Below are positions 1 to 64,000 of a stretch of DNA of 64,000 nucleotides, piece after piece. This stretch comes from Thermotoga caldifontis AZM44c09. Its GTDB lineage: Bacteria > Thermotogota > Thermotogae > Thermotogales > DSM-5069. Position numbers and translations under genes: made by a program. How positions within the stretch are numbered: position 1 is the stretch's first letter; each line of letters opens with the position of its first letter. The DNA lies in assembly GCF_000828655.1 (NCBI RefSeq), contig NZ_AP014509.1, forward strand, positions 124,001 through 188,000, read 5' to 3'. The notes beneath the pieces are model-generated. The model was not told where the DNA came from. It was given only the letters and a program-made list of their open reading frames with translations, and ran no database searches.

Positions 1-1042
1 CAACGTCCGGGTTTATCTCGAACGCGTGTCCAAGGCCCATCAAATGGGGCTTGAGACCCGCTTTGATGGCGAACTGTTCGTTGATGAGCTGTGAAGCGGT
101 GACGGTGTGCGCTTTCTCTATCGCGTCCGCGGTCGTCAAATAGTTGTCCTCACCCGTGTTTATCGTGATGTTCGCGTACGCACACACCAGTCTTGAAATG
201 TACTGGTCCGTGAAGGTTCGGAGCATGTTGATGTCTCTGAACAGAATGCCGTACATCGCGTCGTTCAGAAGGATGTCCAGTCCCTCGAATGCGGCCATGA
301 CCGCGATTTCTGGCATGCACAGGCCCGAAGCGTAGTTCACCTGCCTTATGTAACGTCCCACCTTTCGCGCCGCATCGTCCAGGGCCTGTCTCATGATCCT
401 GAAATTCTCCTGAGTCGCGTACGTTCCACCGTAACCTTCCGTGGTCGCACCGTAGGGCACGTAATCGAGCAAGCTCTGCGCTGTGGAGCGTATCACCGCG
501 ATGATGTCCGCACCCTGAAACACCGCGGCGCGCGCCTGAACGACGTCCTCAAAGATGTTTCCCGTCGCCACGATGAGGTACTTGTAGGGTTTCGGAGGAT
601 CCCCGAGCTCCTCCAGCAGTGCGTCCCTCTCTTCGCTCCTGCGTTTTATTCTCTCTAAGGCCTTCTCGACCAGCTGTTGGGAGAACTCCTCGTAGACGTG
701 CCTCTTCGGTTGTGGCAGCGTTCGCAGGTCCAGCCCGTCCGCCACAGCCTCACACACCTGCTGGACATCTTTATCGAGAACGATCGAAGCGCTCACGATG
801 GGCCTGAAAACTCCACCATCCAGCATCTTCCACTCTTTGAGCTTGTCCACGACCACGTTCACCAGAGGTATCTGATCCTCACCCACCACGCCGTCCACAC
901 CCAGAATTCTGAGCGTGGCGCGCTCGGTGGAGACAGTTGAGTGCTCGTCTATGATCTTCTGGACATCGTCGGTGATCTTCTTTGCGAGCGATCTGGCGTA
1001 CTCAACGAGTTTCGAATCGAGCTTGATCGTTGGTCTCGCCAC
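1..1042 (-). CDS. kamD: D-lysine 5,6-aminomutase alpha subunit, N-terminal part (runs off the left edge)
   Basis: This is the first 347 codons of an adenosylcobalamin and PLP-dependent aminomutase subunit that moves the terminal amino group of D-lysine (or L-beta-lysine) in lysine fermentation. The translated stretch contains VIVATGN-type (here LIVATGNIFED), GADIIAVIRSTAQS, DYVPYGATTEGYGGTYATQE, CMPEIAVMAA and INTGEDNYLTTADA, which I recognise from KamD. The family is about 510-520 residues, so roughly a third lies outside the window. The start is GTG at 1042, with GGAGGTGG eight bases upstream. It diverges from the membrane protein at 1113, leaving 70 bp for both promoters. D-ornithine 4,5-aminomutase large subunit is the main alternative, but these motifs fit the lysine enzyme better. 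Confidence 0.85.
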   Translation of the reverse strand, partial: MARPTIKLDSKLVEYARSLAKKITDDVQKIIDEHSTVSTERATLRILGVDGVVGEDQIPLVNVVVDKLKEWKMLDGGVFRPIVSASIVLDKDVQQVCEAVADGLDLRTLPQPKRHVYEEFSQQLVEKALERIKRRSEERDALLEELGDPPKPYKYLIVATGNIFEDVVQARAAVFQGADIIAVIRSTAQSLLDYVPYGATTEGYGGTYATQENFRIMRQALDDAARKVGRYIRQVNYASGLCMPEIAVMAAFEGLDILLNDAMYGILFRDINMLRTFTDQYISRLVCAYANITINTGEDNYLTTADAIEKAHTVTASQLINEQFAIKAGLKPHLMGLGHAFEINPDV

Positions 1043-1112
1043 CCAACCACCTCCACCGTTATCGTATCATATTTATTTCATCCACGTGAATTAGTGAAAC
1101 GACACCGTAAAG

Positions 1113-1646
1113 ATGATAGAATTTTTCAGAGGTGATCTCGACGTGAAGGCCTTCTGGAAGGTTCTCATCTACATGGTCCTTTTTTCCGTTTTCCACTTTG
1201 GATACGAGCTCACAGGCTGGAACTTTCTCAGGATTTTCTGCGGCACGGACGAATCGGTCTTTGAACACCTCAAGATGGGATTCTGGGCGTACTTCTTCGC
1301 GAGCACCATCGAATTCGCCGTCGCGAAGAAGAGAGAGAACTTCTGGCCCTCAAGGCTGTTCTCAACCATCCTCGTACCCTGGTTCATAGCGATCGTGTGG
1401 TACATGGTGCCGGCGATCTTTGGAAAGCTCGAAAGCCTGGCGCTCGAACTGATCTGGGCCTTCGCAGTCGTGATCATCTCGGGTCTTTTCGGGATCGCTG
1501 CAGAAAGACAGCTCGAAGCTGTGAGAGTTTCGAGAAGCTTCAACACGATCTTAGCGATTCTCTTCATCGTCTCGGTGGTGTTCTTCGTGAGGTTCTCTTT
1601 GACCAAGCCCTGGATAGACCTGTTCGTTGACCCGTCCACGTTGTGA
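1113..1646 (+). CDS. Small integral membrane protein, DUF6512-like
   Basis: A 177-residue protein with about five hydrophobic segments (near residues 12-30, 48-65, 80-100, 108-128 and 145-165) separated by short charged loops. The segment TDESVFEHLKMGFWAYF, between the first two helices, resembles the ESVWEHLK signature of the uncharacterised DUF6512 membrane family; this is recognition by eye, not a search. No catalytic motif is visible and I cannot assign a function. It stands 48 bp before aspS in the same direction and diverges from the aminomutase gene. Confidence 0.65.
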   Translation: MIEFFRGDLDVKAFWKVLIYMVLFSVFHFGYELTGWNFLRIFCGTDESVFEHLKMGFWAYFFASTIEFAVAKKRENFWPSRLFSTILVPWFIAIVWYMVPAIFGKLESLALELIWAFAVVIISGLFGIAAERQLEAVRVSRSFNTILAILFIVSVVFFVRFSLTKPWIDLFVDPSTL

Positions 1647-1694
1647 GACTTTGCTGTATTATTTTCTAAAAGGGAACGCACAGGAGGTTGGTTT

Positions 1695-3443
1695 ATGCTG
1701 CGAACACACACGTGTGGAGAACTCAGAATCAGCGATGTTGGGAAGAAGGTTAAACTGGCGGGCTGGGTCGACAGGATCAGAGACCTCGGCGGCGTGAAGT
1801 TCGTCATGCTGAGAGACAGGTACGGTCAAACCCAGATCGTGCTGTCGAAGGATTTCGATCTCGATCTGAAACGAGAAGCCGTGATCTCAGTCGAAGGTAT
1901 CGTGAAAGAAAGGCCGAAGGACACGATCAACAGAGAACTCCCAACGGGCGAGATCGAAGTGATGGCCGAACGCATCGAGATCCTCTCTTCACCTGAAAAG
2001 GAACTTCCTTTTTATCCTGGAGAATCGACCCTGCCGAGTGAAGAGGTCAGGCTGAAGTACCGATACATCGATCTGAGAAGGAAAGAGATGATGGACAGGA
2101 TCATCACACGGCACAGGGTGGCTCAGGCCGTAAGACAGTATCTGAGCTCGCTGGGATTCATCGAAGTGGAAACGCCGTTCCTGACGAAGAGCACGCCGGA
2201 AGGTGCCAGAGACTTCCTGGTCCCATCGAGGTTGAAGCCCGGAACCTTTTACGCCTTACCGCAGTCCCCCCAGCTGTTCAAACAGCTCCTCATGGTCGGT
2301 GGTCTGGACAGATACTTCCAGATCGTTCGCTGCTTCAGAGACGAAGATTTGAGGGCCGACAGACAACCCGAATTCACGCAGATAGATCTGGAAATGTCCT
2401 TCGTCACGAGAGAAGACGTGCTCGAAACGGTCGAAGGTATGGTCAGATACGTGTTCAAACAGGTTTTGAACGTGGATCTTCCAGAGAAGTTCGACAGGCT
2501 GAGTTACGATCACTGCATGAACACCTACGGATCGGACAAGCCGGACAGACGGCTCGGCATGGAATTCGTCGATCTGACGGATCTGTTCAGAAACGTCGAT
2601 TACAACATCGTGAAAAGCATCATCGAAAACGGTGGGGTTGTGAAAGGTTTCGTCGTCAAGAACTTCGCTTCCAAGATGAGCAGAAAGGTTGCAGAAGAAT
2701 TCGAAGCGATCGTCAAAAAGAACGGACCTGGCGGTATACTGTGGTTCGCACTCGACGGAGAGATGAAAGGCAGTGCACTGAAACATCTGAAAGACACCTA
2801 CGAAGAGGTGGCGAAGACCACCGGAATGTTGCAGGGCGATGTGTGCCTGATGGTCGCGGGAAAGCTGAACGAGGTGAACGTCGCGCTCGGAGAACTGAGA
2901 AAGACCATAGGTGACACTCACTTTGCCCATTTGAAAACCGGTTTCGACGTCTTTTGGGTTTTGGACTTTCCCATGTTCGAATACAGTGAAGAAGAAGGTA
3001 GATACGTGGCGCAGCACCATCCCTTCACGATGCCGAACCTTGAAGACCTCGAGCGTTACAAGGACGAAGACCTCTCCAGAATAAGGGCACAGTCTTACGA
3101 TCTGGTCATCAACGGTTACGAGGTGGGCTCTGGAAGCATCAGAATACACAACAGAGATCTGCAGAGGGAAGTGTTCAGGCTCATGCAGCTGACGGAAGAC
3201 GAGATCAGGGTCAAGTTCGGTTTCCTTCTGGAAGCGTTCCAGTACGGTGCCCCACCGCACGGCGGCATCGCGCTCGGACTGGACAGGCTGGTTGCTATAA
3301 TCTGTAATGTGTCGTCGATAAGAGAAGTGATAGCCTTTCCGAAGACAGCCAGCGGCGTGTGCCCGCTCACGGGGGCACCCGATGTGGTCAGCGAACGGCA
3401 GCTTAGGGAACTTAAAATAAAGGTTGGAGGGAACGAAACATGA
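1695..3443 (+). CDS. aspS: Aspartyl-tRNA synthetase
   Basis: Class II synthetase charging tRNA-Asp. At 582 residues it is the usual bacterial length, which includes the GAD insertion domain (roughly residues 285-420). Visible are the N-terminal OB-fold anticodon-binding domain (residues 1-110, [17 protein letters not shown]), class II motif 1/2 regions ([31 protein letters not shown]) and motif 3 ([10 protein letters not shown]). The start ATG has AGGAGG eight bases upstream. The end overlaps the next gene by four bases (ATGA), opening a translationally coupled run that continues to plsY. It cannot be told from sequence alone whether it is discriminating or also charges tRNA-Asn. Confidence 0.98.
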
Positions 3444-3772
3444 TCGATCTGACCATCAACTTCGAAGAAACGAACGACAAACTCGTCTGCAAGATCAACG
3501 GAGATTTCGACGCGTACAACTCGGCGGAGATCAAGAAGCAGATAAAGGAAAGGTTGGAGAATTCGAAGGCAACGAAAGTCGTGGTGGACATGTCGAACGT
3601 GCCTTACATCGACAGCGCCGGCCTGGGAGCCATGGTCGCCATACTCAAAGATGCCAGACACATGGGTAAGGAAATAGTCCTGCTGGCTTTGAGACAGAAC
3701 GTCAAAAGGATCTTCGAAATGACCCGCCTGGACAAAGTCTTCAGAATCGTTGACGTACTGGAGGAGGCCTGA
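3440..3772 (+). CDS. STAS-domain anti-sigma factor antagonist
   Basis: A 110-residue single STAS domain protein of the SpoIIAA/RsbV type. The fold signature is clear: a beta strand, then the phosphorylation loop [16 protein letters not shown], in which the serine of DSAG is the site modified by a partner kinase in this family. Such proteins release a sigma factor by binding its anti-sigma factor. No anti-sigma kinase or sigma factor is adjacent, although a sigma-H-like gene lies 7 kb downstream on the other strand; a link between them is only a possibility. It overlaps aspS by four bases and is followed one base later by the cmk start. Confidence 0.9.
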
Positions 3773-3773
3773 G

Positions 3774-4448
3774 TTGAGCAATTTTCTCATCGCCATAGAC
3801 GGTCCTGCAGGCTCTGGGAAATCCACCATAGCAAAACTCCTCTCAGAAAGGCTCGGTTTCAACCATCTCGACACGGGCGCCATGTACCGCGCCGTCGCGC
3901 TCTATTTGGATTCAAAAGGTCTCTCACCGGAAGATGACCTCACGGAAGAACTGGACGAAATAGACATGGACTACGTAGACGGTGAACTGTACCTGAACGG
4001 TGAGAAGGTGCGCGAGGAAGAGATCAGATCTGCGAGAGCGGGACAGCTCGCTTCGAGTTTCGCGACCGTTGCGAAGGTCCGGGAGAAATTGACCCAGCTT
4101 CAGAGGAAGATCTGCGAGAATGGAAACTTCGTCGTTGAAGGTAGAGACATCGGCACCGTCGTTCTACCGCACGCGCAGGTGAAGATATTCCTCACAGCCT
4201 CCTTTGAGGAAAGGGTCAGGCGGAGGCTGGAAGAGTTGAAACGAAAAGGTGTGAACCTCTCCTTCGAAGAAGTGGCGAGACAGATCGAGGAGCGAGACAG
4301 GAGAGATTCTTCCAGGGATCTCGCCCCATTGAAAGCTGCCGAAGACGCCATCGTCATAGACACGACGGGCAAGAGTATCGAACAGGTACTCGAAGAAGTG
4401 ATCGAAGCTGTGAACCGGAGGAAGAAGGATGAAGCTGTGCGTTGCTGA
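3774..4448 (+). CDS. cmk: Cytidylate kinase
   Basis: Phosphorylates CMP and dCMP with ATP. The 224-residue protein has the P-loop GPAGSGKST near residue 10, the NMP-binding region with DTGAMYRAVA, the VEGRDIGTVV segment and the lid region RRDSSRD, all typical of bacterial Cmk. I place the start at TTG 3774, because GGAGG lies just upstream inside the end of the STAS gene and the protein then begins directly before the P-loop strand; a longer in-frame version would add eight unconserved residues. It overlaps ispH by 20 bases. Confidence 0.95.
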   Translation: MSNFLIAIDGPAGSGKSTIAKLLSERLGFNHLDTGAMYRAVALYLDSKGLSPEDDLTEELDEIDMDYVDGELYLNGEKVREEEIRSARAGQLASSFATVAKVREKLTQLQRKICENGNFVVEGRDIGTVVLPHAQVKIFLTASFEERVRRRLEELKRKGVNLSFEEVARQIEERDRRDSSRDLAPLKAAEDAIVIDTTGKSIEQVLEEVIEAVNRRKKDEAVRC

Positions 4449-5259
4449 AAATATAGGTTTTTGCTTCGGTGTGGAAAGGGCCATTCGAATCGTAGAAGAA
4501 TGCCTCGAGAACGAGCGCAGCGTTTACAGCCTCGGCGAGCTGGTCCACAACAGGAACGTTCTCGAGAGATTGAAGCAGAAGGGATTGAAGATCCTCCACG
4601 AAAGTGAACCGCTACCGGAGGATGCGAAGGATTCCGTGCTCGTTGTGAGGGCGCACGGGGTGGCTCCCGATGTCGTGTACGAGCTTGAAAAGAGATTCAA
4701 GAAAGTGATAGATGCGACCTGTCCAATCGTCCTGAAGCTTTTTGAAAGGGCGAAAGCTGCGAGACAGGCCAACTACACGGTCGTTGTCTACGGAGACGAA
4801 AAACACGACGAAATGAAGGCCCTGAAAGGTCACGTCCAGGATGCGATCGTAACGATGCAACCGCTGCGTCTGGAGGGCAGGATCTGCGTTCTGTCCCAGA
4901 CGACCATGTCGCTGGAAGACTTTCTGAGCTTCGCCGCGGAGACTTTGAAATCTTCCGAACCAGTGGAGTTCTTGCTTTTGAACAGCGTGTGTGAGGTCAC
5001 GCACAGGCGTGAGATCGAAGTGAAGAAGATGGCGTCCACGTGCGACCTGATCGTCGTGGTAGGGGGTAAGAACAGCTCGAACACGAAGAAGCTCGCGAGG
5101 ATCGCCTCGAGAGTGACGGAAGTTGTGCACGTGGAGAGCGCCTCGGAACTCGAAGGGTTCGATTTCAGACGTTTTGAAAAGATCGGAGTGACCGCCGGGA
5201 CGTCCACACCCCTGGAGGACGTCAGGCTGGTCGTTGAGAAAATTCATCAGGGAGGTTGA
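4429..5259 (+). CDS. ispH: 4-hydroxy-3-methylbut-2-enyl diphosphate reductase
   Basis: Last enzyme of the methylerythritol phosphate pathway, reducing HMBPP to IPP and DMAPP with a [4Fe-4S] cluster. At 276 residues it matches short IspH/LytB proteins. The three cluster cysteines are in GFCFGVERA, DATCPIV and LNSVCEVTHRR, and the substrate-binding histidines (VRAHGV, GDEKHDE) are present, as is the C-terminal GTSTP motif. Six bases separate it from rpsA. IspH and S1 are fused into one protein in some Clostridia, so the near-fusion here fits known gene order. Confidence 0.96.
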   Translation: MKLCVAENIGFCFGVERAIRIVEECLENERSVYSLGELVHNRNVLERLKQKGLKILHESEPLPEDAKDSVLVVRAHGVAPDVVYELEKRFKKVIDATCPIVLKLFERAKAARQANYTVVVYGDEKHDEMKALKGHVQDAIVTMQPLRLEGRICVLSQTTMSLEDFLSFAAETLKSSEPVEFLLLNSVCEVTHRREIEVKKMASTCDLIVVVGGKNSSNTKKLARIASRVTEVVHVESASELEGFDFRRFEKIGVTAGTSTPLEDVRLVVEKIHQGG

Positions 5260-5265
5260 GTTCTT

Positions 5266-6873
5266 ATGGATAATGAAAAGCTGAACAACGATTTTGAGAG
5301 ATATCTGGATTTCAACGAGTTCAGTCCCGGCCAGGTTGTGGAGGCCACCGTCACAGCCGTCGATCCAGCCGAGGGATTGTCCGTGGATTTCGGAGGCAAG
5401 CAGGAGGGCAGGATCCAGCCATCGGAACTCGTTCGAGAACCTTCGAGTTACAAGGTTGGAGAGAAGATCACCGTCCAGATACTCAAGATCAACGACGAGG
5501 AAGGTTACGCGTTGCTTTCTGAGATCAGACCGTACAGAAGGCTGGCCATGGACAAGATCAGAGAGGCGAAGGAAAACGGCACGCCCGTGAAGGGACACTT
5601 CGTTCAGCAGGTGTCAGGTGGTTACATAGTGAGACTGTTCAACGTGCTGGACGCGTTCCTGCCAGGTTCAGAATCTCTGCTCAGAAGGGATGCACAGATG
5701 CCGCAGGGAGAGCACGATTTTCTGGTGATAGACTACGTTCCTGGTAGGCGAGGCAGGATCGTCGTATCGAGGAAAGCCCTGGTTGAAAGACAGATCCAGT
5801 CGTTCTTTGATTCCCACAACGTGGGTGACGTCGTTGAGGCAAAGGTGGAGCGCATCAGGGCTTCCAACGCCACGTTGAAGATCGGTCCTATAACGGCCGT
5901 TCTTCCAAAAGAAGAGGTCTCACACGATCCTTCGATATCCATACGTGACGTGCTCAAGGAAGGAGAAACCGTCAAGGTCAAGATCACAAAAATGGATCCC
6001 GCGCAACGCTCGGTTGAAGTCAGTCTGAAGGCCCTCGAGCCCGATCCCTGGCAGATCGCTGCCGAAAAGTACAGAGTCGGTACGATCGTTCAGGGCGTCG
6101 TGAAGAGCATCGTTCCTTTCGGTATTTTTGTCAACCTCGAACCTGGCCTGGATGGGCTCGTGCACATATCGGAGATCTTCTGGGGCAACAAGAAGGTGGA
6201 CCTGAAGAAATTCTTCAAGCCTGGACAGATGGTCCAGGTCGAAGTGATCGAGGTAGACCCTGAAAAACGCAGACTCGCCCTCAGTTACAAGAGGGCTCAA
6301 GGTGATCCGTGGGAGAACATCACCGAGCGTTATAAAGAGGGCGATGTCGTGAGCGGAACGATTTTGAAAGTTTTGCCCACAGGCGTGATAGTCGAGCTCG
6401 AAGACGGTGTGACGGGGCTCGTACCCAAATCGGAGCTTTCGTGGAACAGAGTGAGCGATCCAACGGAGCTGTTCAAAGAAAAGCAGAAAGTGAACGTGAA
6501 GATACTTTCCATAGATCCGCAGAACAGGAGAATGAGGCTCAGCATAAAGCAGACCATGCCAGATCCGTGGGAAAGGATCGTCGAGACTCTGAAAGAAGGC
6601 AGCGTTGCGAAAGCGCTCGTCAAGTCGAAGCTCAACTCCGGTTACGTGCTCGAACTGAAGGACTTCTCGGTCGAGGCCTTCATGCCCTCGACGCACGCTT
6701 TGGGAGAGATCGAAGAAAAGTCTGAGATCGAGGTACTGGTGCTGAGAGTTATACCCGAACGCAGGAAGATACTCGTCAGCCAGAAGAAGCTGGAGGAAAT
6801 GAGGGACTACGAAGAATACAAGAAGCAGGTGAAAGGCTCTCAAAAAACGCTCGGCGATCTTTTGAAGAAGTGA
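5266..6873 (+). CDS. rpsA: 30S ribosomal protein S1 (multi-S1-repeat RNA-binding protein)
   Basis: A 535-residue protein made of successive S1/OB-fold RNA-binding repeats, roughly at residues 17-85, 103-170, 185-255, 272-343, 356-428 and 442-512. Repeats four and five are the most canonical (VQGVVKSIVPFGIFVNLEPG, GLVHISEI). S1 binds mRNA upstream of the start codon and helps initiation. The first and last repeats are diverged, as in other non-proteobacterial S1 homologues, so its role as a true ribosomal protein is by analogy. It is coupled closely to ispH upstream and to der three bases downstream. Confidence 0.92.
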   Translation: MDNEKLNNDFERYLDFNEFSPGQVVEATVTAVDPAEGLSVDFGGKQEGRIQPSELVREPSSYKVGEKITVQILKINDEEGYALLSEIRPYRRLAMDKIREAKENGTPVKGHFVQQVSGGYIVRLFNVLDAFLPGSESLLRRDAQMPQGEHDFLVIDYVPGRRGRIVVSRKALVERQIQSFFDSHNVGDVVEAKVERIRASNATLKIGPITAVLPKEEVSHDPSISIRDVLKEGETVKVKITKMDPAQRSVEVSLKALEPDPWQIAAEKYRVGTIVQGVVKSIVPFGIFVNLEPGLDGLVHISEIFWGNKKVDLKKFFKPGQMVQVEVIEVDPEKRRLALSYKRAQGDPWENITERYKEGDVVSGTILKVLPTGVIVELEDGVTGLVPKSELSWNRVSDPTELFKEKQKVNVKILSIDPQNRRMRLSIKQTMPDPWERIVETLKEGSVAKALVKSKLNSGYVLELKDFSVEAFMPSTHALGEIEEKSEIEVLVLRVIPERRKILVSQKKLEEMRDYEEYKKQVKGSQKTLGDLLKK

Positions 6874-6876
6874 ACC

Positions 6877-8187
6877 ATGGCGAAAGTGGTCATCGCGGGA
6901 AAGACGAACGTGGGTAAATCGACACTGTTCAACAGGCTGGTGGGTAGAAGGAAAGCCATCACGGAGAAAGAAGAGGGCGTCACCAGGGACACACTCAAGG
7001 GCATCGTGGTCCACGGTGACGCCGCCTTCACCCTTTTTGACACCTGCGGTGTGTACGAGAGAGCGGACGACGAGATGCTCCAGTCAATGAAGCAGAGGGC
7101 TCTGAAAGCCTTTGAAGAAGCGGACCTCATCCTGTTCGTGGTCAACGGAAGAGAGCCGATCACTTCGGAGGACGAATACGTCGCCCAGGTGCTGAGGAAG
7201 CTCGGAAAAAGGGTGATACTGGTCATCAACAAGGTCGAGAATCCGAAGCTCGTGGAAGAGAACCTGCCAGAGATCTTCAAACTCGGTTTCGACGATTACG
7301 TACTCGTCTCCGCACAGCACGGTTTGAACGTGGATCAACTGCTCGACAAGATCGTGAACACGTTGAGAGAAATGAACGTGCCGTTGGACAAGCCCGAGGA
7401 AGAGAGGAACTATCCTGCGGTCGCCATCGTCGGCAAACCCAACGTCGGTAAATCTTCGCTCTTCAACGCCATCCTTGGTGAGGATCGTGTCAACGTCACC
7501 CCGATCCCGGGCACCACGAGGGATCCTGTGGATGAACTCGTGGAGATCGATGGCAAGAAATACATCTTCATCGACACGGCGGGTTTGAGGAGAAAGAGCA
7601 GGATCGAAAAGAAGAGCTTAGAGTATTACAGTGTGAAGCGCGCCATAGACGTTATCGAATCTGCGGACGTGGTGGTGTTACTCCTCGACGCCACGGAAGG
7701 TGTTTCCAGGCAGGACAAGAGGATCGCGGGTCTTGCGCTGGATCGAGGAAAGGCGTTAGTGATAGACGTGAACAAGTTCGACCTCGTCGAGGCTAAGAAG
7801 AACGAGTACGAACGCTTCGTCAAGGCAGAGATGCCGTTCGCGGATTTCTGCAGGGTGGTTTTCACGAGCGCCGTGAAGAGACAGGGATTGAAATCCCTCT
7901 TATCGGCGATAGACGAGGCCTACGCGTCCTACTGCAGAAAGATCGAACAGTCGAAACTGAACAAACTGCTCTTACAGCTTCCAGTGCTCGCACCGAGTTT
8001 GTCGAACGTGAAGGTCTACTCGATCAAACAGGTGAAGATCAAACCGCCCAGGTTCGTCTTCACCATCAACAAAGAGGAAGAAGAGATAAGGTCAGAAACA
8101 CAGAGGATGCTTCAAAGGCTCATACGAGAGCGTGTCGATCCGTTCACGGGTTCCCCCATCTTCATCGAATTCAAGCCGAGGAGGTGA
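6877..8187 (+). CDS. der: Ribosome-associated GTPase Der (EngA)
   Basis: Essential 50S assembly GTPase with two tandem GTP-binding domains and a C-terminal KH-like domain. The 436-residue protein has P-loops GKTNVGKST (domain 1, near residue 9) and GKPNVGKSS (domain 2, near residue 185), with NKVE and NKFD as the G4 motifs, and the C-terminal KH-like part from about residue 345 (KVYSIKQVKIKPPRFVFTIN). The start ATG lies three bases after the rpsA stop. Nothing is unusual except the Thr in the first P-loop, where Pro or Arg is commoner. Confidence 0.97.
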   Translation: MAKVVIAGKTNVGKSTLFNRLVGRRKAITEKEEGVTRDTLKGIVVHGDAAFTLFDTCGVYERADDEMLQSMKQRALKAFEEADLILFVVNGREPITSEDEYVAQVLRKLGKRVILVINKVENPKLVEENLPEIFKLGFDDYVLVSAQHGLNVDQLLDKIVNTLREMNVPLDKPEEERNYPAVAIVGKPNVGKSSLFNAILGEDRVNVTPIPGTTRDPVDELVEIDGKKYIFIDTAGLRRKSRIEKKSLEYYSVKRAIDVIESADVVVLLLDATEGVSRQDKRIAGLALDRGKALVIDVNKFDLVEAKKNEYERFVKAEMPFADFCRVVFTSAVKRQGLKSLLSAIDEAYASYCRKIEQSKLNKLLLQLPVLAPSLSNVKVYSIKQVKIKPPRFVFTINKEEEEIRSETQRMLQRLIRERVDPFTGSPIFIEFKPRR

Positions 8188-8191
8188 ACCC

Positions 8192-8791
8192 TTGCACTAC
8201 ATCCTTGTGGGGCTGATCTGCTATCTGTGCGGGGCTGTCCCGTTCAGTTATCTGCTTCCGAGACTGAAGAAGGTGGACGTCAGGAAAGTTGGCAGCGGGA
8301 ACGTGGGTGGTACCAACGCCCTGAGGGCCGCCGGACCCGTTATAGGCTTCAGCTGCATGGTGCTCGACGCGCTCAAAACGTTCATACCTGTGCTCATCTT
8401 CGCTCAACTGTACCAGTACGACAGGAACATCATCGGAATCGCCGCGATCAGTGCGGTGATCGGCCACGACTTTCCCGTGTTTCTGAAATTCAAAGGTGGG
8501 AAAGGTGTCGCGAGCACCTGCGGTGTGTTCTTCGCGCTGTGTCCAACCTGTGGTTTCGTGTTTCTGGGAAGCTGGCTGAGCCTCACACTCCTCACCAAAT
8601 ACGTCTCGCTCGCGTCCATAACGAGCCTGTTTCTCGCATCCATCATCGCTCTTTTCTTCAACAGGGACGTCGCGGTTCTGTTCTTCCTGTTGTCGGCACT
8701 TTCGACGTTCAGACACTCGGACAACATACAGAGGCTGCTGCACGGCACCGAAAGGAAAACTGACCTCATCGCCATGGTGAAGAAGAGATGA
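8192..8791 (+). CDS. plsY: Acyl-phosphate:glycerol-3-phosphate acyltransferase
   Basis: Membrane enzyme that acylates glycerol-3-phosphate from acyl-phosphate, the first step of phospholipid synthesis in most bacteria. The 199 residues form about five to seven membrane segments, and the three cytosolic motifs are present: VGSGNVGGTNALRAAG, GHDFPVFLKFKGGKGVAS and the later loop near residue 175. I choose TTG 8192 as start because GGAGGTGA sits at the right distance and the first helix then starts at residue 2; the longer in-frame version lies inside der. It overlaps the next gene by four bases. Confidence 0.93.
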   Translation: MHYILVGLICYLCGAVPFSYLLPRLKKVDVRKVGSGNVGGTNALRAAGPVIGFSCMVLDALKTFIPVLIFAQLYQYDRNIIGIAAISAVIGHDFPVFLKFKGGKGVASTCGVFFALCPTCGFVFLGSWLSLTLLTKYVSLASITSLFLASIIALFFNRDVAVLFFLLSALSTFRHSDNIQRLLHGTERKTDLIAMVKKR

Positions 8792-10386
8792 AAATCCTTC
8801 TCGTGCTGTTCATCGTCGCGGCATCCATCTGCTTCGGCATCGTGAACGAAGAGCAGGCACGTGCCCTCTTCGCACAGGCGCTGGAGAACTGGTACGCGGG
8901 CGACGTGGTAGAGGCACGGGAGCTGATGTCCCAGGCCCTCTCGGGTCTCATCTACATCACGGACATTCCAGATTTCTGGTTTTTCACGGCGAAACTCGAC
9001 ATCGACGTCGGTGCTGTTGATAGAGCGCTTGAAGACCTCAGGACCATACTGGTGCTGGTTCCCACGAAGGACGAGGCACTCTCACTCGTCAAAGAAATAG
9101 AAACTCTCACGAACCCTTTACAGGCTTCGACCCCAACCCTTTCACCGGAACTCATGAAGATCGATGGCTTCAGAAACTCTATAGAGTACTTCTACTCACC
9201 CGTCGACGCGACGGCCCTGGGAAGAGACGTGTGCATCGTCGATCAAGTGAACAACCGTTTGATCGTCTACAACCCTTCAGGTTACAGAATCTACAAGCTT
9301 GACTTCAAGCCAGAAAGCATCGTTTCGAAGTCTTTCAGATACCTCTACATCGCCGGTGACGGAAAACTTGTGGTGTTCGATCCGGAGACTGCCCGCACCG
9401 AAACCATCCATTCGGGGTTCATCAGGCCTATCCTGGCAGGCTTCGACCGCTTGGGAAGACTCTGGGGTGCGGACGTGGACAGACTGTTCTGCGTTGAAAA
9501 CGGCAAGGTCAATTTCTTCGAGCTGGACGATTTCTATTCCATTCAGGATGTCGAGGTGGGTCTGAAGGGCATCTGGATTTTGGACATCCTCAAAGACAGG
9601 ATAGTGCTGTTCGACTTCAGTCTGAAAAGAGTGCTCGAACTGCCCGCCCACGGAGCTTGGAACTTCGAGCTGACGGTCTTCGAAGAACCCTTCGTGCTCA
9701 AAGACGACACACTGTTGCTCGTGCGTCAGGATGGGGTTGTAGAGCTTGGGAGGTTCGCACAGACGTTTCTGACGATGGAATACAACTATCCTTTCCTGTT
9801 CCTGATGGATTTTCAAAACCACAGCGTGCACGTAACATCGTTCAAAGGTAAAGAACCGGTACTGGTGAAAATAGATTCACTGAGTTTCGATCAAGATTCC
9901 CTGATCCTTTCGGTTCGCGTTGAAAACATCTTCGCCGACCCCATTCCGATCCTCGGTGACATGTTCCAGGTCCGTGAGGGTGGAGGGCCCGTCTTTTCCG
10001 AACTGAAGCTGTCGTACAGGAACGCCGTCTGGCTGAACGCAGATAAAGATTTCTTCAGAAAGACTCTGCCGAGCCTGAGACGTGGGAGCAGCTACGCAGT
10101 GGTGCTGGCAGACGCTAAGGAATTGAAGAGGAGCGATGTGGTGACTCTGAGAGGAAAGAACGTGCGCATCTTCACGCAGTCTTCCTCCACGGAAGAAGTG
10201 CTCCTCTGCGGTGGTTTTGGACATTTCAAATCCAGTTTCGAGCTCCTGCAGCCCGTTTGGAACGTCAGGTTCACCAGGACCAGACCCGTACCTTCAGACA
10301 TCGTTCCCGTGAAGTTCGAGGTGCGTCTGGCTGGAGAAGTCTTTTCGGACACGGTCTATTACACCAAGGGTATGGTAACAAAATGA
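8788..10386 (+). CDS. Secreted or membrane-anchored protein with TPR-like and beta-propeller regions
   Basis: A 532-residue protein with an N-terminal hydrophobic signal segment (MKILLVLFIVAASICFG). A helical TPR-like stretch (about residues 20-115: QARALFAQALENWYAGD, then ALEDLRTILVLVPTKDEA) is followed by repeated short beta segments (about 130-330) with NHL or propeller character such as RLIVYNPSGYRIYKLD and KLVVFDPETARTE. The C-terminal 180 residues are beta-rich and unassigned. It is coupled to a TPR protein by a four-base overlap, so the two may act together. I do not recognise a named family; an envelope location is inference from the signal segment. Confidence 0.7.
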   Translation: MKILLVLFIVAASICFGIVNEEQARALFAQALENWYAGDVVEARELMSQALSGLIYITDIPDFWFFTAKLDIDVGAVDRALEDLRTILVLVPTKDEALSLVKEIETLTNPLQASTPTLSPELMKIDGFRNSIEYFYSPVDATALGRDVCIVDQVNNRLIVYNPSGYRIYKLDFKPESIVSKSFRYLYIAGDGKLVVFDPETARTETIHSGFIRPILAGFDRLGRLWGADVDRLFCVENGKVNFFELDDFYSIQDVEVGLKGIWILDILKDRIVLFDFSLKRVLELPAHGAWNFELTVFEEPFVLKDDTLLLVRQDGVVELGRFAQTFLTMEYNYPFLFLMDFQNHSVHVTSFKGKEPVLVKIDSLSFDQDSLILSVRVENIFADPIPILGDMFQVREGGGPVFSELKLSYRNAVWLNADKDFFRKTLPSLRRGSSYAVVLADAKELKRSDVVTLRGKNVRIFTQSSSTEEVLLCGGFGHFKSSFELLQPVWNVRFTRTRPVPSDIVPVKFEVRLAGEVFSDTVYYTKGMVTK

Positions 10387-10838
10387 TCGAAGAGATCTTC
10401 AAAAGGGCACTCGAAGCGAGCAACAGAGGAGAACTCCAAGAGGCAGAAAGACTGTACAAAGAATGTCTCCACGTCCAGGAAAGCCCCGAGGCTTGGAACA
10501 ACCTCGGCAACGTCTACGTGCGCATGGAGAAATACGCCGAGGCGATGGAGTGTTACAGGAAGGCCATCGAGTGCGATCCGTCCTTCCCCACGGCCTACAT
10601 CAACCTGGCGTCTCTCTTTTTGAACCTCGAAAGGTTCGCCGAGGCAAAGCTTCTGCTCATGAGTTTGATCGAGAAAGGTTTCAAAAACGACCAGACCCTG
10701 GCGATGCTCATCGTCTGCGATCTTGCACTGAACGATTTGGCCGGGGCGGTTCGACTTTACAAAGGCAACGCATCGGAAGGTCTGGACAGAGAACTCGCAG
10801 ATTACGGTGTGCTGGAAAGGCTCAGACAGCTTCTGTGA
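10383..10838 (+). CDS. Small TPR-repeat protein
   Basis: A 151-residue cytoplasmic protein with at least three tetratricopeptide repeats, best seen in AWNNLGNVYVRMEKYAEAME and AYINLASLFLNLERFAEAKL. The start ATG overlaps the stop of the upstream propeller gene (ATGA), whereas the longer open frame would lie inside it. TPR proteins mediate protein contacts; no partner can be named beyond the coupled upstream gene. Its end meets the convergent sigma factor gene tail to tail with no spare bases, so no terminator separates them. Confidence 0.85.
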   Translation: MIEEIFKRALEASNRGELQEAERLYKECLHVQESPEAWNNLGNVYVRMEKYAEAMECYRKAIECDPSFPTAYINLASLFLNLERFAEAKLLLMSLIEKGFKNDQTLAMLIVCDLALNDLAGAVRLYKGNASEGLDRELADYGVLERLRQLL

Positions 10839-11465
10839 TCATCCTTCCCTGAAGAAACTGTCGAGGAGCAGGGGGTCTATCCTTTCCCTCACGATCCTTT
10901 TGACCTTCTGGACGGTGTTGTCCACCTTCTTGAAGTTCACGTTCAGCACCGACTGGATCTCTTCGTAGCTGAATCCATCGAGCCACATCTGGAGTATGTT
11001 GACCTCGAGTTCGTTCAAAAATTCCTTCACCCGTTCGACGATCACCTCGGCCAACGCGTCTCGTGCCGTGGAACGTGCCCTGTCCTCGAAGGAGTAACCG
11101 GTCTCCTCGGAGTCTTCCGAAGAAGCGAGCAAATCGACGCTCACGGCATCCGTGAGCAACCTGTTCTTCTTCCTGTTGAGAAACGTCAGGAAGGATTTCA
11201 ATTCCGATTCCACACTCCTCCAGGCGAAGGAGGTGAACCCGCTCTTGTCCGGCTGGTAGTAGTACACCGCCTTGATGAGCCCCACGAGCGCGCTCTGCAC
11301 CATGTCCTCGAACTCCGCCCACGGTGCGTAATATTTGGAACAGATCTTGCAGACCATGGGATAGTAACGCTCGACGAGCAGATCGAGCGCTTCTTTCAGA
11401 CCCGCCTGCGCGAGGCCGACCAGCTCTTCGTTCCTCTTCGATCTGAGCCTGTGCTTTATGGACAA
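10839..11465 (-). CDS. RNA polymerase sigma-70 family factor, sigma-H-like
   Basis: A 208-residue alternative sigma factor. Region 2 is clear (FEDMVQSALVGLIKAVYYYQ, then GFTSFAWRSVESELKSFL), a linker of about 35 residues follows, and region 4 carries a helix-turn-helix (LQMWLDGFSYEEIQSVLN). The layout matches the SigH/SigF-type factors of Gram-positive bacteria and Thermotogae. The start is TTG 11465 with GAGGT upstream; it sits four bases from the end of the HAD phosphatase gene and is read from the same promoters. The hairpin at the start of that transcript suggests the operon is controlled after initiation. The target promoters are unknown. Confidence 0.88.
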   Translation of the reverse strand: MSIKHRLRSKRNEELVGLAQAGLKEALDLLVERYYPMVCKICSKYYAPWAEFEDMVQSALVGLIKAVYYYQPDKSGFTSFAWRSVESELKSFLTFLNRKKNRLLTDAVSVDLLASSEDSEETGYSFEDRARSTARDALAEVIVERVKEFLNELEVNILQMWLDGFSYEEIQSVLNVNFKKVDNTVQKVKRIVRERIDPLLLDSFFREG

Positions 11466-11469
11466 AGCG

Positions 11470-12258
11470 TCAACCTCTCCTCAACATGCTCGCCAGAACA
11501 CCTACGTTTTCCACAACGAGGTGTGGTTTCGTGTCGCTCTTTTCGAGATCTTCCTTCGTCGTTTCACCGCTCAGCACCAGGATGGCCATGGCCCCGGAGT
11601 TGATCGCGAACTCCATGTCCGTGTAAAGTCTATCACCCACCATGGCGATCCTCGAAACTGGCAGGTTGAACCTCTTCGAGATGATCTGCATCATCAGCGA
11701 GTTGGGTTTCCCCACCACGTAGTCTGGAACCCTTCCCGTGGAACGTTCTATCAAGGCGATGAAAGAGCCGGCGTCTGGCAAGGGGCCTTCTTCCGAAGGA
11801 CAGTTTATGTCGAAATGCGTGGCGATGTAGGGTAAGCCTTTTCTGACCAGCAAGCACGCCTTCGCGAGCTTCTCGTAAGTCACCTCTGTATCGTAACCGA
11901 GCACCACGATCTGCGGCTCGCTCCAGTCCACGACGTGCCCGTAAGAAGCGAGTGTTTCTTGAAGGGCCTTCGTGCCCAGCACGAAGAGTTTCGCTCTACC
12001 GTAACGTTCGAGCAGAAAGAGTGCCGTCGCCTCGCCGGAAGTGAACACGCAGGATTCGTCCACGCCCACTCCGAGCCGTCTCAGTTTTTCGACGTACTGC
12101 CTCGGCCCCTTGGACGAATTGTTCGTCAGGAACATGAACTTCTTTCCTGAAGATCTCACAGTTTCGAGAAATTCCATCGCACCAGGGATCAGCCTTTCTC
12201 CCACATAAAAAGTGCCGTCCATGTCGAGGAGGAAAAGTTCTATGTCTTGTAAGTTCAA
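11470..12258 (-). CDS. HAD-superfamily phosphatase, NagD / nitrophenylphosphatase type
   Basis: A 262-residue phosphatase with all four HAD motifs: DMDGTFYVG (nucleophile Asp and acid/base Asp, residues near 11-13), FLTNNSS, a motif III lysine in VGKPNSL, and MVGDRLYTDM. The type IIA cap domain between motifs II and III places it with NagD and phosphoglycolate or nitrophenyl phosphatases; the substrate cannot be read from sequence. I start at TTG 12258, five bases after GGGAGGTG; a longer in-frame version would translate through the terminator-like hairpin upstream. The sigma factor gene follows at four bases. Confidence 0.9.
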   Translation of the reverse strand: MNLQDIELFLLDMDGTFYVGERLIPGAMEFLETVRSSGKKFMFLTNNSSKGPRQYVEKLRRLGVGVDESCVFTSGEATALFLLERYGRAKLFVLGTKALQETLASYGHVVDWSEPQIVVLGYDTEVTYEKLAKACLLVRKGLPYIATHFDINCPSEEGPLPDAGSFIALIERSTGRVPDYVVGKPNSLMMQIISKRFNLPVSRIAMVGDRLYTDMEFAINSGAMAILVLSGETTKEDLEKSDTKPHLVVENVGVLASMLRRG

Positions 12259-12281
12259 AGGATGCACCTCCCGGCGACAAA

Positions 12282-12308
12282 CAAAAAAGCAGGGCTTTTG
12301 GCCCTGCT
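12282..12308 (-). terminator. 5'-leader hairpin with T-run (intrinsic terminator or attenuator)
   Basis: On the minus strand AGCAGGGC (12308-12301), a five-base loop and GCCCTGCT (12295-12288) form a perfect 8-bp stem, followed at once by a run of T (TTTTTTG). It ends about 25 bases before the HAD start codon. It would stop read-through from the upstream glycosyltransferase operon, but it also lies directly downstream of the consensus promoter at 12316-12344, so that promoter's transcript would begin at or next to the hairpin. Confidence 0.75.
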
Positions 12309-12315
12309 GTTTTAT

Positions 12316-12344
12316 ATTATACCACAACCGAAATTTCCTGTCAA
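12316..12344 (-). promoter_or_regulatory. Consensus sigma-A promoter P1 for the phosphatase/sigma operon
   Basis: Reading on the minus strand, TTGACA (12344-12339), a 17-base spacer and TATAAT (12321-12316). Both hexamers match consensus exactly. Predicted transcription starts near 12309, at the foot of the hairpin at 12288-12308. Confidence 0.8.
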
Positions 12345-12374
12345 GCACCTTTTTCCACCGGTGTGTCTGTTTCT

Positions 12375-12403
12375 ATAATACCACATTCCGTCGCGCGGTG
12401 CAA
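12375..12403 (-). promoter_or_regulatory. Second tandem promoter P2 for the phosphatase/sigma operon
   Basis: TTGCAC (12403-12398), a 17-base spacer and TATTAT (12380-12375) on the minus strand. The bases around its -10 (GTGGTATTATAGAAACAG) resemble those around P1 (GTGGTATAATATAAAACAG), suggesting a promoter duplication 59 bp apart. Confidence 0.6.
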
Positions 12404-12420
12404 CCTCAAATTCACCTTCA

Positions 12421-13710
12421 TCATCTCAGCGTTTTCAAGATCTGCTCGAGTCGCTCTCGCAAGCTTTGAAGTGAAAGGTGCTTCTTACCGAGCTCAAAGT
12501 TCTTCTGCACGATCCTGGAAAGTTTTTCCGGTTCTGAGATCAGATCCTTCAACCTCCGTGCCGCTACCTCCAGCTTCGATTCGTCAACTTTGTAGAAACC
12601 TTCCGTTGCGTCGTAGTGCGCCACATCACCGAGCGAGATGAATTCAAACCCAATTGGTGCGATGTCGCTCTTGTAAACGGGATATTCGAACACCACCAGC
12701 GGTTTTCTCGCAAACACCGCTTCGATGAGCTGGTTCCCCCAGCCTTCGAGCACGGAAGTGTAGGTGACGACGTCACAGGCCGCGTACATGTCCCAGAGCG
12801 AGTAGTACTTCTCTTTGTTCATGAACCTCTCAGACCTCACCATGTCGAAGACAAAGTGGGTTTCGTAAGGCATACGCTTCGACTTTTCCACAATCTTACG
12901 GTAGTACTCTCGCGACTCTTCTTCCGGAAAACCCGCCACGACGAAATGAACTTTGCCTTCAACCATCTCACACAGCCGCGCAGTGAAGTCCATGGCGATC
13001 TCGATGGCCTTTCTTGGTACGATCCTGGTGGCGTGAAGGACAAAGAGATCTTTCCCTATTCCAAGTTTCGACCTCAAATCCTCGTTGTACTCATCGATCT
13101 GCCAGGCCGCCTGATCGAAATCGAACACGTTCGGCACCACCACGGACTCGATCCCTTTTCTTCGAAAAAGTTCCTTCTGAGCCAGTGTGTTGATCGTGAC
13201 GTGTCGCATCTTCTCACCCTTTGGAGGAAAGTACTCCTCAAGGACCCTCCTGACGAACCCGCACTGAGGTCTGGAATACCTTTCTCTCTCCCAGTAGAAG
13301 TCGTGGTGGTGACCCAAGATCCTCACATCCTTTTCTCTCGCCCACCGCGCCAGTGCGACGGCCGCTGCAAGGTTGAATCCGAGCGAGAAGATGTTGTTGA
13401 CGATGAGCAGATCAACCTGTGGCATTTTCTCTTCCAGCTCGTTCTTTATGGTTTCTGCGTATCTTTCGAACCTTCGCTGGAAGGTCTCTTCGTCGACGCT
13501 CAATCTTTCAAAGGCGTTCCTGTGGATCCAGAAGTTCTCCTCATTCTTCATCGAGATGGAAGAAATCTCAATCCCTTCGGCTCGATCGAACTCACCCGCC
13601 ACGTAGATCACTTCGTGTCCGAGCCCTTCGAGAACTCTCTTCCACTTTTCCATTTCCAGAGAAACCCCGTCGGTGAAACCGGCTCTGAAGTGCACGAGTG
13701 CGATCTTCAC
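12421..13710 (-). CDS. Glycosyltransferase family 4 enzyme, possibly mannosylglucosylglycerate-type synthase
   Basis: A 429-residue GT-B fold enzyme: an N-terminal acceptor domain with GFTDGVSLEMEKWKRVLEGL and GHHHDFYWER, a linker with VVVPNVFDFD, and a C-terminal nucleotide-sugar domain with HATRIVPRKAIEIAM and the GT4 motif YTSVLEGWGNQLIEAV. It is the last gene of the transporter/GH38 operon and overlaps the RpiR gene by four bases (GTGA). Paired with the GpgS-like gene upstream, it could be the mannosyltransferase step for a glucosylglycerate-based solute, as in Petrotoga MggA/MggS. That role is inference from context; a GT4 family call alone is secure. Confidence 0.85.
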   Translation of the reverse strand: MKIALVHFRAGFTDGVSLEMEKWKRVLEGLGHEVIYVAGEFDRAEGIEISSISMKNEENFWIHRNAFERLSVDEETFQRRFERYAETIKNELEEKMPQVDLLIVNNIFSLGFNLAAAVALARWAREKDVRILGHHHDFYWERERYSRPQCGFVRRVLEEYFPPKGEKMRHVTINTLAQKELFRRKGIESVVVPNVFDFDQAAWQIDEYNEDLRSKLGIGKDLFVLHATRIVPRKAIEIAMDFTARLCEMVEGKVHFVVAGFPEEESREYYRKIVEKSKRMPYETHFVFDMVRSERFMNKEKYYSLWDMYAACDVVTYTSVLEGWGNQLIEAVFARKPLVVFEYPVYKSDIAPIGFEFISLGDVAHYDATEGFYKVDESKLEVAARRLKDLISEPEKLSRIVQKNFELGKKHLSLQSLRERLEQILKTLR

Positions 13711-14534
13711 CTTGCTTCCTCCTCGTACCTCTTTGGCCTGAGCACCTCGGACAGTCCGTTGAGGTACTCCTCTTTCTGGGAGTAGATCTTCTTCAGGATC
13801 GTTCGGAACAGTATCTCAACCACGACCAGTTCTCCCAGATTTCCCCGCAAGAATTCGTATTTCTCGAAGCTCGTTGCAGGACTGTAGAGAACTATCTCGG
13901 CGGTCGAGGCCAGCGGTGATCCGATTCCCGCAGTTATGGCCACGGTCCTGGCTCCGACGTCCTTCGCCACCTGGGTAGACTTGACGGTGTCCCTTATGTT
14001 TCCGCTGTGACTGATGGATATCACCAGGTCCTTCTCACAGAGGCTCGTAGCCACGATGACCTGAGCGTGTGGATCGTTGTAGTAAAAGGACGCAAAGCCA
14101 AGCAGCGACAACAGCAAACTTCCATACTCCGCCGCGACGGCCGAAAGCCCAACACCGAAGAATATCGTCTTCTGAGATTGCAGGACCAGATCTGCAACCT
14201 TCTCCACATCATCTTTTTTGAGCGTGCCAGGTAAACGCTCCAAGAAAGACCTCATCTGGTCTAAGTATTCATCGAAAGCGTCTCCGCCCTCTTTTGGATA
14301 GACCTTCGCACCGCTGGTCTGCCTGATCAGTTCAATTTTGAAAGACTGGTACCCGTCGAACTTCAACTTCCTGACGAGCCTGTAAATCGTAGTCTCGCTG
14401 ACCCCGACGATCCTGGCAAACTCCGTTATCGAGTAGTGGATCACATCGTCCGGTCTTTCGAGGATGTAGGAGGCAACTTTCTTCTCAGCTTCGCTCAACC
14501 TGTTGTACATGCTGAGCAAACTTTCAAGTATCAA
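13707..14534 (-). CDS. RpiR/MurR-family transcriptional regulator
   Basis: A 275-residue regulator with an N-terminal RpiR helix-turn-helix (residues 1-75; ITEFARIVGVSETTIYRLVRK) and a C-terminal SIS sugar-phosphate-binding domain (about 125-255; IFFGVGLSAVAAEYGSLLLS, VISISHSGNIRDTV). Family members sense a phosphorylated sugar. It sits inside the operon it probably controls, between two glycosyltransferase genes. The start is TTG 14534 with AAAGGAGATGG upstream, overlapping the previous gene by 11 bases. The CATGT-N-ACATG element in the operon promoter (22375-22385) is a candidate operator. Confidence 0.9.
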   Translation of the reverse strand: MILESLLSMYNRLSEAEKKVASYILERPDDVIHYSITEFARIVGVSETTIYRLVRKLKFDGYQSFKIELIRQTSGAKVYPKEGGDAFDEYLDQMRSFLERLPGTLKKDDVEKVADLVLQSQKTIFFGVGLSAVAAEYGSLLLSLLGFASFYYNDPHAQVIVATSLCEKDLVISISHSGNIRDTVKSTQVAKDVGARTVAITAGIGSPLASTAEIVLYSPATSFEKYEFLRGNLGELVVVEILFRTILKKIYSQKEEYLNGLSEVLRPKRYEEEAR

Positions 14535-15717
14535 CGAACCATCTCCTTTTGAACACCTCTTTCATATCCATGAATATGTGAAGCTGTTCTTCGATCAGTT
14601 TTTCCGCCACAAGGCTGTCCATGTCCCTCGTTCTCTCGACGAAATCCGCCACGCGCGCAAAATAGAAAGGCAGAAGGTCCACAACGAGCGATTCATTCCT
14701 CTCTTTTCTGTACACCAGCGCGAAATCGTAGACCGTCTCGGCCCACTCCCGCGCTCCCAGCGTGCCGTTCTGCAGTACAGATTCTAATATTTCTCTCCTC
14801 AAAGACAGTTTTTCCGCCAGTTCTTTCGATCTTTCTCCCAGAATCTTCTTCGCCTTCTCTTTCAAACCGGCAAGATCGACGATGATCTCTTCAACTTTCT
14901 GGGTCGGCTGTTCGCCGTGAACTTCTATGTCCATCAATTTTTCAACACTTTTCCACCGGTTCTGGTACTCGATCATCAGTTCGAAGAGCGTTTGAACGAC
15001 CTGCACGAACATGCCCTGCAGCTGTTTGCCCGGATCTTTCACATCGTGCACCTTCGCGCCAAGCGCCGCCTGCACGGGGGGCTTTTTCGATTCGTTGATC
15101 GCGATCGTCGTCATCCATATGTCGATTCCGAAGCGTGCCACGTTGCTCTCCCAGACCCGTTCTGGTTTCTTCAGGTAGGTTTCGACCAGGCTCGAACCCA
15201 CCGCGAAGTCTCCACCGATAGGCTGGCGCACTTTCACACCGTACAGTGCCGAGGTGAGCGGATAACAGACGTTGTTCGTTATCGTGCCGTCGTACTTGTG
15301 TCGCAAATACATCGGTGCGACGTATTCCGTTCTTTCCTCCAGGATGGGCAGCGCCATGCGCTCGATCCACCAGGATTGGACGCTCCTCAGATCCGCATCC
15401 AGCATTATGAAAACTTTCGCCTTCGCTCTGTGTGCGATCTCGAAGAGTGCCCTGACCGCACTGCCCTTGCCGGGTATACCTTTGTATCTGATCGAAACTT
15501 TCGGTAATTCGAACGTATCTGCACTCAGAAACGCATCCACGGTCCCATCAGTCGATCCTCCGTCAGAGTTCGCGATCAGACCTTTCAATCCCAGCTTCTT
15601 GATGCCTCCTGCGGCAGTCGTAGCGACATAACCTATGGTGGCGGCGTTGTTGAAGCTCGGTATACCCACCACGATGTCACAACTTTCAATTTCCGGTATG
15701 TCGTTGCGATAGTTCAT
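14524..15717 (-). CDS. Glucosyl-3-phosphoglycerate synthase-like glycosyltransferase (GT2/GT81 type)
   Basis: A 397-residue GT-A enzyme with VGIPSFNNAATIGYV, the sugar-nucleotide loop NSDGGSTDGT, GKGSAVRALFEIAHRA, a DxD equivalent in MLDADLRS and W-rich acceptor motifs. The layout matches GpgS-type enzymes, which join glucose to 3-phosphoglycerate in compatible-solute synthesis; a long helical C-terminal extension (about residues 250-397) is present. I choose ATG 15717 over TTG 15720 for better spacing from GGGAGGG. It overlaps the end of the GH38 gene by three bases. A donor or acceptor other than glucose and glycerate cannot be ruled out. Confidence 0.75.
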   Translation of the reverse strand: MNYRNDIPEIESCDIVVGIPSFNNAATIGYVATTAAGGIKKLGLKGLIANSDGGSTDGTVDAFLSADTFELPKVSIRYKGIPGKGSAVRALFEIAHRAKAKVFIMLDADLRSVQSWWIERMALPILEERTEYVAPMYLRHKYDGTITNNVCYPLTSALYGVKVRQPIGGDFAVGSSLVETYLKKPERVWESNVARFGIDIWMTTIAINESKKPPVQAALGAKVHDVKDPGKQLQGMFVQVVQTLFELMIEYQNRWKSVEKLMDIEVHGEQPTQKVEEIIVDLAGLKEKAKKILGERSKELAEKLSLRREILESVLQNGTLGAREWAETVYDFALVYRKERNESLVVDLLPFYFARVADFVERTRDMDSLVAEKLIEEQLHIFMDMKEVFKRRWFVDT

Positions 15718-18248
15718 CAAGATCCCTCCCTCAAAAGCTCGATGACGTAATCGTAGATCCTCCGTTTAGCCCTGAGTTCGTTCAGCCGTCTCATCAGGCG
15801 TACTGGTACTTTTCCTCGAACGAGCGCGAGCGAGACCTCAAGTTCGAGCAAGGTTCGTTCCCCACTGAGCAAACGGTGCTTCGTTTCGTGGTACCGTTTC
15901 GAAGTCTTCTCGATTTTCTTCAATTCATCTCTGAGCATCTGGACTCTTTTTCGAAACTCTTCTATCATCGCTTCGAGGCGTATTATCTCTTCTCTCACGA
16001 CTTTTCTGAAAACAATCTGCGGAAACTTCGGAAAGTTGAACATCCTGATCTTCACCCTGCCTTGATCTACCCTTGGAAGATCCGATGCGAGAGGTAGCGT
16101 GCCGATCTGGTGCGGTTTCAACCCATGGGTTTCTCTTGAGTAGGGATTGTAAACGAGGATCCCACCGTCCTCCACGCACACCCAGGGCAGGTTGAAGGAG
16201 AAAAATCCGACAGAATCGGCACCGGAGTCATCTTCCCTTTCCACCGAAAACAGCACTGGAGGATCGTCGAAAAGGTTGAACCATTTGAAGAACTCTTCGG
16301 TTCTCACCTGCGCCTTCGACTGGAAGAACGCAAGTTCAAAATCTATGGCTGCTTCACACCTCGCGTCGGGGACATACATGAGAGGTCCCGCGTCACCGGT
16401 TCTACCCCCCACACCGCTCTTTGCGATCCACTCAACGCTTCTGACAAGATCGATTTCGATATCTCCCTCTTCGTTCACCCCGTACTGGTGCACACCCTTC
16501 GCCATGATCGCCGTCGTCTTTTCACTCTGCAGGGCAACGAATCCCTGGAACGGAAATTTCCTGATGGAACCAACCTCTCTTGCAGCCAGCAGCACGGAAC
16601 TGAGCTCACCGTTTATATCGAGCGGGAGCAGGTCCTCATCGATCCTGTTCCTTTCGACAACGTCGAACGGCATTTTCGCGAGCACTTTCGAGTCTCTGTC
16701 TTTCGTCTTCGTGACGAAGCTCAGAAGGTAGTTCTTTCCCGAGGATTCGACGGTCAAAAACCATTTGACGAGCGGTGTCTCGTCGAACACGATCCTTTCC
16801 TTCGTTTCGATGAACACGTCCTCAGCTTCAACAATCCTCTCCAATCGAACGATCTTGTGTTTCTCACCAGACCTCTCAACTTCGATCTTCAGCACACGAC
16901 AGGAGAACTCCAAACGTTCTGTATCCGTCGAGTAACTGTCTCCGAGCTCCCTCTCGAGTTTGAAAATTCCAATCATTGTGTCGTTGATCTTCAGTGTGCC
17001 ATCCGGCAGGAAAGACGCTTCGTAATGGTCGTTCCTGAAAGAAAGTGTCTGATCCGCTCGAGTTCTGTCGAACTCGTTCACCCTGAAAATCCCGGCGCCG
17101 TCGCTCTTCAGCCTGTAACAGTACTCGCCGTCACAGTACCAGTGATCGTATTCGAACGGTGAGAAAGAGAGCACGTAAACGCCTCTTCGAAGACCCCCTG
17201 CAAGTTTGCTCAGTTTCTCTGCGAAAGATTTTCTGAGTGATGAATACAGTTTTCTGTAAGTCTTCGTCATATCTCTGTGGATCTTGTCGATGCCAACCCC
17301 GCAGATGTTGTCGTGAATGAGGGTTTTCAAATACATCCTGTGGAGTTCGTCGATCCTTTCTTTATCAAAGAAACTCAGCAGCTCGACGTACCTGAGAAGC
17401 TTGGCGACCGTGTGAGACTGAAGCTTCAGATAAACTCTCGTCGAGAGTGTACCTGGAAAGACGCACGCGTATTTTCCACTCAGCAGTTCCCCTTCCACCT
17501 CGGGAGGGCGTGAAACCTTCAAGAAAGCTTCCCTCAAAAAGTCCTGAGGCGTTGAAACGATGATCTTCTCACCCAGTATTTCACGCGGATCTTCGGGTTC
17601 TGTATCCAAATCGTACCCATCCAACAGCGGCACGCAGCCGGAGAGTGAGAAAACTCTGAGCTTTTTTATCTCATGCTGCAATCTCTTTTCAGCAAAAGCT
17701 TTCGTTCTTGACAGTCCGAACAGATTCCTGTAGCCACCTATCAAAAAGATGCATTTCACGGAAGAACCGTCCTTCGATCTCCACAGAAACTCGATGGAAG
17801 GTTTTTTAAGGTTCACACCTCTCCAAATGAACGCGCCTTCGATGCCGTAACGATTGAGCAACTGTGGAAGCTGGGAGATGAATCCGAAATTATCCACCAT
17901 CCAGGCGATGTTCATCTTCGTACCGAATTTCTCCATGTCCTTCTTTCCCATTTCAAAGTTCTTGATGATCGCTATCTCAGGAGAGAGCCTGAAGTCTATC
18001 TGTGCGTAAAGCGGCCCCATCAAGAGATTTCCAGAACAGACCAGCTCCCTGATCCTCCCCTCAAACTCCGGTGCCACACTCAGCAGGTCCTCGACGATGA
18101 GCGTCTGGCCATCCAGCACGTAGCGGTAATCTTTTCTCTTTGACACCAAATCGAAAAGTCTTTCGAATAGCTCTTTGAGCCACGCGTTCGTCACCGAAGA
18201 GGGTGCGAACCACTCTCTGTCCCAGTGCGTGTGACAGATCACCTTCAA
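15717..18248 (-). CDS. Glycoside hydrolase family 38 alpha-mannosidase-like enzyme
   Basis: An 843-residue GH38 protein. The zinc-binding N-terminus is intact (HTHWDREW, residues 6-13), and the nucleophile Asp is in WMVDNFGFISQLPQLL (near residue 116), with GAFIWRG after it. A helical middle domain and a long beta-sandwich C-terminus follow, and the last 80 residues are coiled-coil-like. GH38 includes alpha-mannosidases and the mannosylglycerate hydrolase MngB, so hydrolysis of an imported alpha-mannoside is the natural reading. It is coupled to the ABC ATPase gene upstream (four-base overlap) and to the GpgS-like gene downstream. Confidence 0.9.
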   Translation of the reverse strand: MKVICHTHWDREWFAPSSVTNAWLKELFERLFDLVSKRKDYRYVLDGQTLIVEDLLSVAPEFEGRIRELVCSGNLLMGPLYAQIDFRLSPEIAIIKNFEMGKKDMEKFGTKMNIAWMVDNFGFISQLPQLLNRYGIEGAFIWRGVNLKKPSIEFLWRSKDGSSVKCIFLIGGYRNLFGLSRTKAFAEKRLQHEIKKLRVFSLSGCVPLLDGYDLDTEPEDPREILGEKIIVSTPQDFLREAFLKVSRPPEVEGELLSGKYACVFPGTLSTRVYLKLQSHTVAKLLRYVELLSFFDKERIDELHRMYLKTLIHDNICGVGIDKIHRDMTKTYRKLYSSLRKSFAEKLSKLAGGLRRGVYVLSFSPFEYDHWYCDGEYCYRLKSDGAGIFRVNEFDRTRADQTLSFRNDHYEASFLPDGTLKINDTMIGIFKLERELGDSYSTDTERLEFSCRVLKIEVERSGEKHKIVRLERIVEAEDVFIETKERIVFDETPLVKWFLTVESSGKNYLLSFVTKTKDRDSKVLAKMPFDVVERNRIDEDLLPLDINGELSSVLLAAREVGSIRKFPFQGFVALQSEKTTAIMAKGVHQYGVNEEGDIEIDLVRSVEWIAKSGVGGRTGDAGPLMYVPDARCEAAIDFELAFFQSKAQVRTEEFFKWFNLFDDPPVLFSVEREDDSGADSVGFFSFNLPWVCVEDGGILVYNPYSRETHGLKPHQIGTLPLASDLPRVDQGRVKIRMFNFPKFPQIVFRKVVREEIIRLEAMIEEFRKRVQMLRDELKKIEKTSKRYHETKHRLLSGERTLLELEVSLALVRGKVPVRLMRRLNELRAKRRIYDYVIELLREGS

Positions 18249-19318
18249 AGCTCGATCCTCTCCTGCGTGTTCGGATCGAAGAAATGCATTTGATTCAGAT
18301 CGAGATAAACCTTCATCCTCTCGCCTTCCTTCGCGTACAGATCGTACGGTACCTTCACAACCAGATTCTTCTCCACATCTATGGAGAGATGGAGCACCGT
18401 TTCAGACATCAATTTCTCGGCGAAGTACACCGTACCTGTGGCTTCCACACAGTTTTCGTTCCTCTGCAGGTAAACATGTTCCGGCCTGATTCCGACGATC
18501 AGTGAAGGAAGATGTGGATCCTTCCTTAAAGGAATTCTCAAGCCGAAGTTTTCGGCATAGAAGTTTGTTCCGGAAGACACGACGTTCATCTGCAGAAAGT
18601 TCATCTGTGGTGAACCGACGAAGCCTGCCACGAACACGGTTCTCGGTTTCTTGTATATCTCTTCCGGCGTACCGTACTGAACGATCCTGCCGGCATTCAT
18701 GACGGCGATTTTGTCACCCATAGTCATGGCCTCAGTTTGATCGTGCGTGACGTATATCGTGGTGACCCTCACCCTTTCGTGGAGTTTTTTCAGCTCGCTC
18801 CGCATCTTGACCCTCAGCAGCGCATCCAGGTTCGAAAGCGGTTCGTCCATCAGAAGTACTTTGGGTTCGTGCACTATGGCCCTGGCCACCGCGACCCTCT
18901 GTCTCTGACCACCGGAAAGCTGGGCGGGGAACCTGTCCAGAAGCTCGCTTATGTGAAGCAACTCGGCGGCCCATTTGACCCTCTCCTCTATCTCTTTCTT
19001 AGAAAGTTTCTTGAGCTTCAGAGGATAAGCGATGTTGTCCCTCACCTTCATGTGTGGCCAGACCGCGTAACTCTGAAAGACCATCGCCACGTTCCTGTCC
19101 TTCGGTGGAACGTTCGATACGTCCCTATCGTCGAAGAATATTTTTCCTTCCGTGAGCTTTTCGAGTCCAGAAATACATCTCATCAAGGTCGTCTTTCCGC
19201 AACCGGAAGGACCGAGCAGAACGACGAAACTCCCTTCCTCGATCACCAGGTCGATCCCATCCAGTGCTTTCACGCTACCGAAGTACTTCTTCACACCTTC
19301 GATCACAACTCTTGCCAT
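18245..19318 (-). CDS. Sugar ABC transporter ATP-binding protein, MalK/UgpC type
   Basis: A 357-residue ABC ATPase energising the two permeases encoded upstream. It has Walker A GPSGCGKTT (near residue 36), the ABC signature LSGGQRQRVAVARAI, Walker B VLLMDEPLS and the H-loop VTHDQTEA. The C-terminal 120 residues form the TOBE/regulatory domain typical of CUT1 sugar importers. I start at ATG 19318 after GTAGGTGG rather than at an in-frame site 30 bases further upstream. It is the only sugar-type transporter ATPase encoded in the window, so it might also serve the ATPase-less permease pair at 41223-42970. Confidence 0.95.
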   Translation of the reverse strand: MARVVIEGVKKYFGSVKALDGIDLVIEEGSFVVLLGPSGCGKTTLMRCISGLEKLTEGKIFFDDRDVSNVPPKDRNVAMVFQSYAVWPHMKVRDNIAYPLKLKKLSKKEIEERVKWAAELLHISELLDRFPAQLSGGQRQRVAVARAIVHEPKVLLMDEPLSNLDALLRVKMRSELKKLHERVRVTTIYVTHDQTEAMTMGDKIAVMNAGRIVQYGTPEEIYKKPRTVFVAGFVGSPQMNFLQMNVVSSGTNFYAENFGLRIPLRKDPHLPSLIVGIRPEHVYLQRNENCVEATGTVYFAEKLMSETVLHLSIDVEKNLVVKVPYDLYAKEGERMKVYLDLNQMHFFDPNTQERIEL

Positions 19319-19326
19319 CCTACCAC

Positions 19327-20121
19327 CTACTTCAGCGAGATTCCCCACATGGAGATCAGATATTTTCTGATCATGAATATGAACACCAGCGCGGGCACGG
19401 CCATGATCGTGCCGGCCGCGAACTTGAAATAATCTGGAGAGGCCATCGCGGTGCTGAGGATGTGTGCCGGCAAGGTTCTGTTCGTTATCGCGAGCACAGA
19501 GGCCGCGAACACCTCATTCCACGACATGATGAACGCGAAGATTGCAGACGCTGCAAGACCTGGCAACGCCAGTGGCATCGTGATCCTGACGAAGGCTCCA
19601 AACCTCGAAAGCCCGAAGACCATGCCAGCTTCTTCGTACTCAACGAAGACCCCAGAGAAGATGCTCGAAGTGATCAGCACGACGAAGGGAAGCACCATGG
19701 CTGCGTGTGCGAGACCCACACCGAGCACTGTATCAGCCAGGTTCAACCTCAGATACAGCGTCACGAGCGAGACAGCGATGACAACCAAAGGAACCGATCT
19801 CGTGAAGAGCATGACGAGCTTTATCATGTTTTTGCCACGGAATCTGTAACGCGTCAGGGCGTATCCCGCAGGAATGCCGAGCGCGAAGGAAATTCCGATC
19901 GCTATGCCCGCCACCTGCACGCTCGTGAGCAGCGCCCGCCAGCCGCCCAGGTTCACGAGCAGTTTTTGTATGTGTTCAAAGGTGAGTCTGGATGGGAGGA
20001 TCTTGCTCCAGTCGTAGAAATCCGAAGCGGGTGTTAGAGATGCGAGGAATATGAAGAACAGAGGTCCAAGGAACCACAAAGAAACCGCCGTGAAAGCGAG
20101 CGCGTAGAAGAACTTTTTCAT
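19327..20121 (-). CDS. Sugar ABC transporter permease, MalG-like
   Basis: A 264-residue inner-membrane subunit with six predicted membrane segments. The cytoplasmic EAA loop that contacts the ATPase is visible as EYEEAGMVFGLSRFGAFVRITMP-type sequence around residues 160-185 (conserved Glu-Ala-Ala/Gly and Gly). It overlaps the partner permease gene by four bases (ATGA) and is followed by the ATPase gene. Confidence 0.94.
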   Translation of the reverse strand: MKKFFYALAFTAVSLWFLGPLFFIFLASLTPASDFYDWSKILPSRLTFEHIQKLLVNLGGWRALLTSVQVAGIAIGISFALGIPAGYALTRYRFRGKNMIKLVMLFTRSVPLVVIAVSLVTLYLRLNLADTVLGVGLAHAAMVLPFVVLITSSIFSGVFVEYEEAGMVFGLSRFGAFVRITMPLALPGLAASAIFAFIMSWNEVFAASVLAITNRTLPAHILSTAMASPDYFKFAAGTIMAVPALVFIFMIRKYLISMWGISLK

Positions 20122-20972
20122 TGTCTGACACCCTCCTCGAGGTGCTTCGACCGGATCGTTCCTATGTAGAACCAGCCCACGACGAAGGTGACTAACGCTA
20201 TCACGAGCGCATACGTGCTGGCGACGTTTCTGTTGTTCCTGAGAACGTACCAGTAGTAGGTCTCACCGGCGAGTACGGGGATGTCCCTTCCGGCTAAAAG
20301 CCACGCGACACCGAAGATCTGAAACGCGAACAGTGTTCTTATGAGCAACGCAGAGACGATGGACGGCTTCAATAGTGGGAGCGTGATCTTGACGAACTTT
20401 TTCCAGGGTGAAAAACCGAACACGTCCGCCGCTTCGAGGTACTCCGTGTTTATGGACTGCAAACCTGCGAGCAGTATCACGAACACCAGGGGTGTTGCCC
20501 TCCACACTTCGGTCAAAACGATGACAAAAAACTCTCTGGATTTGAACATGTATCCGAAGAAATACAGAGGTCTTTCGATCCAGTTCAAACTGAGCAGGAT
20601 CTTGTTGAGATAACCGTTCGGTGCGAAGATGGAATAGCTTATCAGGGCGGCAGTTACGTCACTGAGCGCGAGCGGAGCGGCGATGATGTACAGCAACGTT
20701 CTGTAACCAGCCCATTTTTTGTTAACCAGAAGCGCGAGGGCAATCGCCAGCGCGAGCTGAATCGGTATGACGATGGCTGCCAGAATCAACGTGTTCAAAA
20801 GGGCATTCTGGAAATCTTTCGATGAAAAAACGTACTTGAAGTTCCCGAGCCATCCCTCAGGACTGCTGAAGGAAAGCTGAAAGGTTCCAACTATGGGGAA
20901 ACCTATGAACACCACAAGATAGATCAGGGCAGGAAGGATCAAGAGAAAAGGAACAAGGTATTCACGCCTCAT
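20118..20972 (-). CDS. Sugar ABC transporter permease, MalF-like
   Basis: A 284-residue permease with six membrane segments and the EAA loop EYLEAADVFGFSPWKKF near residue 185. I prefer ATG 20972, which puts the first hydrophobic helix (EYLVPFLLILPALIYLVVF) directly after a short basic start; an upstream GTG at 20984 is possible but has poor Shine-Dalgarno spacing. It forms the heterodimeric channel with the MalG-like subunit encoded next. Confidence 0.94.
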   Translation of the reverse strand: MRREYLVPFLLILPALIYLVVFIGFPIVGTFQLSFSSPEGWLGNFKYVFSSKDFQNALLNTLILAAIVIPIQLALAIALALLVNKKWAGYRTLLYIIAAPLALSDVTAALISYSIFAPNGYLNKILLSLNWIERPLYFFGYMFKSREFFVIVLTEVWRATPLVFVILLAGLQSINTEYLEAADVFGFSPWKKFVKITLPLLKPSIVSALLIRTLFAFQIFGVAWLLAGRDIPVLAGETYYWYVLRNNRNVASTYALVIALVTFVVGWFYIGTIRSKHLEEGVRQ

Positions 20973-21002
20973 TCGAGTAATCACTCCCTGAGGAGATTGA
21001 AA

Positions 21003-21026
21003 GGTGGGCGGTTGAAGCCGCCCACC
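21003..21026 (-). promoter_or_regulatory. Intercistronic hairpin between binding-protein and permease genes
   Basis: GGTGGGCGG and CCGCCCACC form a perfect 9-bp stem with a six-base loop in the 60-bp gap. There is no strong T-run (CTTTCAATC follows on the minus strand), so partial termination or 3'-end stabilisation of the binding-protein mRNA is likelier than full termination. Confidence 0.65.
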
Positions 21027-21032
21027 ACATTG

Positions 21033-22295
21033 TCAAAAGAGACTCGAATCTGGTTGCGGCAGTGGGGCTCCTACTTCTTTGAAGAGACGTCTGATCACTT
21101 CACCGAGCTCTCCTATCACCTTCACAGGGTCTTCCCTGTTGAAGACGATCCTGGTGAACGCCTGGCGGTACGTTTCGTTGAACTCTCCACCCTTTGCACC
21201 GAGTCCAGGAATGAAGCAAACGATCGAGTCCGGCGCCGAAGATTGCCTCACAACACCTTCTGCAAGGATCTTCAATCCACCTTCAGGTATGCGACCTAAG
21301 GCTTCCTGAACGACCGGGAAGAAACCGACATTCTCGAGTACCGCGGTTTGAGCTTCTGGACTCGTCAGAAAGTCCAGAACCTTCAGAGGTTCTGTCATGT
21401 CAGCGTTCTTCGGGATCGAAAGACCGACGAGCACTATGATGTAGCCTCTACCCATCGGTCCTCTCGGAACGGGCACCACGACGAAATCGTTTGGCCTCTC
21501 GACGATCGCCTGCTTCAACCTCGCGGTGTGATCCCAGGCGATCATGACTTCACCCCTCAGAAGTGGCTGGTCCATGTTGTCCCAGGTGGTGCACGCCGGG
21601 TGGACGTATTTGAACAGTTCGCGCAAATAGTTCCACATCTCGACCGCCTTGACGCTGTCAAATTTCACAGCCTGTGCACCCGTGTAGGAAGGATAGATGT
21701 GGCCGTGCAGGAATCTATGCCATAGACCCTTAGGACCGAGCGGGAAACCGAGCTGCGGCTGCTTTGTCTTCTCTTGCAAATTCTTCGCCCATTCCAGGAG
21801 CGCGTCGTAGGTCCATTTCTCGGTTCCGTTGATGACGTCCTGCTGCGTCAAGCCCTTCGGCAAATAATCGAACGCCTTCTTGTTGATAGCCATCGCGTAC
21901 GTTGCCTGCAACCAGGGAACGAAGACCTTCTGATTGCTGACGTACGTGTACCTCTCGAAGGTGGGAACGAACGTTTTACCTTCGAATTTGACGCTCGACA
22001 GATCCGCGAGAAATCCACTTGCACCCATCGTGTAGAGCCCACTTTGCAAGTCCGCAATCAAGTTCAGCACGATCTTTCCAGCCTTCTGTTCCGCTTCGAC
22101 CCTGCTCAAAAGGTCCGTGTACTCGAAGTTCAAAAACTCGATCTGTATGCCCGATTTCTTCGAGAAATCGCCCAGCAACCTGATCATGAACTCCCTTTCA
22201 GCTGCCGGGGTCATCTGAGTGGAACCGAAGTTGACTTTTGCAAAGCTGAAGGCAACGAGTGCTACCAGCAGCAAACCAGCCAGCAACTTCCTCAT
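21033..22295 (-). CDS. ABC transporter sugar-binding protein (secreted, extracellular family 1)
   Basis: A 420-residue periplasmic binding protein with a signal peptide (MRKLLAGLLLVALVAFSFA; cleavage near residue 20). The mature part has the two-lobe family 1 pattern with FSKKSGIQIEFLNFEYTDLL, YAMAINKKAFDY, WDHTARLKQAI and DFLTSPEAQ. It is the first gene of the 10-kb operon and lies under the promoter at 22366-22394. The bound solute is unknown; the GH38 and glycosyltransferase neighbours point to a mannosyl compound. The start ATG has GAGGGGGTG upstream. Confidence 0.93.
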   Translation of the reverse strand: MRKLLAGLLLVALVAFSFAKVNFGSTQMTPAAEREFMIRLLGDFSKKSGIQIEFLNFEYTDLLSRVEAEQKAGKIVLNLIADLQSGLYTMGASGFLADLSSVKFEGKTFVPTFERYTYVSNQKVFVPWLQATYAMAINKKAFDYLPKGLTQQDVINGTEKWTYDALLEWAKNLQEKTKQPQLGFPLGPKGLWHRFLHGHIYPSYTGAQAVKFDSVKAVEMWNYLRELFKYVHPACTTWDNMDQPLLRGEVMIAWDHTARLKQAIVERPNDFVVVPVPRGPMGRGYIIVLVGLSIPKNADMTEPLKVLDFLTSPEAQTAVLENVGFFPVVQEALGRIPEGGLKILAEGVVRQSSAPDSIVCFIPGLGAKGGEFNETYRQAFTRIVFNREDPVKVIGELGEVIRRLFKEVGAPLPQPDSSLF

Positions 22296-22365
22296 ACCGA
22301 CACCCCCTCGTATAGGTGAAACTTTTTTTCATCTTCGACCTTCTTAGAGAAAACTTTCTACTCCA

Positions 22366-22394
22366 CTTCTACCACATGTTACATGGTATGTCAA
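22366..22394 (-). promoter_or_regulatory. Operon promoter with an embedded palindromic operator
   Basis: On the minus strand TTGACA (22394-22389), 17 bases and TAGAAG (22371-22366). An 11-bp perfect palindrome CATGTTACATG lies inside the spacer (22375-22385), where a bound regulator would block polymerase. The RpiR-family protein encoded in the operon is the obvious candidate, by inference. Confidence 0.6.
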
Positions 22395-22440
22395 GTAGCT
22401 TAACATGATGTGCGAGCCCGAAACATTCGTATGGCCACGC

Positions 22441-22473
22441 TATAAAAACAAGCCTGGCCGGGAGGCCAGGCTT
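22441..22473 (-). terminator. Intrinsic terminator after the small secreted-protein gene
   Basis: A perfect 10-bp stem (AAGCCTGGCC / GGCCAGGCTT, 22450-22459 and 22464-22473) with a four-base loop is followed on the minus strand by GTTTTTATAG. It ends transcripts coming from 22685-23197 before the transporter operon promoter. Confidence 0.8.
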
Positions 22474-22510
22474 CACTATCGCTGTTCAGTTCTCGCCGCA
22501 AAGGTACTCT

Positions 22511-22665
22511 TCAACCTACGATTTCGTACCAGAATGTCATGTAGAACCCGAACGGTATGCCGTTCCATCATGATACCAGCCACCGCTGTTTCCTTCAGTG
22601 TTTTTACCGTCTGTGTGAACACGTACCCATCGAACCTCCAATATCGTCAGCATACTCGGCGTCAT
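22511..22665 (-). pseudogene. Decayed tandem copy of the 3' end of the neighbouring secreted-protein gene
   Basis: About 150 bp downstream of the stop of 22685-23197 repeat that gene's last 50 codons with substitutions and one indel. In shifted frames the copy reads FDGYVFTQTVKT, then WNGIPFGFYMTFWYEIVG and a stop. The intact gene has FDGYIFTQTINT and WDQIPFGFYATYWYDIPG. A frameshift near 22567 and the lack of a start make it a remnant. It arose by tandem duplication or by loss of a paralogue's 5' part. Confidence 0.7.
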
Positions 22666-22684
22666 TGGGGAGTGGTTCTTCAGC

Positions 22685-23197
22685 TCAACCTGGTATGTCG
22701 TACCAGTACGTTGCGTAGAAGCCGAACGGGATCTGGTCCCACCACGTGATACCAGCCATCGCTCTTTTGCTCGGCGTGTTGATCGTCTGAGTGAAGATGT
22801 AGCCGTCGAACCTTTGATCGTCATTCTTGTTGTTCGGTGTGTTGGCAAAATCGACGAAGAAAACTATCCTGTGACCTATGTTGGTGTTCTTTCCCGTGTA
22901 ACCCGGTCCCGTCATACCGAGAACGTTGTCCTGGGGATTTTTCAGTATCACGTACTCGAGATTGTACCTCTTTCCACCCGTTTCGATGTAGCCAACTCCG
23001 CCTTTCTGGAGCACCAGTGTGCCTTCCCATCCATCCCAGAAGATCTTCCAGACGGATCCGTACGGACCGAGAACCTGCGTTTCCTTGATCGTGGTAGACA
23101 GCAGTGGGGTGAACGGTATGTGCGGAACGAGCGGCTGAGCCTGCGCGAAGATCAAACCACTCAGAACGAATGCCACCAGCAACATAACCTTCTTCAT
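22685..23197 (-). CDS. Small secreted protein of unknown function
   Basis: A 170-residue protein with a signal peptide (MKKVMLLVAFVLSGLIFAQA) and a mature domain rich in aromatic residues and glycine (WKIFWDGWEGTLVLQKGG, FGFYATYWYDIPG), suggesting a compact beta-sandwich exported to the periplasm or toga. I do not recognise a family. The start ATG 23197 has CAGGAGG at the right distance; a longer in-frame version adds residues before an obvious signal peptide. A degraded copy of its 3' end follows directly. Confidence 0.75.
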   Translation of the reverse strand: MKKVMLLVAFVLSGLIFAQAQPLVPHIPFTPLLSTTIKETQVLGPYGSVWKIFWDGWEGTLVLQKGGVGYIETGGKRYNLEYVILKNPQDNVLGMTGPGYTGKNTNIGHRIVFFVDFANTPNNKNDDQRFDGYIFTQTINTPSKRAMAGITWWDQIPFGFYATYWYDIPG

Positions 23198-23266
23198 TGT
23201 CTCGCCTCCTGAAGTAGGATGATTCATTCTAAAGCGATGGCATTAGAAAACCATTAGAACACGTGG

Positions 23267-23914
23267 TCAAACTTTCAAGATCTTCTCGATCACACCATCC
23301 TTCACAACGAACATCGTTCTGTTCCCCATCGGTTTGAAGGTCTCATTCAGAGGTTCCGAAGCCACGACGAAACCATCTTCATCACTGTACCAGAGCGTGT
23401 AGTAATCCTCGTTCTCACTGTAACCACAGTAGACGATGAGCTCACGATCGTTCACCATCAAAAAATTCATTCCCGTGTGTTTGTAACGATCCGCGACGCT
23501 TCTGACCTTCTGCACCAGTTCATCGTACGTGAGAAAATCCTTGATCTTCATGAAATAAGCGAACGTGTCGCTCTCGATGGAAACGAAAGGTATATCGTAG
23601 ATCGTGCCGTTGTGGCAGAACGCTTTACCTCTGTTGTCTATGAAGGGATGAAGTTGCAGAAAACTCACAGGCAAATGCTCCGAAGCCTTCCTCGCGTGCA
23701 GAATTCCAACAGATGCTTTCAGCGGGACGATCTCATCTTCGTAGGCTGGTTTCAGTGAGCGATGATAGATCACAGCTTCGTTCTTCAGAGCGTAGATTCC
23801 CCAGCCGTGACCGTGAGGCGCGTTCTTGCCAAACTTCGCCATGTACTGTAAATGTCTGAACAGAACGTCCATCTGCCGGTTCGTCTTGAAAGAAAAGCCA
23901 ACCATCCTGCACAC
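23267..23914 (-). CDS. Class II glutamine amidotransferase domain protein (YafJ-like)
   Basis: A 215-residue stand-alone N-terminal nucleophile amidohydrolase. Cys2 directly after the initiator Met (MCRMVGFSF) is the catalytic nucleophile, and HGHGWGIYAL, ILHARKASEH and FCHNGTIYD match the glutaminase active site of class II amidotransferases. No synthetase domain is attached, so the acceptor is unknown; E. coli YafJ is the closest well-known relative by architecture. It stands alone with short gaps on both sides. Confidence 0.85.
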   Translation of the reverse strand: MCRMVGFSFKTNRQMDVLFRHLQYMAKFGKNAPHGHGWGIYALKNEAVIYHRSLKPAYEDEIVPLKASVGILHARKASEHLPVSFLQLHPFIDNRGKAFCHNGTIYDIPFVSIESDTFAYFMKIKDFLTYDELVQKVRSVADRYKHTGMNFLMVNDRELIVYCGYSENEDYYTLWYSDEDGFVVASEPLNETFKPMGNRTMFVVKDGVIEKILKV

Positions 23915-24057
23915 GATCTGTTCACTCCCATTCGAAAAGTTGTCGAAGTGTATGATACCGGATTCTCAAGATCTTTCATCATCTTGATCACTCACGCAAG
24001 GTGATGTGACCCGTAGAACTGATCAGGACCGCGATCATCTGCAAAGTGCTGCACTGA

Positions 24058-24186
24058 ATGCAGGACCACAAGCGAGACGAACTTTGCGGCGATAGAAAAG
24101 TTCAAGTGTTCGAAGAACTGGACGAAATCAAAAAACAGACGGACAGACTGATCGACGTGCTGAAATTTGGTTTGCTCGAACGATGA
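24058..24186 (+). CDS. Possible small ORF or gene remnant
   Basis: A 42-residue frame in the gap 23915-24193. Its second half (VFEELDEIKKQTDRLIDVLK) has heptad-like, strongly helical composition with codon usage like the neighbouring genes. There is no good Shine-Dalgarno site before the ATG, so it may be the tail of a lost coiled-coil protein. Nothing else is visible in this gap. Confidence 0.25.
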   Translation: MQDHKRDELCGDRKVQVFEELDEIKKQTDRLIDVLKFGLLER

Positions 24187-24193
24187 AACTCTC

Positions 24194-24967
24194 TCAACCA
24201 GCCATGAACCTCGCGATCAACCTGTCGGGCAGCAACTTTTTCGTCACCACGCTGATCAGTTTGTTCTTGAACGCAGGAACGTAGACTGGTTTTCTCTTTT
24301 CAAAGGCTTCGAGCGCACCAGTCACGACCCGTTTCGGATCCATAAGGTTGCCGAAGGTGCGAAGATCTTGACTTTTGAACGCACGTTCGAAGAACCTTGT
24401 CTTCGTCGGACCCGGTGAGACGCACAGCACGTGCACGCCGTACTTTTTCAGTTCCGCCCACAGCGCGAGGGACAGATTGTACACGTACGCCTTCGTCGCG
24501 GCGTAGGCGTTGAAGTAAGGAAGCGGGATGTATCCTGCGATGGAAGAGACGTTTATTATTCCTCCTCTTCGCCTTTCAACCATCTTCCTCGCAAAATGAT
24601 GGCTCAATGTGGTGAGTGCCTTCACGTTGACCTCGATCATGCTCACGATCTCTTCGAGTTCGAGCTTGACGAACTCACCGTAGAGTCCAAAACCTGCGTT
24701 GTTCACGAGCAAATCTATCTCGAATTTTGAAACGTCCTGGACGAATTTTTCCACGTTCTGCGGCACCGACAGATCCACCACGTGCGTGACGATCTCAACG
24801 CTGAATTTTTCCTTCACCTCTTTTTCCAGTTCCCTCAGTCTCTTTTCGTCCCTACCGGTGGTTATCACGTTCAGACCTCTTTTCGAAAGTTCCAGCACGA
24901 ACTCTCTACCGATCCCGGACGAACCACCCGTCACGACCGCCCACTTGAAGTTTTCCAAGCCCATCAC
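24194..24967 (-). CDS. Short-chain dehydrogenase/reductase
   Basis: A 257-residue classical SDR oxidoreductase: nucleotide-binding TGGSSGIGREF (residues 14-24), NNAGFG, the catalytic Ser in INVSSIAGY and the YxxxK pair in YAATKAYVYN. The Arg-rich segment after the glycine motif (TTGRDEKRLRE) suggests NADP preference, by family precedent. It resembles the DltE/YqjQ-type SDRs; the substrate is unknown. It appears to be a single-gene unit. Confidence 0.9.
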   Translation of the reverse strand: MMGLENFKWAVVTGGSSGIGREFVLELSKRGLNVITTGRDEKRLRELEKEVKEKFSVEIVTHVVDLSVPQNVEKFVQDVSKFEIDLLVNNAGFGLYGEFVKLELEEIVSMIEVNVKALTTLSHHFARKMVERRRGGIINVSSIAGYIPLPYFNAYAATKAYVYNLSLALWAELKKYGVHVLCVSPGPTKTRFFERAFKSQDLRTFGNLMDPKRVVTGALEAFEKRKPVYVPAFKNKLISVVTKKLLPDRLIARFMAG

Positions 24968-25122
24968 TCCTTCTTCGTGAAGATTCTACGATATCGTCCG
25001 ACACGATAAGCTCGCTCAGGCTGAATTCAAAGTGAACGCGTTTGAAACCTGGTGTGAGAGCACCACCTTCGTGGATTCACTTTTTCTTAACGGAGCTGGC
25101 GTGTGGCACGTTACTTGGTTAG

Positions 25123-25138
25123 TTGTACAATTGTGCAA
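25123..25138 (+). promoter_or_regulatory. Palindromic operator upstream of the ArsR-family gene
   Basis: TTGTACAATTGTGCAA is a 16-bp inverted repeat with one mismatched pair, ending 11 bases before the ArsR start and overlapping where RNA polymerase would sit. ArsR-family repressors bind such elements in their own promoters. Confidence 0.5.
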
Positions 25139-25149
25139 GAAGGAGGAGA

Positions 25150-25419
25150 ATGATGGATCCAGAAAGGATCTTCAAAGCTCTGGCATGCAAAAGAAGAATA
25201 GACATCATCAAGCAGGTGGCGAAACAGGACCTTTGCATCTGCGAACTCGAAGTCGCGAACCACATCGACAAAACGACCATCTCGAGGCACATAGCCGTCC
25301 TGCAGAATGCGGGGATCATCGAACTGAGAAGGGAAGGACCGAGGAAGAGAATCGTCCTCAAAGATCCAAGAATTCTCGAACTGATCGATCTGGCGGAAAA
25401 GATCTCTGAACAGAAATGA
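25150..25419 (+). CDS. ArsR/SmtB-family regulator
   Basis: An 89-residue winged-helix repressor with the ArsR pattern: FKALACKRRIDIIKQV, then KQDLCICELEVANHIDKTTISRHIAVLQNAGII, and a C-terminal wing and helix. The CxC pair in DLCICEL matches the alpha-3 metal or metalloid site (ELCVCDL in ArsR), so it may sense a thiol-reactive metal or a redox signal. It starts at ATG 25150 (or the next ATG, 25153) behind AGGAGGAG. It is the first gene of a three-gene operon with a ferredoxin and an HdrA-like protein, its likely targets. Confidence 0.9.
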   Translation: MMDPERIFKALACKRRIDIIKQVAKQDLCICELEVANHIDKTTISRHIAVLQNAGIIELRREGPRKRIVLKDPRILELIDLAEKISEQK

Positions 25420-25441
25420 GTGCCGTGAAGGAGGAGACGGC

Positions 25442-25654
25442 ATGGCAAAGAACTGGTATCCCATCATCGATTACGAAAAGTGCGTTGGCTGTCTGACCTG
25501 CGCGAATTTCTGTCCCCACGGAGTCTACACAGTCAGAGACGGAAAACCCGTCGTCACCAACCCTTTAGAATGCGTTGAGTTCTGCAGAGGGTGCCAGAAA
25601 CTCTGCGACTACGGTGCGATAACTTACTCGGCGGAGGTGAAAGCACATGGGTAA
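25442..25654 (+). CDS. Two-cluster [4Fe-4S] ferredoxin-type protein
   Basis: A 70-residue protein with CVGCLTCANFCP and a second cysteine set CVEFCRGCQKLC. The first is a standard cluster motif; the second has the spacing CxxxCxxCxxxC, slightly non-standard and seen in some HdrA- or NIL-type ferredoxins. It is likely the electron donor or acceptor for the protein encoded next, with which it overlaps by eight bases. It lies 22 bases after the ArsR gene. Confidence 0.9.
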   Translation: MAKNWYPIIDYEKCVGCLTCANFCPHGVYTVRDGKPVVTNPLECVEFCRGCQKLCDYGAITYSAEVKAHG

Positions 25655-26003
25655 GAAGGGATTGTTACTGTGTGTCTGTCAAGGTACATGCCCATCTTTT
25701 CAGAAGATGAACGTTTTCGAAGTCCTGAACGCGATAAGAAGAGAGAACCTTGTCGATTTCGTTGCACTCCATCCCCAGCTCTGCGCCGATGACGGAGATA
25801 TGTACCTCAAAACGCTGACCAAAGATGGAGAGATAGAAAAGCTCTACGTTGCGGGCTGCGATCCTGCGATGCAGAGAAAAATGTTCCGTGACGCGTTCGA
25901 GGCGAGCAACTTCGACAAGTCCAGGCACCTTGGTGTCGACATAAGGAACATGACCACAGAGCAGGCGATCGAAGCCATCAAAAATCTTATAAAGAACAGC
26001 TGA
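25647..26003 (+). CDS. Small cysteine protein resembling the N-terminal domain of HdrA
   Basis: A 118-residue protein with LLCVCQGTCPSFQ, HPQLCADDGDMYL, VAGCDPAMQRKMFRDAFEA and HLGVDIRNMT. The order and spacing recall the N-terminal domain of heterodisulfide reductase HdrA (xCxCGxN, xxMCSxxGQ, AACSPRMHExTFR, NIRE) without the flavin and ferredoxin domains. It could be a thiol/disulfide or cluster-binding partner of the neighbouring ferredoxin. I do not know a characterised homologue. Four cysteines are placed to bind a cluster or form disulfides. Confidence 0.65.
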   Translation: MGKKGLLLCVCQGTCPSFQKMNVFEVLNAIRRENLVDFVALHPQLCADDGDMYLKTLTKDGEIEKLYVAGCDPAMQRKMFRDAFEASNFDKSRHLGVDIRNMTTEQAIEAIKNLIKNS

Positions 26004-26102
26004 AAGGATTCCGGGCGCGCTCACCCGACCGAACCTGTCGAAGATCATCTGAATTCAAACCTCACGAAACGAAGCTGAAACACACACCCCCATATCCCGG
26101 TT

Positions 26103-26108
26103 TATAAT
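26103..26108 (+). promoter_or_regulatory. -10 element of the pyrimidine operon leader
   Basis: TATAAT lies 27 bases upstream of the leader ORF start codon. No good -35 hexamer stands at 16-18 bases, so the promoter is only half supported. A transcript from here would contain the whole leader ORF and both terminators. Confidence 0.5.
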
Positions 26109-26134
26109 CTCAACTCAGAAAACGGGGTGAGCGC

Positions 26135-26290
26135 GTGCGAGTAAAGACAGTGATGAAACTCGACCTGATTCTGAATAAATGTAAGCTCAGTCCAGAAGGG
26201 GCTTTCAAAGCCCCTTTTATTTTAAAGAGCGTGAACTTCCAAAGGGCCGAAAGGCCCTTTTATTTTGCCTCAACGGAGGTGGAAGGATGA
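26135..26290 (+). CDS. pyr operon leader ORF (candidate attenuation leader peptide)
   Basis: A 51-codon frame starting GTG 26135, five bases after GGGGTGA. It stays open through both terminator hairpins (26196-26216 and 26241-26260) and stops at TGA 26288-26290, overlapping the pyrB ATG (ATGA). Because the T-runs of the terminators are translated, the peptide holds APFILKS and RPFYFAS. E. coli pyrBI has a 44-residue leader that couples translation to RNA polymerase pausing at UTP-poor T-runs; this leader shares that geometry. The ORF also contains AGTCCAGA, which resembles part of the Bacillus PyrR-binding loop. Expression of the peptide is not proven by sequence. Confidence 0.6.
   Translation: MRVKTVMKLDLILNKCKLSPEGAFKAPFILKSVNFQRAERPFYFASTEVEG
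26196..26224 (+). terminator. First intrinsic terminator in the pyr leader
   Basis: AAGGGGCTTT and AAAGCCCCTT (26196-26205 and 26207-26216) form a perfect stem closing on a very tight loop, followed by TTATTTTA. It lies inside the leader ORF, about 90 bases before pyrB. Confidence 0.85.
26241..26266 (+). terminator. Second intrinsic terminator in the pyr leader
   Basis: AAAGGGCC, a GAAA tetraloop and GGCCCTTT (26241-26260), followed by TATTTTG. It is 45 bases downstream of the first hairpin and has the same T-run type. The pyrB Shine-Dalgarno site (GGAGGTGG) follows at 26275-26282. Confidence 0.85.
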
Positions 26291-27213
26291 GACACCTTCT
26301 TGACATCAAAGATCTCAGCAGAAAAGAGATCGAAGCCATCCTCGAGCGCGCGATGCGGTACAAATCACTCAAGAATTATCCAGAAACACTGCGAGGGAAG
26401 TTCGTCCTGACAGCCTTCTTCGAACCTTCCACGAGGACCAAGGTCTCTTTCCAGAAGGCCGCGTTGAACCTCGGAGCGCACGTGGTTGACTTCGCACCGG
26501 AAAGTTCTTCCCTCCAGAAAGGCGAGACCGATCTGGACACGATCCTGACGCTCAACATGATGAGCTTCGATTGTCTCGTCATCAGAATCAGGAGGAACGG
26601 TGCCCCAGCGGAGTTCGCGAAGTACGTGGACTGTGCCGTGGTGAACGCGGGCGACGGCACGAACGAACACCCCACTCAGGCGCTGCTCGACGCCATGACC
26701 ATGCTGGAACATTTTGGAACGCTGAAACTGAGGGTCGCGATCGTGGGAGACATCGTGCACTCGCGCGTCGCAAGATCGCTGACAGAGCTTCTGAACAAGT
26801 TCGACGCCGAGGTGAGAATGGTGGGACCAGAAGGGTTCGTTCCGGAAAGCTTTGACGGTGTGAGCTTGATTACGCATTCTCTCGAAGAGGGCCTGCACAA
26901 TGCTGATGTCGTCTACGCGCTGAGGATTCAGAAAGAAAGGCTCGAACAGAGTTATTCGAACATCGATGACTTCTTCCGCACGCTACAGATAAACTCCAGA
27001 ACGATCCAGATCGCACCCAGGCACGCCGTCCTGATGCACCCGGGCCCGTTCAACAGGAACGTGGAAGTCTCAGACGATGTGGTCTACTCTGAAAGGTCGA
27101 AGATCCTCGAGCAGGTCAGAAACGGTGTGTTCGTGAGAATGGCGGTTCTCGAGTACGCGATGGGAGTGATCGAGTTTGAGAGCGTACGATCCGTGGAAAC
27201 GTCGCTGGCTTGA
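26287..27213 (+). CDS. pyrB: Aspartate carbamoyltransferase catalytic chain
   Basis: Condenses carbamoyl phosphate and aspartate, the committed step of pyrimidine synthesis. The 308-residue protein has the carbamoyl-phosphate loop FFEPSTRTKVSFQKAA (near residue 45), HPTQALLDAMTM and the C-terminal MHPGPFNR. It is a plain catalytic chain: no regulatory PyrI domain is fused and no pyrI gene follows, unlike the PyrB-PyrI fusion I recall in Thermotoga maritima, so allosteric control by nucleotides may be absent. Its start overlaps the leader ORF stop and its end overlaps pyrC by 38 bases. Confidence 0.96.
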   Translation: MRHLLDIKDLSRKEIEAILERAMRYKSLKNYPETLRGKFVLTAFFEPSTRTKVSFQKAALNLGAHVVDFAPESSSLQKGETDLDTILTLNMMSFDCLVIRIRRNGAPAEFAKYVDCAVVNAGDGTNEHPTQALLDAMTMLEHFGTLKLRVAIVGDIVHSRVARSLTELLNKFDAEVRMVGPEGFVPESFDGVSLITHSLEEGLHNADVVYALRIQKERLEQSYSNIDDFFRTLQINSRTIQIAPRHAVLMHPGPFNRNVEVSDDVVYSERSKILEQVRNGVFVRMAVLEYAMGVIEFESVRSVETSLA

Positions 27214-28297
27214 CGTCGAATTGGACCTGCCCGAACGAAGAAAAGCCCTTCTCGCCTGCCCCGCGTTCTTCGACATGCACACACACGTGAGGTTGAACGG
27301 ACAGGAAGACTACGAATCGCTCCAGAAGGCGGCGATCGCCGGCGGTTTCGGTGCCCTTCTGATCCAGCCGAACACGAAACCCGAGCTTTCGAATCCAGAG
27401 GTTCTGAATCTGCACGTTCAGCTCGCGAAAGACAAGATCGTGAAATTCTACTGGGCCGTGTCCCTGTTCGGAGAACTGGAGCCGGACGGAGAGAGAACGC
27501 TGTGCTATTCCAACGACGGTATAGCGTACGACACGACGAAGATCCTCAACGCGTTCAGAAAGAAAAAACCGCATCTTCTGCTCGATCACAGCCAGCTGCA
27601 CGAACTTGGAGGCATCCTCTACGAACCTGCGGAACTGAACTTGCCCAAACGGCCCGTCCACAGCGAGGCCGTCTCCATCTTCAGGAACGTGATGCTTGGA
27701 ACCGAGTACGGTTTCAGCAAGTTCCACATTCAGCATGTTTCGACGGAGCTTTCCATCGAGACGATACAGCATCTTCGAAGGTACACCGATGTGAGCTGTG
27801 AGGTGACACCGCACCATCTTTTCTTCACCATCAAAGATGTGAAAAACACGAACTTCAAGATCAACCCACCACTCGCCACAGAAGAGGACAGGAGGGTCCT
27901 CCTCGAGGCCGTTCGAAAGAACATCATCGATGTGCTCGCGACGGACCACGCGCCACATCCGGAAAAACCAAACGATTTTCAAAGCGCTCCCTTCGGAACC
28001 AGCAACATCGAGGTGGCCTTCAGCGCGTTCTACACCGTCATCGGTCAGCTCGAAACGGTGGCGGAAAAGCTCACCGCCGCCCCACGCAAGGTATTGGGAC
28101 TTTCGGGAACCTTCGATCTGGGCAACGTGACCGTCATCGATCCGAACGCCGAATGGGTCGTCGATGCGAAGAAATTTCACAGCAAGGGAAAAAACTGCGT
28201 CTTCGACGGCACCAAATTGAAAGGGAAGATAATAGGTGTGAAGCTTTCAAACAGGTGGGTGTACTGGGATGGAGAATTTCTCTCTGAGCAGGTGTGA
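27176..28297 (+). CDS. pyrC: Dihydroorotase
   Basis: Zinc amidohydrolase closing carbamoyl-aspartate to dihydroorotate. The 373-residue protein has the metal-binding HxH in FDMHTHVRLNGQ (near residue 35), IQPNTKPEL and ATDHAPHPEKP near residue 260, with HSEAVSIFR between. It starts at TTG 27176, inside pyrB; the 38-base overlap is long but the N-terminus reads naturally. It overlaps pyrK by 29 bases. It resembles class I dihydroorotases in length, but I could not pick out the carbamylated lysine with confidence. Confidence 0.93.
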   Translation: MRAYDPWKRRWLDVELDLPERRKALLACPAFFDMHTHVRLNGQEDYESLQKAAIAGGFGALLIQPNTKPELSNPEVLNLHVQLAKDKIVKFYWAVSLFGELEPDGERTLCYSNDGIAYDTTKILNAFRKKKPHLLLDHSQLHELGGILYEPAELNLPKRPVHSEAVSIFRNVMLGTEYGFSKFHIQHVSTELSIETIQHLRRYTDVSCEVTPHHLFFTIKDVKNTNFKINPPLATEEDRRVLLEAVRKNIIDVLATDHAPHPEKPNDFQSAPFGTSNIEVAFSAFYTVIGQLETVAEKLTAAPRKVLGLSGTFDLGNVTVIDPNAEWVVDAKKFHSKGKNCVFDGTKLKGKIIGVKLSNRWVYWDGEFLSEQV

Positions 28298-28925
28298 ATT
28301 GATTCGGCTCAACAGAGACACGTTCATCGTCACGTTCAACGAAAAGATCGATTTCGAACCGACGCAGTTCATCATGATAGAGACCGAAACCTCGATCGTC
28401 AGGAAACCTTTCGGCCTTGGACGTTGGAACGACAGGCTCGCGATAGGTGTGCAAGTCATCGGACCCGGTACCGCTTACATAGTGCGACAAGAAAAATTGA
28501 ACGCCCATGGACCCTGCGGCAAAGGCTTCGTTCCACCGAAAGGCCGTGGCGCAATGATCGCGACGCTCGCCTGCCTACCCATGGCCTTCGATCTGCAGGA
28601 AAGGTACGACTGCGACGTGTTCATCGGATCTGTGGACGAACCATGGATCGAAGTTCCTTTCCCAATCGTCGTGGGAGACGAGGCGTTTCTGAAAATGCTG
28701 CAATCCTTGAATGGTTACGACTGGTTCCTCGTGATCGGTTCGGACCAGATGGAAAAGATCGTCTACGATGCGTTGAAAGATAAAGCAGAAGTGTTCGTTT
28801 CCTTCAACGAATACATGGCCTGCGGGATCGGCGCGTGCAGAGGCTGTGCGAAGGTGACGAAACATGGCTTGAAACATCTCTGCATCGATGGACCTGTTCT
28901 GAGGGGTGAAGAAGTGTGGAGCTGA
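28269..28925 (+). CDS. pyrK: Dihydroorotate dehydrogenase electron-transfer subunit
   Basis: FAD and [2Fe-2S] subunit that passes electrons from dihydroorotate (via PyrD) to NAD. The 218-residue protein has the FAD-binding RKPFGLG region (near residue 37), the GPCGKGF phosphate loop, and the C-terminal iron-sulfur motif ACGIGACRGCAKVTKHGLKH with a further Cys in LCIDGP. It is shorter than typical PyrK (about 250), mainly in the NAD domain. It overlaps both neighbours, consistent with stoichiometric production with PyrD. Confidence 0.92.
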   Translation: MENFSLSRCELIRLNRDTFIVTFNEKIDFEPTQFIMIETETSIVRKPFGLGRWNDRLAIGVQVIGPGTAYIVRQEKLNAHGPCGKGFVPPKGRGAMIATLACLPMAFDLQERYDCDVFIGSVDEPWIEVPFPIVVGDEAFLKMLQSLNGYDWFLVIGSDQMEKIVYDALKDKAEVFVSFNEYMACGIGACRGCAKVTKHGLKHLCIDGPVLRGEEVWS

Positions 28926-29719
28926 GACCACCCATCGTGATCGCTTCTGGTGTTGGAGGCATGGGAGAATACCTCAAACTGATAGATCCACGATACATCG
29001 GTGCCTACACCCTCAAGACCATCACCTTCAAACCGAGATTGGGAAATCCTCCACCCAGGCTCATCGCCACGGAGCGTTATCTGATCAACAGCATAGGCCT
29101 CGAAAACGTCGGTGTGGAGAAGTTCATCGAAGAGCTTGAAAATGGACTTTACGAAGAGTTGTTCAGAAAGGTCAAGGTGATCTTCAGCTTCGCAGGGGAA
29201 GATTTCGAAGAGTATCTGAAGGTCGCAGAGAGAATGGTGCCCCACCAAGATAGATTTGTGGCGTTCGAGTGCAACTTCTCCTGTCCGAACGTGGACTTCA
29301 ACCCGCTCTCGGACACAAGCCAGTTGAAGAAGATGCTGATCGAGCTGAGGAAAAAGCTCGACGTTTTTCTCATCGCCAAACTCGGCATCGAAGGTGCGTT
29401 CATCGAACAGCTCGCCGAGCTCGTTGAAGAGTGCGGTTGGAACGGTGTGACGATCATCAACACGATTCGGGCGTTGCACATCGACGGCGAAACCCTCATC
29501 AAGGGTGGCATCTCCGGACCCATTCTGAAACCCATCGCGCTGAGGGCTGTGTACGAAGTGAGAAACAGAACGAATCTGTACATCATCGCGTCTGGAGGTA
29601 TCATGGACGAAACAGACGCTCAGCATTTCTTCGAAGTCGGTGCGAACGCAGTGAGCATCGGAACCGCTCTGTACAGAGATCCGACGATCGTTGAGAGGAT
29701 CGCGAAAAGATTTTTGTGA
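28916..29719 (+). CDS. pyrD: Dihydroorotate dehydrogenase, class 1B catalytic subunit
   Basis: FMN-dependent TIM-barrel enzyme that oxidises dihydroorotate to orotate. The 267-residue protein shows TLKTITFKPRLGNPPPR, NCFSCPN-like (here CNFSCPNVDFNP), KLGIEGAFIEQLAEL and GGISGPILKPIALRAV, with the FMN-phosphate loop IIASGGIMDETDA. Pairing with pyrK makes it class 1B (NAD-linked). Class 1B enzymes use a cysteine as base in a flexible loop; the Cys in ECNFSCPN is the candidate. The start GTG overlaps pyrK by ten bases. Confidence 0.95.
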   Translation: MELRPPIVIASGVGGMGEYLKLIDPRYIGAYTLKTITFKPRLGNPPPRLIATERYLINSIGLENVGVEKFIEELENGLYEELFRKVKVIFSFAGEDFEEYLKVAERMVPHQDRFVAFECNFSCPNVDFNPLSDTSQLKKMLIELRKKLDVFLIAKLGIEGAFIEQLAELVEECGWNGVTIINTIRALHIDGETLIKGGISGPILKPIALRAVYEVRNRTNLYIIASGGIMDETDAQHFFEVGANAVSIGTALYRDPTIVERIAKRFL

Positions 29720-29733
29720 AGGAGGAATCTTTC

Positions 29734-30891
29734 ATGTTCACAAGCTATCTTCCCACGAAGATCGTTTTCGGTGTCGGTGCGATCGAAAAGCTTCCGAATC
29801 TCGTGAAGAACTATGGACGAAAAGCCTTGATCGTCACGGGAAGAAAGAGCACCAAGCAAACCGGACTGCTCGACAAAGTCAGAGGCATGCTCGAGGCCGT
29901 GGGGATCGGAACCGTGGTGTTCGACAAGGTTCAACCCAATCCCATCAGCGACGATGTGGACGAAGCTGCCAAGATCGCGATCGAGCAGAACGTGGATTTC
30001 GTGATAGGGCTCGGTGGAGGAAGCGCCATAGACTCGGCCAAGGCCATCGCGATCGCCGCTGCGATGAAGGATGCCTTCTGGAACTACACACACGCCGGAG
30101 CCGGCAAGAAACCAGGCAGGGCCCTGCCCATCGTCGCGATTCCCACCACGCACGGCACCGGCACCGAGGCCGATCCCTTCGCGGTGATAACCAATCCCAG
30201 GACTAAAGAAAAAGTCGGTATAGGCTACGATGTGATCTTTCCGAAACTTTCCATCGTCGATCCAACGCTCATGGTCAGTCTTCCAAGGGACCAAACCGCC
30301 TACACCTCGATGGACGCGTTCTACCATTCCTTGGAGGCCTTTCTGAACATCAACGCTAATCCCTATTCCGATCTGCTCGCCGAGGATTCCATGAAGAGGA
30401 TCGTCTCCTTCCTCATGAGGGCCTACACGAACGGTCAGGACATCGAGGCCAGGACGAATCTCGCCTGGGCCAGCACCGAAGCGGGCATCACCGAAACTCT
30501 CACGGGCGTCATAGCGAACCATGCCATAGAGCATGGACTGAGCGGATTCAACGAAAAACTCCCACACGGTCTTGGCCTGTGCATCACAGGACCGTACCTG
30601 CTCGAGTACATGTTCGAAGAATGCAAAGAACGGCTCGCGGCGCTGGCGAAGGAAGTTTTCAACATACAACAGTACAGCGTCAGCAAAGCGGCGAGACTGT
30701 TCATCGAAAAGCTCTACGAATTCCAAGAACTTTTCGATCTGAACCAGAGGCTTTCGAAGTTCGGTTTCAAGGAAGAAGACCTTCCCGAGATCGCGGCCGT
30801 TGCGTACAGGATCATGAAAGGCGTGGTCGTGAAGAGTCCAAAGAAGCTCGAAGAGAAAGACCTCGTTGAGATAATGAAGAAGGCACTGTGA
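29734..30891 (+). CDS. Iron-containing alcohol dehydrogenase inside the pyr operon
   Basis: A 385-residue group III (Fe-dependent) alcohol dehydrogenase. It has the NAD(P) loop GLGGGSAIDSAKAIA (near residue 96) and the metal-ligand segments TGTEADPF, SMDAFYHSLEAF and ANHAIEHGLSGFNEKLPHG. The start ATG 29734 follows GGAGGAA; it lies 14 bases after pyrD and 15 before pyrF, so it is clearly cotranscribed. The enzyme is not part of pyrimidine synthesis; disposal of NADH made by PyrK/PyrD is one possible link, but that is inference. Butanol or lactaldehyde-type substrates are possible. Confidence 0.93.
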   Translation: MFTSYLPTKIVFGVGAIEKLPNLVKNYGRKALIVTGRKSTKQTGLLDKVRGMLEAVGIGTVVFDKVQPNPISDDVDEAAKIAIEQNVDFVIGLGGGSAIDSAKAIAIAAAMKDAFWNYTHAGAGKKPGRALPIVAIPTTHGTGTEADPFAVITNPRTKEKVGIGYDVIFPKLSIVDPTLMVSLPRDQTAYTSMDAFYHSLEAFLNINANPYSDLLAEDSMKRIVSFLMRAYTNGQDIEARTNLAWASTEAGITETLTGVIANHAIEHGLSGFNEKLPHGLGLCITGPYLLEYMFEECKERLAALAKEVFNIQQYSVSKAARLFIEKLYEFQELFDLNQRLSKFGFKEEDLPEIAAVAYRIMKGVVVKSPKKLEEKDLVEIMKKAL

Positions 30892-30906
30892 GTGGGGGTG
30901 AAGGCC

Positions 30907-31515
30907 TTGCAGTTGGTGTTGAGTCTGGACATGGATGAACCGCTCTCTTTCATCGAACGGTACGGCAGTTTCGAGCATGTGAAAGTCGGTCACAATCTGG
31001 CGGTGCTTGGAAAAACTGTGCTCGACGAACTGGCGAAGAGGGAACTCAAGGTCATACTCGATCTGAAGTTCGTCGACATACCTTCGACCGTGGCCCGTTC
31101 CATCAAAGCGTGGGACCATCCCGCGATCGTGGGCTTCACCGTCCACGCCGCCGCGGGGGTCGAATCGATAAGGGCGGCGCTGGAGAGCACGGACAAGCTG
31201 ATCTTCGTCGTTGTGAAGCTAACATCGATCGAAGGCAACCTGGAAGATTACATCCGACAGATCGAATCGCTCAGGTTGCTGGGTTGTTCCTTCGTTCTTC
31301 CAGGAAGATGGGCTGTGAAACTGCGCAAGATCATTTCTGGCAAGATCCTCGTACCCGGTGTGCGCATGGAAAGGGGCGCCGACGATCAGAAAGACGTTGT
31401 GACGCTGGAGCAGATCAAGACTGTCGCAGACTACGCCGTGATCGGACGCGAGGTTTACAGAAACACCGACCCGAAGGCAACGATGGAGAAGATGAGGAGG
31501 CTGGCTTATGCTTGA
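30907..31515 (+). CDS. pyrF: Orotidine 5'-phosphate decarboxylase
   Basis: Decarboxylates OMP to UMP. The 202-residue TIM barrel has LSLDMDEP at the N-terminus, the catalytic Lys-Asp set in VILDLKFVDIPSTVARSI, VKLTSIEG, and the phosphate loop VPGVRMERGADDQKDV. I start at TTG 30907, preceded by GGGGGTGAAGG, because the protein then begins two residues before the first strand as in Thermotoga maritima PyrF; the GTG at 30892 has no Shine-Dalgarno site. It overlaps pyrE by eight bases. Confidence 0.95.
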   Translation: MQLVLSLDMDEPLSFIERYGSFEHVKVGHNLAVLGKTVLDELAKRELKVILDLKFVDIPSTVARSIKAWDHPAIVGFTVHAAAGVESIRAALESTDKLIFVVVKLTSIEGNLEDYIRQIESLRLLGCSFVLPGRWAVKLRKIISGKILVPGVRMERGADDQKDVVTLEQIKTVADYAVIGREVYRNTDPKATMEKMRRLAYA

Positions 31516-32062
31516 TCTGCTCGTTCAAGCTGGTGCGATCTTAGAAGGACATTTCCTGCTTTCGTCTGGAAAGCATTCATCGCGCTATATTCAGTGTGCG
31601 AAGATCTTCGAACGTCCAAATTATGGAGAAAAGATCGGCAAGGCCATAGCAGAGAAGATCGCACACCATGAACCGCACGTCGTGATAGGTCCGGCGCTCG
31701 GCGGGGTGATCCTCGCCTACGAAGTGGCACGCCATCTGAACGCACGTGCGATGTTCACCGAGAGAGAAGATGGACAGATGAAGCTGAGGAGGAACTTTCA
31801 TATCGAGCGAGGAGAGCGAATTGCCATCGTCGAAGACGTCACGACCACCGGCAAATCCGTCCTTGAGGTCGCCGAGGTCGTTCAAAAACACGGTGGCATC
31901 GTCTGTTGTATCGCGAGCATCGTGGACAGATCCATCGAAAAACTCTCCTTCGATGTTCCCTTCTACTTTCTGGTGAAGCTGGAACTTCCCATATTCGAAC
32001 CCGACGATTGTCCACTGTGCAGACAGAACGTACCATTGATCAAACCGGGCAGCAGGAAGTAG
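31508..32062 (+). CDS. pyrE: Orotate phosphoribosyltransferase
   Basis: Joins orotate to PRPP to make OMP. The 184-residue type I PRTase has the PRPP motif VAIVEDVTTTGKSVLEVAEV (here IAIVEDVTTTGKS, near residue 107), a GPALGGVILAYEVAR loop and a flexible loop with FTEREDGQMKLRR. Two C-terminal cysteines (DDCPLCRQN) are extra to the usual E. coli-type protein and could bind metal. It is the last gene of the pyr operon. Confidence 0.95.
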   Translation: MLDLLVQAGAILEGHFLLSSGKHSSRYIQCAKIFERPNYGEKIGKAIAEKIAHHEPHVVIGPALGGVILAYEVARHLNARAMFTEREDGQMKLRRNFHIERGERIAIVEDVTTTGKSVLEVAEVVQKHGGIVCCIASIVDRSIEKLSFDVPFYFLVKLELPIFEPDDCPLCRQNVPLIKPGSRK

Positions 32063-32086
32063 CCAGCTTGATCCTGACCGACGAGA

Positions 32087-32102
32087 GGGGCCCGACGGCC
32101 CC
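32087..32102 (+). terminator. Weak terminator-like hairpin after the pyr operon
   Basis: GGGGCC, CGAC, GGCCCC: a perfect 6-bp GC stem followed by GTGTTGTAT, not a proper T-run. It marks the operon end by position but may leak. The -10 of the next gene begins seven bases later. Confidence 0.4.
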
Positions 32103-32108
32103 GTGTTG

Positions 32109-32114
32109 TATAAT
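32109..32114 (+). promoter_or_regulatory. -10 element for the secreted-protein gene
   Basis: An exact TATAAT sits 35 bases upstream of the start ATG at 32149. No convincing -35 was found at normal spacing because the hairpin occupies that place. Confidence 0.45.
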
Positions 32115-32148
32115 GGTTTATCCTTAACCATCCAAGGGGGCGATCGGG

Positions 32149-33204
32149 ATGAAAAAATCGGTCTGGTTGTTTGCGGTTCTTCTCGCGAGCCTGAGCTTTG
32201 CACAGATCAAACTTCCCTTGACGCACGTCGTACCGGGTGGCTTCACGGTCTCGTCCATCGAGATACTGACCAACCCAGAGACCTTCTACGGCCAAGACAC
32301 AATCAGTGTGGGTGTGAGGATCAATTTCATGCGCGTCATGGCGCAGGCCGCGACCTACCCTTTCGATCTGAAAGAGAACGAACAGAAGCTCATGAGCTTG
32401 AGACTCATAGGACTGAAGCTCAGCGAAACCGAAACTAACACGCTCCTCTACTACGGTCCGACGTCGATCTTTCCAGCCAGCTACCAGTACGGCGGTTTTC
32501 AAATCGTGGGTTTCTACGTCACGAAGGCCGATCTGGACGCAGGATACAAAGAGATCTGGGGCTGGAGGACCGCCTCACCTTTGGCGTGCAGGAACTTCAG
32601 CATCATCGCCGATCTGGACATGGACCCGGTGTACGGTCAGCCGATGGCCGGTGCTCATAAAGGTGCGCAGGCAAACTGGATCTGCGTTCAGAAAGTCACC
32701 GCCCCGATGCAGAAATGCCAGTTCGTCCGGCAAGATCAAGCCTCACAGAGTCAGACTCAGCAGTACTACCAGGTCGAACAGATACTCGACATCGTCGTGG
32801 AACCTGAACCGTTCGAATCCGGGCAAGAACTGAGAGTCACCGTGATCGCAGATTCCAGGCCCACCACCCAGCCCTGGGAACAGTACTTAGTCTACTGGGT
32901 CACGGTGAAGTACCAGAACGGTCAGACCAGCACCATCCCGCACTCGTTCGGCAACTTCAATCCCAACTCTGCGATCGTCATCACTTCCACACCTGGGGCG
33001 GGCGATGTGAGATACTTCATCTTGAACCAGGCTGGAGCCGTGAAGTACGTGCTTCCGGAGACCATAAAGATACCGTTCAACACTTCCATCGTCGAGGTCG
33101 AGATCAAGATGCAGATCTGGGCGGGTCTGGACGTGGATCGCTTTTCTCCATACAATTTCATAAAGCGCTGGGTCGCAAAGACCGTGTTCGTGCCAGCGCG
33201 TTGA
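32149..33204 (+). CDS. Secreted protein of unknown function
   Basis: A 351-residue protein with a signal peptide (MKKSVWLFAVLLASLSFA, cleavage near residue 19). The mature part is beta-rich with many aromatic residues (YGGFQIVGFYVTKADLDAGY, VEIKMQIWAGLDVDRFSPYN) and a Gln-rich hinge near residue 205 (QSQTQQYYQVEQ). No enzyme motif is visible; an envelope or outer-sheath role is a guess. The start ATG follows AAGGGGGCGAT. It is monocistronic between the pyr operon and hflK. Confidence 0.7.
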   Translation: MKKSVWLFAVLLASLSFAQIKLPLTHVVPGGFTVSSIEILTNPETFYGQDTISVGVRINFMRVMAQAATYPFDLKENEQKLMSLRLIGLKLSETETNTLLYYGPTSIFPASYQYGGFQIVGFYVTKADLDAGYKEIWGWRTASPLACRNFSIIADLDMDPVYGQPMAGAHKGAQANWICVQKVTAPMQKCQFVRQDQASQSQTQQYYQVEQILDIVVEPEPFESGQELRVTVIADSRPTTQPWEQYLVYWVTVKYQNGQTSTIPHSFGNFNPNSAIVITSTPGAGDVRYFILNQAGAVKYVLPETIKIPFNTSIVEVEIKMQIWAGLDVDRFSPYNFIKRWVAKTVFVPAR

Positions 33205-33252
33205 AGGAGCAGACACAGTTAGCTATATTTTGTGTGACGGGGAGGTTGAACG

Positions 33253-34170
33253 ATGAAGTTCAAGTTCGTGATTTTCATCGTTATCGCGGTGGCTGCCGTC
33301 GTCTACTTCATGACCGGCATCTACCAGGTCGATCCGTCACAGGTGGCACTCGTTAAAACCTTCGGAAAGTATTCTTACACCACGGGGCCAGGCATCCACA
33401 TCCACGCACCCTATCCGTTCCAGTCACACGTGATAGTCGATGTCCAGACGATCCGAAAGCAAGAGATCGGCTTCAGAACGATCAGACCAGGCCAGTACGT
33501 TTCGAGAAAGGAAGAGGCCCTGATACTCACCGGCGATGGAAACATCGTCTCGGTGGAGGCGGTGGTGCAGTTTCGTGTGAGCGATCCGGTGAAGTTCGTC
33601 TTCAGTGTTGAAAAACCCGAAGAGCTGGTCAAGTTCACCACAGAATCAGCGCTGAGAGAACGCATCGCGAAAAGGACCGTTGACGAAATACTCACCGCCG
33701 AGAGGGACAGAGTGGCTTACGAGGTTCAGGAAATGACGCAGCAACTCCTCAACGAGTACGACGTGGGTGTGACGGTGCTCAACGTGTTGCTTCAAGAGGT
33801 CGTACCACCGGAATCGGTCATAGCAGCCTTCGACGATGTCAACAACGCCAAGCAGGATAAAGAAAGGTACATCAACGAGGCAACGAGGTACGCCAACAAC
33901 TTGATCCCAATTGTCGAAGGAGAAGCGAAAAAGATCGTGCTCGAAGCCGAAGCTTACGCTCAACAGAAAATACTGCAGGCGATTGGTGAGACTCAGAGAT
34001 TCTTGAGCATCCTGAACGAGTACAGGAGCGCACCGAAGATCACCGAAACCCGGCTCAGGATCGAAACGCTCGAGCAGGTACTCCCGAAGGCCAAGACGAT
34101 CATCTTGCTGGACGATTCTCAGAAGATCACCTTCCTGAACATAGACAGTCTTTTGGGTGGTGAAAAATGA
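33253..34170 (+). CDS. hflK: HflK-like SPFH/band 7 membrane protease modulator
   Basis: A 305-residue protein with one N-terminal membrane anchor (residues 5-24), an SPFH domain (about 30-230) with YQVDPSQVALVKTFGKYS and GPGIHIHAPYPFQ, and a helical coiled-coil C-terminus (EGEAKKIVLEAEAYAQQK). HflK and HflC form a large periplasm-facing assembly around FtsH that limits proteolysis. It overlaps hflC by four bases. Assignment as K rather than C rests on gene order and the central coiled coil. Confidence 0.9.
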   Translation: MKFKFVIFIVIAVAAVVYFMTGIYQVDPSQVALVKTFGKYSYTTGPGIHIHAPYPFQSHVIVDVQTIRKQEIGFRTIRPGQYVSRKEEALILTGDGNIVSVEAVVQFRVSDPVKFVFSVEKPEELVKFTTESALRERIAKRTVDEILTAERDRVAYEVQEMTQQLLNEYDVGVTVLNVLLQEVVPPESVIAAFDDVNNAKQDKERYINEATRYANNLIPIVEGEAKKIVLEAEAYAQQKILQAIGETQRFLSILNEYRSAPKITETRLRIETLEQVLPKAKTIILLDDSQKITFLNIDSLLGGEK

Positions 34171-35015
34171 TGAAGCTGACGATAATCCTGGCCATCGCTG
34201 TCGTCGGAATTGTGGCGATCGTTTTCGCCGCTCTGTCCTTCTTCGTGGTGGATCAGACCCAGTACGCGATAGTCCTCAGGTTCGGGGAGATAAGGAAGGT
34301 CATCTCCGAACCGGGTCTCTCCACTCGCACACCGTTCATCGACAACGTGGTGCGTTTGAGCAAGCGCTACTACATATACGACATTCCGGTTGAGAAGATC
34401 ATCACTCTGGACAAGAAAACCATGCTCGTCGATTCGTACGCGATCTGGAGAATTTCTGATCCAAAAAAGTTCCTCGAATCTGTGAGGACGGTGAGCCTGG
34501 CGCTCTCGAGGATCGACGATGCGGTCTATTCCGGTCTCAGGAACACGCTCGCCAAGCTCGATTTCGACGATATCGTCACGGGTGAGAGACAGTATTTGAC
34601 CGACATCACAGAATTCGCAAGAAAAAACCTCGAAGAGTTCGGCATCGAGATCAGAGACGTGAGGATCAAGCACACGGACCTTCCGCAGGAAAACCAGCAG
34701 GCCGTCTTCGAGAGGATGAAGTCCGAGAGACAGAGCATCGCCGCGCTGATCAGGGCGGAAGGTCAGAAAGAAGCACAGAGGATCCGTTCCGAGGCGGGCA
34801 AGCAAGCCACGATCATCAGATCACAAGCCATGAGCGAAGCCGAGAGGATAAAGGGCTTGGGTGAAGCCAGTGCAACGCGCATCTACGCCGAAGCCTTCTC
34901 GAAGGATGTGGAGTTCTTCAAACTGCTCAGAACGCTCGAAAGTTACAAAACGATCATCCCGGGCAGTATCGTGATCGTCGGGAAGGATCTGACCATACTC
35001 GAGCAGATGAAATGA
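34167..35015 (+). CDS. hflC: HflC-like SPFH/band 7 membrane protease modulator
   Basis: A 282-residue partner of the preceding protein: N-terminal anchor (residues 3-24), FVVDQTQYAIVLRFGEIRKV, LSTRTPFIDNVVRL, the HflC-like VDSYAIWRISDPKKF and a C-terminal coiled coil with ERIKGLGEASATRIYAEAF. The start is the first of two adjacent ATG codons overlapping the hflK stop. It ends seven bases before the convergent GNAT gene, with no clear terminator between. Confidence 0.91.
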   Translation: MMKLTIILAIAVVGIVAIVFAALSFFVVDQTQYAIVLRFGEIRKVISEPGLSTRTPFIDNVVRLSKRYYIYDIPVEKIITLDKKTMLVDSYAIWRISDPKKFLESVRTVSLALSRIDDAVYSGLRNTLAKLDFDDIVTGERQYLTDITEFARKNLEEFGIEIRDVRIKHTDLPQENQQAVFERMKSERQSIAALIRAEGQKEAQRIRSEAGKQATIIRSQAMSEAERIKGLGEASATRIYAEAFSKDVEFFKLLRTLESYKTIIPGSIVIVGKDLTILEQMK

Positions 35016-35021
35016 ACTGAA

Positions 35022-35462
35022 TCACTCACGTCCGAAATTTTCTCTCAGAAGACCATAGATGTGTATGTCGTGGTATCGACCGGTGTGGTATTTGGCCTTC
35101 CTCATCACGCCTTCGAGTTCAAAACCGATCGATCTCAACAAAGCGATGGATGCGTCGTTGTAATCGTAGACCTCGGCCGTGATCCTGTTCATGTTGAGCG
35201 TGTCGAAGGCGAACCTTACCGCTTCGAGCACCATCGCCTTTCCAAGTCCCTTTCCCCTTTTTTCTGGCACCAGATAGTAAGTGATGTACGCGTTTCTGTT
35301 GATCCACCTCACATCGAAGCTCACGAACCCAACGGGCTGATCGTTCTCAAAGAAGTTCAGCACGATTTTGCGTAGAAGGTTCAAAAACCTCGTTTCAGAA
35401 AAATGCTTAAGTTCGTCCGTCGTGATCTTCACCAATTCTGTGTCCGAAACTTCGAACCTCAT
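35022..35462 (-). CDS. GNAT-family N-acetyltransferase (RimJ/RimL-like)
   Basis: A 146-residue acetyltransferase with the acetyl-CoA loop PEKRGKGLGKAMVLEAV (near residue 78), a beta-bulge strand before it (ITYYLVP) and the motif B region YDYNDASIALLRSIGFELEG. The C-terminal VMRKAKYHTGRYHDIHIYGL is typical of ribosomal-protein-alanine or RimL-like enzymes; the acceptor is not known. I place the start at ATG 35462 behind GTGGGGG; the longer in-frame GTG at 35474 would bury that Shine-Dalgarno site. Confidence 0.88.
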   Translation of the reverse strand: MRFEVSDTELVKITTDELKHFSETRFLNLLRKIVLNFFENDQPVGFVSFDVRWINRNAYITYYLVPEKRGKGLGKAMVLEAVRFAFDTLNMNRITAEVYDYNDASIALLRSIGFELEGVMRKAKYHTGRYHDIHIYGLLRENFGRE

Positions 35463-35470
35463 GACATCCC

Positions 35471-35500
35471 CCACAGTTGAGCATTATAACTGAACTGTGG
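35471..35500. promoter_or_regulatory. Inverted repeat in the divergent GNAT / protease promoter region
   Basis: CCACAGTT (35471-35478) and AACTGTGG (35493-35500) are perfect inverted 8-mers with a 14-base spacer. The spacer contains TATAAT on the minus strand, the probable -10 of the GNAT gene, so a bound factor could control both divergent genes. Confidence 0.4.
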
Positions 35501-35527
35501 CAAAATTGTTCTGGAGGCGTTGGGGGA

Positions 35528-36736
35528 ATGTTCAAGACTGCGTTTTTGATTCTTCTGATCGTCAACGCGACTTGGAAGACGATCCTCGAATGGCTCAACA
35601 TTCTTCACACCAGCAAGATGAAACCGGAGGATCTGAAGACTCTGAGAGACAAGGTTAGCGAAGAAGAACTTGGAAGGGCGAAGTCTTACCTGAAAGAAAG
35701 GTCCATCCTGAGGATCGTTTCAGAGCTCGTCGAGCTGGCGTTGGTTCTCTACCTCGTCACGATCGGCCTTCCAAGGTTGGAAAAATTCTTCGCCCAGTAC
35801 CGCTTCCAAGCGTACCTATTCTTCGGCACCGTCGCTTTGATCCTGTATTTAGTGAGACTTCCTTTCAGGGCCTATTCGATCTTCGTGATCGAGAGCAAGT
35901 ACGGTTTCAACACCACAACCACGAAGACGTTCCTCAAAGACCAGATTCTGACGGTCCTACTCTACGTGGTCTTCGGCCTCATTCTCGTACCTTTACTGAT
36001 GTGGCTTTTGAGCTATCCAGTTTGGTGGTGGCAGCTTTCGATCTTGGCTTTCGGTTTCATAACGTTCTTCTGGTTCATCCAACCCGTGCTCATAGCACCG
36101 CTCTTTCACAAGTTCACGAAGTTCGAAGATGAGAAACTGGCCCAGAAGTTGAAAGAGCTCTTCGAAAAGGCGAACACGAAGGTGCCAAACATCTACAGAG
36201 TCGACGCCTCGAGGAGAACGAAGAAGCAGAACGCCTACGTGACGGGCATCGGAAAGTCCAGAAGGTTGGTTCTCTACGACACGATCCTCGGCTATCCTGA
36301 GGACGAAATTTTGTCCATCGTCGCACACGAACTGGGCCATCATGTGAAGAAACACGTTCTGAAAGATATATTCCTCTTCTCGGCTTTCGCGACGATCGTG
36401 TTCTATCTCACTAACCTGGTGTACGCGCACATCCTGAAAACTAACCTGTTCAGCATCGAAAAGCCCCACACCGCATTTTTGTACGCACTGCTGTTCGTTT
36501 CCTCGCTGACTTATTTCCTCATGCCCATCGTGAACTTTCTTTCCAGAAAAATGGAATACGAAGCCGACGCGTACTCCGCGAAACTGGCTGGAGTCGCCCC
36601 GCTCGTGCGCGCTCTGAAGAGGCTGGTCAAAGAGAACCTCTCCAACCCCAACCCGTTGCCACTCTACAAGGTCTGGTACTACACCCACCCTGCACCCGAG
36701 GAAAGGATCGAGAAGCTACTGACAAAGGGGCGTTGA
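35528..36736 (+). CDS. M48-family membrane metalloprotease (Ste24/CAAX type)
   Basis: A 402-residue integral membrane zinc protease. The HExxH site is in IVAHELGHHVKKH (near residue 270) and the third ligand is in MEYEADAYSAKLAG (near residue 345). Several membrane helices precede the catalytic domain (residues 1-20, 60-80, 95-115, 140-190) and two follow it. The Ste24-like N-terminal half suggests intramembrane quality-control proteolysis rather than the smaller HtpX type. ATG 35528 has TGGGGG upstream; the longer frame would start in the promoter region. Confidence 0.92.
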   Translation: MFKTAFLILLIVNATWKTILEWLNILHTSKMKPEDLKTLRDKVSEEELGRAKSYLKERSILRIVSELVELALVLYLVTIGLPRLEKFFAQYRFQAYLFFGTVALILYLVRLPFRAYSIFVIESKYGFNTTTTKTFLKDQILTVLLYVVFGLILVPLLMWLLSYPVWWWQLSILAFGFITFFWFIQPVLIAPLFHKFTKFEDEKLAQKLKELFEKANTKVPNIYRVDASRRTKKQNAYVTGIGKSRRLVLYDTILGYPEDEILSIVAHELGHHVKKHVLKDIFLFSAFATIVFYLTNLVYAHILKTNLFSIEKPHTAFLYALLFVSSLTYFLMPIVNFLSRKMEYEADAYSAKLAGVAPLVRALKRLVKENLSNPNPLPLYKVWYYTHPAPEERIEKLLTKGR

Positions 36737-36746
36737 ACCAATCAGG

Positions 36747-36755
36747 TGATATAAT
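36747..36755 (+). promoter_or_regulatory. Extended -10 promoter of the peptide-type ABC operon
   Basis: TGATATAAT is an extended -10 (TGn plus exact TATAAT), 49 bases upstream of the binding-protein start. No -35 at usual spacing is apparent, as expected for an extended -10 promoter. Confidence 0.6.
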
Positions 36756-36803
36756 ATCTGTGGGAATTTGTAACATTGTAATGACATTTGGGAGGTGTGA
36801 AGC

Positions 36804-38291
36804 ATGAAGAGGTTGCTGATGGCGTTTGTCCTGTTCGCGAGCGTTGTGCTCCTCGCCTCAGGAAAGCTCACGATCGCGGTGGATGTCGAACCCGTGGGCC
36901 TCGATCCGCACCTGGTCACCGCGTTCGCGTCACACAGGATTTTGGAGAACGTCTACGACGGCCTACTCAGATTCGGAGAGAACCTGGAACTTTTGCCAAA
37001 CCTGGCCGAGAGTTACGAAATACCCGATCCCTACACCATCGTTTTCAGGATCAGACAGAACGTCAAGTTCCACGATGGCACACCCCTGACGGTGGAAGAT
37101 GTGATCTTCAGCTTCAAAAGGATCCTCGATCCTGAGACGAAATCACCCGCTGCGGCCTTCTACCAGGACGTCGATTCCATCGAAGCGGTCGACGAAAGAA
37201 CCGTGAAGTTCAAACTCAAGAAACCAATGGCCAGCGCGATCCTTCCCAACTTCGCTGGTGTGAACAGCTCGATCATCAGCAAGAAATTCTTCGAATCCGG
37301 TAAGAACCTCCAGCTCGAGACCAACGGGACTGGACCGTTCTACCTGGCGGAATACGTGGCTGGGAACTACATCGTTCTGAAGAAGAATCCGTACTATTTC
37401 GTTCAGGGTCAACCAGTCTTGGACGAGATCAAGTTCGTCTTCATGCCCGAAGAACTTTCCAGGGTTGCCGCGCTCAAGAACAGAGACGTGGACATGGCGA
37501 AGATCAGCGAGCCTTTGAACGTGAGACAGTTCAGCACGGACAAATACAACGTCTTCAAATCTGCAACGTTGAGTTACTACCTGATCGGCATCAACACTAC
37601 CAGAAAGCCCTTCGATGATCCGCGTGTGAGGAACGCTCTCAACTACGCGATAAACAGGGACGCGATCGTCAAAACGGTGGCCTTTGGTGAAGGTGTTGTC
37701 ACTGGTCCGATGCATCCGTCGATCAAAGCCTGGGCGCTTCCTCCAGAGGAATTCGAAGAGTACAAGTATAACCCAACGAAGGCGAAGGAACTGCTCGCAC
37801 AGGCGGGTTATCCGAACGGGTTCGAATTCAGCATCGTGACCTCCGCACGGTACAACTTCGACAAAGTCGCACAGGTCATCCAGGCTCAGCTCGCGCAGAT
37901 CGGCGTGAAGGTGAACATCGAGCTGGTCGAGTGGGGCATCTTCATAAAGAGATGGCGTGAGAGCGACTTCGATGCGTTCATCTCTATGAACAGCGGTTCC
38001 ATGGAACCAGACATTCAATTCTACAGACACTTCAAAACGGGCGGCTCGACCAACGTGTTCAAATTCTCGAACCCGAGGGTGGACGAACTGCTCGAGCTCG
38101 GAAGGAGCACCGTCGATACTGAAAAGAGGAAGCAGATTTACAGCGAACTCCAGAGACTCCTCGTGAAAGAATCGCCGGTGATCTTCCTCTACTGTGCGAA
38201 CCAGTTCTTCGTTGCCGACAAGTCCGTCGAAGGTTTCAAGCTGTTACCGAACGAGAGCCTGATCTTCCTTAGGGAGACGTACAAGAAGTGA
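36804..38291 (+). CDS. ABC transporter substrate-binding protein, family 5 (peptide/oligosaccharide)
   Basis: A 495-residue secreted binding protein with a signal peptide (MKRLLMAFVLFASVVLLASG) and the family 5 pattern VGLDPHLVTAFASHRILENV, FRIRQNVKFHDGTPLTVEDV, NGTGPFYLAEY, RNALNYAINRDAIV and VEWGIFIKRW. Thermotogales use this family for oligosaccharides as often as peptides, so the ligand is open. It is the first gene of a three-gene operon and overlaps the permease start (GTGA). Confidence 0.94.
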   Translation: MKRLLMAFVLFASVVLLASGKLTIAVDVEPVGLDPHLVTAFASHRILENVYDGLLRFGENLELLPNLAESYEIPDPYTIVFRIRQNVKFHDGTPLTVEDVIFSFKRILDPETKSPAAAFYQDVDSIEAVDERTVKFKLKKPMASAILPNFAGVNSSIISKKFFESGKNLQLETNGTGPFYLAEYVAGNYIVLKKNPYYFVQGQPVLDEIKFVFMPEELSRVAALKNRDVDMAKISEPLNVRQFSTDKYNVFKSATLSYYLIGINTTRKPFDDPRVRNALNYAINRDAIVKTVAFGEGVVTGPMHPSIKAWALPPEEFEEYKYNPTKAKELLAQAGYPNGFEFSIVTSARYNFDKVAQVIQAQLAQIGVKVNIELVEWGIFIKRWRESDFDAFISMNSGSMEPDIQFYRHFKTGGSTNVFKFSNPRVDELLELGRSTVDTEKRKQIYSELQRLLVKESPVIFLYCANQFFVADKSVEGFKLLPNESLIFLRETYKK

Positions 38292-39241
38292 CACTCGGTT
38301 ACGTTCTGAGAAGGATACTCGTCTCCGTTCCGACCGTCCTCTTAGTCGTTCTGATGGTCTTCGTTGCCATCCATCTGGTGCCGGGCACCGTGGTCGACAT
38401 GATGCTCGGCACCCAGAATTATTTGACAGAAGAACAGATAAGACAACTCTACGCCCAGTATGGTCTGGACAAGCCTTTGATCGTTCAGTATTTCGCCTGG
38501 CTGAAGAACACGGTGAGCTTCAATTTCGGTGTTTCGTTGAGGACAGGAAAGCCTGTGTTGCAGCTGATCTTGGACAGATTGCCGGTCACTCTGGAACTGG
38601 CGGCCCTCTCGATGGTCATCGCTCTGACTCTGGGTATCGTTTTCGGTGTCGTCTCCGCCGTGAAGAGGAACAGCTTCGTCGACGACATTATCAAGGTTTT
38701 CAGTTTGATCGGAATATCTTCCCCCGCCTTCTGGATCGGTTCCATATTCATCGTTCTTTTCTCCGGCCTCTTCACGGAATTCAACATCTTCGGTTACGTT
38801 CCAATCAATCGCGATCCTCTGAAAAATCTTCAATCCATGTTCCTTCCATCCCTGACACTGGGTTTGATGATCTGTGCGCAGATCGTTCGCGTTACCAGAG
38901 CTTCCATGCTCGACGTGCTGAGACAGGAATACATCAAGACGGCGATGGCAAAAGGTGTGAGCAGAACCGCCCTGATCTTCAAACACGCGCTGAAGAACGC
39001 GTTGATCCCCGTCGTCACGGTTTCTGGTATCCAGCTGGGCTATTTGATCGGTGGGACGATCGTCATAGAGAACCTCTTCGCGTTACCGGGCTTGGGAAGA
39101 TTGCTCCTTCAGGCCGTGAACGAGAGGGACTATCCTGTGGTGCAATCGATCGTACTGTTTGTCGCCATCATGATCGTGGCGTTGAACATACTGATCGACT
39201 TCGTGTACACTCTGCTGGATCCGAGAGTGGAGTTGAAATGA
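38288..39241 (+). CDS. ABC transporter permease, DppB/OppB-like
   Basis: A 317-residue permease with six membrane segments. The N-terminus LRRILVSVPTVLLVVLMVFVAIHLVPG is characteristic of DppB-type subunits, as are the extracytoplasmic loop with YGLDKPLIVQYFAWLKN and the EAA loop YIKTAMAKGVSRTALIFKHA near residue 220. Its GTG start overlaps the binding-protein stop. It pairs with the DppC-like subunit three bases downstream. Confidence 0.95.
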   Translation: MTLGYVLRRILVSVPTVLLVVLMVFVAIHLVPGTVVDMMLGTQNYLTEEQIRQLYAQYGLDKPLIVQYFAWLKNTVSFNFGVSLRTGKPVLQLILDRLPVTLELAALSMVIALTLGIVFGVVSAVKRNSFVDDIIKVFSLIGISSPAFWIGSIFIVLFSGLFTEFNIFGYVPINRDPLKNLQSMFLPSLTLGLMICAQIVRVTRASMLDVLRQEYIKTAMAKGVSRTALIFKHALKNALIPVVTVSGIQLGYLIGGTIVIENLFALPGLGRLLLQAVNERDYPVVQSIVLFVAIMIVALNILIDFVYTLLDPRVELK

Positions 39242-39244
39242 ATC

Positions 39245-40066
39245 ATGAAGGTGCTACACAGGATCTTGAGGAAACCTTTGAACGTCGTTGCGATCGTGTT
39301 GATCTTCACCATCGTATCGATGGCCTTCTTTCCAAAGTTTTTCTCGACGCACGATCCGCTCGAAATGGACTACGGATCCATCCTTGAACCCCCTTCGAGG
39401 GAGCACTTCTTTGGAACCGACCAGTTCGGTAGGGACATGTACTCGCGCTGCGTTCACGGCGTGCAGAAAAGTGTTGTCGTGGCGTTCTCTTCGAGCTTGA
39501 TAGCCTGTTTCTTCGGAACTGCACTTGGTTTGATCTCTGGCTACTACGGAGGAATTTTGGATCTTCTCATCATGCGCGTGTGCGACAGCTTCTTTGCGTT
39601 CCCAACGCTCGTGCTCGCACTCTTCATCGTCGCCCTGTTCGGGAACAATCTCTTCAACCTGATCATCGCCATAGCGATCGTCTACACACCGATCTTCGCC
39701 AGAACGATGAGAGGTTCGGTCCTGTCCGTGAAAGAGAATCTCTTCGTGAAGGCTTCAAAAACGCTCGGCTCGAGTGATCTCAGGATCATGCTGTTCCACG
39801 TGCTTCCAAACGTTTCTTCCATCCTGATTGTCACCTTCACCACGAACCTCTCGACGGCCTTTCTCACCGAAGCTTCCCTCGGTTTTCTCGGCCTCAGCGT
39901 ACCTCCCCCACAGCCAACGTTGGGTGGGCTCGTCGCCCAGGCCACGGCGTTCCTGACCACCGCGCCCTGGATGGCACTCTTTCCAGGTTCGATCATTGCA
40001 CTGATCGTGCTGGGTTTGAACGTGCTCGGCGACGCCCTGAGGGACCTCCTGGACCCAAAGCGGTAG
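39245..40066 (+). CDS. ABC transporter permease, DppC/OppC-like
   Basis: A 273-residue permease with the DppC-type features: an N-terminal helix, then DPLEMDYGSILEPPSREH and FGTDQFGRDMYSRCVHGV, and the EAA loop NLFVKASKTLGSSDLRIMLFHV. No DppD or DppF ATPase gene follows; the next gene encodes an unrelated secreted protein. The ATPases must come from elsewhere in the genome or have been lost with the DNA replaced by the island downstream. Confidence 0.95.
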   Translation: MKVLHRILRKPLNVVAIVLIFTIVSMAFFPKFFSTHDPLEMDYGSILEPPSREHFFGTDQFGRDMYSRCVHGVQKSVVVAFSSSLIACFFGTALGLISGYYGGILDLLIMRVCDSFFAFPTLVLALFIVALFGNNLFNLIIAIAIVYTPIFARTMRGSVLSVKENLFVKASKTLGSSDLRIMLFHVLPNVSSILIVTFTTNLSTAFLTEASLGFLGLSVPPPQPTLGGLVAQATAFLTTAPWMALFPGSIIALIVLGLNVLGDALRDLLDPKR

Positions 40067-40116
40067 GTTGTAAAATATTAGGAAAAGTTGGACCGCTTTC
40101 ACCGAGGGGGAACGGT

Positions 40117-40638
40117 ATGAAAAGGTCAACGCTTTTGCTCGCCTTGCCTTTTCTGCTGTTGCTGTTCGCCCAGAACACTTGTTCGTCCACGAGCGGTGGG
40201 ACACAGCCTGGCGATGGAAAATTCAGGGTGTTCTACGTCTCACCGACGGGAGACAACAACAACCCGGGTACGAGAGACAAACCATGGGCTACACCGGGCT
40301 ATGGGGCACGGCAACTCAGAGCCGGCGACACGCTGGTGATACTCCCTGGTCGCTACATTCTCAGCCGTTACGACGAAGACATCATCGTGCCACAGAACTC
40401 CGGAACGCCGCAAGCGTGGATCACGATCAAAGGCGAAGAAAATGACAAACCCGTGCTGGTGGGGAGAAACGATCTGCTGGTCGCGATAGACATCTCGGGA
40501 AAAAGCTACATCAGGATCGAGAATTTAGAAATAACGAGCGACAACAACGCACCGTTCAGAAACGGTATTCAAGCGCTTGGAAGATCCATCAGGAACGTCC
40601 ACATCCACTCATCTGCGCAAGAGCGTTTGATATTCTAA
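40117..40638 (+). pseudogene. Truncated secreted beta-helix-type protein
   Basis: A 173-residue frame with a signal or lipoprotein-like N-terminus (LALPFLLLLFAQNTCSS) followed by the opening of a right-handed beta-helix or DUF1565-type domain: VFYVSPTGDNNNPGTRDKPW, LRAGDTLVILPGRYIL and repeated strands IRIENLEITS and NVHIHSS. Such proteins normally run several hundred residues; this one stops after about two coils at QERLIF. The stop coincides with the start of an AT-richer region, so the gene was probably cut by a rearrangement. Confidence 0.6.
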
Positions 40639-41222
40639 GTTTTCTGGTTTCCTCGAAGGAACTTTGCTCATGTGAGAACCGCTTCCATAATTTCGAGACT
40701 CACAACCGCGACTAGTATTTGAAAGTATCGTGTGTGGCGCATAACTCGAGAATTGCTGAGGTGTGTCTCTGGGTGGAATAAGCTTGAACTTGAAATTCAT
40801 GAGCAATTTCTTTAAGCGATTGCTTAGCGTCGTCTGGGTTTATGAATGATAACTTCCTGGTGAATAAACAGAAGCCATTCCAAGAAACAAGAAAAGTATG
40901 GTTTTTCGGACCATTCCTTGGAAACGTTACACAAGTTTTCTCCAATCCACTGCTCGACTCGAACACGGTGAACAGTTTTTTGTATTATATCACGAAATAA
41001 GCTGCTGCTGAGCAATTTGGTATCAGAAGGTGTTCAAGCAATCTGGTAAGCGTCACAACAAGGAGTCTTGAAAGTTTCAGAGAGAAAACCCACAGATAAC
41101 AGGAGTGAAAGAAATTTTGTATTTCCGGAAAGCAGTTATTCCTAACTCATAATAAAAATCAAGTATTCTGAAGTCATTGAGCGTGACTTCCTGTTGCCCT
41201 GCTTGACATAGCATCAAAAGTC
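40639..41222. other. AT-rich gap at the island's left border
   Basis: 584 bp without a convincing gene. There is a 52-codon frame on the plus strand (40843-41001) with aromatic-rich residues (VWFFGPFLGNVTQVF) and a TGATATAAT-like extended -10 on the minus strand near 40980-40990, but no Shine-Dalgarno supports either. Composition shifts visibly to A+T here. It probably holds decayed coding DNA; no transposase motif could be read. Confidence 0.4.
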
Positions 41223-42083
41223 TTACTTTATGCCAGACGTTAGATTCATACTTATGAATTGCCTTTGGAACAAGAGGAAAATAACAATTATCGGAACTGA
41301 CGATATTACAGTGGCGGCCATCAGCGGTCCCCAGTCGTTAACAAACCTTCCTTTAAAGATCTCAAGCCCAAGCTGAATGGTTCTCATCTTATCGGTTCTT
41401 GTTATAACAAGTGGCCAGAGAAAGTCATTCCAGGTTTCAGTGAAGGTGAATATGGCAAGGGCACTCAGACCAGGCTTGCTCAATGGTAAGAATACTTTGA
41501 AAAAAATGACAGATTCACGAGCTCCATCAATACGCGCAACTTCTAAAAGTTCCTTCGGAAACTGACTGTAAAATTGTCGCATCATGAATACTCCGAACGC
41601 TGTCATAATATGAGGTATAGCAAGACCAATATGAGTATTCAGTAGGCCAGTCCCGCCTCTACCAAAGATATCATTTCCTCCACATAATGGCAAATTCTTT
41701 ACAAGTAGAAAAGTTGGTATAAGCGTGATCTGCACAGGTATGATCATTGTAGCAAGTATGAGAATAAAAAATAGCTTCTTGTAGGGAAATTCCAAACATG
41801 CGAAAGCATAACCCGCAAGAGAGCAAAAGAAAACATTTATCAACATTGATAATACCGCTACTATTACACTATTGAGAAAATACCTGCCAAACTTGAAAGT
41901 CGATATCGAATGCACGTAATGCTCAAAAGTAATACTGCTCGGTAAAATTTTCGGTGGCCACGAAAACAGTTCACTGTTGGGCTTGAAGGAAGAAAGTAAC
42001 ATCCAAAAGAAGGGGAACCCCATCAAGATTGTAGTAACAGTCACGATAGTGATGAGAACCAATGAGCTTAATTTTCGCTTCAC
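41223..42083 (-). CDS. Island sugar ABC transporter permease, MalG-like
   Basis: A 286-residue permease with six membrane segments and the EAA loop KELLEVARIDGARESVIFFKVFLP near residues 190-210 (conserved Glu-x-Ala and Asp-Gly-Ala). FTFTETWNDFLWPLVI before the last helices is typical of CUT1 MalG subunits. It overlaps the partner gene by four bases. Codon choice is more A+T-rich than in the 12-22 kb transporter operon, suggesting a separate origin. It is the last gene of the operon; no ATPase follows. Confidence 0.93.
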   Translation of the reverse strand: MKRKLSSLVLITIVTVTTILMGFPFFWMLLSSFKPNSELFSWPPKILPSSITFEHYVHSISTFKFGRYFLNSVIVAVLSMLINVFFCSLAGYAFACLEFPYKKLFFILILATMIIPVQITLIPTFLLVKNLPLCGGNDIFGRGGTGLLNTHIGLAIPHIMTAFGVFMMRQFYSQFPKELLEVARIDGARESVIFFKVFLPLSKPGLSALAIFTFTETWNDFLWPLVITRTDKMRTIQLGLEIFKGRFVNDWGPLMAATVISSVPIIVIFLLFQRQFISMNLTSGIK

Positions 42084-42970
42084 ATCGCTATCTCCTTTCG
42101 ACGAGACACGGCTAGGATCGAGACAAGCATGATAATGGTCCCGACGACAAATGACATAGCCGAGGCATACCCCATGTCCATATAGTCAAAAGCTGTTTTG
42201 TATATCAGTAGACCAACCACTGTTGTCGAATTTATGGGACCTCCCTGTGTCATAACGTACACTTCGGTAAAGGTTTGAAGGGTACTTGCAAGACCCACAA
42301 GTAACACGTACATGTGTACTGGTCTCAATAGCGGTAATGTTATCCGTGCAAACTTTTGTAGCGAATTTGCCCCATCAATGGAGGCAGCTTCGTAAACTTC
42401 TTTAGGTATAGACTGCAAACCCGCCAAGTACACGATCATATTCCAGCCAACACCCCGCCATACTCTCATCACGACAATCGAATGTAGTGCAGTTGACATA
42501 TTTCCAAGGAAATTCACTGGTCCTATTCCAAACAAATTTAAGACAAAGTTGAGTATACCAACATTTGGGTCGTAAATCCATGTCCAGATGACACTCGCAG
42601 CAACCATTGGAGTTATAACCGGAAGATAGCAGATAGATCTTACCAGGCTGATACCAACCATTTTCCTATTGATTAGTAACGCTAGTAAAAGCGAAAGCAA
42701 CATGTTTGTTGGTAAGACTTCCGCAGAGAACTGCAAAGTTCTGAGCGTAGAAAGCCAGAATTCTTTGTCCGCAAACAAGCGTTGAAAGTTTTCTATACCA
42801 ACAAACTTCGGTGTTCCAAGGCCTGAGAACTTTGTGAAGCTCAAATACAAGGAATAAATGATCGGGTAAATTCTAAAAACAATGTTGTAAATAACAACCG
42901 GAAAAATAAAAATTAGAGCTGTTCTTGCAATTTTTCTGTACATTCTGCTTGTGGAGGTAGCCGTTTTCAA
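42080..42970 (-). CDS. Island sugar ABC transporter permease, MalF-like
   Basis: A 296-residue permease with six membrane segments; FLYPIIYSLYLSFTKFSGLG-like N-terminal sequence (here FRIYPIIYSLYLSF) and the EAA loop EVYEAASIDGANSLQKFARI near residue 205. It forms the channel with the MalG-like subunit encoded next. A terminator-like hairpin stands between it and the upstream binding-protein gene. Confidence 0.93.
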   Translation of the reverse strand: MKTATSTSRMYRKIARTALIFIFPVVIYNIVFRIYPIIYSLYLSFTKFSGLGTPKFVGIENFQRLFADKEFWLSTLRTLQFSAEVLPTNMLLSLLLALLINRKMVGISLVRSICYLPVITPMVAASVIWTWIYDPNVGILNFVLNLFGIGPVNFLGNMSTALHSIVVMRVWRGVGWNMIVYLAGLQSIPKEVYEAASIDGANSLQKFARITLPLLRPVHMYVLLVGLASTLQTFTEVYVMTQGGPINSTTVVGLLIYKTAFDYMDMGYASAMSFVVGTIIMLVSILAVSRRKEIAM

Positions 42971-42989
42971 CGGATAACGTCCTCCCAGA

Positions 42990-43020
42990 GAAAAAGGCAG
43001 ATGCCGCGAAGCATCTGCCT
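42990..43020 (-). terminator. Hairpin with T-run between binding-protein and permease genes
   Basis: AGGCAGATGC and GCATCTGCCT form a perfect 10-bp stem (42995-43004 and 43011-43020), followed on the minus strand by TTTTTC. It begins nine bases after the binding-protein stop and should reduce permease expression relative to the binding protein. Confidence 0.75.
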
Positions 43021-43028
43021 CAAAATTG

Positions 43029-44255
43029 TTACTTTAATTTTCTAATTTCTTCCACGGCTTTGTCTAATGCTTCTTTGGGTGTCACGATGCCTCTCACAGC
43101 CATTTCTATGTACCGGCTAAGTATGTCCCTTGCCCTCGTCCAAAATGGCACGTTGGGATTCCAGAAAGCATATTTCATTCCTTCAATGAACAGGGATATA
43201 ACGGGATCGGAGCCAAATCTTGGGTCATTAACAGCTGATTTTCTTGAGGGAATGCCACCTAAAACGTAGCTAATTTCAGTTATGGAAGACTTCGAGGTTA
43301 AGTAAGAAAGAACCTTGATGGTTGCTTCTCGATTCTTTGTGAATCTGGATACCATAAATCCGCCAAATGAATAGAACGTCGCTTTTTTGATTCTCGCAGG
43401 GGGAAAACTTAGCTTGATCTTTTCATAAACGTCTGGTGCATATTTCTTCGCCGCTGCCATAGTCTCGGCGGTGACGAATGCCATAGCAGCCGTGCCAACA
43501 ACAATTGGATCAAGATTTGCAACTTTTGGAAGGCCAGCCTCTGGATATACCTTATATTTGCGCACAAGTTCAGTGAAGTATTCTAGAGCTTCAACACCCT
43601 GTGGAGAATTAAAAACTGGTTCAAACTCCTCGTTGAAGAATTCTCCACCATTTGATATTAAAAAGATGCCCCAGACTTGTTGGCTGGGTACCTCCAAATC
43701 TATACCGGCAACCCTTATTCTGCTGCCTTCCCATTCAGTCAATTTGATCGCGTATTCTCTAAGCTGTTCCCAAGTTGACGGCGGTTTAGACGGATCGAGC
43801 CCCGCTCTTTCGAACAGATCACTCCTGTAAGCTAAGAGTCTTCCCGAACCATACACAGGCACAAAGTAGAGATGACCCTTGTAGCGGCCTGCTTCTATTA
43901 CTTCACCAAAGTCTCCGATGTCTTCAAGTGCCTCAACGTAGTCATCTAAGGGCATCAAAACACCATTTTCTACAAATCCGGCTACTGCTGCCTGACCATG
44001 CATGAATATATCAGGTCCTATACCTCCTGCAAAAGATGTTGCCAACTTGACTGAAAGCTCTCCCCATGGAACAAACTCCACCTCAACGTCAATATCAGGA
44101 TTCCGTTTTTCAAACTCTTTGACTAGTTTGTCGACACAATCGGTCAATGCTTTATCCGTACCTGCAAACCAAACTAAAACCGTGCTCTTAGAGAAAATAC
44201 TTACAGCCATGAGAGTCATAACCAATACTACAAGAAATTTTCGCCACACGTACAT
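43029..44255 (-). CDS. Island sugar-binding protein (extracellular family 1)
   Basis: A 408-residue secreted binding protein. ATG 44255 follows GGGGAGGTGAAAG and gives a clean signal peptide (YVWRKFLVVLVMTLMAVSIF). The mature part has VLVWFAGTDKALTDCVDKLV, FVPWGELSVKLATSFAGGIG, and GSGRLLAYRSDLFERAGLDP, typical of sugar-binding proteins of CUT1 systems. The ligand is unknown. A 39-bp imperfect direct repeat covers its translation start and the end of the upstream gene. Confidence 0.93.
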   Translation of the reverse strand: MYVWRKFLVVLVMTLMAVSIFSKSTVLVWFAGTDKALTDCVDKLVKEFEKRNPDIDVEVEFVPWGELSVKLATSFAGGIGPDIFMHGQAAVAGFVENGVLMPLDDYVEALEDIGDFGEVIEAGRYKGHLYFVPVYGSGRLLAYRSDLFERAGLDPSKPPSTWEQLREYAIKLTEWEGSRIRVAGIDLEVPSQQVWGIFLISNGGEFFNEEFEPVFNSPQGVEALEYFTELVRKYKVYPEAGLPKVANLDPIVVGTAAMAFVTAETMAAAKKYAPDVYEKIKLSFPPARIKKATFYSFGGFMVSRFTKNREATIKVLSYLTSKSSITEISYVLGGIPSRKSAVNDPRFGSDPVISLFIEGMKYAFWNPNVPFWTRARDILSRYIEMAVRGIVTPKEALDKAVEEIRKLK

Positions 44256-44360
44256 ACTTTCACCTCCCCACAGGCCTAAAGCTGTCCGCACACTTTAATA
44301 ACGCTTGATGGTGCTTCTCATTACATTCTTTCACCTCCTCATGGGTTTAAAAGCTGTCCA
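44251..44360. repeat. Imperfect 39-bp direct repeat duplicating a Shine-Dalgarno and start codon
   Basis: Copies at 44251-44289 and 44322-44360 (71 bp apart) share, on the minus strand, GGACAGCTTT, then GGAGGTGAAAG and ATGTA. The downstream copy carries the real start of the binding-protein gene. The upstream copy covers the end of the TIM-barrel gene, and its Shine-Dalgarno is followed by ATG TAA, a start codon joined directly to a stop. Confidence 0.7.
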
Positions 44361-45042
44361 TGTGCCGCCGAAACGCCTGAACAGCTCGAACAAACTCCTT
44401 CAAAGAATTACCTGTAACGATCGAACCTATGATTAGACCTTTAATCCCACAGGCCAGCACAGATGTGACTTCATCCGGGTGTATTTTCTTTTCACTTGGC
44501 ACAAAGCATGGAATAGGACTATTCTTAGCAGCATAGGAGTAACGTGTCAGATCCCATAACGTGAGCCGTTCGCCGTAATGTTCTTTGGGCACTATGGAAA
44601 GCTCAAGAGCGTTAGCACCAAAGTTTTGAACAGCCTGAACATAAAGAGCCTGAGAGAAATCGCTCAAAGCAACCATTTTTGCTAGTCTTGTGTTCAACAC
44701 ATAGGTTGGAGCATCATTAATAAAAAAATCGATAAAGGAAATCCCCATCTCTTGCATCTCCAATAAATGCTCCTCGGCTGCAAAACCATTTTCATCACCG
44801 GGGACAATACCAACACATATACCTAACTCGCATATTCTTTCAATGTTTCTTCTGGCAGCAGGCCAACCTGGAAATGCCCTTCCTGTACCTTTGTGAGTTA
44901 CATTCACATGTAGCTTAACAGCATCTGCACCAGCTTCAATAGCTGCTCGAGCAAACTCCAGATTGTTGTCCGGTAAGCTCACTATTAGAATATGTCTCTT
45001 GCTGTTGAGTAACAATCTAAAATCACTGATCACTGCTGACAC
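44347..45042 (-). CDS. TIM-barrel protein with a phosphate-binding C-terminus, function unknown
   Basis: A 231-residue protein with alternating strands and helices of a (beta/alpha)8 barrel. HILIVSLPDNN opens strand 1, EAGADAVKLHVNVTHKGTG strand 2, and the C-terminal PCFVPSEKKIHPDEV and IKGLIIGSIVTG resemble strands 7 and 8 of phosphate-binding barrels such as NanE or HisA. I cannot name the family. It starts at GTG 45042, overlapping the LacI gene, behind GGGGAGGC. Its place between regulator and binding protein suggests a catabolic isomerase, epimerase or lyase for the imported compound. Confidence 0.7.
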   Translation of the reverse strand: MSAVISDFRLLLNSKRHILIVSLPDNNLEFARAAIEAGADAVKLHVNVTHKGTGRAFPGWPAARRNIERICELGICVGIVPGDENGFAAEEHLLEMQEMGISFIDFFINDAPTYVLNTRLAKMVALSDFSQALYVQAVQNFGANALELSIVPKEHYGERLTLWDLTRYSYAAKNSPIPCFVPSEKKIHPDEVTSVLACGIKGLIIGSIVTGNSLKEFVRAVQAFRRHMDSF

Positions 45043-46049
45043 AGTGTGCCTCCCCTCAAAATAGTTGGTTCCACAAAAACGGTACCCCCACTTTCTTGGC
45101 TGCCCGCAATCAGTTCCGAAAGCATAGTAAAAGCGATTTTACCGATCAGATAAGGATTTAACTTTACACTTGTCAAAGGAGGCGTGGTGTAATGACACAT
45201 TCGAAGTCCTCCAAATCCTATTACTCCTACTTGTTGCGGAACAGCTATTCTCATTGTTTTCAATGCATCAAGCGCTCCTTTAGCTAACCAATCGGTGGTA
45301 GCAAAAATCGCTGTGCCTGCGTTTGTTCTAAAATACTCCTTCTGAGCAAGTACTGCCTGTCTGCCACTTTTTTCATCAAAATCGTTGCATTCAATTACCC
45401 GAACCTTGTCTATTGAAAGATTATTTCGTCTGAAAGCGCTCATTGCCCCTTCAACTCGATCGGCAAAAGTGCATATTTTGAGAGGGCCCGATAGTATCAC
45501 AACATTCCTATAACCGTGGTGGATGATTTCCAATCCAGCGAGATAACCACCTCTGACATTATCATTATTAACTGACGGCAGGTGCTCCAGATCCTGGTAT
45601 TTACCGACCATCACTGTAGGAAGATTAGTACTCTGCAGGAATCTTTTGACGAAGGATGGCATCGGTATACCACCAATGATAATTCCATCGATGATTTCTG
45701 TTGGAACGTTGAAACTAGCAGGATTCTCGGGTTGAACTATGTTAACTAGACATGGTACTCCACTGTTTGTTGACATGTCAGTAATTCCTTTTTGGACTGA
45801 ATTGAAGAATTCATCTGACTCGATTGATCCTTTGTGGGGGTTGATTATAACAAGAGCTATTGTTCTTAGATACTTGCGTTCGTTCAAGGTATATCCGAGC
45901 TTTTTTGCCATAAGTATTACAGTGTTCCTGGTATGTTCGCTGATTCTTGGATTATTACTTAAAGCTCTCGAGACAGTAGACACTGAAACTCCAACTGAAG
46001 ATGCAATGTCTCTCAGCGTTACGGAAGTTACCCTGCGTGTTCGCAACAA
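45030..46049 (-). CDS. LacI-family transcriptional regulator
   Basis: A 339-residue repressor: N-terminal LacI helix-turn-helix (VTLRDIASSVGVSVSTVSRALSNNPRISEHT-type, near residues 10-35), hinge helix (GYTLNE), and a periplasmic-binding-protein-like effector domain with IDGIIIGG, NDNVRGGYLAGLEIIHHGY and ATTDWLAKGALDAL. I start at TTG 46049, five bases after GGGGAGG; the frame runs further upstream without support. It probably controls the island operon through the CTTGTGCAAATT sites at 46115 and 49016. Confidence 0.9.
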   Translation of the reverse strand: MLRTRRVTSVTLRDIASSVGVSVSTVSRALSNNPRISEHTRNTVILMAKKLGYTLNERKYLRTIALVIINPHKGSIESDEFFNSVQKGITDMSTNSGVPCLVNIVQPENPASFNVPTEIIDGIIIGGIPMPSFVKRFLQSTNLPTVMVGKYQDLEHLPSVNNDNVRGGYLAGLEIIHHGYRNVVILSGPLKICTFADRVEGAMSAFRRNNLSIDKVRVIECNDFDEKSGRQAVLAQKEYFRTNAGTAIFATTDWLAKGALDALKTMRIAVPQQVGVIGFGGLRMCHYTTPPLTSVKLNPYLIGKIAFTMLSELIAGSQESGGTVFVEPTILRGGTLCQQ

Positions 46050-46068
46050 GTGAACCTCCCCAACTTGC

Positions 46069-46097
46069 ATTTTAACTTGCTGGTTACAGACGGTCAA
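46069..46097 (-). promoter_or_regulatory. Promoter of the LacI-family gene
   Basis: On the minus strand TTGACC (46097-46092), 17 bases and TAAAAT (46074-46069). It lies between the DUF4127 gene and the regulator, so the regulator and everything downstream can be read independently of the FAD/DUF4127 pair. Confidence 0.65.
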
Positions 46098-46114
46098 GGA
46101 AAGCGAAGTGTACA

Positions 46115-46132
46115 CTTGTGCAAATTGTGCAA
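46115..46132. promoter_or_regulatory. Candidate LacI-family operator, copy 1
   Basis: CTTGTGCAAATTGTGCAA, 18 bases upstream of the -35 of the regulator's promoter. It shares CTTGTGCAAATT with the site at 49016-49033, upstream of the other transcription unit of the island. Confidence 0.5.
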
Positions 46133-46159
46133 CACATGGGAATCTCGATAATCGACATA

Positions 46160-47578
46160 TCAGAGTTCCTCAGTCTCAATTTGAACACTAACTTTACACT
46201 CAAAGGTTCTATTCCATGGTAGTGCGAAATAGTTGAGAGAAGCGGATTTCAACAACCAGGTCTTATTGTTAGCTCGAAAAATCCTGCCAGCAAAATTATT
46301 CAGAAGGTTATTCGATTCTATAGTAAACTCAGAAGTGAAAACCCTCATGATATCCGAATTGGGACCAATATTATACTTGTCTTTACCATAGGAATTTAGC
46401 ATATCTTCGAGCTTACGTCTGTATACCGATTGATAAAGGTAATCATCTACGAATCTTTCAAGCATGAATTTCAATAGTCGTAGTTCATCCTTAGTAGACT
46501 TCCACGCTGCTTCTGCCAACAGAGTCCCCAGGCGATTGGATGCGGTATTCCAAGCAGAAAAACCTTTCAGAAAAATCGCCGGGCTGTTTCTAATCATGCT
46601 GAGAAGTTCGTGCACAAGATGTTCGTCAGCGCCGTTGGGGTGGAAGAGATCGAGCAGATATATTTCTTTACCTTCCTCGACCAATTTTTCAAGTGTATGT
46701 AAACCCTTTTCCAAGTTAGAGCCAATTATCAATATCGCTGTATTCGAGTCAGGGCGGACAGAAAAGCCAGTAAGAGAGACATGAGACAGTAGATTCTTCA
46801 CAAATGGTTGATGTTCAAACTCCATAATTCGCATCACTGTTTCACCTGAATCAAAATGAAGTTCCACGTCCCTTTGATTAAAGACTCTTACGAGCAGCTC
46901 TTGCATTACTTCATCTGCCCCATTGTGTATGTAAACTTTACCTTGAAGACCTAAATGAATCACCTTTGCCTTCAAGACGTCTACCTCCGGCTCATGAGGT
47001 CCGTGCGGAAAAGTATCTTCAACAGCCAGGACGAGGGTATCCACTACGCCGGTTGCTACGAAGTCTACGCATAGTTTGTTAATTTCGTGATTTCTACTTC
47101 GAAGTTGTCGGTAGTATTTCAAATACTCATCGTCAAAGTCGCTCATTTGGACTTGGCAGTTCTCGGTGGCGGACTTCAAGTATTCTGTGAGCGCCTTCCA
47201 CTTGTTCTCTGTTTCTGCTGAATTCACTGTAATTGAAGCTCTACGCACAATAGAAGAAGCAAAGATTAACGCCTGCGGATTTTCTTTTCTCAAGGCTTTC
47301 AATGTTTCCAACCTTCTTATTGCTTGGTCTAGGGAAGTATCAGCTTCTCTGGACGCAACCAGGCCTCCGTAGCACAACATTTCTGTAGAAATCAAAAACG
47401 CTTCGGCTTCTTGATTCAAAAGCCAATCATGCAACCAATCCACATCTCCTGGTATCTTATAGTAGCCAAGTTTTCCAGCTGGTGGCAGGAGAATGTCTAC
47501 GTCATACATGGTTGCAAAATCGATGAGAAAATCGTAGTTTGGGGGTCGGTTGTCCATGGGAAGAACTGCAATTTTCAT
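46160..47578 (-). CDS. DUF4127-family protein
   Basis: A 472-residue protein opening with IAVLPMDNRPPNYDFLID, matching the PLDxRP N-terminal signature of DUF4127. Further in are LPPAGKLGYYKIPGDV, STEMLCYGGLVASR, LVLAVEDTFPHGPHEPEVD, YIHNGADEVMQELLVR and FSAWNTASNRLGTLLAEA, the last resembling the family's conserved W-N-T-x-x-N-x-x-G motif. No function is established as far as I know; in many genomes it sits beside sugar transporters. Its ATG overlaps the stop of the FAD oxidoreductase gene. Confidence 0.85.
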   Translation of the reverse strand: MKIAVLPMDNRPPNYDFLIDFATMYDVDILLPPAGKLGYYKIPGDVDWLHDWLLNQEAEAFLISTEMLCYGGLVASREADTSLDQAIRRLETLKALRKENPQALIFASSIVRRASITVNSAETENKWKALTEYLKSATENCQVQMSDFDDEYLKYYRQLRSRNHEINKLCVDFVATGVVDTLVLAVEDTFPHGPHEPEVDVLKAKVIHLGLQGKVYIHNGADEVMQELLVRVFNQRDVELHFDSGETVMRIMEFEHQPFVKNLLSHVSLTGFSVRPDSNTAILIIGSNLEKGLHTLEKLVEEGKEIYLLDLFHPNGADEHLVHELLSMIRNSPAIFLKGFSAWNTASNRLGTLLAEAAWKSTKDELRLLKFMLERFVDDYLYQSVYRRKLEDMLNSYGKDKYNIGPNSDIMRVFTSEFTIESNNLLNNFAGRIFRANNKTWLLKSASLNYFALPWNRTFECKVSVQIETEEL

Positions 47579-48924
47579 AACACTCCCCCCATTTCAATTA
47601 TCCTCTTGCGGAGGCGTAAATAATCAACTTTTCTGATATCACCATCCACCTTAGTAGCTAGTGCAGCACAAATACCCGCAGCCATCCCAATGGCTCCGGC
47701 TACAGCGCTGACACGGGTTGCCGCATAAGCTAGATGACTTGCGCTAGCGTTCCTACCTGCCAATACAACATTTTTCAGTTGTTTTGGTAAGAGTGTCTCC
47801 AATGGAATTTCGTACTCACCGGGATATGGTATTTTTATGATTTTAAGTCCACCACATGTACTTTGATGAACATCTATCGGATATGCACCAATTGCTATTG
47901 GTTTCTCGAACTTCTTAGCTGATGTGATATCTTCAAGGCGCAGAGTATAGTCAGCAGCAACGTGATTGGTCTCCCTGACTCCTATACTTCCTGTTTGAAC
48001 TAGCTCAGCATTTCTGAATCCTGGCACTTCTCTCCTCAGGAACTCCATAAAACGCCAAATCTCCGACAGAGCAAGTGCTTGTGCTCTAGTTAGCTCTTCT
48101 GGGTTTGATGCATAACCAGGATAACGGTTTGTGTTTATGAGGAACTCATCTTCCTGAAATGGTACCTGGAAAAAGAGTATTCTGTCTCTCTTGAAAGAAA
48201 GGTTGTATTTGTGAAACAATTTCGCCCTTGTGTAAAATCCAGAAACAGCAAGATATGAGAAATCAATTTTCGACGGTTCATCACGCAATTGAAAATCTTC
48301 TGGATGTTCTTTTATGTATGCTATTATTTCCTGCTTATCAACTCCAGATACCCTTAAAATCAAACTCATAGGCTGGCATTCCTTCGTTAATTCGTCACCT
48401 ACCCAGTACGCAGCACCCGATTTTATTGAGAGGGAACCGTCGCCTGTTGCGTCAACAAATACTTTTCCTTCAAAGCTATATTGTTTTACTCCGTAAGGGA
48501 CAGTTACACTGCGAACAAACCCATCCTCAACAACAACATTAGCAACCGGTGCCCCCAGAAAATAGGTGACACCAGATTCATTCACGATATCAAACAGTAC
48601 TGCTTTTAGTTTTTCATGAACAAAGGGTGTTATGGTTTCGACAAAACCTGTTGGATCTTTAACGTGCCCACAAGAACCCCGAATAGTGATCAGCCTATCC
48701 ACGATCTCCTGGAGAATACCCTTAGAAACTTGTCTTTGCGGTGAGTGAAAAGTCATCATTGGTCCGACCAAAGAATCAGTTAATACCCCGCCAAGATTCA
48801 TACTCTTTTCAATAAGCAAAACAGTTGCTCCTTGACGTGCTGCAGCCACGGCAGCACACACGCCAGAAATACCACCACCGATCACAACTACATCAAAGGC
48901 AGTTAATCTAACTTCACCAGACAA
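47575..48924 (-). CDS. FAD-dependent oxidoreductase (FAD_oxidored type)
   Basis: A 449-residue flavoprotein with the dinucleotide-binding motif FDVVVIGGGISGVCAAVAAA near residue 10, then GATVLLIEKSMNLGGVLTDS, the second FAD motif KVFVDATGDGSLSIKSGA and a C-terminal NVVLAGRNASASHLAYAATR. The DATGDG and GGVxT segments match the PF12831 group, often found with sugar-uptake genes. I start at TTG 48924, with GGAGGTG seven bases upstream; an in-frame ATG five codons earlier overlaps that site. Substrate unknown; oxidation of an imported sugar or polyol is plausible. Confidence 0.88.
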   Translation of the reverse strand: MSGEVRLTAFDVVVIGGGISGVCAAVAAARQGATVLLIEKSMNLGGVLTDSLVGPMMTFHSPQRQVSKGILQEIVDRLITIRGSCGHVKDPTGFVETITPFVHEKLKAVLFDIVNESGVTYFLGAPVANVVVEDGFVRSVTVPYGVKQYSFEGKVFVDATGDGSLSIKSGAAYWVGDELTKECQPMSLILRVSGVDKQEIIAYIKEHPEDFQLRDEPSKIDFSYLAVSGFYTRAKLFHKYNLSFKRDRILFFQVPFQEDEFLINTNRYPGYASNPEELTRAQALALSEIWRFMEFLRREVPGFRNAELVQTGSIGVRETNHVAADYTLRLEDITSAKKFEKPIAIGAYPIDVHQSTCGGLKIIKIPYPGEYEIPLETLLPKQLKNVVLAGRNASASHLAYAATRVSAVAGAIGMAAGICAALATKVDGDIRKVDYLRLRKRIIEMGGVL

Positions 48925-48969
48925 TACATTCACCTCCATGAGGAGAAATCTTCCAAGTGGCCGTTGATA

Positions 48970-48975
48970 ATTATA
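48970..48975 (-). promoter_or_regulatory. -10 element for the FAD oxidoreductase/DUF4127 unit
   Basis: TATAAT on the minus strand, about 45 bases upstream of the start codon. No clear -35 at normal spacing. The candidate operator at 49016-49033 lies 40 bases further upstream. Confidence 0.4.
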
Positions 48976-49015
48976 TTGTGACAGTTTTCACCATTGCTGC
49001 ATTACGACTCATCAG

Positions 49016-49033
49016 CTTGTGCAAATTTGCAAG
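49016..49033. promoter_or_regulatory. Candidate LacI-family operator, copy 2
   Basis: CTTGTGCAAATTTGCAAG, a near-palindrome. It shares its first 12 bases with the site at 46115-46132, upstream of the promoter driving the FAD oxidoreductase and DUF4127 genes. The rest of the gap 49034-49325 shows no gene. Confidence 0.5.
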
Positions 49034-49325
49034 AGGCTTAGTAAGTACCAACGTGTAGATATCAATGAGTGGTAATCATTTTTGGTCTGAATCTGGTTAC
49101 CCGTGAGAAATACTGTGGTTGATTGCACGAGCCGAACTGCCTCAGTAAACAAGGAAAAGAGTGACAGAACTGGGAATCTGATTAAACTGAAACTATGCCC
49201 CATCATTATTGTGAAAAAACAGAAGTTATCTTGGGCCTACAACAATATGTTCATCCTCGTTTACTTCAAAAATTAAGGAGGTGATCCCACTTTAGTTATC
49301 AGAAAAAAGTTTCAAAAAGAAGGTC

Positions 49326-49437
49326 AGCTCATCGTGGAGAACATCGAAAACACGAACGCCAACATTATCGCTACTTCAAGCTCATACGATCTTGTTGTGG
49401 GAAAGTGAGTGTCAATCGTGCTCAGTATTGATTGCGG
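49326..49437 (+). pseudogene. Duplicated scrap: 3' end of the DUF1667-fusion gene plus start of the kinase gene
   Basis: This 112-bp stretch matches 52892-53004 at roughly 85 percent identity by eye. It covers the last codons of the NAD/FAD oxidoreductase, the intergenic join and the first codons of the FGGY kinase (MSIVLSIDCG is still readable from 49409). Both flanks diverge at once. It is the remains of a second copy of the operon, largely lost, at the right edge of the island. Confidence 0.8.
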
Positions 49438-49580
49438 AAGATGTTCCCACGCAAAACCACTTTCTCACCCATTTCGCTGCGAAAGTACATCGTTTCAAAT
49501 GAGCGTTCGTTTTCACTCATTCTACCCACTCTTCCACTTTGTATCTCACCGTCACGTCCTGTTGCGCGTTCTTTCACTGT

Positions 49581-49609
49581 TTGACCACGACGCCATGACA
49601 TGCTATCAT
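49581..49609 (+). promoter_or_regulatory. Promoter of the GlpA-like/kinase operon
   Basis: TTGACC (49581-49586), 17 bases and TATCAT (49604-49609). The expected start near 49616 leaves a 34-base leader before the GTG at 49650. An imperfect inverted pair AATGAG/CTCATT lies upstream near 49498-49521. Confidence 0.65.
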
Positions 49610-49649
49610 ACGGATGTACGGACAACAGTATCTCAGGGGGCATCGACGC

Positions 49650-51356
49650 GTGAAAAACATCGAGCAGTACCTTTCAAAGAAGTTTTCCACACCCATCCAC
49701 TGTGAAGAGAAGAACGACGCCCTCTTTCTCTACGGCAAGGTGGACAGCTGGGACAAGGTCGTGAGCATAGGCAAGGAAGCCACGAAGTTCGGCTTCAGGG
49801 GCGTTGTGAACAAGATCGAGTGTGAGGGCGTGAGGATCGCCGGCCCGAAGGTTCCCAGCGTTCGTGATCAAAGCCTTCACGGAACAAGGGTGGACGTGCT
49901 GATCATCGGTGCGGGTGTGGTGGGCTGTGCGATCGCACGGGAGCTCAGCAGATGGAAACTCAACATCCTCGTCGTGGACAAAGAATCAGACGTCGCGTGC
50001 CACCAAAGTTCCCACAACGCTGGCATGATGCACCCACCCATCGCACCGCACCCAAAAAGCAAGAAGGCCTACTACAACAGGAAGGGACTGGATCTGATCG
50101 AACAGCTCTCGCGCGAACTCGATTTTCCATACAAGAAGAACGGTCTGGCGATGCTCTTTCCCAGCGTCGCATACGCTCTTTTGTTACCTTTCATCAAGTT
50201 CAGAGAACACAAGAACCAAGTCAGAGAAACGCAGTTCATGAGCGCATCGAAGCTTTTGAGGATAGAACCGCACCTGAAGAGACACTTCGCCTGGGCCTAC
50301 GTGGTGTGGGAAGCTGGAGTGGTGGATCCCTTCCAGATGACGCTCGCCTTCGCCGAGAACGCTGTTCAAAACGGTGCGAGGTTTTCCTTCAACACCTTCG
50401 TCGAATCGTTCGTGATCGAAGACGAAAGGATAGGAGCCGTCGTGACGAACAGAGGTACGATCCTTCCAAGACTCGTGGTGAACGCGGCGGGCGTCTGGGC
50501 AGATCACGTGGCGGCGCTCGCGAACGACGAGTTCTTCACCATCCACCCGCGCAAGGGTGAGATGGCGATAATAGACAAAAAGAAATCCCATCTGTGCCGC
50601 ATGACGATCTCCAAAATCTCGCTCAGAAACATCGGTTCTGTCACCAAAGGTGGTGGACTCATTCCCACCGTGCACGGAAATCTACTGCTTGGCCCCACCG
50701 CGATCGAAGTTCCACAGAGGGAAGATTACAGCACAAGCCTCGAAGCTCTGGAAGAACTGTTCAAAAAACACGCCGCAATAGAGGGACTCTCCAAGAACGA
50801 TGTCATCAATTACTTCGCTGGAACGAGGGCGGCAACGTACGAGGAAGACTTCATCGTGGAACCCTCAAAGAGGATCAAGAACTTGGTGCATGCTGCGGGT
50901 ATCCAGTCTCCAGGTTTAACCAGCGCCCCCGCCATCGCTATAGACGTAGCCAGCATGTGCATCGAGAAATTGAAGACAGAAATGAAGATCGTACCCAACG
51001 AAAGATTCTGTCCTGTCAGAAGGAAGGAGCCAGACTTCAAAAAACTTTCTCTACAAGAAAAGCAGAAGATCATAGAGAAAAATCCTGCTTACGGCATCGT
51101 GATCTGCAGGTGCGAAACTGTGACCAAAGGCGAAGTGCTGCAGGCGCTGAACGGTGAGATACCCCCCACCACGTTGGATGGCATAAAGTGGCGCACACGT
51201 TGCGGCATGGGCAGATGCCAAGGTGGCTTCTGCACACCCTTCTTAGTCGAGATACTCCAGCAGTTCACAGACCCACTTTCGATCACCAAGAAAGGCCCAG
51301 GATCAGAACTGTTCGTGACCAGGACCAGGCCGGGAGGTATCGAGCATGATCTATGA
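49650..51356 (+). CDS. GlpA-like FAD-dependent dehydrogenase with N-terminal BON-like and C-terminal [2Fe-2S] domains
   Basis: A 568-residue protein in three parts. Residues 1-75 form a small BON-like domain (VKNIEQYLSKKF, LYGKVDSWDKVVSIG). Residues 85-450 are a DAO/GlpA-type flavin domain with VDVLIIGAGVVGCAIARELS, SSHNAGMMHPPI and VNAAGVWAD. The C-terminus is a BFD-like [2Fe-2S] domain (VICRCETVTKGEVLQAL, then RTRCGMGRCQGGFC). This matches anaerobic GlpA-type glycerol-3-phosphate dehydrogenases of Thermotogae and Clostridia. The start is GTG 49650 after AGGGGG; the longer frame begins before the transcription start. It overlaps the next gene by 11 bases. Confidence 0.88.
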   Translation: MKNIEQYLSKKFSTPIHCEEKNDALFLYGKVDSWDKVVSIGKEATKFGFRGVVNKIECEGVRIAGPKVPSVRDQSLHGTRVDVLIIGAGVVGCAIARELSRWKLNILVVDKESDVACHQSSHNAGMMHPPIAPHPKSKKAYYNRKGLDLIEQLSRELDFPYKKNGLAMLFPSVAYALLLPFIKFREHKNQVRETQFMSASKLLRIEPHLKRHFAWAYVVWEAGVVDPFQMTLAFAENAVQNGARFSFNTFVESFVIEDERIGAVVTNRGTILPRLVVNAAGVWADHVAALANDEFFTIHPRKGEMAIIDKKKSHLCRMTISKISLRNIGSVTKGGGLIPTVHGNLLLGPTAIEVPQREDYSTSLEALEELFKKHAAIEGLSKNDVINYFAGTRAATYEEDFIVEPSKRIKNLVHAAGIQSPGLTSAPAIAIDVASMCIEKLKTEMKIVPNERFCPVRRKEPDFKKLSLQEKQKIIEKNPAYGIVICRCETVTKGEVLQALNGEIPPTTLDGIKWRTRCGMGRCQGGFCTPFLVEILQQFTDPLSITKKGPGSELFVTRTRPGGIEHDL

Positions 51357-52998
51357 CGTTGCGGTGATAGGGGGTGGACCGGCTGGACTCGCCGCCGCGA
51401 TCTCGGCGAACAAGAACAAATCAACCGTGGTGCTCATCGAGAGGGAACCGGAACTTGGAGGCATACTCAAACAGTGCATCCACGACGGTTTTGGAATCCT
51501 GCACTTCAGAAAAAGGCTCACCGGCCCGGAGTACGCGGAAATCTTCGTCGAAGAACTGTTGAAGACCAACGTGGAAATTCTGTTGAGCACCTTCCTACTC
51601 GAAGTTCGGCGCAAGGAGAAATTCTTCGAACTTCTCGTTCAAAACGCGCGGGGTATCTTCACGATCGAATCGAAATCCATCGTGCTCGCGACAGGTTGCA
51701 GAGAAAGAACTTCCAGACAAGTCTTCATCCACGGAGACAGACCCGCTGGCATCATGACGGCGGGCACCGCACAGAAGTTCGTGAACCTTATGGGACTTCT
51801 ACCGTTCAAACGCTGCGTCGTTTTGGGCAGCGGGGATGTCGGTCTGATCATGGCGCGAAGATTGACCTTGGAAGGAGCGAAGGTGCTCGGAGTTTACGAG
51901 ATCAAGTCTGAAGTTTCTGGCCTTCTGAGGAACGTCTCTCAGTGTTTGAACGATTTCAACATTCCCCTCTTTCTCTCCCACACCGTGAGCAGAGTCTTTG
52001 GAAACGGGCGGGTTGAGAAGGTCGAAGTGGTGAAAGTCGACGAGAAGTTCTCGTTCGTTCCCGGCACCGAGAAACAGATCGCCTGCGACGGACTGCTCCT
52101 CGCCGTGGGTTTGATCCCAGAAAACGAGATTGCGGAGAAACTTTCTCTCGAACTCGATCCGAGAACCGGTGGACCCATCGTGGACCAGCACACGATGGGA
52201 ACCGTGGAGGGTGTGTTCAGCTGCGGCAACTCTCTGCACGTGCACGATCTCGTCGATTACGTCACATGGACGGGTTTCGAGGCGGGAAGATGCGCCAGCG
52301 AGTACGCCAAGGGCAATCTGAAGGTTCGAAAGAGAATGCAGATCGAACTCGATCCCTCACTCAGCTACTGCGTGCCGCAACTGCTCAGTCTTCCTCACTC
52401 GGGAAAGGTCCGCATCTATTTCAGAGTGAAAAGCAAAGTTTCCAACGCCGAGCTGTACGTTCTTCAATCTGGACGCATCCTCGCTTCGAAGAAGTTCAAA
52501 ACCTTACGACCCCAGCAGATAGAATTCATCGACGTTGCCGCTCAACTCGACGAAGCACCGCTCAAGCTTTCGATCGAGAGCGCCCTCACTTTGGAAGAAC
52601 AACCTTTCAAGAGCTTGGTGTGCATCGTGTGCCCGAAAGGCTGTGAGATCGAAGTTTACGGCGATCCTTCCAATCCACTTTTCAAAGGTCACGGTTGCGA
52701 AAGGGGACTCGAGTTTGCAAAGCAAGACCTTGTCAATCCAAAGAGAGTTCTCTGCTCGACCGTCCTGACAAAAGATCCTCTCAAACCTCTTCTGCCGGTT
52801 CGCACAGACAGAGAAATTCCGCTCGAATCTTTCGAAAAGGTGATGGAAAGAATAAAACAGCTCACGCTGGACAAACCTGTACACCGTGGGGAGATCATCG
52901 TGGAGAACATCGAAAACACGAACGCCAATCTCATAGCCACCTCAAGCTCGTACAATCTTGTTGGGGGGAGAGTGAATGTCGATCGTGCTAAGTATTGA
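51346..52998 (+). CDS. NAD/FAD oxidoreductase fused to a DUF1667 domain
   Basis: A 550-residue fusion. Residues 1-325 are a pyridine-nucleotide-disulfide-type flavoprotein (VAVIGGGPAGLAAAISANKN, CIHDGFGILHF, LATGCRERTSRQ, VVLGSGDVGLIMARRL). A beta linker (about 330-410) follows, then a DUF1667 region with CIVCPKGCEIEV and GHGCERGLEFA, which likely binds an iron-sulfur cluster. In many anaerobes the two parts are separate small genes beside GlpA; the three together probably pass electrons from a glycerol-phosphate-like substrate. It ends 23 bases inside the kinase frame. Confidence 0.88.
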   Translation: MIYDVAVIGGGPAGLAAAISANKNKSTVVLIEREPELGGILKQCIHDGFGILHFRKRLTGPEYAEIFVEELLKTNVEILLSTFLLEVRRKEKFFELLVQNARGIFTIESKSIVLATGCRERTSRQVFIHGDRPAGIMTAGTAQKFVNLMGLLPFKRCVVLGSGDVGLIMARRLTLEGAKVLGVYEIKSEVSGLLRNVSQCLNDFNIPLFLSHTVSRVFGNGRVEKVEVVKVDEKFSFVPGTEKQIACDGLLLAVGLIPENEIAEKLSLELDPRTGGPIVDQHTMGTVEGVFSCGNSLHVHDLVDYVTWTGFEAGRCASEYAKGNLKVRKRMQIELDPSLSYCVPQLLSLPHSGKVRIYFRVKSKVSNAELYVLQSGRILASKKFKTLRPQQIEFIDVAAQLDEAPLKLSIESALTLEEQPFKSLVCIVCPKGCEIEVYGDPSNPLFKGHGCERGLEFAKQDLVNPKRVLCSTVLTKDPLKPLLPVRTDREIPLESFEKVMERIKQLTLDKPVHRGEIIVENIENTNANLIATSSSYNLVGGRVNVDRAKY

Positions 52999-54529
52999 CT
53001 GCGGTACGCAGAGTTTGAAAGCGCTGGCGTTCGACGAAAACGGAAACCTCATCGACATGTGCAAGGTGGAATATCCTCAAGCTTACGTCTCACCCAGGCC
53101 TGGCTGGGCGGAACAGGATCTCAGCGTCTACGAATCTTCACTCGCGAAAGCCTGCAGGATCCTGCTGGAGAAAGGCAAGATCAAAGTCAAAGACGTTCTC
53201 GCCATCAGTGTGACGAGCCAGCGCGATACGTGCGTTTTTCTTGATAAAAACGGAAAATCCCTCAGACCTGCCATCCTGTGGCTCGATCAGAGAATGGCCG
53301 AATATGATCTCAAGCTTCCTCTGCACTTCAAAATCGGTTTCAAACTCGTCGGAATGGAAAAAGCGGCGATCGTATCTGCCAAAAAGTGCAAGGCGAACTG
53401 GGTCAGACAGAACGAGCCGGAGATCTGGAAAAACACCCACAAGTTTTTGCTCCTTTCGGGCTGGTTCAATTACTTACTTTCTGGAAAGTTCGTCGATTCC
53501 GTCGCAAGCCAGATAGGCCACATCCCGTTCAACTACAAAAAACAAACCTGGGCAGATCCCAAATCAGACTTTCATTTTTACCTTTTTCCCATCGAGAAAG
53601 ACAAATTGCCAGAGCTCGTGGCACCGGGCACGATCATCGGCGGTTTAACAAACACGGCAGCGGAGCTCACTGGCCTGAGGCAAGGAACGCCCGTGGTCGC
53701 GTCCGGTTCAGACAAAGGTTGCGAAACTCTCGCGGCTGGCTGCGTCGATGAATCGATGGCGTGCGCCAGCCTGGGCACGACGCTCACGCTCCAGATAACC
53801 AGCAGCAAATACCTCGAACCAATCAAGTTCATGCCGTCTTACCCTGCCGTGATCCCCGGCAAGTTCAATCCCGAGGTTGAAATATTCAGAGGCTTTTGGA
53901 TGGTGACATGGTTCAAAGAACAGTTCGCCGCACCGGAATGCCAGATCGCAAAGGAAAGGAACGTGTCTGCAGAAGAAGTGCTCGAAGAGCTCCTCTTGCA
54001 GACTCAGCCTGGCAGTTTCGGGCTGGTGCTTCAACCGTACTGGGGTGCGGGATTGAAACAACCTGAAGCACGCGGGGCAATCGTCGGATTCGGAGATGTG
54101 CACAACAGAGCTTATCTGTACAGAGCGATCATCGAAGGGCTCGCGTATGCACTGAAGGATGCCGCACAAAAGATCGAAAGAGTTTCGAAAGTACCCATCA
54201 AAGCCGTGGTCGCCACGGGCGGTGGTTCGAGGTCGAAGTTGGTCTGTCAGATCCTGAGCGATGTCATGAACAAAAAAGTGCTCCGAACGCACGTGTACGA
54301 AGCCGCGGGTCTGGGCGCCGCAATCGTCTGTTTCCACGCGCTCGGTTTTTACAAAGACTTCGAGCAGGCAACAAAGAAGATGGTCAGATACACTCACGAA
54401 TGCGTTCCGGACCCTGAGAGATCTTCACTCTATCAAAAACTCTACGAGAGCGTGTACAAAAAGCTCTATCCCCGCCTCAGACCACTCTACAGAGCCATGC
54501 AGAGAATAACGAACTATCCAGAGATGTGA
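52976..54529 (+). CDS. FGGY-family carbohydrate kinase
   Basis: A 517-residue kinase with the two FGGY actin-like domains: phosphate-1 motif VLSIDCGTQSLKALAFDENG, ISVTSQRDTCVFLD, LWLDQRM, the adenosine region ASLGTTLTL and AVVATGGGSRSKLVCQIL. It is close to glycerol and xylulose kinases in layout, but the glycerol-kinase signature is not complete, so the substrate (glycerol, a ketose or another polyol) stays open. The neighbouring GlpA-like dehydrogenase favours a three-carbon or polyol substrate. The start ATG overlaps the previous gene by 23 bases. Confidence 0.9.
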   Translation: MSIVLSIDCGTQSLKALAFDENGNLIDMCKVEYPQAYVSPRPGWAEQDLSVYESSLAKACRILLEKGKIKVKDVLAISVTSQRDTCVFLDKNGKSLRPAILWLDQRMAEYDLKLPLHFKIGFKLVGMEKAAIVSAKKCKANWVRQNEPEIWKNTHKFLLLSGWFNYLLSGKFVDSVASQIGHIPFNYKKQTWADPKSDFHFYLFPIEKDKLPELVAPGTIIGGLTNTAAELTGLRQGTPVVASGSDKGCETLAAGCVDESMACASLGTTLTLQITSSKYLEPIKFMPSYPAVIPGKFNPEVEIFRGFWMVTWFKEQFAAPECQIAKERNVSAEEVLEELLLQTQPGSFGLVLQPYWGAGLKQPEARGAIVGFGDVHNRAYLYRAIIEGLAYALKDAAQKIERVSKVPIKAVVATGGGSRSKLVCQILSDVMNKKVLRTHVYEAAGLGAAIVCFHALGFYKDFEQATKKMVRYTHECVPDPERSSLYQKLYESVYKKLYPRLRPLYRAMQRITNYPEM

Positions 54530-54539
54530 GGTGAGAACC

Positions 54540-56240
54540 GTGAGCTGTCCAAAGTGGATAGAGGAAGTCGCACCCGAAAGGAGCTACAGATCGATCTTCA
54601 GATGGGGCGATCCGAAGTACTTCAAACACCCGAACGAGAGGCTGTGCAAGCTCATGAGAGAAGCCTTACAACTTTCAGACGAAGACTTCGCCTCACCCAA
54701 AAATACAGGTTTCGAAACCGTCGATGTGGAGTTGCCCATCAGGCTCGAACCGAAGCACGTAGAAGCCTTCCAGAAGATCGTCGGGCCGGAGAACGTCGCG
54801 CTGGACAGTTACAGCAGGATCAAAGCGAGCTACGGAAAGACTCAGTACGACGTGCTCAGACTCAGACACAAGATCATCGAAAACGTTCCGGATCTTGTGA
54901 TCTACCCGCGGAACAAACAGGACGTTGTGGAGATCGTTAAGTACTGCAACGCCAACAGAATAGCGATCTACCCACGCGGTGGAGGTTCCGGCGTGACGAG
55001 GGGAACAGAGTGCGTCAGAGGCGGCGTGAGCCTGGATTTGACAAAACACATGAACAGGATACTGAAGCTCAACGAAACCAACTGCACCGTCACCGTCGAG
55101 CCTGGCATCTACGGCCCTGCGCTCGAAGAAAAGCTGAACAGGGCACCGGAGTACTTTGGAGCCAAACATCGCTACACGTGCGGCCACCTGCCACAGTCCT
55201 TCGAATACTCCACCGTTGGTGGCTGGGTCGTGACGCGCGGGGCTGGTCAAAACTCCACCTATTACGGCAAGATAGAGGATCTGGTGGTCTGCCAGGAATA
55301 CGTCACACCCGTCGGGGAGATAAAGACAAAAGAGTATCCGCGCGCGGCGATCGGACCTTCCATCGACCAGATCATGATAGGCAGTGAGGGAGCTTTCGGA
55401 GTTCTCGTGTCCGTCACGCTGAAGATCTTCAGATACATGCCTCAGAACGATCAGAGGTTCAGCTTCGTCTTCAAAGACTTCCACAGCGCCATCGAAGCGT
55501 GCAGAGAGATCATGCAGTCGAACTTTGGTTTTCCTGCGATCATGAGGCTCTCAGATCCGGAAGAGACGCACATCGCGTTCAAACTCTACGGAGTCGAAGG
55601 TACCGTCATAGACAAGTTCGTGACCTCGATGGGCTACAGACCCATGGAAAGATGTCTCCTGCTCGGCGTGGCACAGGGCGAAAAGAATTTTGCGAAGAAC
55701 GTCAAGAGCAACATAAAGAAGATCGCGAAATCTTACGGTGCGATCTACACCACAGGCTACGTCGCGAAGGCGTGGGAGAAGGGCAGGTTCACCGATCCGT
55801 ACCTGAGGGACGATCTGAACGATTTCGGCATACTGATCGACACGCTCGAATGCGCCGTGGCGTGGGACCAGGTCGAACACGTCTGGCGAACGGTCAGGGA
55901 GGTGTGCAAATCCAGACCGAGAACGATCGTGATGAGCCACTGCTCCCATTTCTATCCGCAGGGCACGAATCTGTACTTCATCTTCATAGGCAAGTTCGAA
56001 AGTGTTCAGGAGTTCGTCGATTACCAGGCAAAGATCATAGACAAGATCGTCGAAAGCGGCGCATCGCTGAGCCACCACCACGGCGTTGGGAAACTCTTCG
56101 CACCCTGGCTCGAAAAGTGCATAGGTAAAAACCAGCTCGAAGTGTTTAAAGCTCTGAAACGCCACTTCGATCCGAACAACATCATGAACCCCGGTGGCAC
56201 GCTCGCGCTGGATCTGGAAGAAACCCACATGGTAAAATGA
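54540..56240 (+). CDS. FAD-linked oxidase of the alkyldihydroxyacetone-phosphate synthase (AGPS) / GlcD group
   Basis: A 566-residue VAO-fold flavoprotein. The FAD-binding domain has VIYPRNKQDVVEIVKYCN and YPRGGGSGVTRGTE, then GHLPQSFEYSTVGGWVVTRGAGQNS. The C-terminus holds HHHGVGKLFAPWL, the His-rich motif that in eukaryotic AGPS is needed for ether-lipid synthesis, and the C-cap PNNIMNPGG. AGPS swaps the acyl chain of acyl-DHAP for a fatty alcohol; bacterial relatives are usually annotated as FAD oxidases. I start at GTG 54540 (Shine-Dalgarno GAGGTGAG). It is coupled to kinase and GlpA-like genes. Confidence 0.85.
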   Translation: MSCPKWIEEVAPERSYRSIFRWGDPKYFKHPNERLCKLMREALQLSDEDFASPKNTGFETVDVELPIRLEPKHVEAFQKIVGPENVALDSYSRIKASYGKTQYDVLRLRHKIIENVPDLVIYPRNKQDVVEIVKYCNANRIAIYPRGGGSGVTRGTECVRGGVSLDLTKHMNRILKLNETNCTVTVEPGIYGPALEEKLNRAPEYFGAKHRYTCGHLPQSFEYSTVGGWVVTRGAGQNSTYYGKIEDLVVCQEYVTPVGEIKTKEYPRAAIGPSIDQIMIGSEGAFGVLVSVTLKIFRYMPQNDQRFSFVFKDFHSAIEACREIMQSNFGFPAIMRLSDPEETHIAFKLYGVEGTVIDKFVTSMGYRPMERCLLLGVAQGEKNFAKNVKSNIKKIAKSYGAIYTTGYVAKAWEKGRFTDPYLRDDLNDFGILIDTLECAVAWDQVEHVWRTVREVCKSRPRTIVMSHCSHFYPQGTNLYFIFIGKFESVQEFVDYQAKIIDKIVESGASLSHHHGVGKLFAPWLEKCIGKNQLEVFKALKRHFDPNNIMNPGGTLALDLEETHMVK

Positions 56241-56256
56241 AACCAGGTGAAAGGCC

Positions 56257-56970
56257 TTGCTCGACAAGAGCAGTGCGGTGCCACTCTACGCACAGCTTGC
56301 AGAAAAGTTGAAGGAAAAAATACTGAAGGGCGAGTGGAAGGACAACGAAAAGATCCCACCCGAGTTCGAGCTCATGGAGCTCTACGGCGTGAGCAGGGCG
56401 ACCGTCAGGGCCGCCATAGACACCTTGGTCGCCGAAGGTTTCCTGGTGAAACGCCACGGCGTTGGAACGTTCGTGAGAAAGTTCAGACCCACGTTCAGCT
56501 TCGAACCGCTGATAAGCCTCTCCTACGCGCTCGAAACCTTCGGCTTCGTGAGCAAGAACATTCTGCTAAAAAAAGGATACGTGAAACTCGATGAGAAGCT
56601 GTCTCGAGCGGCGAGATGGAAAAACGTTCAGGAATGCTTCTTGGTCAAGCGGCTGAGGTACGTCGACGAAGTCCCCATCGTGGTGGAAGAATCTTACTTT
56701 CATCCTGAGGTTTCAAAATCGTTCGAAAACGAAGATCTCACAAAATCCCTCGCCAAACTGTTCTTCAACAGTCTGAAAGACGCAAAGATCTCCCGAATCG
56801 AGCAGGTCATAGAACCATGCACCCGGCAGGAAGCGGAACACGTGCAGGATCTGATCGACGCCGAAGAATTTTTGAAGATGTCCCGCTGGATCTACGTTGA
56901 AGGCCGCGACGAACCGGTTTATTATCTACTCCTCTTCATGCGCGCCGACCTTGACAGAGTGAGAGGCTGA
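56257..56970 (+). CDS. GntR-family regulator, HutC/UTRA subfamily
   Basis: A 237-residue regulator: N-terminal winged helix (PLYAQLAEKLKEKILKGEW, then ELMELYGVSRATVRAAIDTL) and a C-terminal UTRA effector domain (about 90-235) with VKRLRYVDEVPIVVEESYFH. UTRA domains bind small sugars or phosphorylated ligands. It is the last gene of the operon and probably its local regulator. The start is TTG 56257 with AGGTGAAAGG upstream, 17 bases after the AGPS-like gene. Confidence 0.92.
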   Translation: MLDKSSAVPLYAQLAEKLKEKILKGEWKDNEKIPPEFELMELYGVSRATVRAAIDTLVAEGFLVKRHGVGTFVRKFRPTFSFEPLISLSYALETFGFVSKNILLKKGYVKLDEKLSRAARWKNVQECFLVKRLRYVDEVPIVVEESYFHPEVSKSFENEDLTKSLAKLFFNSLKDAKISRIEQVIEPCTRQEAEHVQDLIDAEEFLKMSRWIYVEGRDEPVYYLLLFMRADLDRVRG

Positions 56971-57280
56971 CAAATCCACGTTTGACCTCCCCCGATGCAT
57001 CAACTAAGTATGATTCGCAGCCATGGCCGGTTTTCAGAAGGATTTTTGCCAAGTGCAGGTTATGCCGGCAAAGATCAAGATCAAAAAGAAATCATCATCG
57101 TTCCAGCTTCGACAAACCGAACTCAAGAACTGAATCACCGCACCGTTTGCAGAAGAAGCGATCATCCTCATCAAGCTGTCGATTGAGTTGAAGGATCCAA
57201 CGGTGTTCCTTTCAACTTTGTTTACTGAATTTAGCCCCGAGCGTCAGTTTTCACGACAGGTGCACACATCACTCGCCATC
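56971..57280. other. Gap between the GntR gene and the first relic CRISPR repeat
   Basis: 310 bp with no supported gene. Short frames on the plus strand (for example 57062-57133, Lys-rich; and a stretch near 57150-57210 reading EEAIILIKLSIELKDPT) have coding-like codon use but no start signal, so they may be gene scraps. Confidence 0.3.
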
Positions 57281-57376
57281 GTTCGAATTCCTCACAGGAT
57301 GATAAGGACCCGAAAAGAACGTCTGGGTCGGCGTTCGATACTTGCGAGTTCAAATTCCTCACAGGATCGTAAGAAC
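57281..57376 (-). CRISPR. Relic CRISPR repeats D1 and D2 (29-bp family), left of the RT cassette
   Basis: Two 29-bp repeats at 57281-57309 and 57348-57376 share AATTCCTCACAGGAT and differ at five positions. The 38-base segment between them is spacer-sized. On the minus strand the family starts GTCCTTATCATCCTG and ends GAGGAATTTGAAC, like many repeats in this group of organisms, and is unrelated in detail to the 36-bp repeat of the active array. Confidence 0.75.
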
Positions 57377-57388
57377 GATTGACCTTTC

Positions 57389-57414
57389 AAAAAAAACAGC
57401 GCCTGACGGCGCTG
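57389..57414 (-). terminator. Intrinsic terminator of the RT cassette
   Basis: CAGCGCC and GGCGCTG (57397-57403 and 57408-57414) form a perfect 7-bp stem with a four-base loop, followed on the minus strand by eight T. It lies 21 bases after the stop of the 210-residue gene and 13 bases from repeat D2. Confidence 0.9.
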
Positions 57415-57434
57415 CCAATTAGTTCCTGCGAGCC

Positions 57435-58067
57435 TTAACTTAGCTCCGCAAACTGTCCAAATAGTTCGGGTAACACGATAGCGTCTGAAATTGTTATCAG
57501 CTCCGTGAACTCAAGCTTACCGTTTGCACGCAAGATCCAAGTACCGTCTTTGACCACAAGCAGTTTGTCGTTTCCATGTCTGAACGCTTTACCAAACGCG
57601 ATCTCTACATGTCTTCCAATCTCAGCCTTGCGTGCTCGTCTGTTGAATCCTCCAAACGCCAATGCACACTTAACGTGAGCGATCGCGTAGGCGAAGATTT
57701 CAGCTCGCTTGTTATTAACGATACTGTTATTGTTGATGATCACACCAGCTTCATCGATCGGTGCGTTGAGCTTTGGAATCAGATATCCTGCGAGGAGCAT
57801 CAAACCGATTTTGAACTTGTTAGACGCGGCTTGGGTTTGCTCCCATCGTGACTCGCTGTCGTCTTTCAGCAAGACTTCGAATCGCTTGTCTTTCCACACA
57901 CCGTGAACTTTGTTTTCTGGCGTGATGGTTCCACAAACGCGGTTTACGTACACACTCTCCGTCTGAGACGGATAGATGTACAGCAAGCTCTTACGATCAA
58001 GATGTTCTCCAATAAAGATGTAGTACCCATTTTTGGGTAATTTACGTTGTTCCTTAAACCGCGGCAC
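57435..58067 (-). CDS. Unknown protein of the RT cassette (candidate effector)
   Basis: A 210-residue protein that I do not recognise. It opens with basic residues (PRFKEQRKLPKNGYYIFIGE), has a beta-rich first half and a middle segment FKIGLMLLAGYLIPKLNAPI. Then comes an Asn-rich loop (INNNSIVNNKRAEIFAYAIA) and a Gly/Arg segment (FGGFNRRARKAEIGRHVEIAFG). No membrane helix or known nuclease motif is clear. It starts at GTG 58067 behind AAAGGTGATG. It shares strand, promoter and terminator with the reverse transcriptase, so it may be its toxin or partner. That role is inference. Confidence 0.6.
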   Translation of the reverse strand: MPRFKEQRKLPKNGYYIFIGEHLDRKSLLYIYPSQTESVYVNRVCGTITPENKVHGVWKDKRFEVLLKDDSESRWEQTQAASNKFKIGLMLLAGYLIPKLNAPIDEAGVIINNNSIVNNKRAEIFAYAIAHVKCALAFGGFNRRARKAEIGRHVEIAFGKAFRHGNDKLLVVKDGTWILRANGKLEFTELITISDAIVLPELFGQFAELS

Positions 58068-58701
58068 TACTCATCACCTTTTGTTCGAACTTATGTGGGC
58101 GTAGCGCCCACGCATTCGCTACGTTCCTTGGCAACAAGACTGCGTCGAAATTTGCACAACTAACAAAGACTGGCTACGTCAGCTACCACGTTTTCCCTTT
58201 AGACTTGCCATACGGGCGTTTCGCCCTTTTGTGCTTTACCTTCTATACCACCGAAGGTGCTGTCGTACCACTAACATTACCCTTCCAGGGCTTCTTTCCC
58301 TTTCCCTTTCTCTTCCTCATCTTTTCTGTTCTTTGCTGAGTCTCACTACTTGAAGAACTATTTCACAAGGATGGGGAACGAGATCTGTATATGTGTGGCT
58401 GGCAAACTGTTGTGGTGCGTTTCGATCCCGTGGAGCTGGGTACCCACCTTATGCATTGCGGAGCCGAGATCCTCTTCCTTTCCTATATCTCTCCTGCTTT
58501 TGCCTTCCCTGTCTCTCAGGTACGACAATAGATCGTACTTTCAAAACCACCTCCTTTTGGTTAAAGGTATGTTCCAATCGAAGTTATCCTTTGCCACCAA
58601 AAACGCTGCTAGTTCTTGGTTAACTCACAATCCTCTCTATGACGCTTGTATCGCAACTCTATTATCTCATACCGCCAACCTCTTTGAGCATGGAGATCCA
58701 G
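58068..58701 (-). ncRNA. Long gene-poor segment of the RT cassette (candidate template or structural RNA)
   Basis: 634 bp between the RT stop and the downstream gene, inside one transcription unit. It contains a GTGGGC/GCCCAC hairpin (about 58094-58110), a GGGCG-TTT-CGCCC hairpin with a T-run on the plus strand (about 58213-58229) and a GTACGA/TCGTAC inverted pair (58520-58537). On the minus strand it is purine-rich between 58270 and 58330. Retrons encode a structured msr-msd RNA next to the RT; this is the only place in the cassette large enough for one. I could not draw a convincing msr-msd fold by eye. Confidence 0.35.
58449..58544 (-). CDS. Possible small basic ORF in the RT cassette
   Basis: A 31-residue Arg/Lys-rich frame starting TTG 58544, five bases after a strong Shine-Dalgarno site (AAGGAGGTGG). 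It reads KVRSIVVPERQGRQKQERYR and ends RNA before TAA. A second Lys/Arg-rich frame of 25 residues (58243-58320, starting MRKRKGKGKKPWKG) follows without a good ribosome site. They may be tiny proteins or accidents of a purine-rich RNA. Confidence 0.3.
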   Translation of the reverse strand: MKVRSIVVPERQGRQKQERYRKGRGSRLRNA

Positions 58702-59733
58702 TCATTCTCCTTCTTCCTCACTGACGTACAAAGACTTCCACTCGCTCACTCTGTTTGGGTCGAATTTTCTAAGCTCCTCATACAATTCCAATAGGCTTTC
58801 AATGTGTGGATTCACGAACAAGCAGTACGCGAGTTTGCCCATCAGCTTTCTTTTGTACCGAATCGGATCTTCTCCCTGCGGAAGTGCATGCTTTCGAACA
58901 AAGTTGTGCACCATCGCCCTTATGAGCCTTCGTTTCTGTTTCGGTACGTTCGGCTTGGCATTGACAATTAAGCCCAGCACATAGTGCGGCTCGTTCGGGC
59001 CATAAATCTTGATCTTCTTCGCGTTCCATTTGAACGGCGCGATGATCTGGCTGGTTTCTTCGACGATCTGCTGAATCATTTCGTCTGTGACTTCCTGATC
59101 CGTGCTCACAGTGACATCGTCTGCGTATCTTGTGTACACGAACCCGCGTTCTTCAAAGTACTTTTGAAGCTTCTCATCATACGGTTTGAATGCCACATTC
59201 GAAGCCGCAGGGCTGGTTATTGCACCTTGCGGCAGCACACCCTTGAACGCCACAAGCCTTGCTATGAGCCATGCACCGGTGTCTTCAAAGCCTTCTCTCT
59301 TCAGTTGCCTAAGCACCATATCCGAAGTCACAGACGGGAAGAAGTCCTTGATGTCCAGAGAGATCACATACTTTTTGCCAACATGCTTTCGCGCGCAGGT
59401 CACGATGCTTTCGTTCTTTCTAAATCCAAAGACGCAATCCGGCAACGGAATTCGATCAAGCAGCTCTTTCAGCTTCCTGTGCACCGTCTTCAATTCCTGT
59501 GCTGCTCGGACCAGTTTTTCTAGCTCTGCATCGTTCTTTTTCAACGTTCGAAGCTTATTTTTGAGCCTTGCTTGGGCTTCCTTGGAGTCGCACAGATAGA
59601 CGCAGATCTCTCTTTTACCGCCACTGCGCTTGGAAATGTAGTACTCCACATACAACCGGTTGCGGATCTTCTCAAGGTAGGTCAATTTCTTCAACGGCTC
59701 TTGAATTTCCAACGCCACAGCTTCCGCATTCAT
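58702..59733 (-). CDS. Retron-like reverse transcriptase
   Basis: A 343-residue RT without maturase or endonuclease domain, so not a group II intron protein. RT motifs in order: FGFRKNESIVTCARKHVGKK (the xAxxH region that is NAxxH in retrons, here CARKH), LDIKDFFPSVT, LPQGAITSPAASNVAF, the catalytic YADDVTVS and VLGLIVNAKPNVPKQKRR, where retrons normally have VTG. The length and C-terminus (RRLIRAMVHNFVRKH) match retron RTs. I start at ATG 59733 behind TGGAG; a leaderless ATG at 59799 is possible because a promoter lies just upstream. It sits between relic CRISPR repeats. Confidence 0.85.
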   Translation of the reverse strand: MNAEAVALEIQEPLKKLTYLEKIRNRLYVEYYISKRSGGKREICVYLCDSKEAQARLKNKLRTLKKNDAELEKLVRAAQELKTVHRKLKELLDRIPLPDCVFGFRKNESIVTCARKHVGKKYVISLDIKDFFPSVTSDMVLRQLKREGFEDTGAWLIARLVAFKGVLPQGAITSPAASNVAFKPYDEKLQKYFEERGFVYTRYADDVTVSTDQEVTDEMIQQIVEETSQIIAPFKWNAKKIKIYGPNEPHYVLGLIVNAKPNVPKQKRRLIRAMVHNFVRKHALPQGEDPIRYKRKLMGKLAYCLFVNPHIESLLELYEELRKFDPNRVSEWKSLYVSEEEGE

Positions 59734-59806
59734 AAGCTTCGCTCCAGTTGAAATGAATTCAACACAAAAATAAGGAACTGATGCAAACAGTATCCCCATT
59801 TGATGA

Positions 59807-59834
59807 ATTATACCAGCCAGGTTTTCGTCTTCAA
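59807..59834 (-). promoter_or_regulatory. Promoter of the RT cassette, with its -35 inside a relic CRISPR repeat
   Basis: On the minus strand TTGAAG (59834-59829), 16 bases and TATAAT (59812-59807) with an upstream TG (TGGTATAAT). The -35 hexamer is the terminal TTGAA of repeat D3, which equals the TTTGAAC end of the other family members. Confidence 0.65.
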
Positions 59835-59923
59835 GTTCTCTATAGGACGATAGAGACTACTTCCAGAAACGCGAGCGATGACCAAACCTGTTTCGTTCAA
59901 ATTCCTCACAGGATGATAAGGAC
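59829..59923 (-). CRISPR. Relic CRISPR repeats D3 and D4 (29-bp family), right of the RT cassette
   Basis: D4 (59895-59923) is the best copy of the family: it differs from D1 at one position and from D2 at a few. D3 (59829-59857) matches D1 at about 20 of 29 positions. The 37-base segment between them is spacer-sized, and another 44 bases lead to the first repeat of the active array. The four D repeats share one orientation. Confidence 0.65.
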
Positions 59924-59967
59924 AGCAATGCCGTCAACAGCATTGGGAAGAGCGATGTTCACGATAT

Positions 59968-60674
59968 CTTTCAATTCCGTTCTACGGAATTTGGTTTTGA
60001 GACTGCTCGAACGGTGTAGACATGAACGCCCGTTTTATGAGCCTTTCAATTCCGTTCTACGGAATTTGGTCTTGAGGCCCCGGATCAAGTGCCGCAATGT
60101 GCGTCGCTTTCACACCCTTTCAATTCCGTTCTACGGAATTTGGTCTTGAGGCACTGGCACACTCACAATCGTACGCGTCTCCAAGATTATTGACTTTCAA
60201 TTCCGTTCTACGGAATTTGGTCTTGAGGCACAACCAGCACAGGCTCTTTTTTTGCCTCGATTTCCACTTTCAATTCCGTTCTACGGAATTTGGTCTTGAG
60301 GCTTTGGCTAGCCGTTCTATCATTTGCACTCATCCCCAAACTTTCAATTCCGTTCTACGGAATTTGGTCTTGAGGCTTAGATTACCCACCTTTGCCTGTT
60401 AAATTAGATAATACTTTCAATTCCGTTCTACGGAATTTGGTCTTGAGGCGGTGATTCTATGTCTGAATGGTCAATAATAAAAGATCTTATCTTTCAATTC
60501 CGTTCTACGGAATTTGGTCTTGAGGCATTGCTTCTAATCGGTTATCGTATGTTCCAGTCCATGGCTTCTTTCAATTCCGTTCTACGGAATTTGGTCTTGA
60601 GGCTTCGCTATGGGAGCATTATTGGCTTCACTTATACACTTTCAATTCCGTTCTACGGAATTTGGTCTTGAGGC
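59968..60674 (-). CRISPR. CRISPR array, ten 36-bp repeats and nine spacers
   Basis: Repeats start at 59968, 60043, 60117, 60194, 60267, 60341, 60414, 60491, 60568 and 60639; spacers are 35-41 bp. Each repeat contains AATTCCG-TTCTA-CGGAATT, a 7-bp stem. On the minus strand the repeat starts GCCTCAAGACC and ends ATTGAAAG, the usual 8-base crRNA handle, so the array is read leftwards from a leader at 60675-60856. The leftmost repeat has two substitutions (GGTTTTGAGAC), as expected for the oldest end. Nine repeats are identical. Confidence 0.98.
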
Positions 60675-60856
60675 ACCGGGCGATAAAAATTATTTTCCTA
60701 TGATGATTTCGGAAGTACTTTTTCGCAGACATTCTTTCTACTACATTGGATAGAATACAGCTATCAGAAACCGGTGCCTCTCAAATCGGCTTTTAGAAAG
60801 CCTCAACGACCGCCCGCGAAGGGTGGCGGCCTTTCAGAAAAAGAAGGTCTGCGTAA
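60675..60856 (-). promoter_or_regulatory. CRISPR leader region
   Basis: 182 bp between the newest repeat and cas2, AT-rich over its array-proximal 90 bp. It holds TATTCT-like -10 candidates and, towards cas2, GC-rich hairpins (CGGC-TTTTAGAAA-GCC and a GGCCGCC/GGGCGG region) that may end cas transcripts. Position and repeat degeneracy support leader function. Confidence 0.6.
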
Positions 60857-61144
60857 TCAGACGACCCTTTTAATCTCAAAATTTGGATCGTTTCTCAGCG
60901 TGCCTATCACGTACTTTTCCCAATCCTTTTCGAGTGGAACGGCGATCACAGAATCTGTCTTTTTGTCTATGATCTTTTCTAATCTCATCAAAATCTGCAG
61001 CAGTATTTTCTTTTCAATAGGGCAGTAGAAGCAACTGTACTGCACGCGCACTCCGTACTCTTTCATGATCTTCTCAACCTTGTTTCGTAGCTTGTCCTGT
61101 GAGACGTCGTACGTAACTATGTAGGCCTCTCTGTGATCGTTCAT
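60857..61144 (-). CDS. cas2: CRISPR-associated endoribonuclease Cas2
   Basis: A 95-residue ferredoxin-fold protein with the Cas2 first strand EAYIVTYDVSQDKLRNKVEKI (conserved Asp in YDVS), then GVRVQYSCFYCPIEKK and a C-terminal DSVIAVPLEKDW. Cas2 dimers bridge two Cas1 dimers in the spacer-integration complex. It overlaps the cas4-cas1 gene by four bases and is the last gene before the array leader. Confidence 0.96.
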   Translation of the reverse strand: MNDHREAYIVTYDVSQDKLRNKVEKIMKEYGVRVQYSCFYCPIEKKILLQILMRLEKIIDKKTDSVIAVPLEKDWEKYVIGTLRNDPNFEIKRVV

Positions 61145-62727
61145 TTTGTCACCGTGAAAGGAATGTAAGTGCTGATCTCACCAAGTATGCACTTTTCAAA
61201 GACCCGTGCTTGCGCCTCAATAATCCTGGCGTATTCGACTGACATTTTCAACAATGGGTGATAGTGCTTTGTCTCAAGTTTCTCTTTATAAGCCTCTACA
61301 AATTTCTTGAGACCCCTATCAGTGAGTGTATAAGAACCTTCCAGATTCTCAACAAAATCTGAAAGTTTGATGTGCCCGAGATTCACCAGAGAAAGCACGA
61401 GCTGATCCACAAGGATGGGACGAAACTCTTCCATCAAATCGAGCGCGAGTGAAAATCTTCCGTAATGATGATTGTGAAGAACGCCTATGAGGGGATCGAA
61501 GCCCACACCCAGCACCGCTGTGAGCACCGTGCCGTGAAGCATCATGTACCCGAAGCTCAGCAACGCGTTTATGGGATCAGTGGGGGGTCTTTTGTTCCTG
61601 TTGACGAATTTCCAGGAATCGTCAAAGGCCTTGGAGTAAGCGTCAAAATACTCACTCGCGAACAGTCCTTCCACACCCATGAGTTCCTCGATGCTTCGGC
61701 ATGACTCAACACTCTGCAGCAACTCTTTAAATCTTTTCATCCTCGAACCATCGATCAGAGACTTTCTCCTCAGCACGAACAGTTGATTCTTCAGCTTACC
61801 AAGTACGATCTGTTTTGCGATCTTCAATCTTTTTTCAGGATCCTGTCTGGTCTCATACTGCTTGAGTCTCAGGTTGATGTTCTTCGAGCTTCCCGAAAAG
61901 CACAGGAACGAAAAACGTCCTGCCGTGTCGCTGAAAACTATGGGAATTTCGGATTCTGCAAGCATTTTCAACGCATGCGTTGACACCTGAACGTTCCCAA
62001 ACAGATAGAGCGCGTTCAAGAGAGACTTGTGCAACCTCAGCAGTTCCTCTCCCGCGTAGGTTACCTGCACGCTTTCTCCCATTTTGCCTATGTAGGCTCC
62101 CTGTGTGCAGACAAACAATGGCCGTGTCAGCTGGTTGGTCGGCATGATCTTTCGCTGCACGTTCCCTTCACCTTGATTCTTTTCGGGCATGCATATGTTG
62201 ATCAACGAACATGGATCGCATCTTTTTCGAGAATACTGTGGCTTAGGTGGATTACTCGAAAGGCTTCTTATGGATTCAACGACAGAGCGTAACTTTCCCA
62301 GCAGCTCGTCGTTTGGAAGAACTTCGAAAGTCTTTTGAGAACCGAGATACACCAATTTGCCACTCACTTTTTCGAGCTCGATCTCGAAACTTTCCGAACA
62401 GCAGACCATGTAAGCCAGCAGCTGCAGAACATCGTTTTCATACGGTCGATCTGCGGCACCCTTTTTCGTCTCGACGATCACAATCCTGTCCTGCTTAACA
62501 ACAGTCTGATCTATGGTCCCGTAAAGACCATACCTTCGTGATTGAACAAAAACCTGAGATTTTTTCTTGTAATCCTTGGTCTGCACTTTTTTCTCGATCT
62601 TCTGGGACAGGAAACGTCCTTCTTCAACGTGTGCGTTCGTCACGAACTGACCCTTCACGTATTCTATGTAACATCTGTATGGACAGTATAGATAGGCATT
62701 TATGGCAGATACCGGAATTTCTTCCAT
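61141..62727 (-). CDS. Cas4-Cas1 fusion protein
   Basis: A 528-residue fusion of two adaptation proteins. Residues 1-185 are Cas4-like: an early Cys (YCPYRCYIEY), the RecB nuclease segment IVIVETKKGAA, and the C-terminal cluster cysteines CDPCSLINIC. From about residue 195 follows Cas1, with the metal ligands in GVEGLFASEYF (Glu), VLHNHHYGRFSLALDLMEEFRP (His and Asp/Glu) and the helix DPINALLSFGYMMLHG. Cas4 selects PAM-containing prespacers and Cas1 integrates them. Cas4-Cas1 fusions are best known from subtype I-G and are uncommon elsewhere. Confidence 0.95.
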   Translation of the reverse strand: MEEIPVSAINAYLYCPYRCYIEYVKGQFVTNAHVEEGRFLSQKIEKKVQTKDYKKKSQVFVQSRRYGLYGTIDQTVVKQDRIVIVETKKGAADRPYENDVLQLLAYMVCCSESFEIELEKVSGKLVYLGSQKTFEVLPNDELLGKLRSVVESIRSLSSNPPKPQYSRKRCDPCSLINICMPEKNQGEGNVQRKIMPTNQLTRPLFVCTQGAYIGKMGESVQVTYAGEELLRLHKSLLNALYLFGNVQVSTHALKMLAESEIPIVFSDTAGRFSFLCFSGSSKNINLRLKQYETRQDPEKRLKIAKQIVLGKLKNQLFVLRRKSLIDGSRMKRFKELLQSVESCRSIEELMGVEGLFASEYFDAYSKAFDDSWKFVNRNKRPPTDPINALLSFGYMMLHGTVLTAVLGVGFDPLIGVLHNHHYGRFSLALDLMEEFRPILVDQLVLSLVNLGHIKLSDFVENLEGSYTLTDRGLKKFVEAYKEKLETKHYHPLLKMSVEYARIIEAQARVFEKCILGEISTYIPFTVTK

Positions 62728-62736
62728 AAAATCGCC

Positions 62737-64000
62737 TCACTGGGGAAAAAGGTCACATTCCCAGGGCTTCTCGGAAAGATAGCTGACAGCTTTTATCGCG
62801 TCGGTTCCTATGACAACTTTCTCTTTCCATCCGTTGATTTCGGCTTCTCTCACAGCAAGATCCATGAAGAAGCATTCGCTTTCTTCCTCTGGACTTAAAC
62901 GGTAGACAGGTAGACCGTCGAGTTCTAGAGCCTTCATGTCGAACATCTGTGACTCCACCTTGGTCGGTATGAAGAATTTCTTTTCCGATCTGGTCACGAT
63001 GCTCAAATGAACCTTTTCCGGCTTTTCGAGAGGTTCCAGAAGCTCGTACGCTTCGTTGACTATTCCTCTCATGTCGACGGGTATAACGCTTTTCCCCAGC
63101 TTTCTCACCCTGTATCGAGTTAACACGAAGAATTTGTCGTAGACGAAGCGCTCCGTACCGCAGAATTTTTTTGGATCAACAACGTATACCTTCTGTGTGA
63201 ACTCACTTCTGAAACTCAGGATGAGCTTTTCCACAAATTTTCTGTACACAGCACATGCTCCACACAATTCATCGTCCTGATAGGTCGTTCTGATCTTTTC
63301 ACGCAGCTGCGGTGATCTTTCCAGAACATGTTCGGCACTCTCACATTCTTCATCCAACAAACTTTTTGCGAAGTAGTAAAAATCCAGTTCGATCCTCCTC
63401 GAATGCCGACTCAGAAAATTCCTTTCAAGGCCAAACAGAGATTCGAGCAACTGGAAATACTCTCTTAAGAGATCTTTGTAATCCTTCGGAAAGAGGAGTG
63501 TGAAGAAATCCTCGTAGAACGCCAGGACCAATCCTTGAGGTCCCAAATACTCTCTTTTCAAGTTCTCGACGGACAAAGACAGCTTGCTCTGCACACTTCT
63601 GGCGAACCCCAACCTGTCGTTTGATTCCTCAAGTATCTTCTGAACAGCCGAGAAAATTCTCGCAGGAACGAACATGTACGCGTAGGCAGGGACGTCCGTG
63701 CGGTTCTTACCCAGCACCCTGCCCACACGCCCGAGTCTCTGAACTATATCTTCAGCTGTTGATGCTTCAAAAATAACGACGTCTAATCCCTGACGGTCCT
63801 TTTCTGGCCTGCTGATTTCGTACCCGACATCTATGGTCGTTGTGGCGAGTATCAGCCTTTTACGCAGGGCCGTGATCCTCTCTCCGCGCGACATCGGACC
63901 AGTCACCATTCCAAATTCGATCCCATTGCTTCTCAAATAGTGTGCGAGTTTTGCGAGACGAGAGAGCGAATCGGACACGATCAGAATGTCTTTGTCGGCG
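62737..64000 (-). CDS. cas3: Cas3 helicase, C-terminal part (runs off the right edge)
   Basis: About 420 residues are visible, open to the window edge. The second RecA-like helicase domain comes first: DILIVSDSLSRLAKLAHYL, LILATTTIDVGYEI (motif V) and VQRLGRVGRVLG (motif VI). A 330-residue C-terminal region without an HD nuclease motif follows. Cas3 unwinds target DNA for cleavage in type I systems. The missing HD at this end argues against I-G, whose Cas3 carries HD at the C-terminus, and fits I-D, I-A or I-B; the N-terminus outside the window would decide. It lies nine bases before the cas4-cas1 start. Confidence 0.88.
   Translation of the reverse strand, partial: ADKDILIVSDSLSRLAKLAHYLRSNGIEFGMVTGPMSRGERITALRKRLILATTTIDVGYEISRPEKDRQGLDVVIFEASTAEDIVQRLGRVGRVLGKNRTDVPAYAYMFVPARIFSAVQKILEESNDRLGFARSVQSKLSLSVENLKREYLGPQGLVLAFYEDFFTLLFPKDYKDLLREYFQLLESLFGLERNFLSRHSRRIELDFYYFAKSLLDEECESAEHVLERSPQLREKIRTTYQDDELCGACAVYRKFVEKLILSFRSEFTQKVYVVDPKKFCGTERFVYDKFFVLTRYRVRKLGKSVIPVDMRGIVNEAYELLEPLEKPEKVHLSIVTRSEKKFFIPTKVESQMFDMKALELDGLPVYRLSPEEESECFFMDLAVREAEINGWKEKVVIGTDAIKAVSYLSEKPWECDLFPQ

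Follow-up and report, generated by a model that had tools for sequence, protein, structure and literature searches.

The leader of the pyr operon in Thermotoga caldifontis AZM44c09 is probably a translation-coupled transcription attenuator of the kind known from E. coli pyrBI, with a second in-frame terminator that appears to have been added in this genus. We analysed a stretch of 64,000 nucleotides (the window), which is part of a 2.01 Mb chromosome of a thermophile of the genus Pseudothermotoga, together with pyrimidine gene leaders of related genomes. A literature search, outside which most subscription journals lay, found no description of such attenuation for Thermotogota.

The leader of pyrB and its proposed function

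A probable −10 element, TATAAT, lies at 26103–26108 (this and all other features below are on the forward strand). The same hexamer is present in L003, L004, L005 and L006, and reading of the leader sequence revealed no good −35 element accompanying it. A Shine-Dalgarno-like GGGGTGA follows at 26124–26130 (anti-Shine-Dalgarno duplex, −6.3 kcal/mol), of which GGTG is common to the five Pseudothermotoga genomes. The leader ORF at 26135–26290 starts with GTG at 26135, contains 51 sense codons (26135–26287) and ends with a TGA at 26288–26290 that overlaps the ATG of pyrB at 26287. Two intrinsic terminators, recognized by folding and by alignment within the genus, lie inside this ORF. T1 (26195–26223) consists of GAAGGGGCTT, TCA and AAGCCCCTTT at 26195–26217, with a T-run as far as 26223, and T2 (26241–26266) consists of AAAGGGCC, GAAA and GGCCCTTT at 26241–26260, with a T-run as far as 26266. 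The predicted fold of the leader contains both (z = −2.7 for the whole leader). The Shine-Dalgarno sequence of pyrB, GGAGGTGG at 26275–26282, falls within the 3′ end of the leader ORF, and its GGAGGTG is kept in five of five genomes. Direct reading of the sequence bore out what the earlier note had described, namely GGGGTGA, the GTG start, the 51 codons, the two terminators and the overlap of TGA with the pyrB ATG. The 51-residue leader product matched no NCBIfam family, and no second copy of the leader was found elsewhere in the genome.

The first gene of the operon, pyrB, encodes the catalytic subunit of aspartate carbamoyltransferase (26287–27213; NCBIfam NF002032, E 6e-103), and an NCBIfam scan gave the gene order pyrB-pyrC-pyrK-pyrD-iron alcohol dehydrogenase-pyrF-pyrE. 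The iron-containing alcohol dehydrogenase gene between pyrD and pyrF occupies 29716–30891, and pyrC, with a TTG start, overlaps the 3′ end of pyrB by 38 nt (27176–27213).

We propose that transcription begins just after 26108 and would give a short leader RNA. A ribosome close behind the polymerase would cover the 5′ arm of T1 and then that of T2, so that neither hairpin could form and the polymerase would enter pyrBCKD-F-E; finishing on the pyrB ATG, this ribosome could re-initiate there. A polymerase outrunning the ribosome would be terminated at T1 and then at T2. The likely signal is pyrimidine supply, with low UTP slowing the polymerase at U-runs, and T1's own UUUUAUUUU would be a slow stretch ahead of T2.

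Chance and conservation of the open frame in Pseudothermotoga

The earlier note had argued that a frame rarely stays open through two terminators and ends exactly on the next start by chance. On shuffling of the single sequence, an ORF preceded by a Shine-Dalgarno sequence reached T1 in 4.5% of cases (P ~0.045), and the frame was open through to pyrB in ~18% (~0.18) when the start and the hairpins were held fixed. The open frame in the single window sequence is only moderately unlikely. The stop exactly on the ATG carries little weight, because pyrB begins with ATGAGR (GTGAGG in L005), encoding Met-Arg with TGA at the second base, in all five members of the genus, and any frame open there must end at this TGA. 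We therefore rejected this coincidence as independent evidence; that part of the argument is automatic, and the part on the open frame gains its force through conservation.

In each of the five Pseudothermotoga genomes examined, the leader ORF is open from its GTG as far as the beginning of pyrB; these genomes represent three separate lineages at most. Derived from the ~18% figure, the probability that three lineages are open by chance is ~0.8%, indels not counted, which is modest within the genus alone. Leader length is equal in four of the genomes and 12 nt shorter in L006. The genus alignment showed that the register of a hairpin has shifted three times, each shift being offset with a net change of 0 or a multiple of 3. 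Two of the shifts are in L006, where the distance from AGTCC to T1 is one base shorter and the T1 loop one base longer, and where 13 bases are missing ahead of T2 and its loop has gained one. The third, in the line of L004 and L005, combines the loss of a base before T2 with the gain of a base behind it. No uncompensated frame-breaking indel or stop was seen among these five close relatives while the hairpins were kept, and the alignment of upstream regions that had been suggested earlier showed both frame and stop kept in all of them.

The leader peptide itself drifts, with 7 synonymous and 26 non-synonymous codon differences between L001 and L005. Selection on the peptide was considered and rejected, as non-synonymous differences dominate. 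Since the peptide is not conserved, it is the act of translation, or the reading frame, that seems to be kept and not the product. Judged from the aligned leaders, conservation, rather than the single sequence, is what lifts the open frame above chance.

Separately, GAATARATGTRA at 26173–26184, ~12 nt before T1, is kept in all five leaders. The elemental pause consensus is G-10 Y-1 G+1, and GAATARATGTRA fits it in three of the five.

Leader ORFs before pyrimidine genes across the class and in known systems

We sought pyrB or the fused pyrBI in 103 genomes of the Thermotogota class and read the upstream regions, scoring a terminator as passing when a leader ORF ended ≤14 nt before the hairpin, inside it or beyond it. 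A leader ORF passed at 20 of 24 terminators before pyrB, pyrBI or pyrR-pyrB, where shuffles led us to expect 2.4, and at 13 of 14 loci when one per genus was taken (1.3 expected from shuffles); as the thresholds were set after viewing the leaders, the P values of this comparison are to be taken as effect sizes. Two loci failed (L039 and L054) and two missed the limits narrowly (L032 and L055). By this test, E. coli pyrL passes as well. As a background from the organism's own genome, only one of the 15 other terminators ahead of genes in a 400 kb sample passed the same criterion, and this single pass looks like a tRNA gene read as protein. In the passing loci, the leader stop is at most 14 nt short of the hairpin start and in some far past it; the limit of 14 nt is within the 27 nt over which an E. 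coli ribosome can still repress a terminator (PMC4824070). Two further relatives, one of them labelled Dictyoglomota, also have such a leader. With a difference of two bases in the T-run there, the reading frame beyond the hairpin is altered and the stop lies elsewhere, which shows that the position of the stop is not what is kept.

Two terminators were seen in this genus only, other Thermotogota having a single one near the T2 position. T1 therefore looks like an addition, and from this comparison we judge T1 to be the added terminator and T2 the ancestral one. The earlier suggestion that the E. coli logic had arisen here in doubled form holds for the doubling, which is confined to this genus, and not for the origin, since the arrangement is widespread in Thermotogota. 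Taken together, these results suggest that ribosome-gated attenuation of pyrimidine genes, E. coli textbook material, is a general feature of a distant phylum of thermophiles, and they predict tight coupling of transcription and translation in Thermotogota at high temperature.

Upstream genes also end near terminators in some loci. Before Thermotoga-type pyrBI (L070–L077), the upstream gene has ...SHR as its last residues, and its TAG falls within the terminator hairpin (GCACCGTTAGGTGC), at eight of eight loci; from this sequence arrangement, a full-length upstream gene may work the same ribosome gate there. The stop of the upstream gene adjoins the terminator hairpin before pyrBI at a distance of 0–2 nt in L066–L068 and L095. 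In the neighbouring family (L056–L068), the ribosome-binding site of pyrBI often has six consecutive G (ACGTGGGGGGAG or GGTGGGGGGAAA).

The likeness to the E. coli pyrBI/pyrL leader extends to a short ORF with a good Shine-Dalgarno sequence, an intrinsic terminator inside the ORF, a stop that adjoins pyrB (pyrL ends 3 nt before it) and a peptide that is itself unimportant. In E. coli, the ribosome suppresses the terminator (PMC4824070, PMC5021804, PMC10135430). The window leader, from another phylum, differs in having two terminators instead of one, a U-poor leader before T1, a GTG start and an unfused pyrB without pyrI. It shares the architecture of the pyrBI attenuator and would work in the same way, and we file it as a variant rather than a member of the pyrBI type because a U-rich pause is not clear and we infer both its translation and its dependence on UTP.

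Among thermophiles, the closest precedent for pyr attenuation that depends on the ribosome comes from Thermus. For the pyrR-pyrB leader of Thermus ZO5, Van de Casteele et al. reportedly proposed in 1997 that a translating ribosome is necessary to prevent the terminator; pyrR is said to be the first gene there, and PyrR to bind the leader. Here, by contrast, pyrR lies apart from pyrB and the leader showed no PyrR loop, a linked pyrR occurring only in other Thermotogota families. The Bacillus PyrR attenuators (RF00515) likewise have a terminator in a pyr operon leader and pyrR in the genome, but the window leader has an open frame in place of the PyrR-loop consensus and the conserved antiterminator/anti-antiterminator fold. 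The tandem attenuators of Salmonella mgtCBR also combine, within a single leader, two attenuation steps coupled to translation, and one of these responds to a nucleotide (PMC3641672). They use two separate ORFs and competing hairpins, whereas in the window one ORF runs through two terminators.

The signal and rival explanations

In E. coli, UTP sets the distance between polymerase and ribosome through pauses of the polymerase in a U-rich leader (PMC10135430). In Pseudothermotoga, the leader sequence ahead of T1 is poor in U, with 19–23% T compared to 34% for E. coli pyrL by the same measure, and a classical UTP pause is therefore not visible ahead of T1. In most leaders of other Thermotogota, the 45 nt preceding the hairpin are rich in U. 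UTP-sensitive pausing, proposed in the earlier note, is thus not supported as an evident feature. The first long U-run in the window leader is that of T1 itself, which ends 17 nt ahead of T2 and may serve as a pause for T2. A two-step nucleotide sensor, in which one ribosome suppresses two in-frame terminators and the U-run of T1, as a UTP-sensitive pause for T2, replaces the usual U-rich stretch, is a tentative extension that we regard as somewhat doubtful. If true, this would be one design in a set of several sensors that replace one another across Thermotogota, all acting on a shared ribosome-gated pyr terminator. The class-wide picture suggests that the sensor has been swapped (PyrR beside pyrB, U-rich leader or tandem terminators) and the ribosome gate retained.

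It is improbable that the leader has no regulatory role, with tandem terminators insulating pyrB from upstream and an ORF that is incidental or serves only for re-initiation at pyrB. Terminators near stop codons are common, and leader ORFs may raise expression simply by re-initiation (PMC4833913), so that the ORF here could act in that way alone. However, the promoter-like TATAAT is situated between the preceding genes and the terminators, which therefore sit in the operon's own leader, and the class-wide excess of ORFs running into a hairpin, over shuffles as well as over other terminators of the same genome, argues against insulation. Codon-specific attenuation as in trp, in which the ribosome would stall on the conserved Asn-Arg/Lys-Cys codons some 13–21 nt before T1, would account for GAATARATGTRA being the best kept stretch outside the hairpins. 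This is very improbable, as the leader has no run of codons for one amino acid and no conserved competing antiterminator, and the Asn-Arg/Lys-Cys stretch is not common to other genera.

A version of the device gated by PyrR, similar to the one proposed for Thermus, in which PyrR-UMP on the leader RNA would stop the ribosome and the terminators would form when pyrimidines are plentiful, is unlikely, though less so than either of these. The genome search for pyrR that the earlier note had called for found a good gene (G000:C1:772933-773436; NF003548 above the cut-off, with PyrR among solved chains as the closest), and pyrR is present in all searched members of the family of Pseudothermotoga and also in the neighbouring family. 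AGTCC is kept in all five leaders, the U-poor stretch before T1 leaves room for another sensor, and PyrR-linked operons of other Thermotogota have leader ORFs as well. Against this, pyrR lies beside tgt in an unrelated gene cluster, unlinked to pyrB, and is also kept in genomes of this and the neighbouring family whose pyrBI has no leader terminator. The leader sequence AGTCCAGA, earlier held to be close to a PyrR loop, does not fit the consensus ARUCCNGNGAGGYU: the window has AGUCCAGAAGGGGCU and its relatives AGUCCGAAAGGGGCU and AGUCCAAAGGGGCU. An exact match to this consensus is absent from the genome, and a whole-genome search allowing two mismatches returned hundreds of matches and is uninformative beyond that point. 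An Rfam search of the leader gave sub-threshold chance matches only. No RF00515 match was obtained up to E 10 at 25000–27500, which is weak evidence, since the model finds nothing in the PyrR-linked operons with pyrR beside pyrB either. The consensus fold of the five leaders contains no helix of more than two pairs from the start codon to T1, and hence no antiterminator/anti-antiterminator fold before T1. The absence of a loop match and of conserved structure weakens PyrR as the rival model, although the gene itself exists, and PyrR control of the window leader is possible but not indicated.

The distribution of pyrR across the class bears on the same point. It lies directly before pyrB in several Thermotogota families and was undetected in others; eight genomes with a leader ORF have no detectable pyrR (L007, L009, L010, L011, L014, L020, L026 and L078; completeness 82–99%), and the translation-coupled device would therefore be independent of PyrR in them. 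In the pyrR-pyrB operons of L032–L037, the leader ORFs contain a G-rich hairpin (like AAGCGGRRARRGGG) with a stretch rich in U behind it, a candidate PyrR site unlike RF00515.
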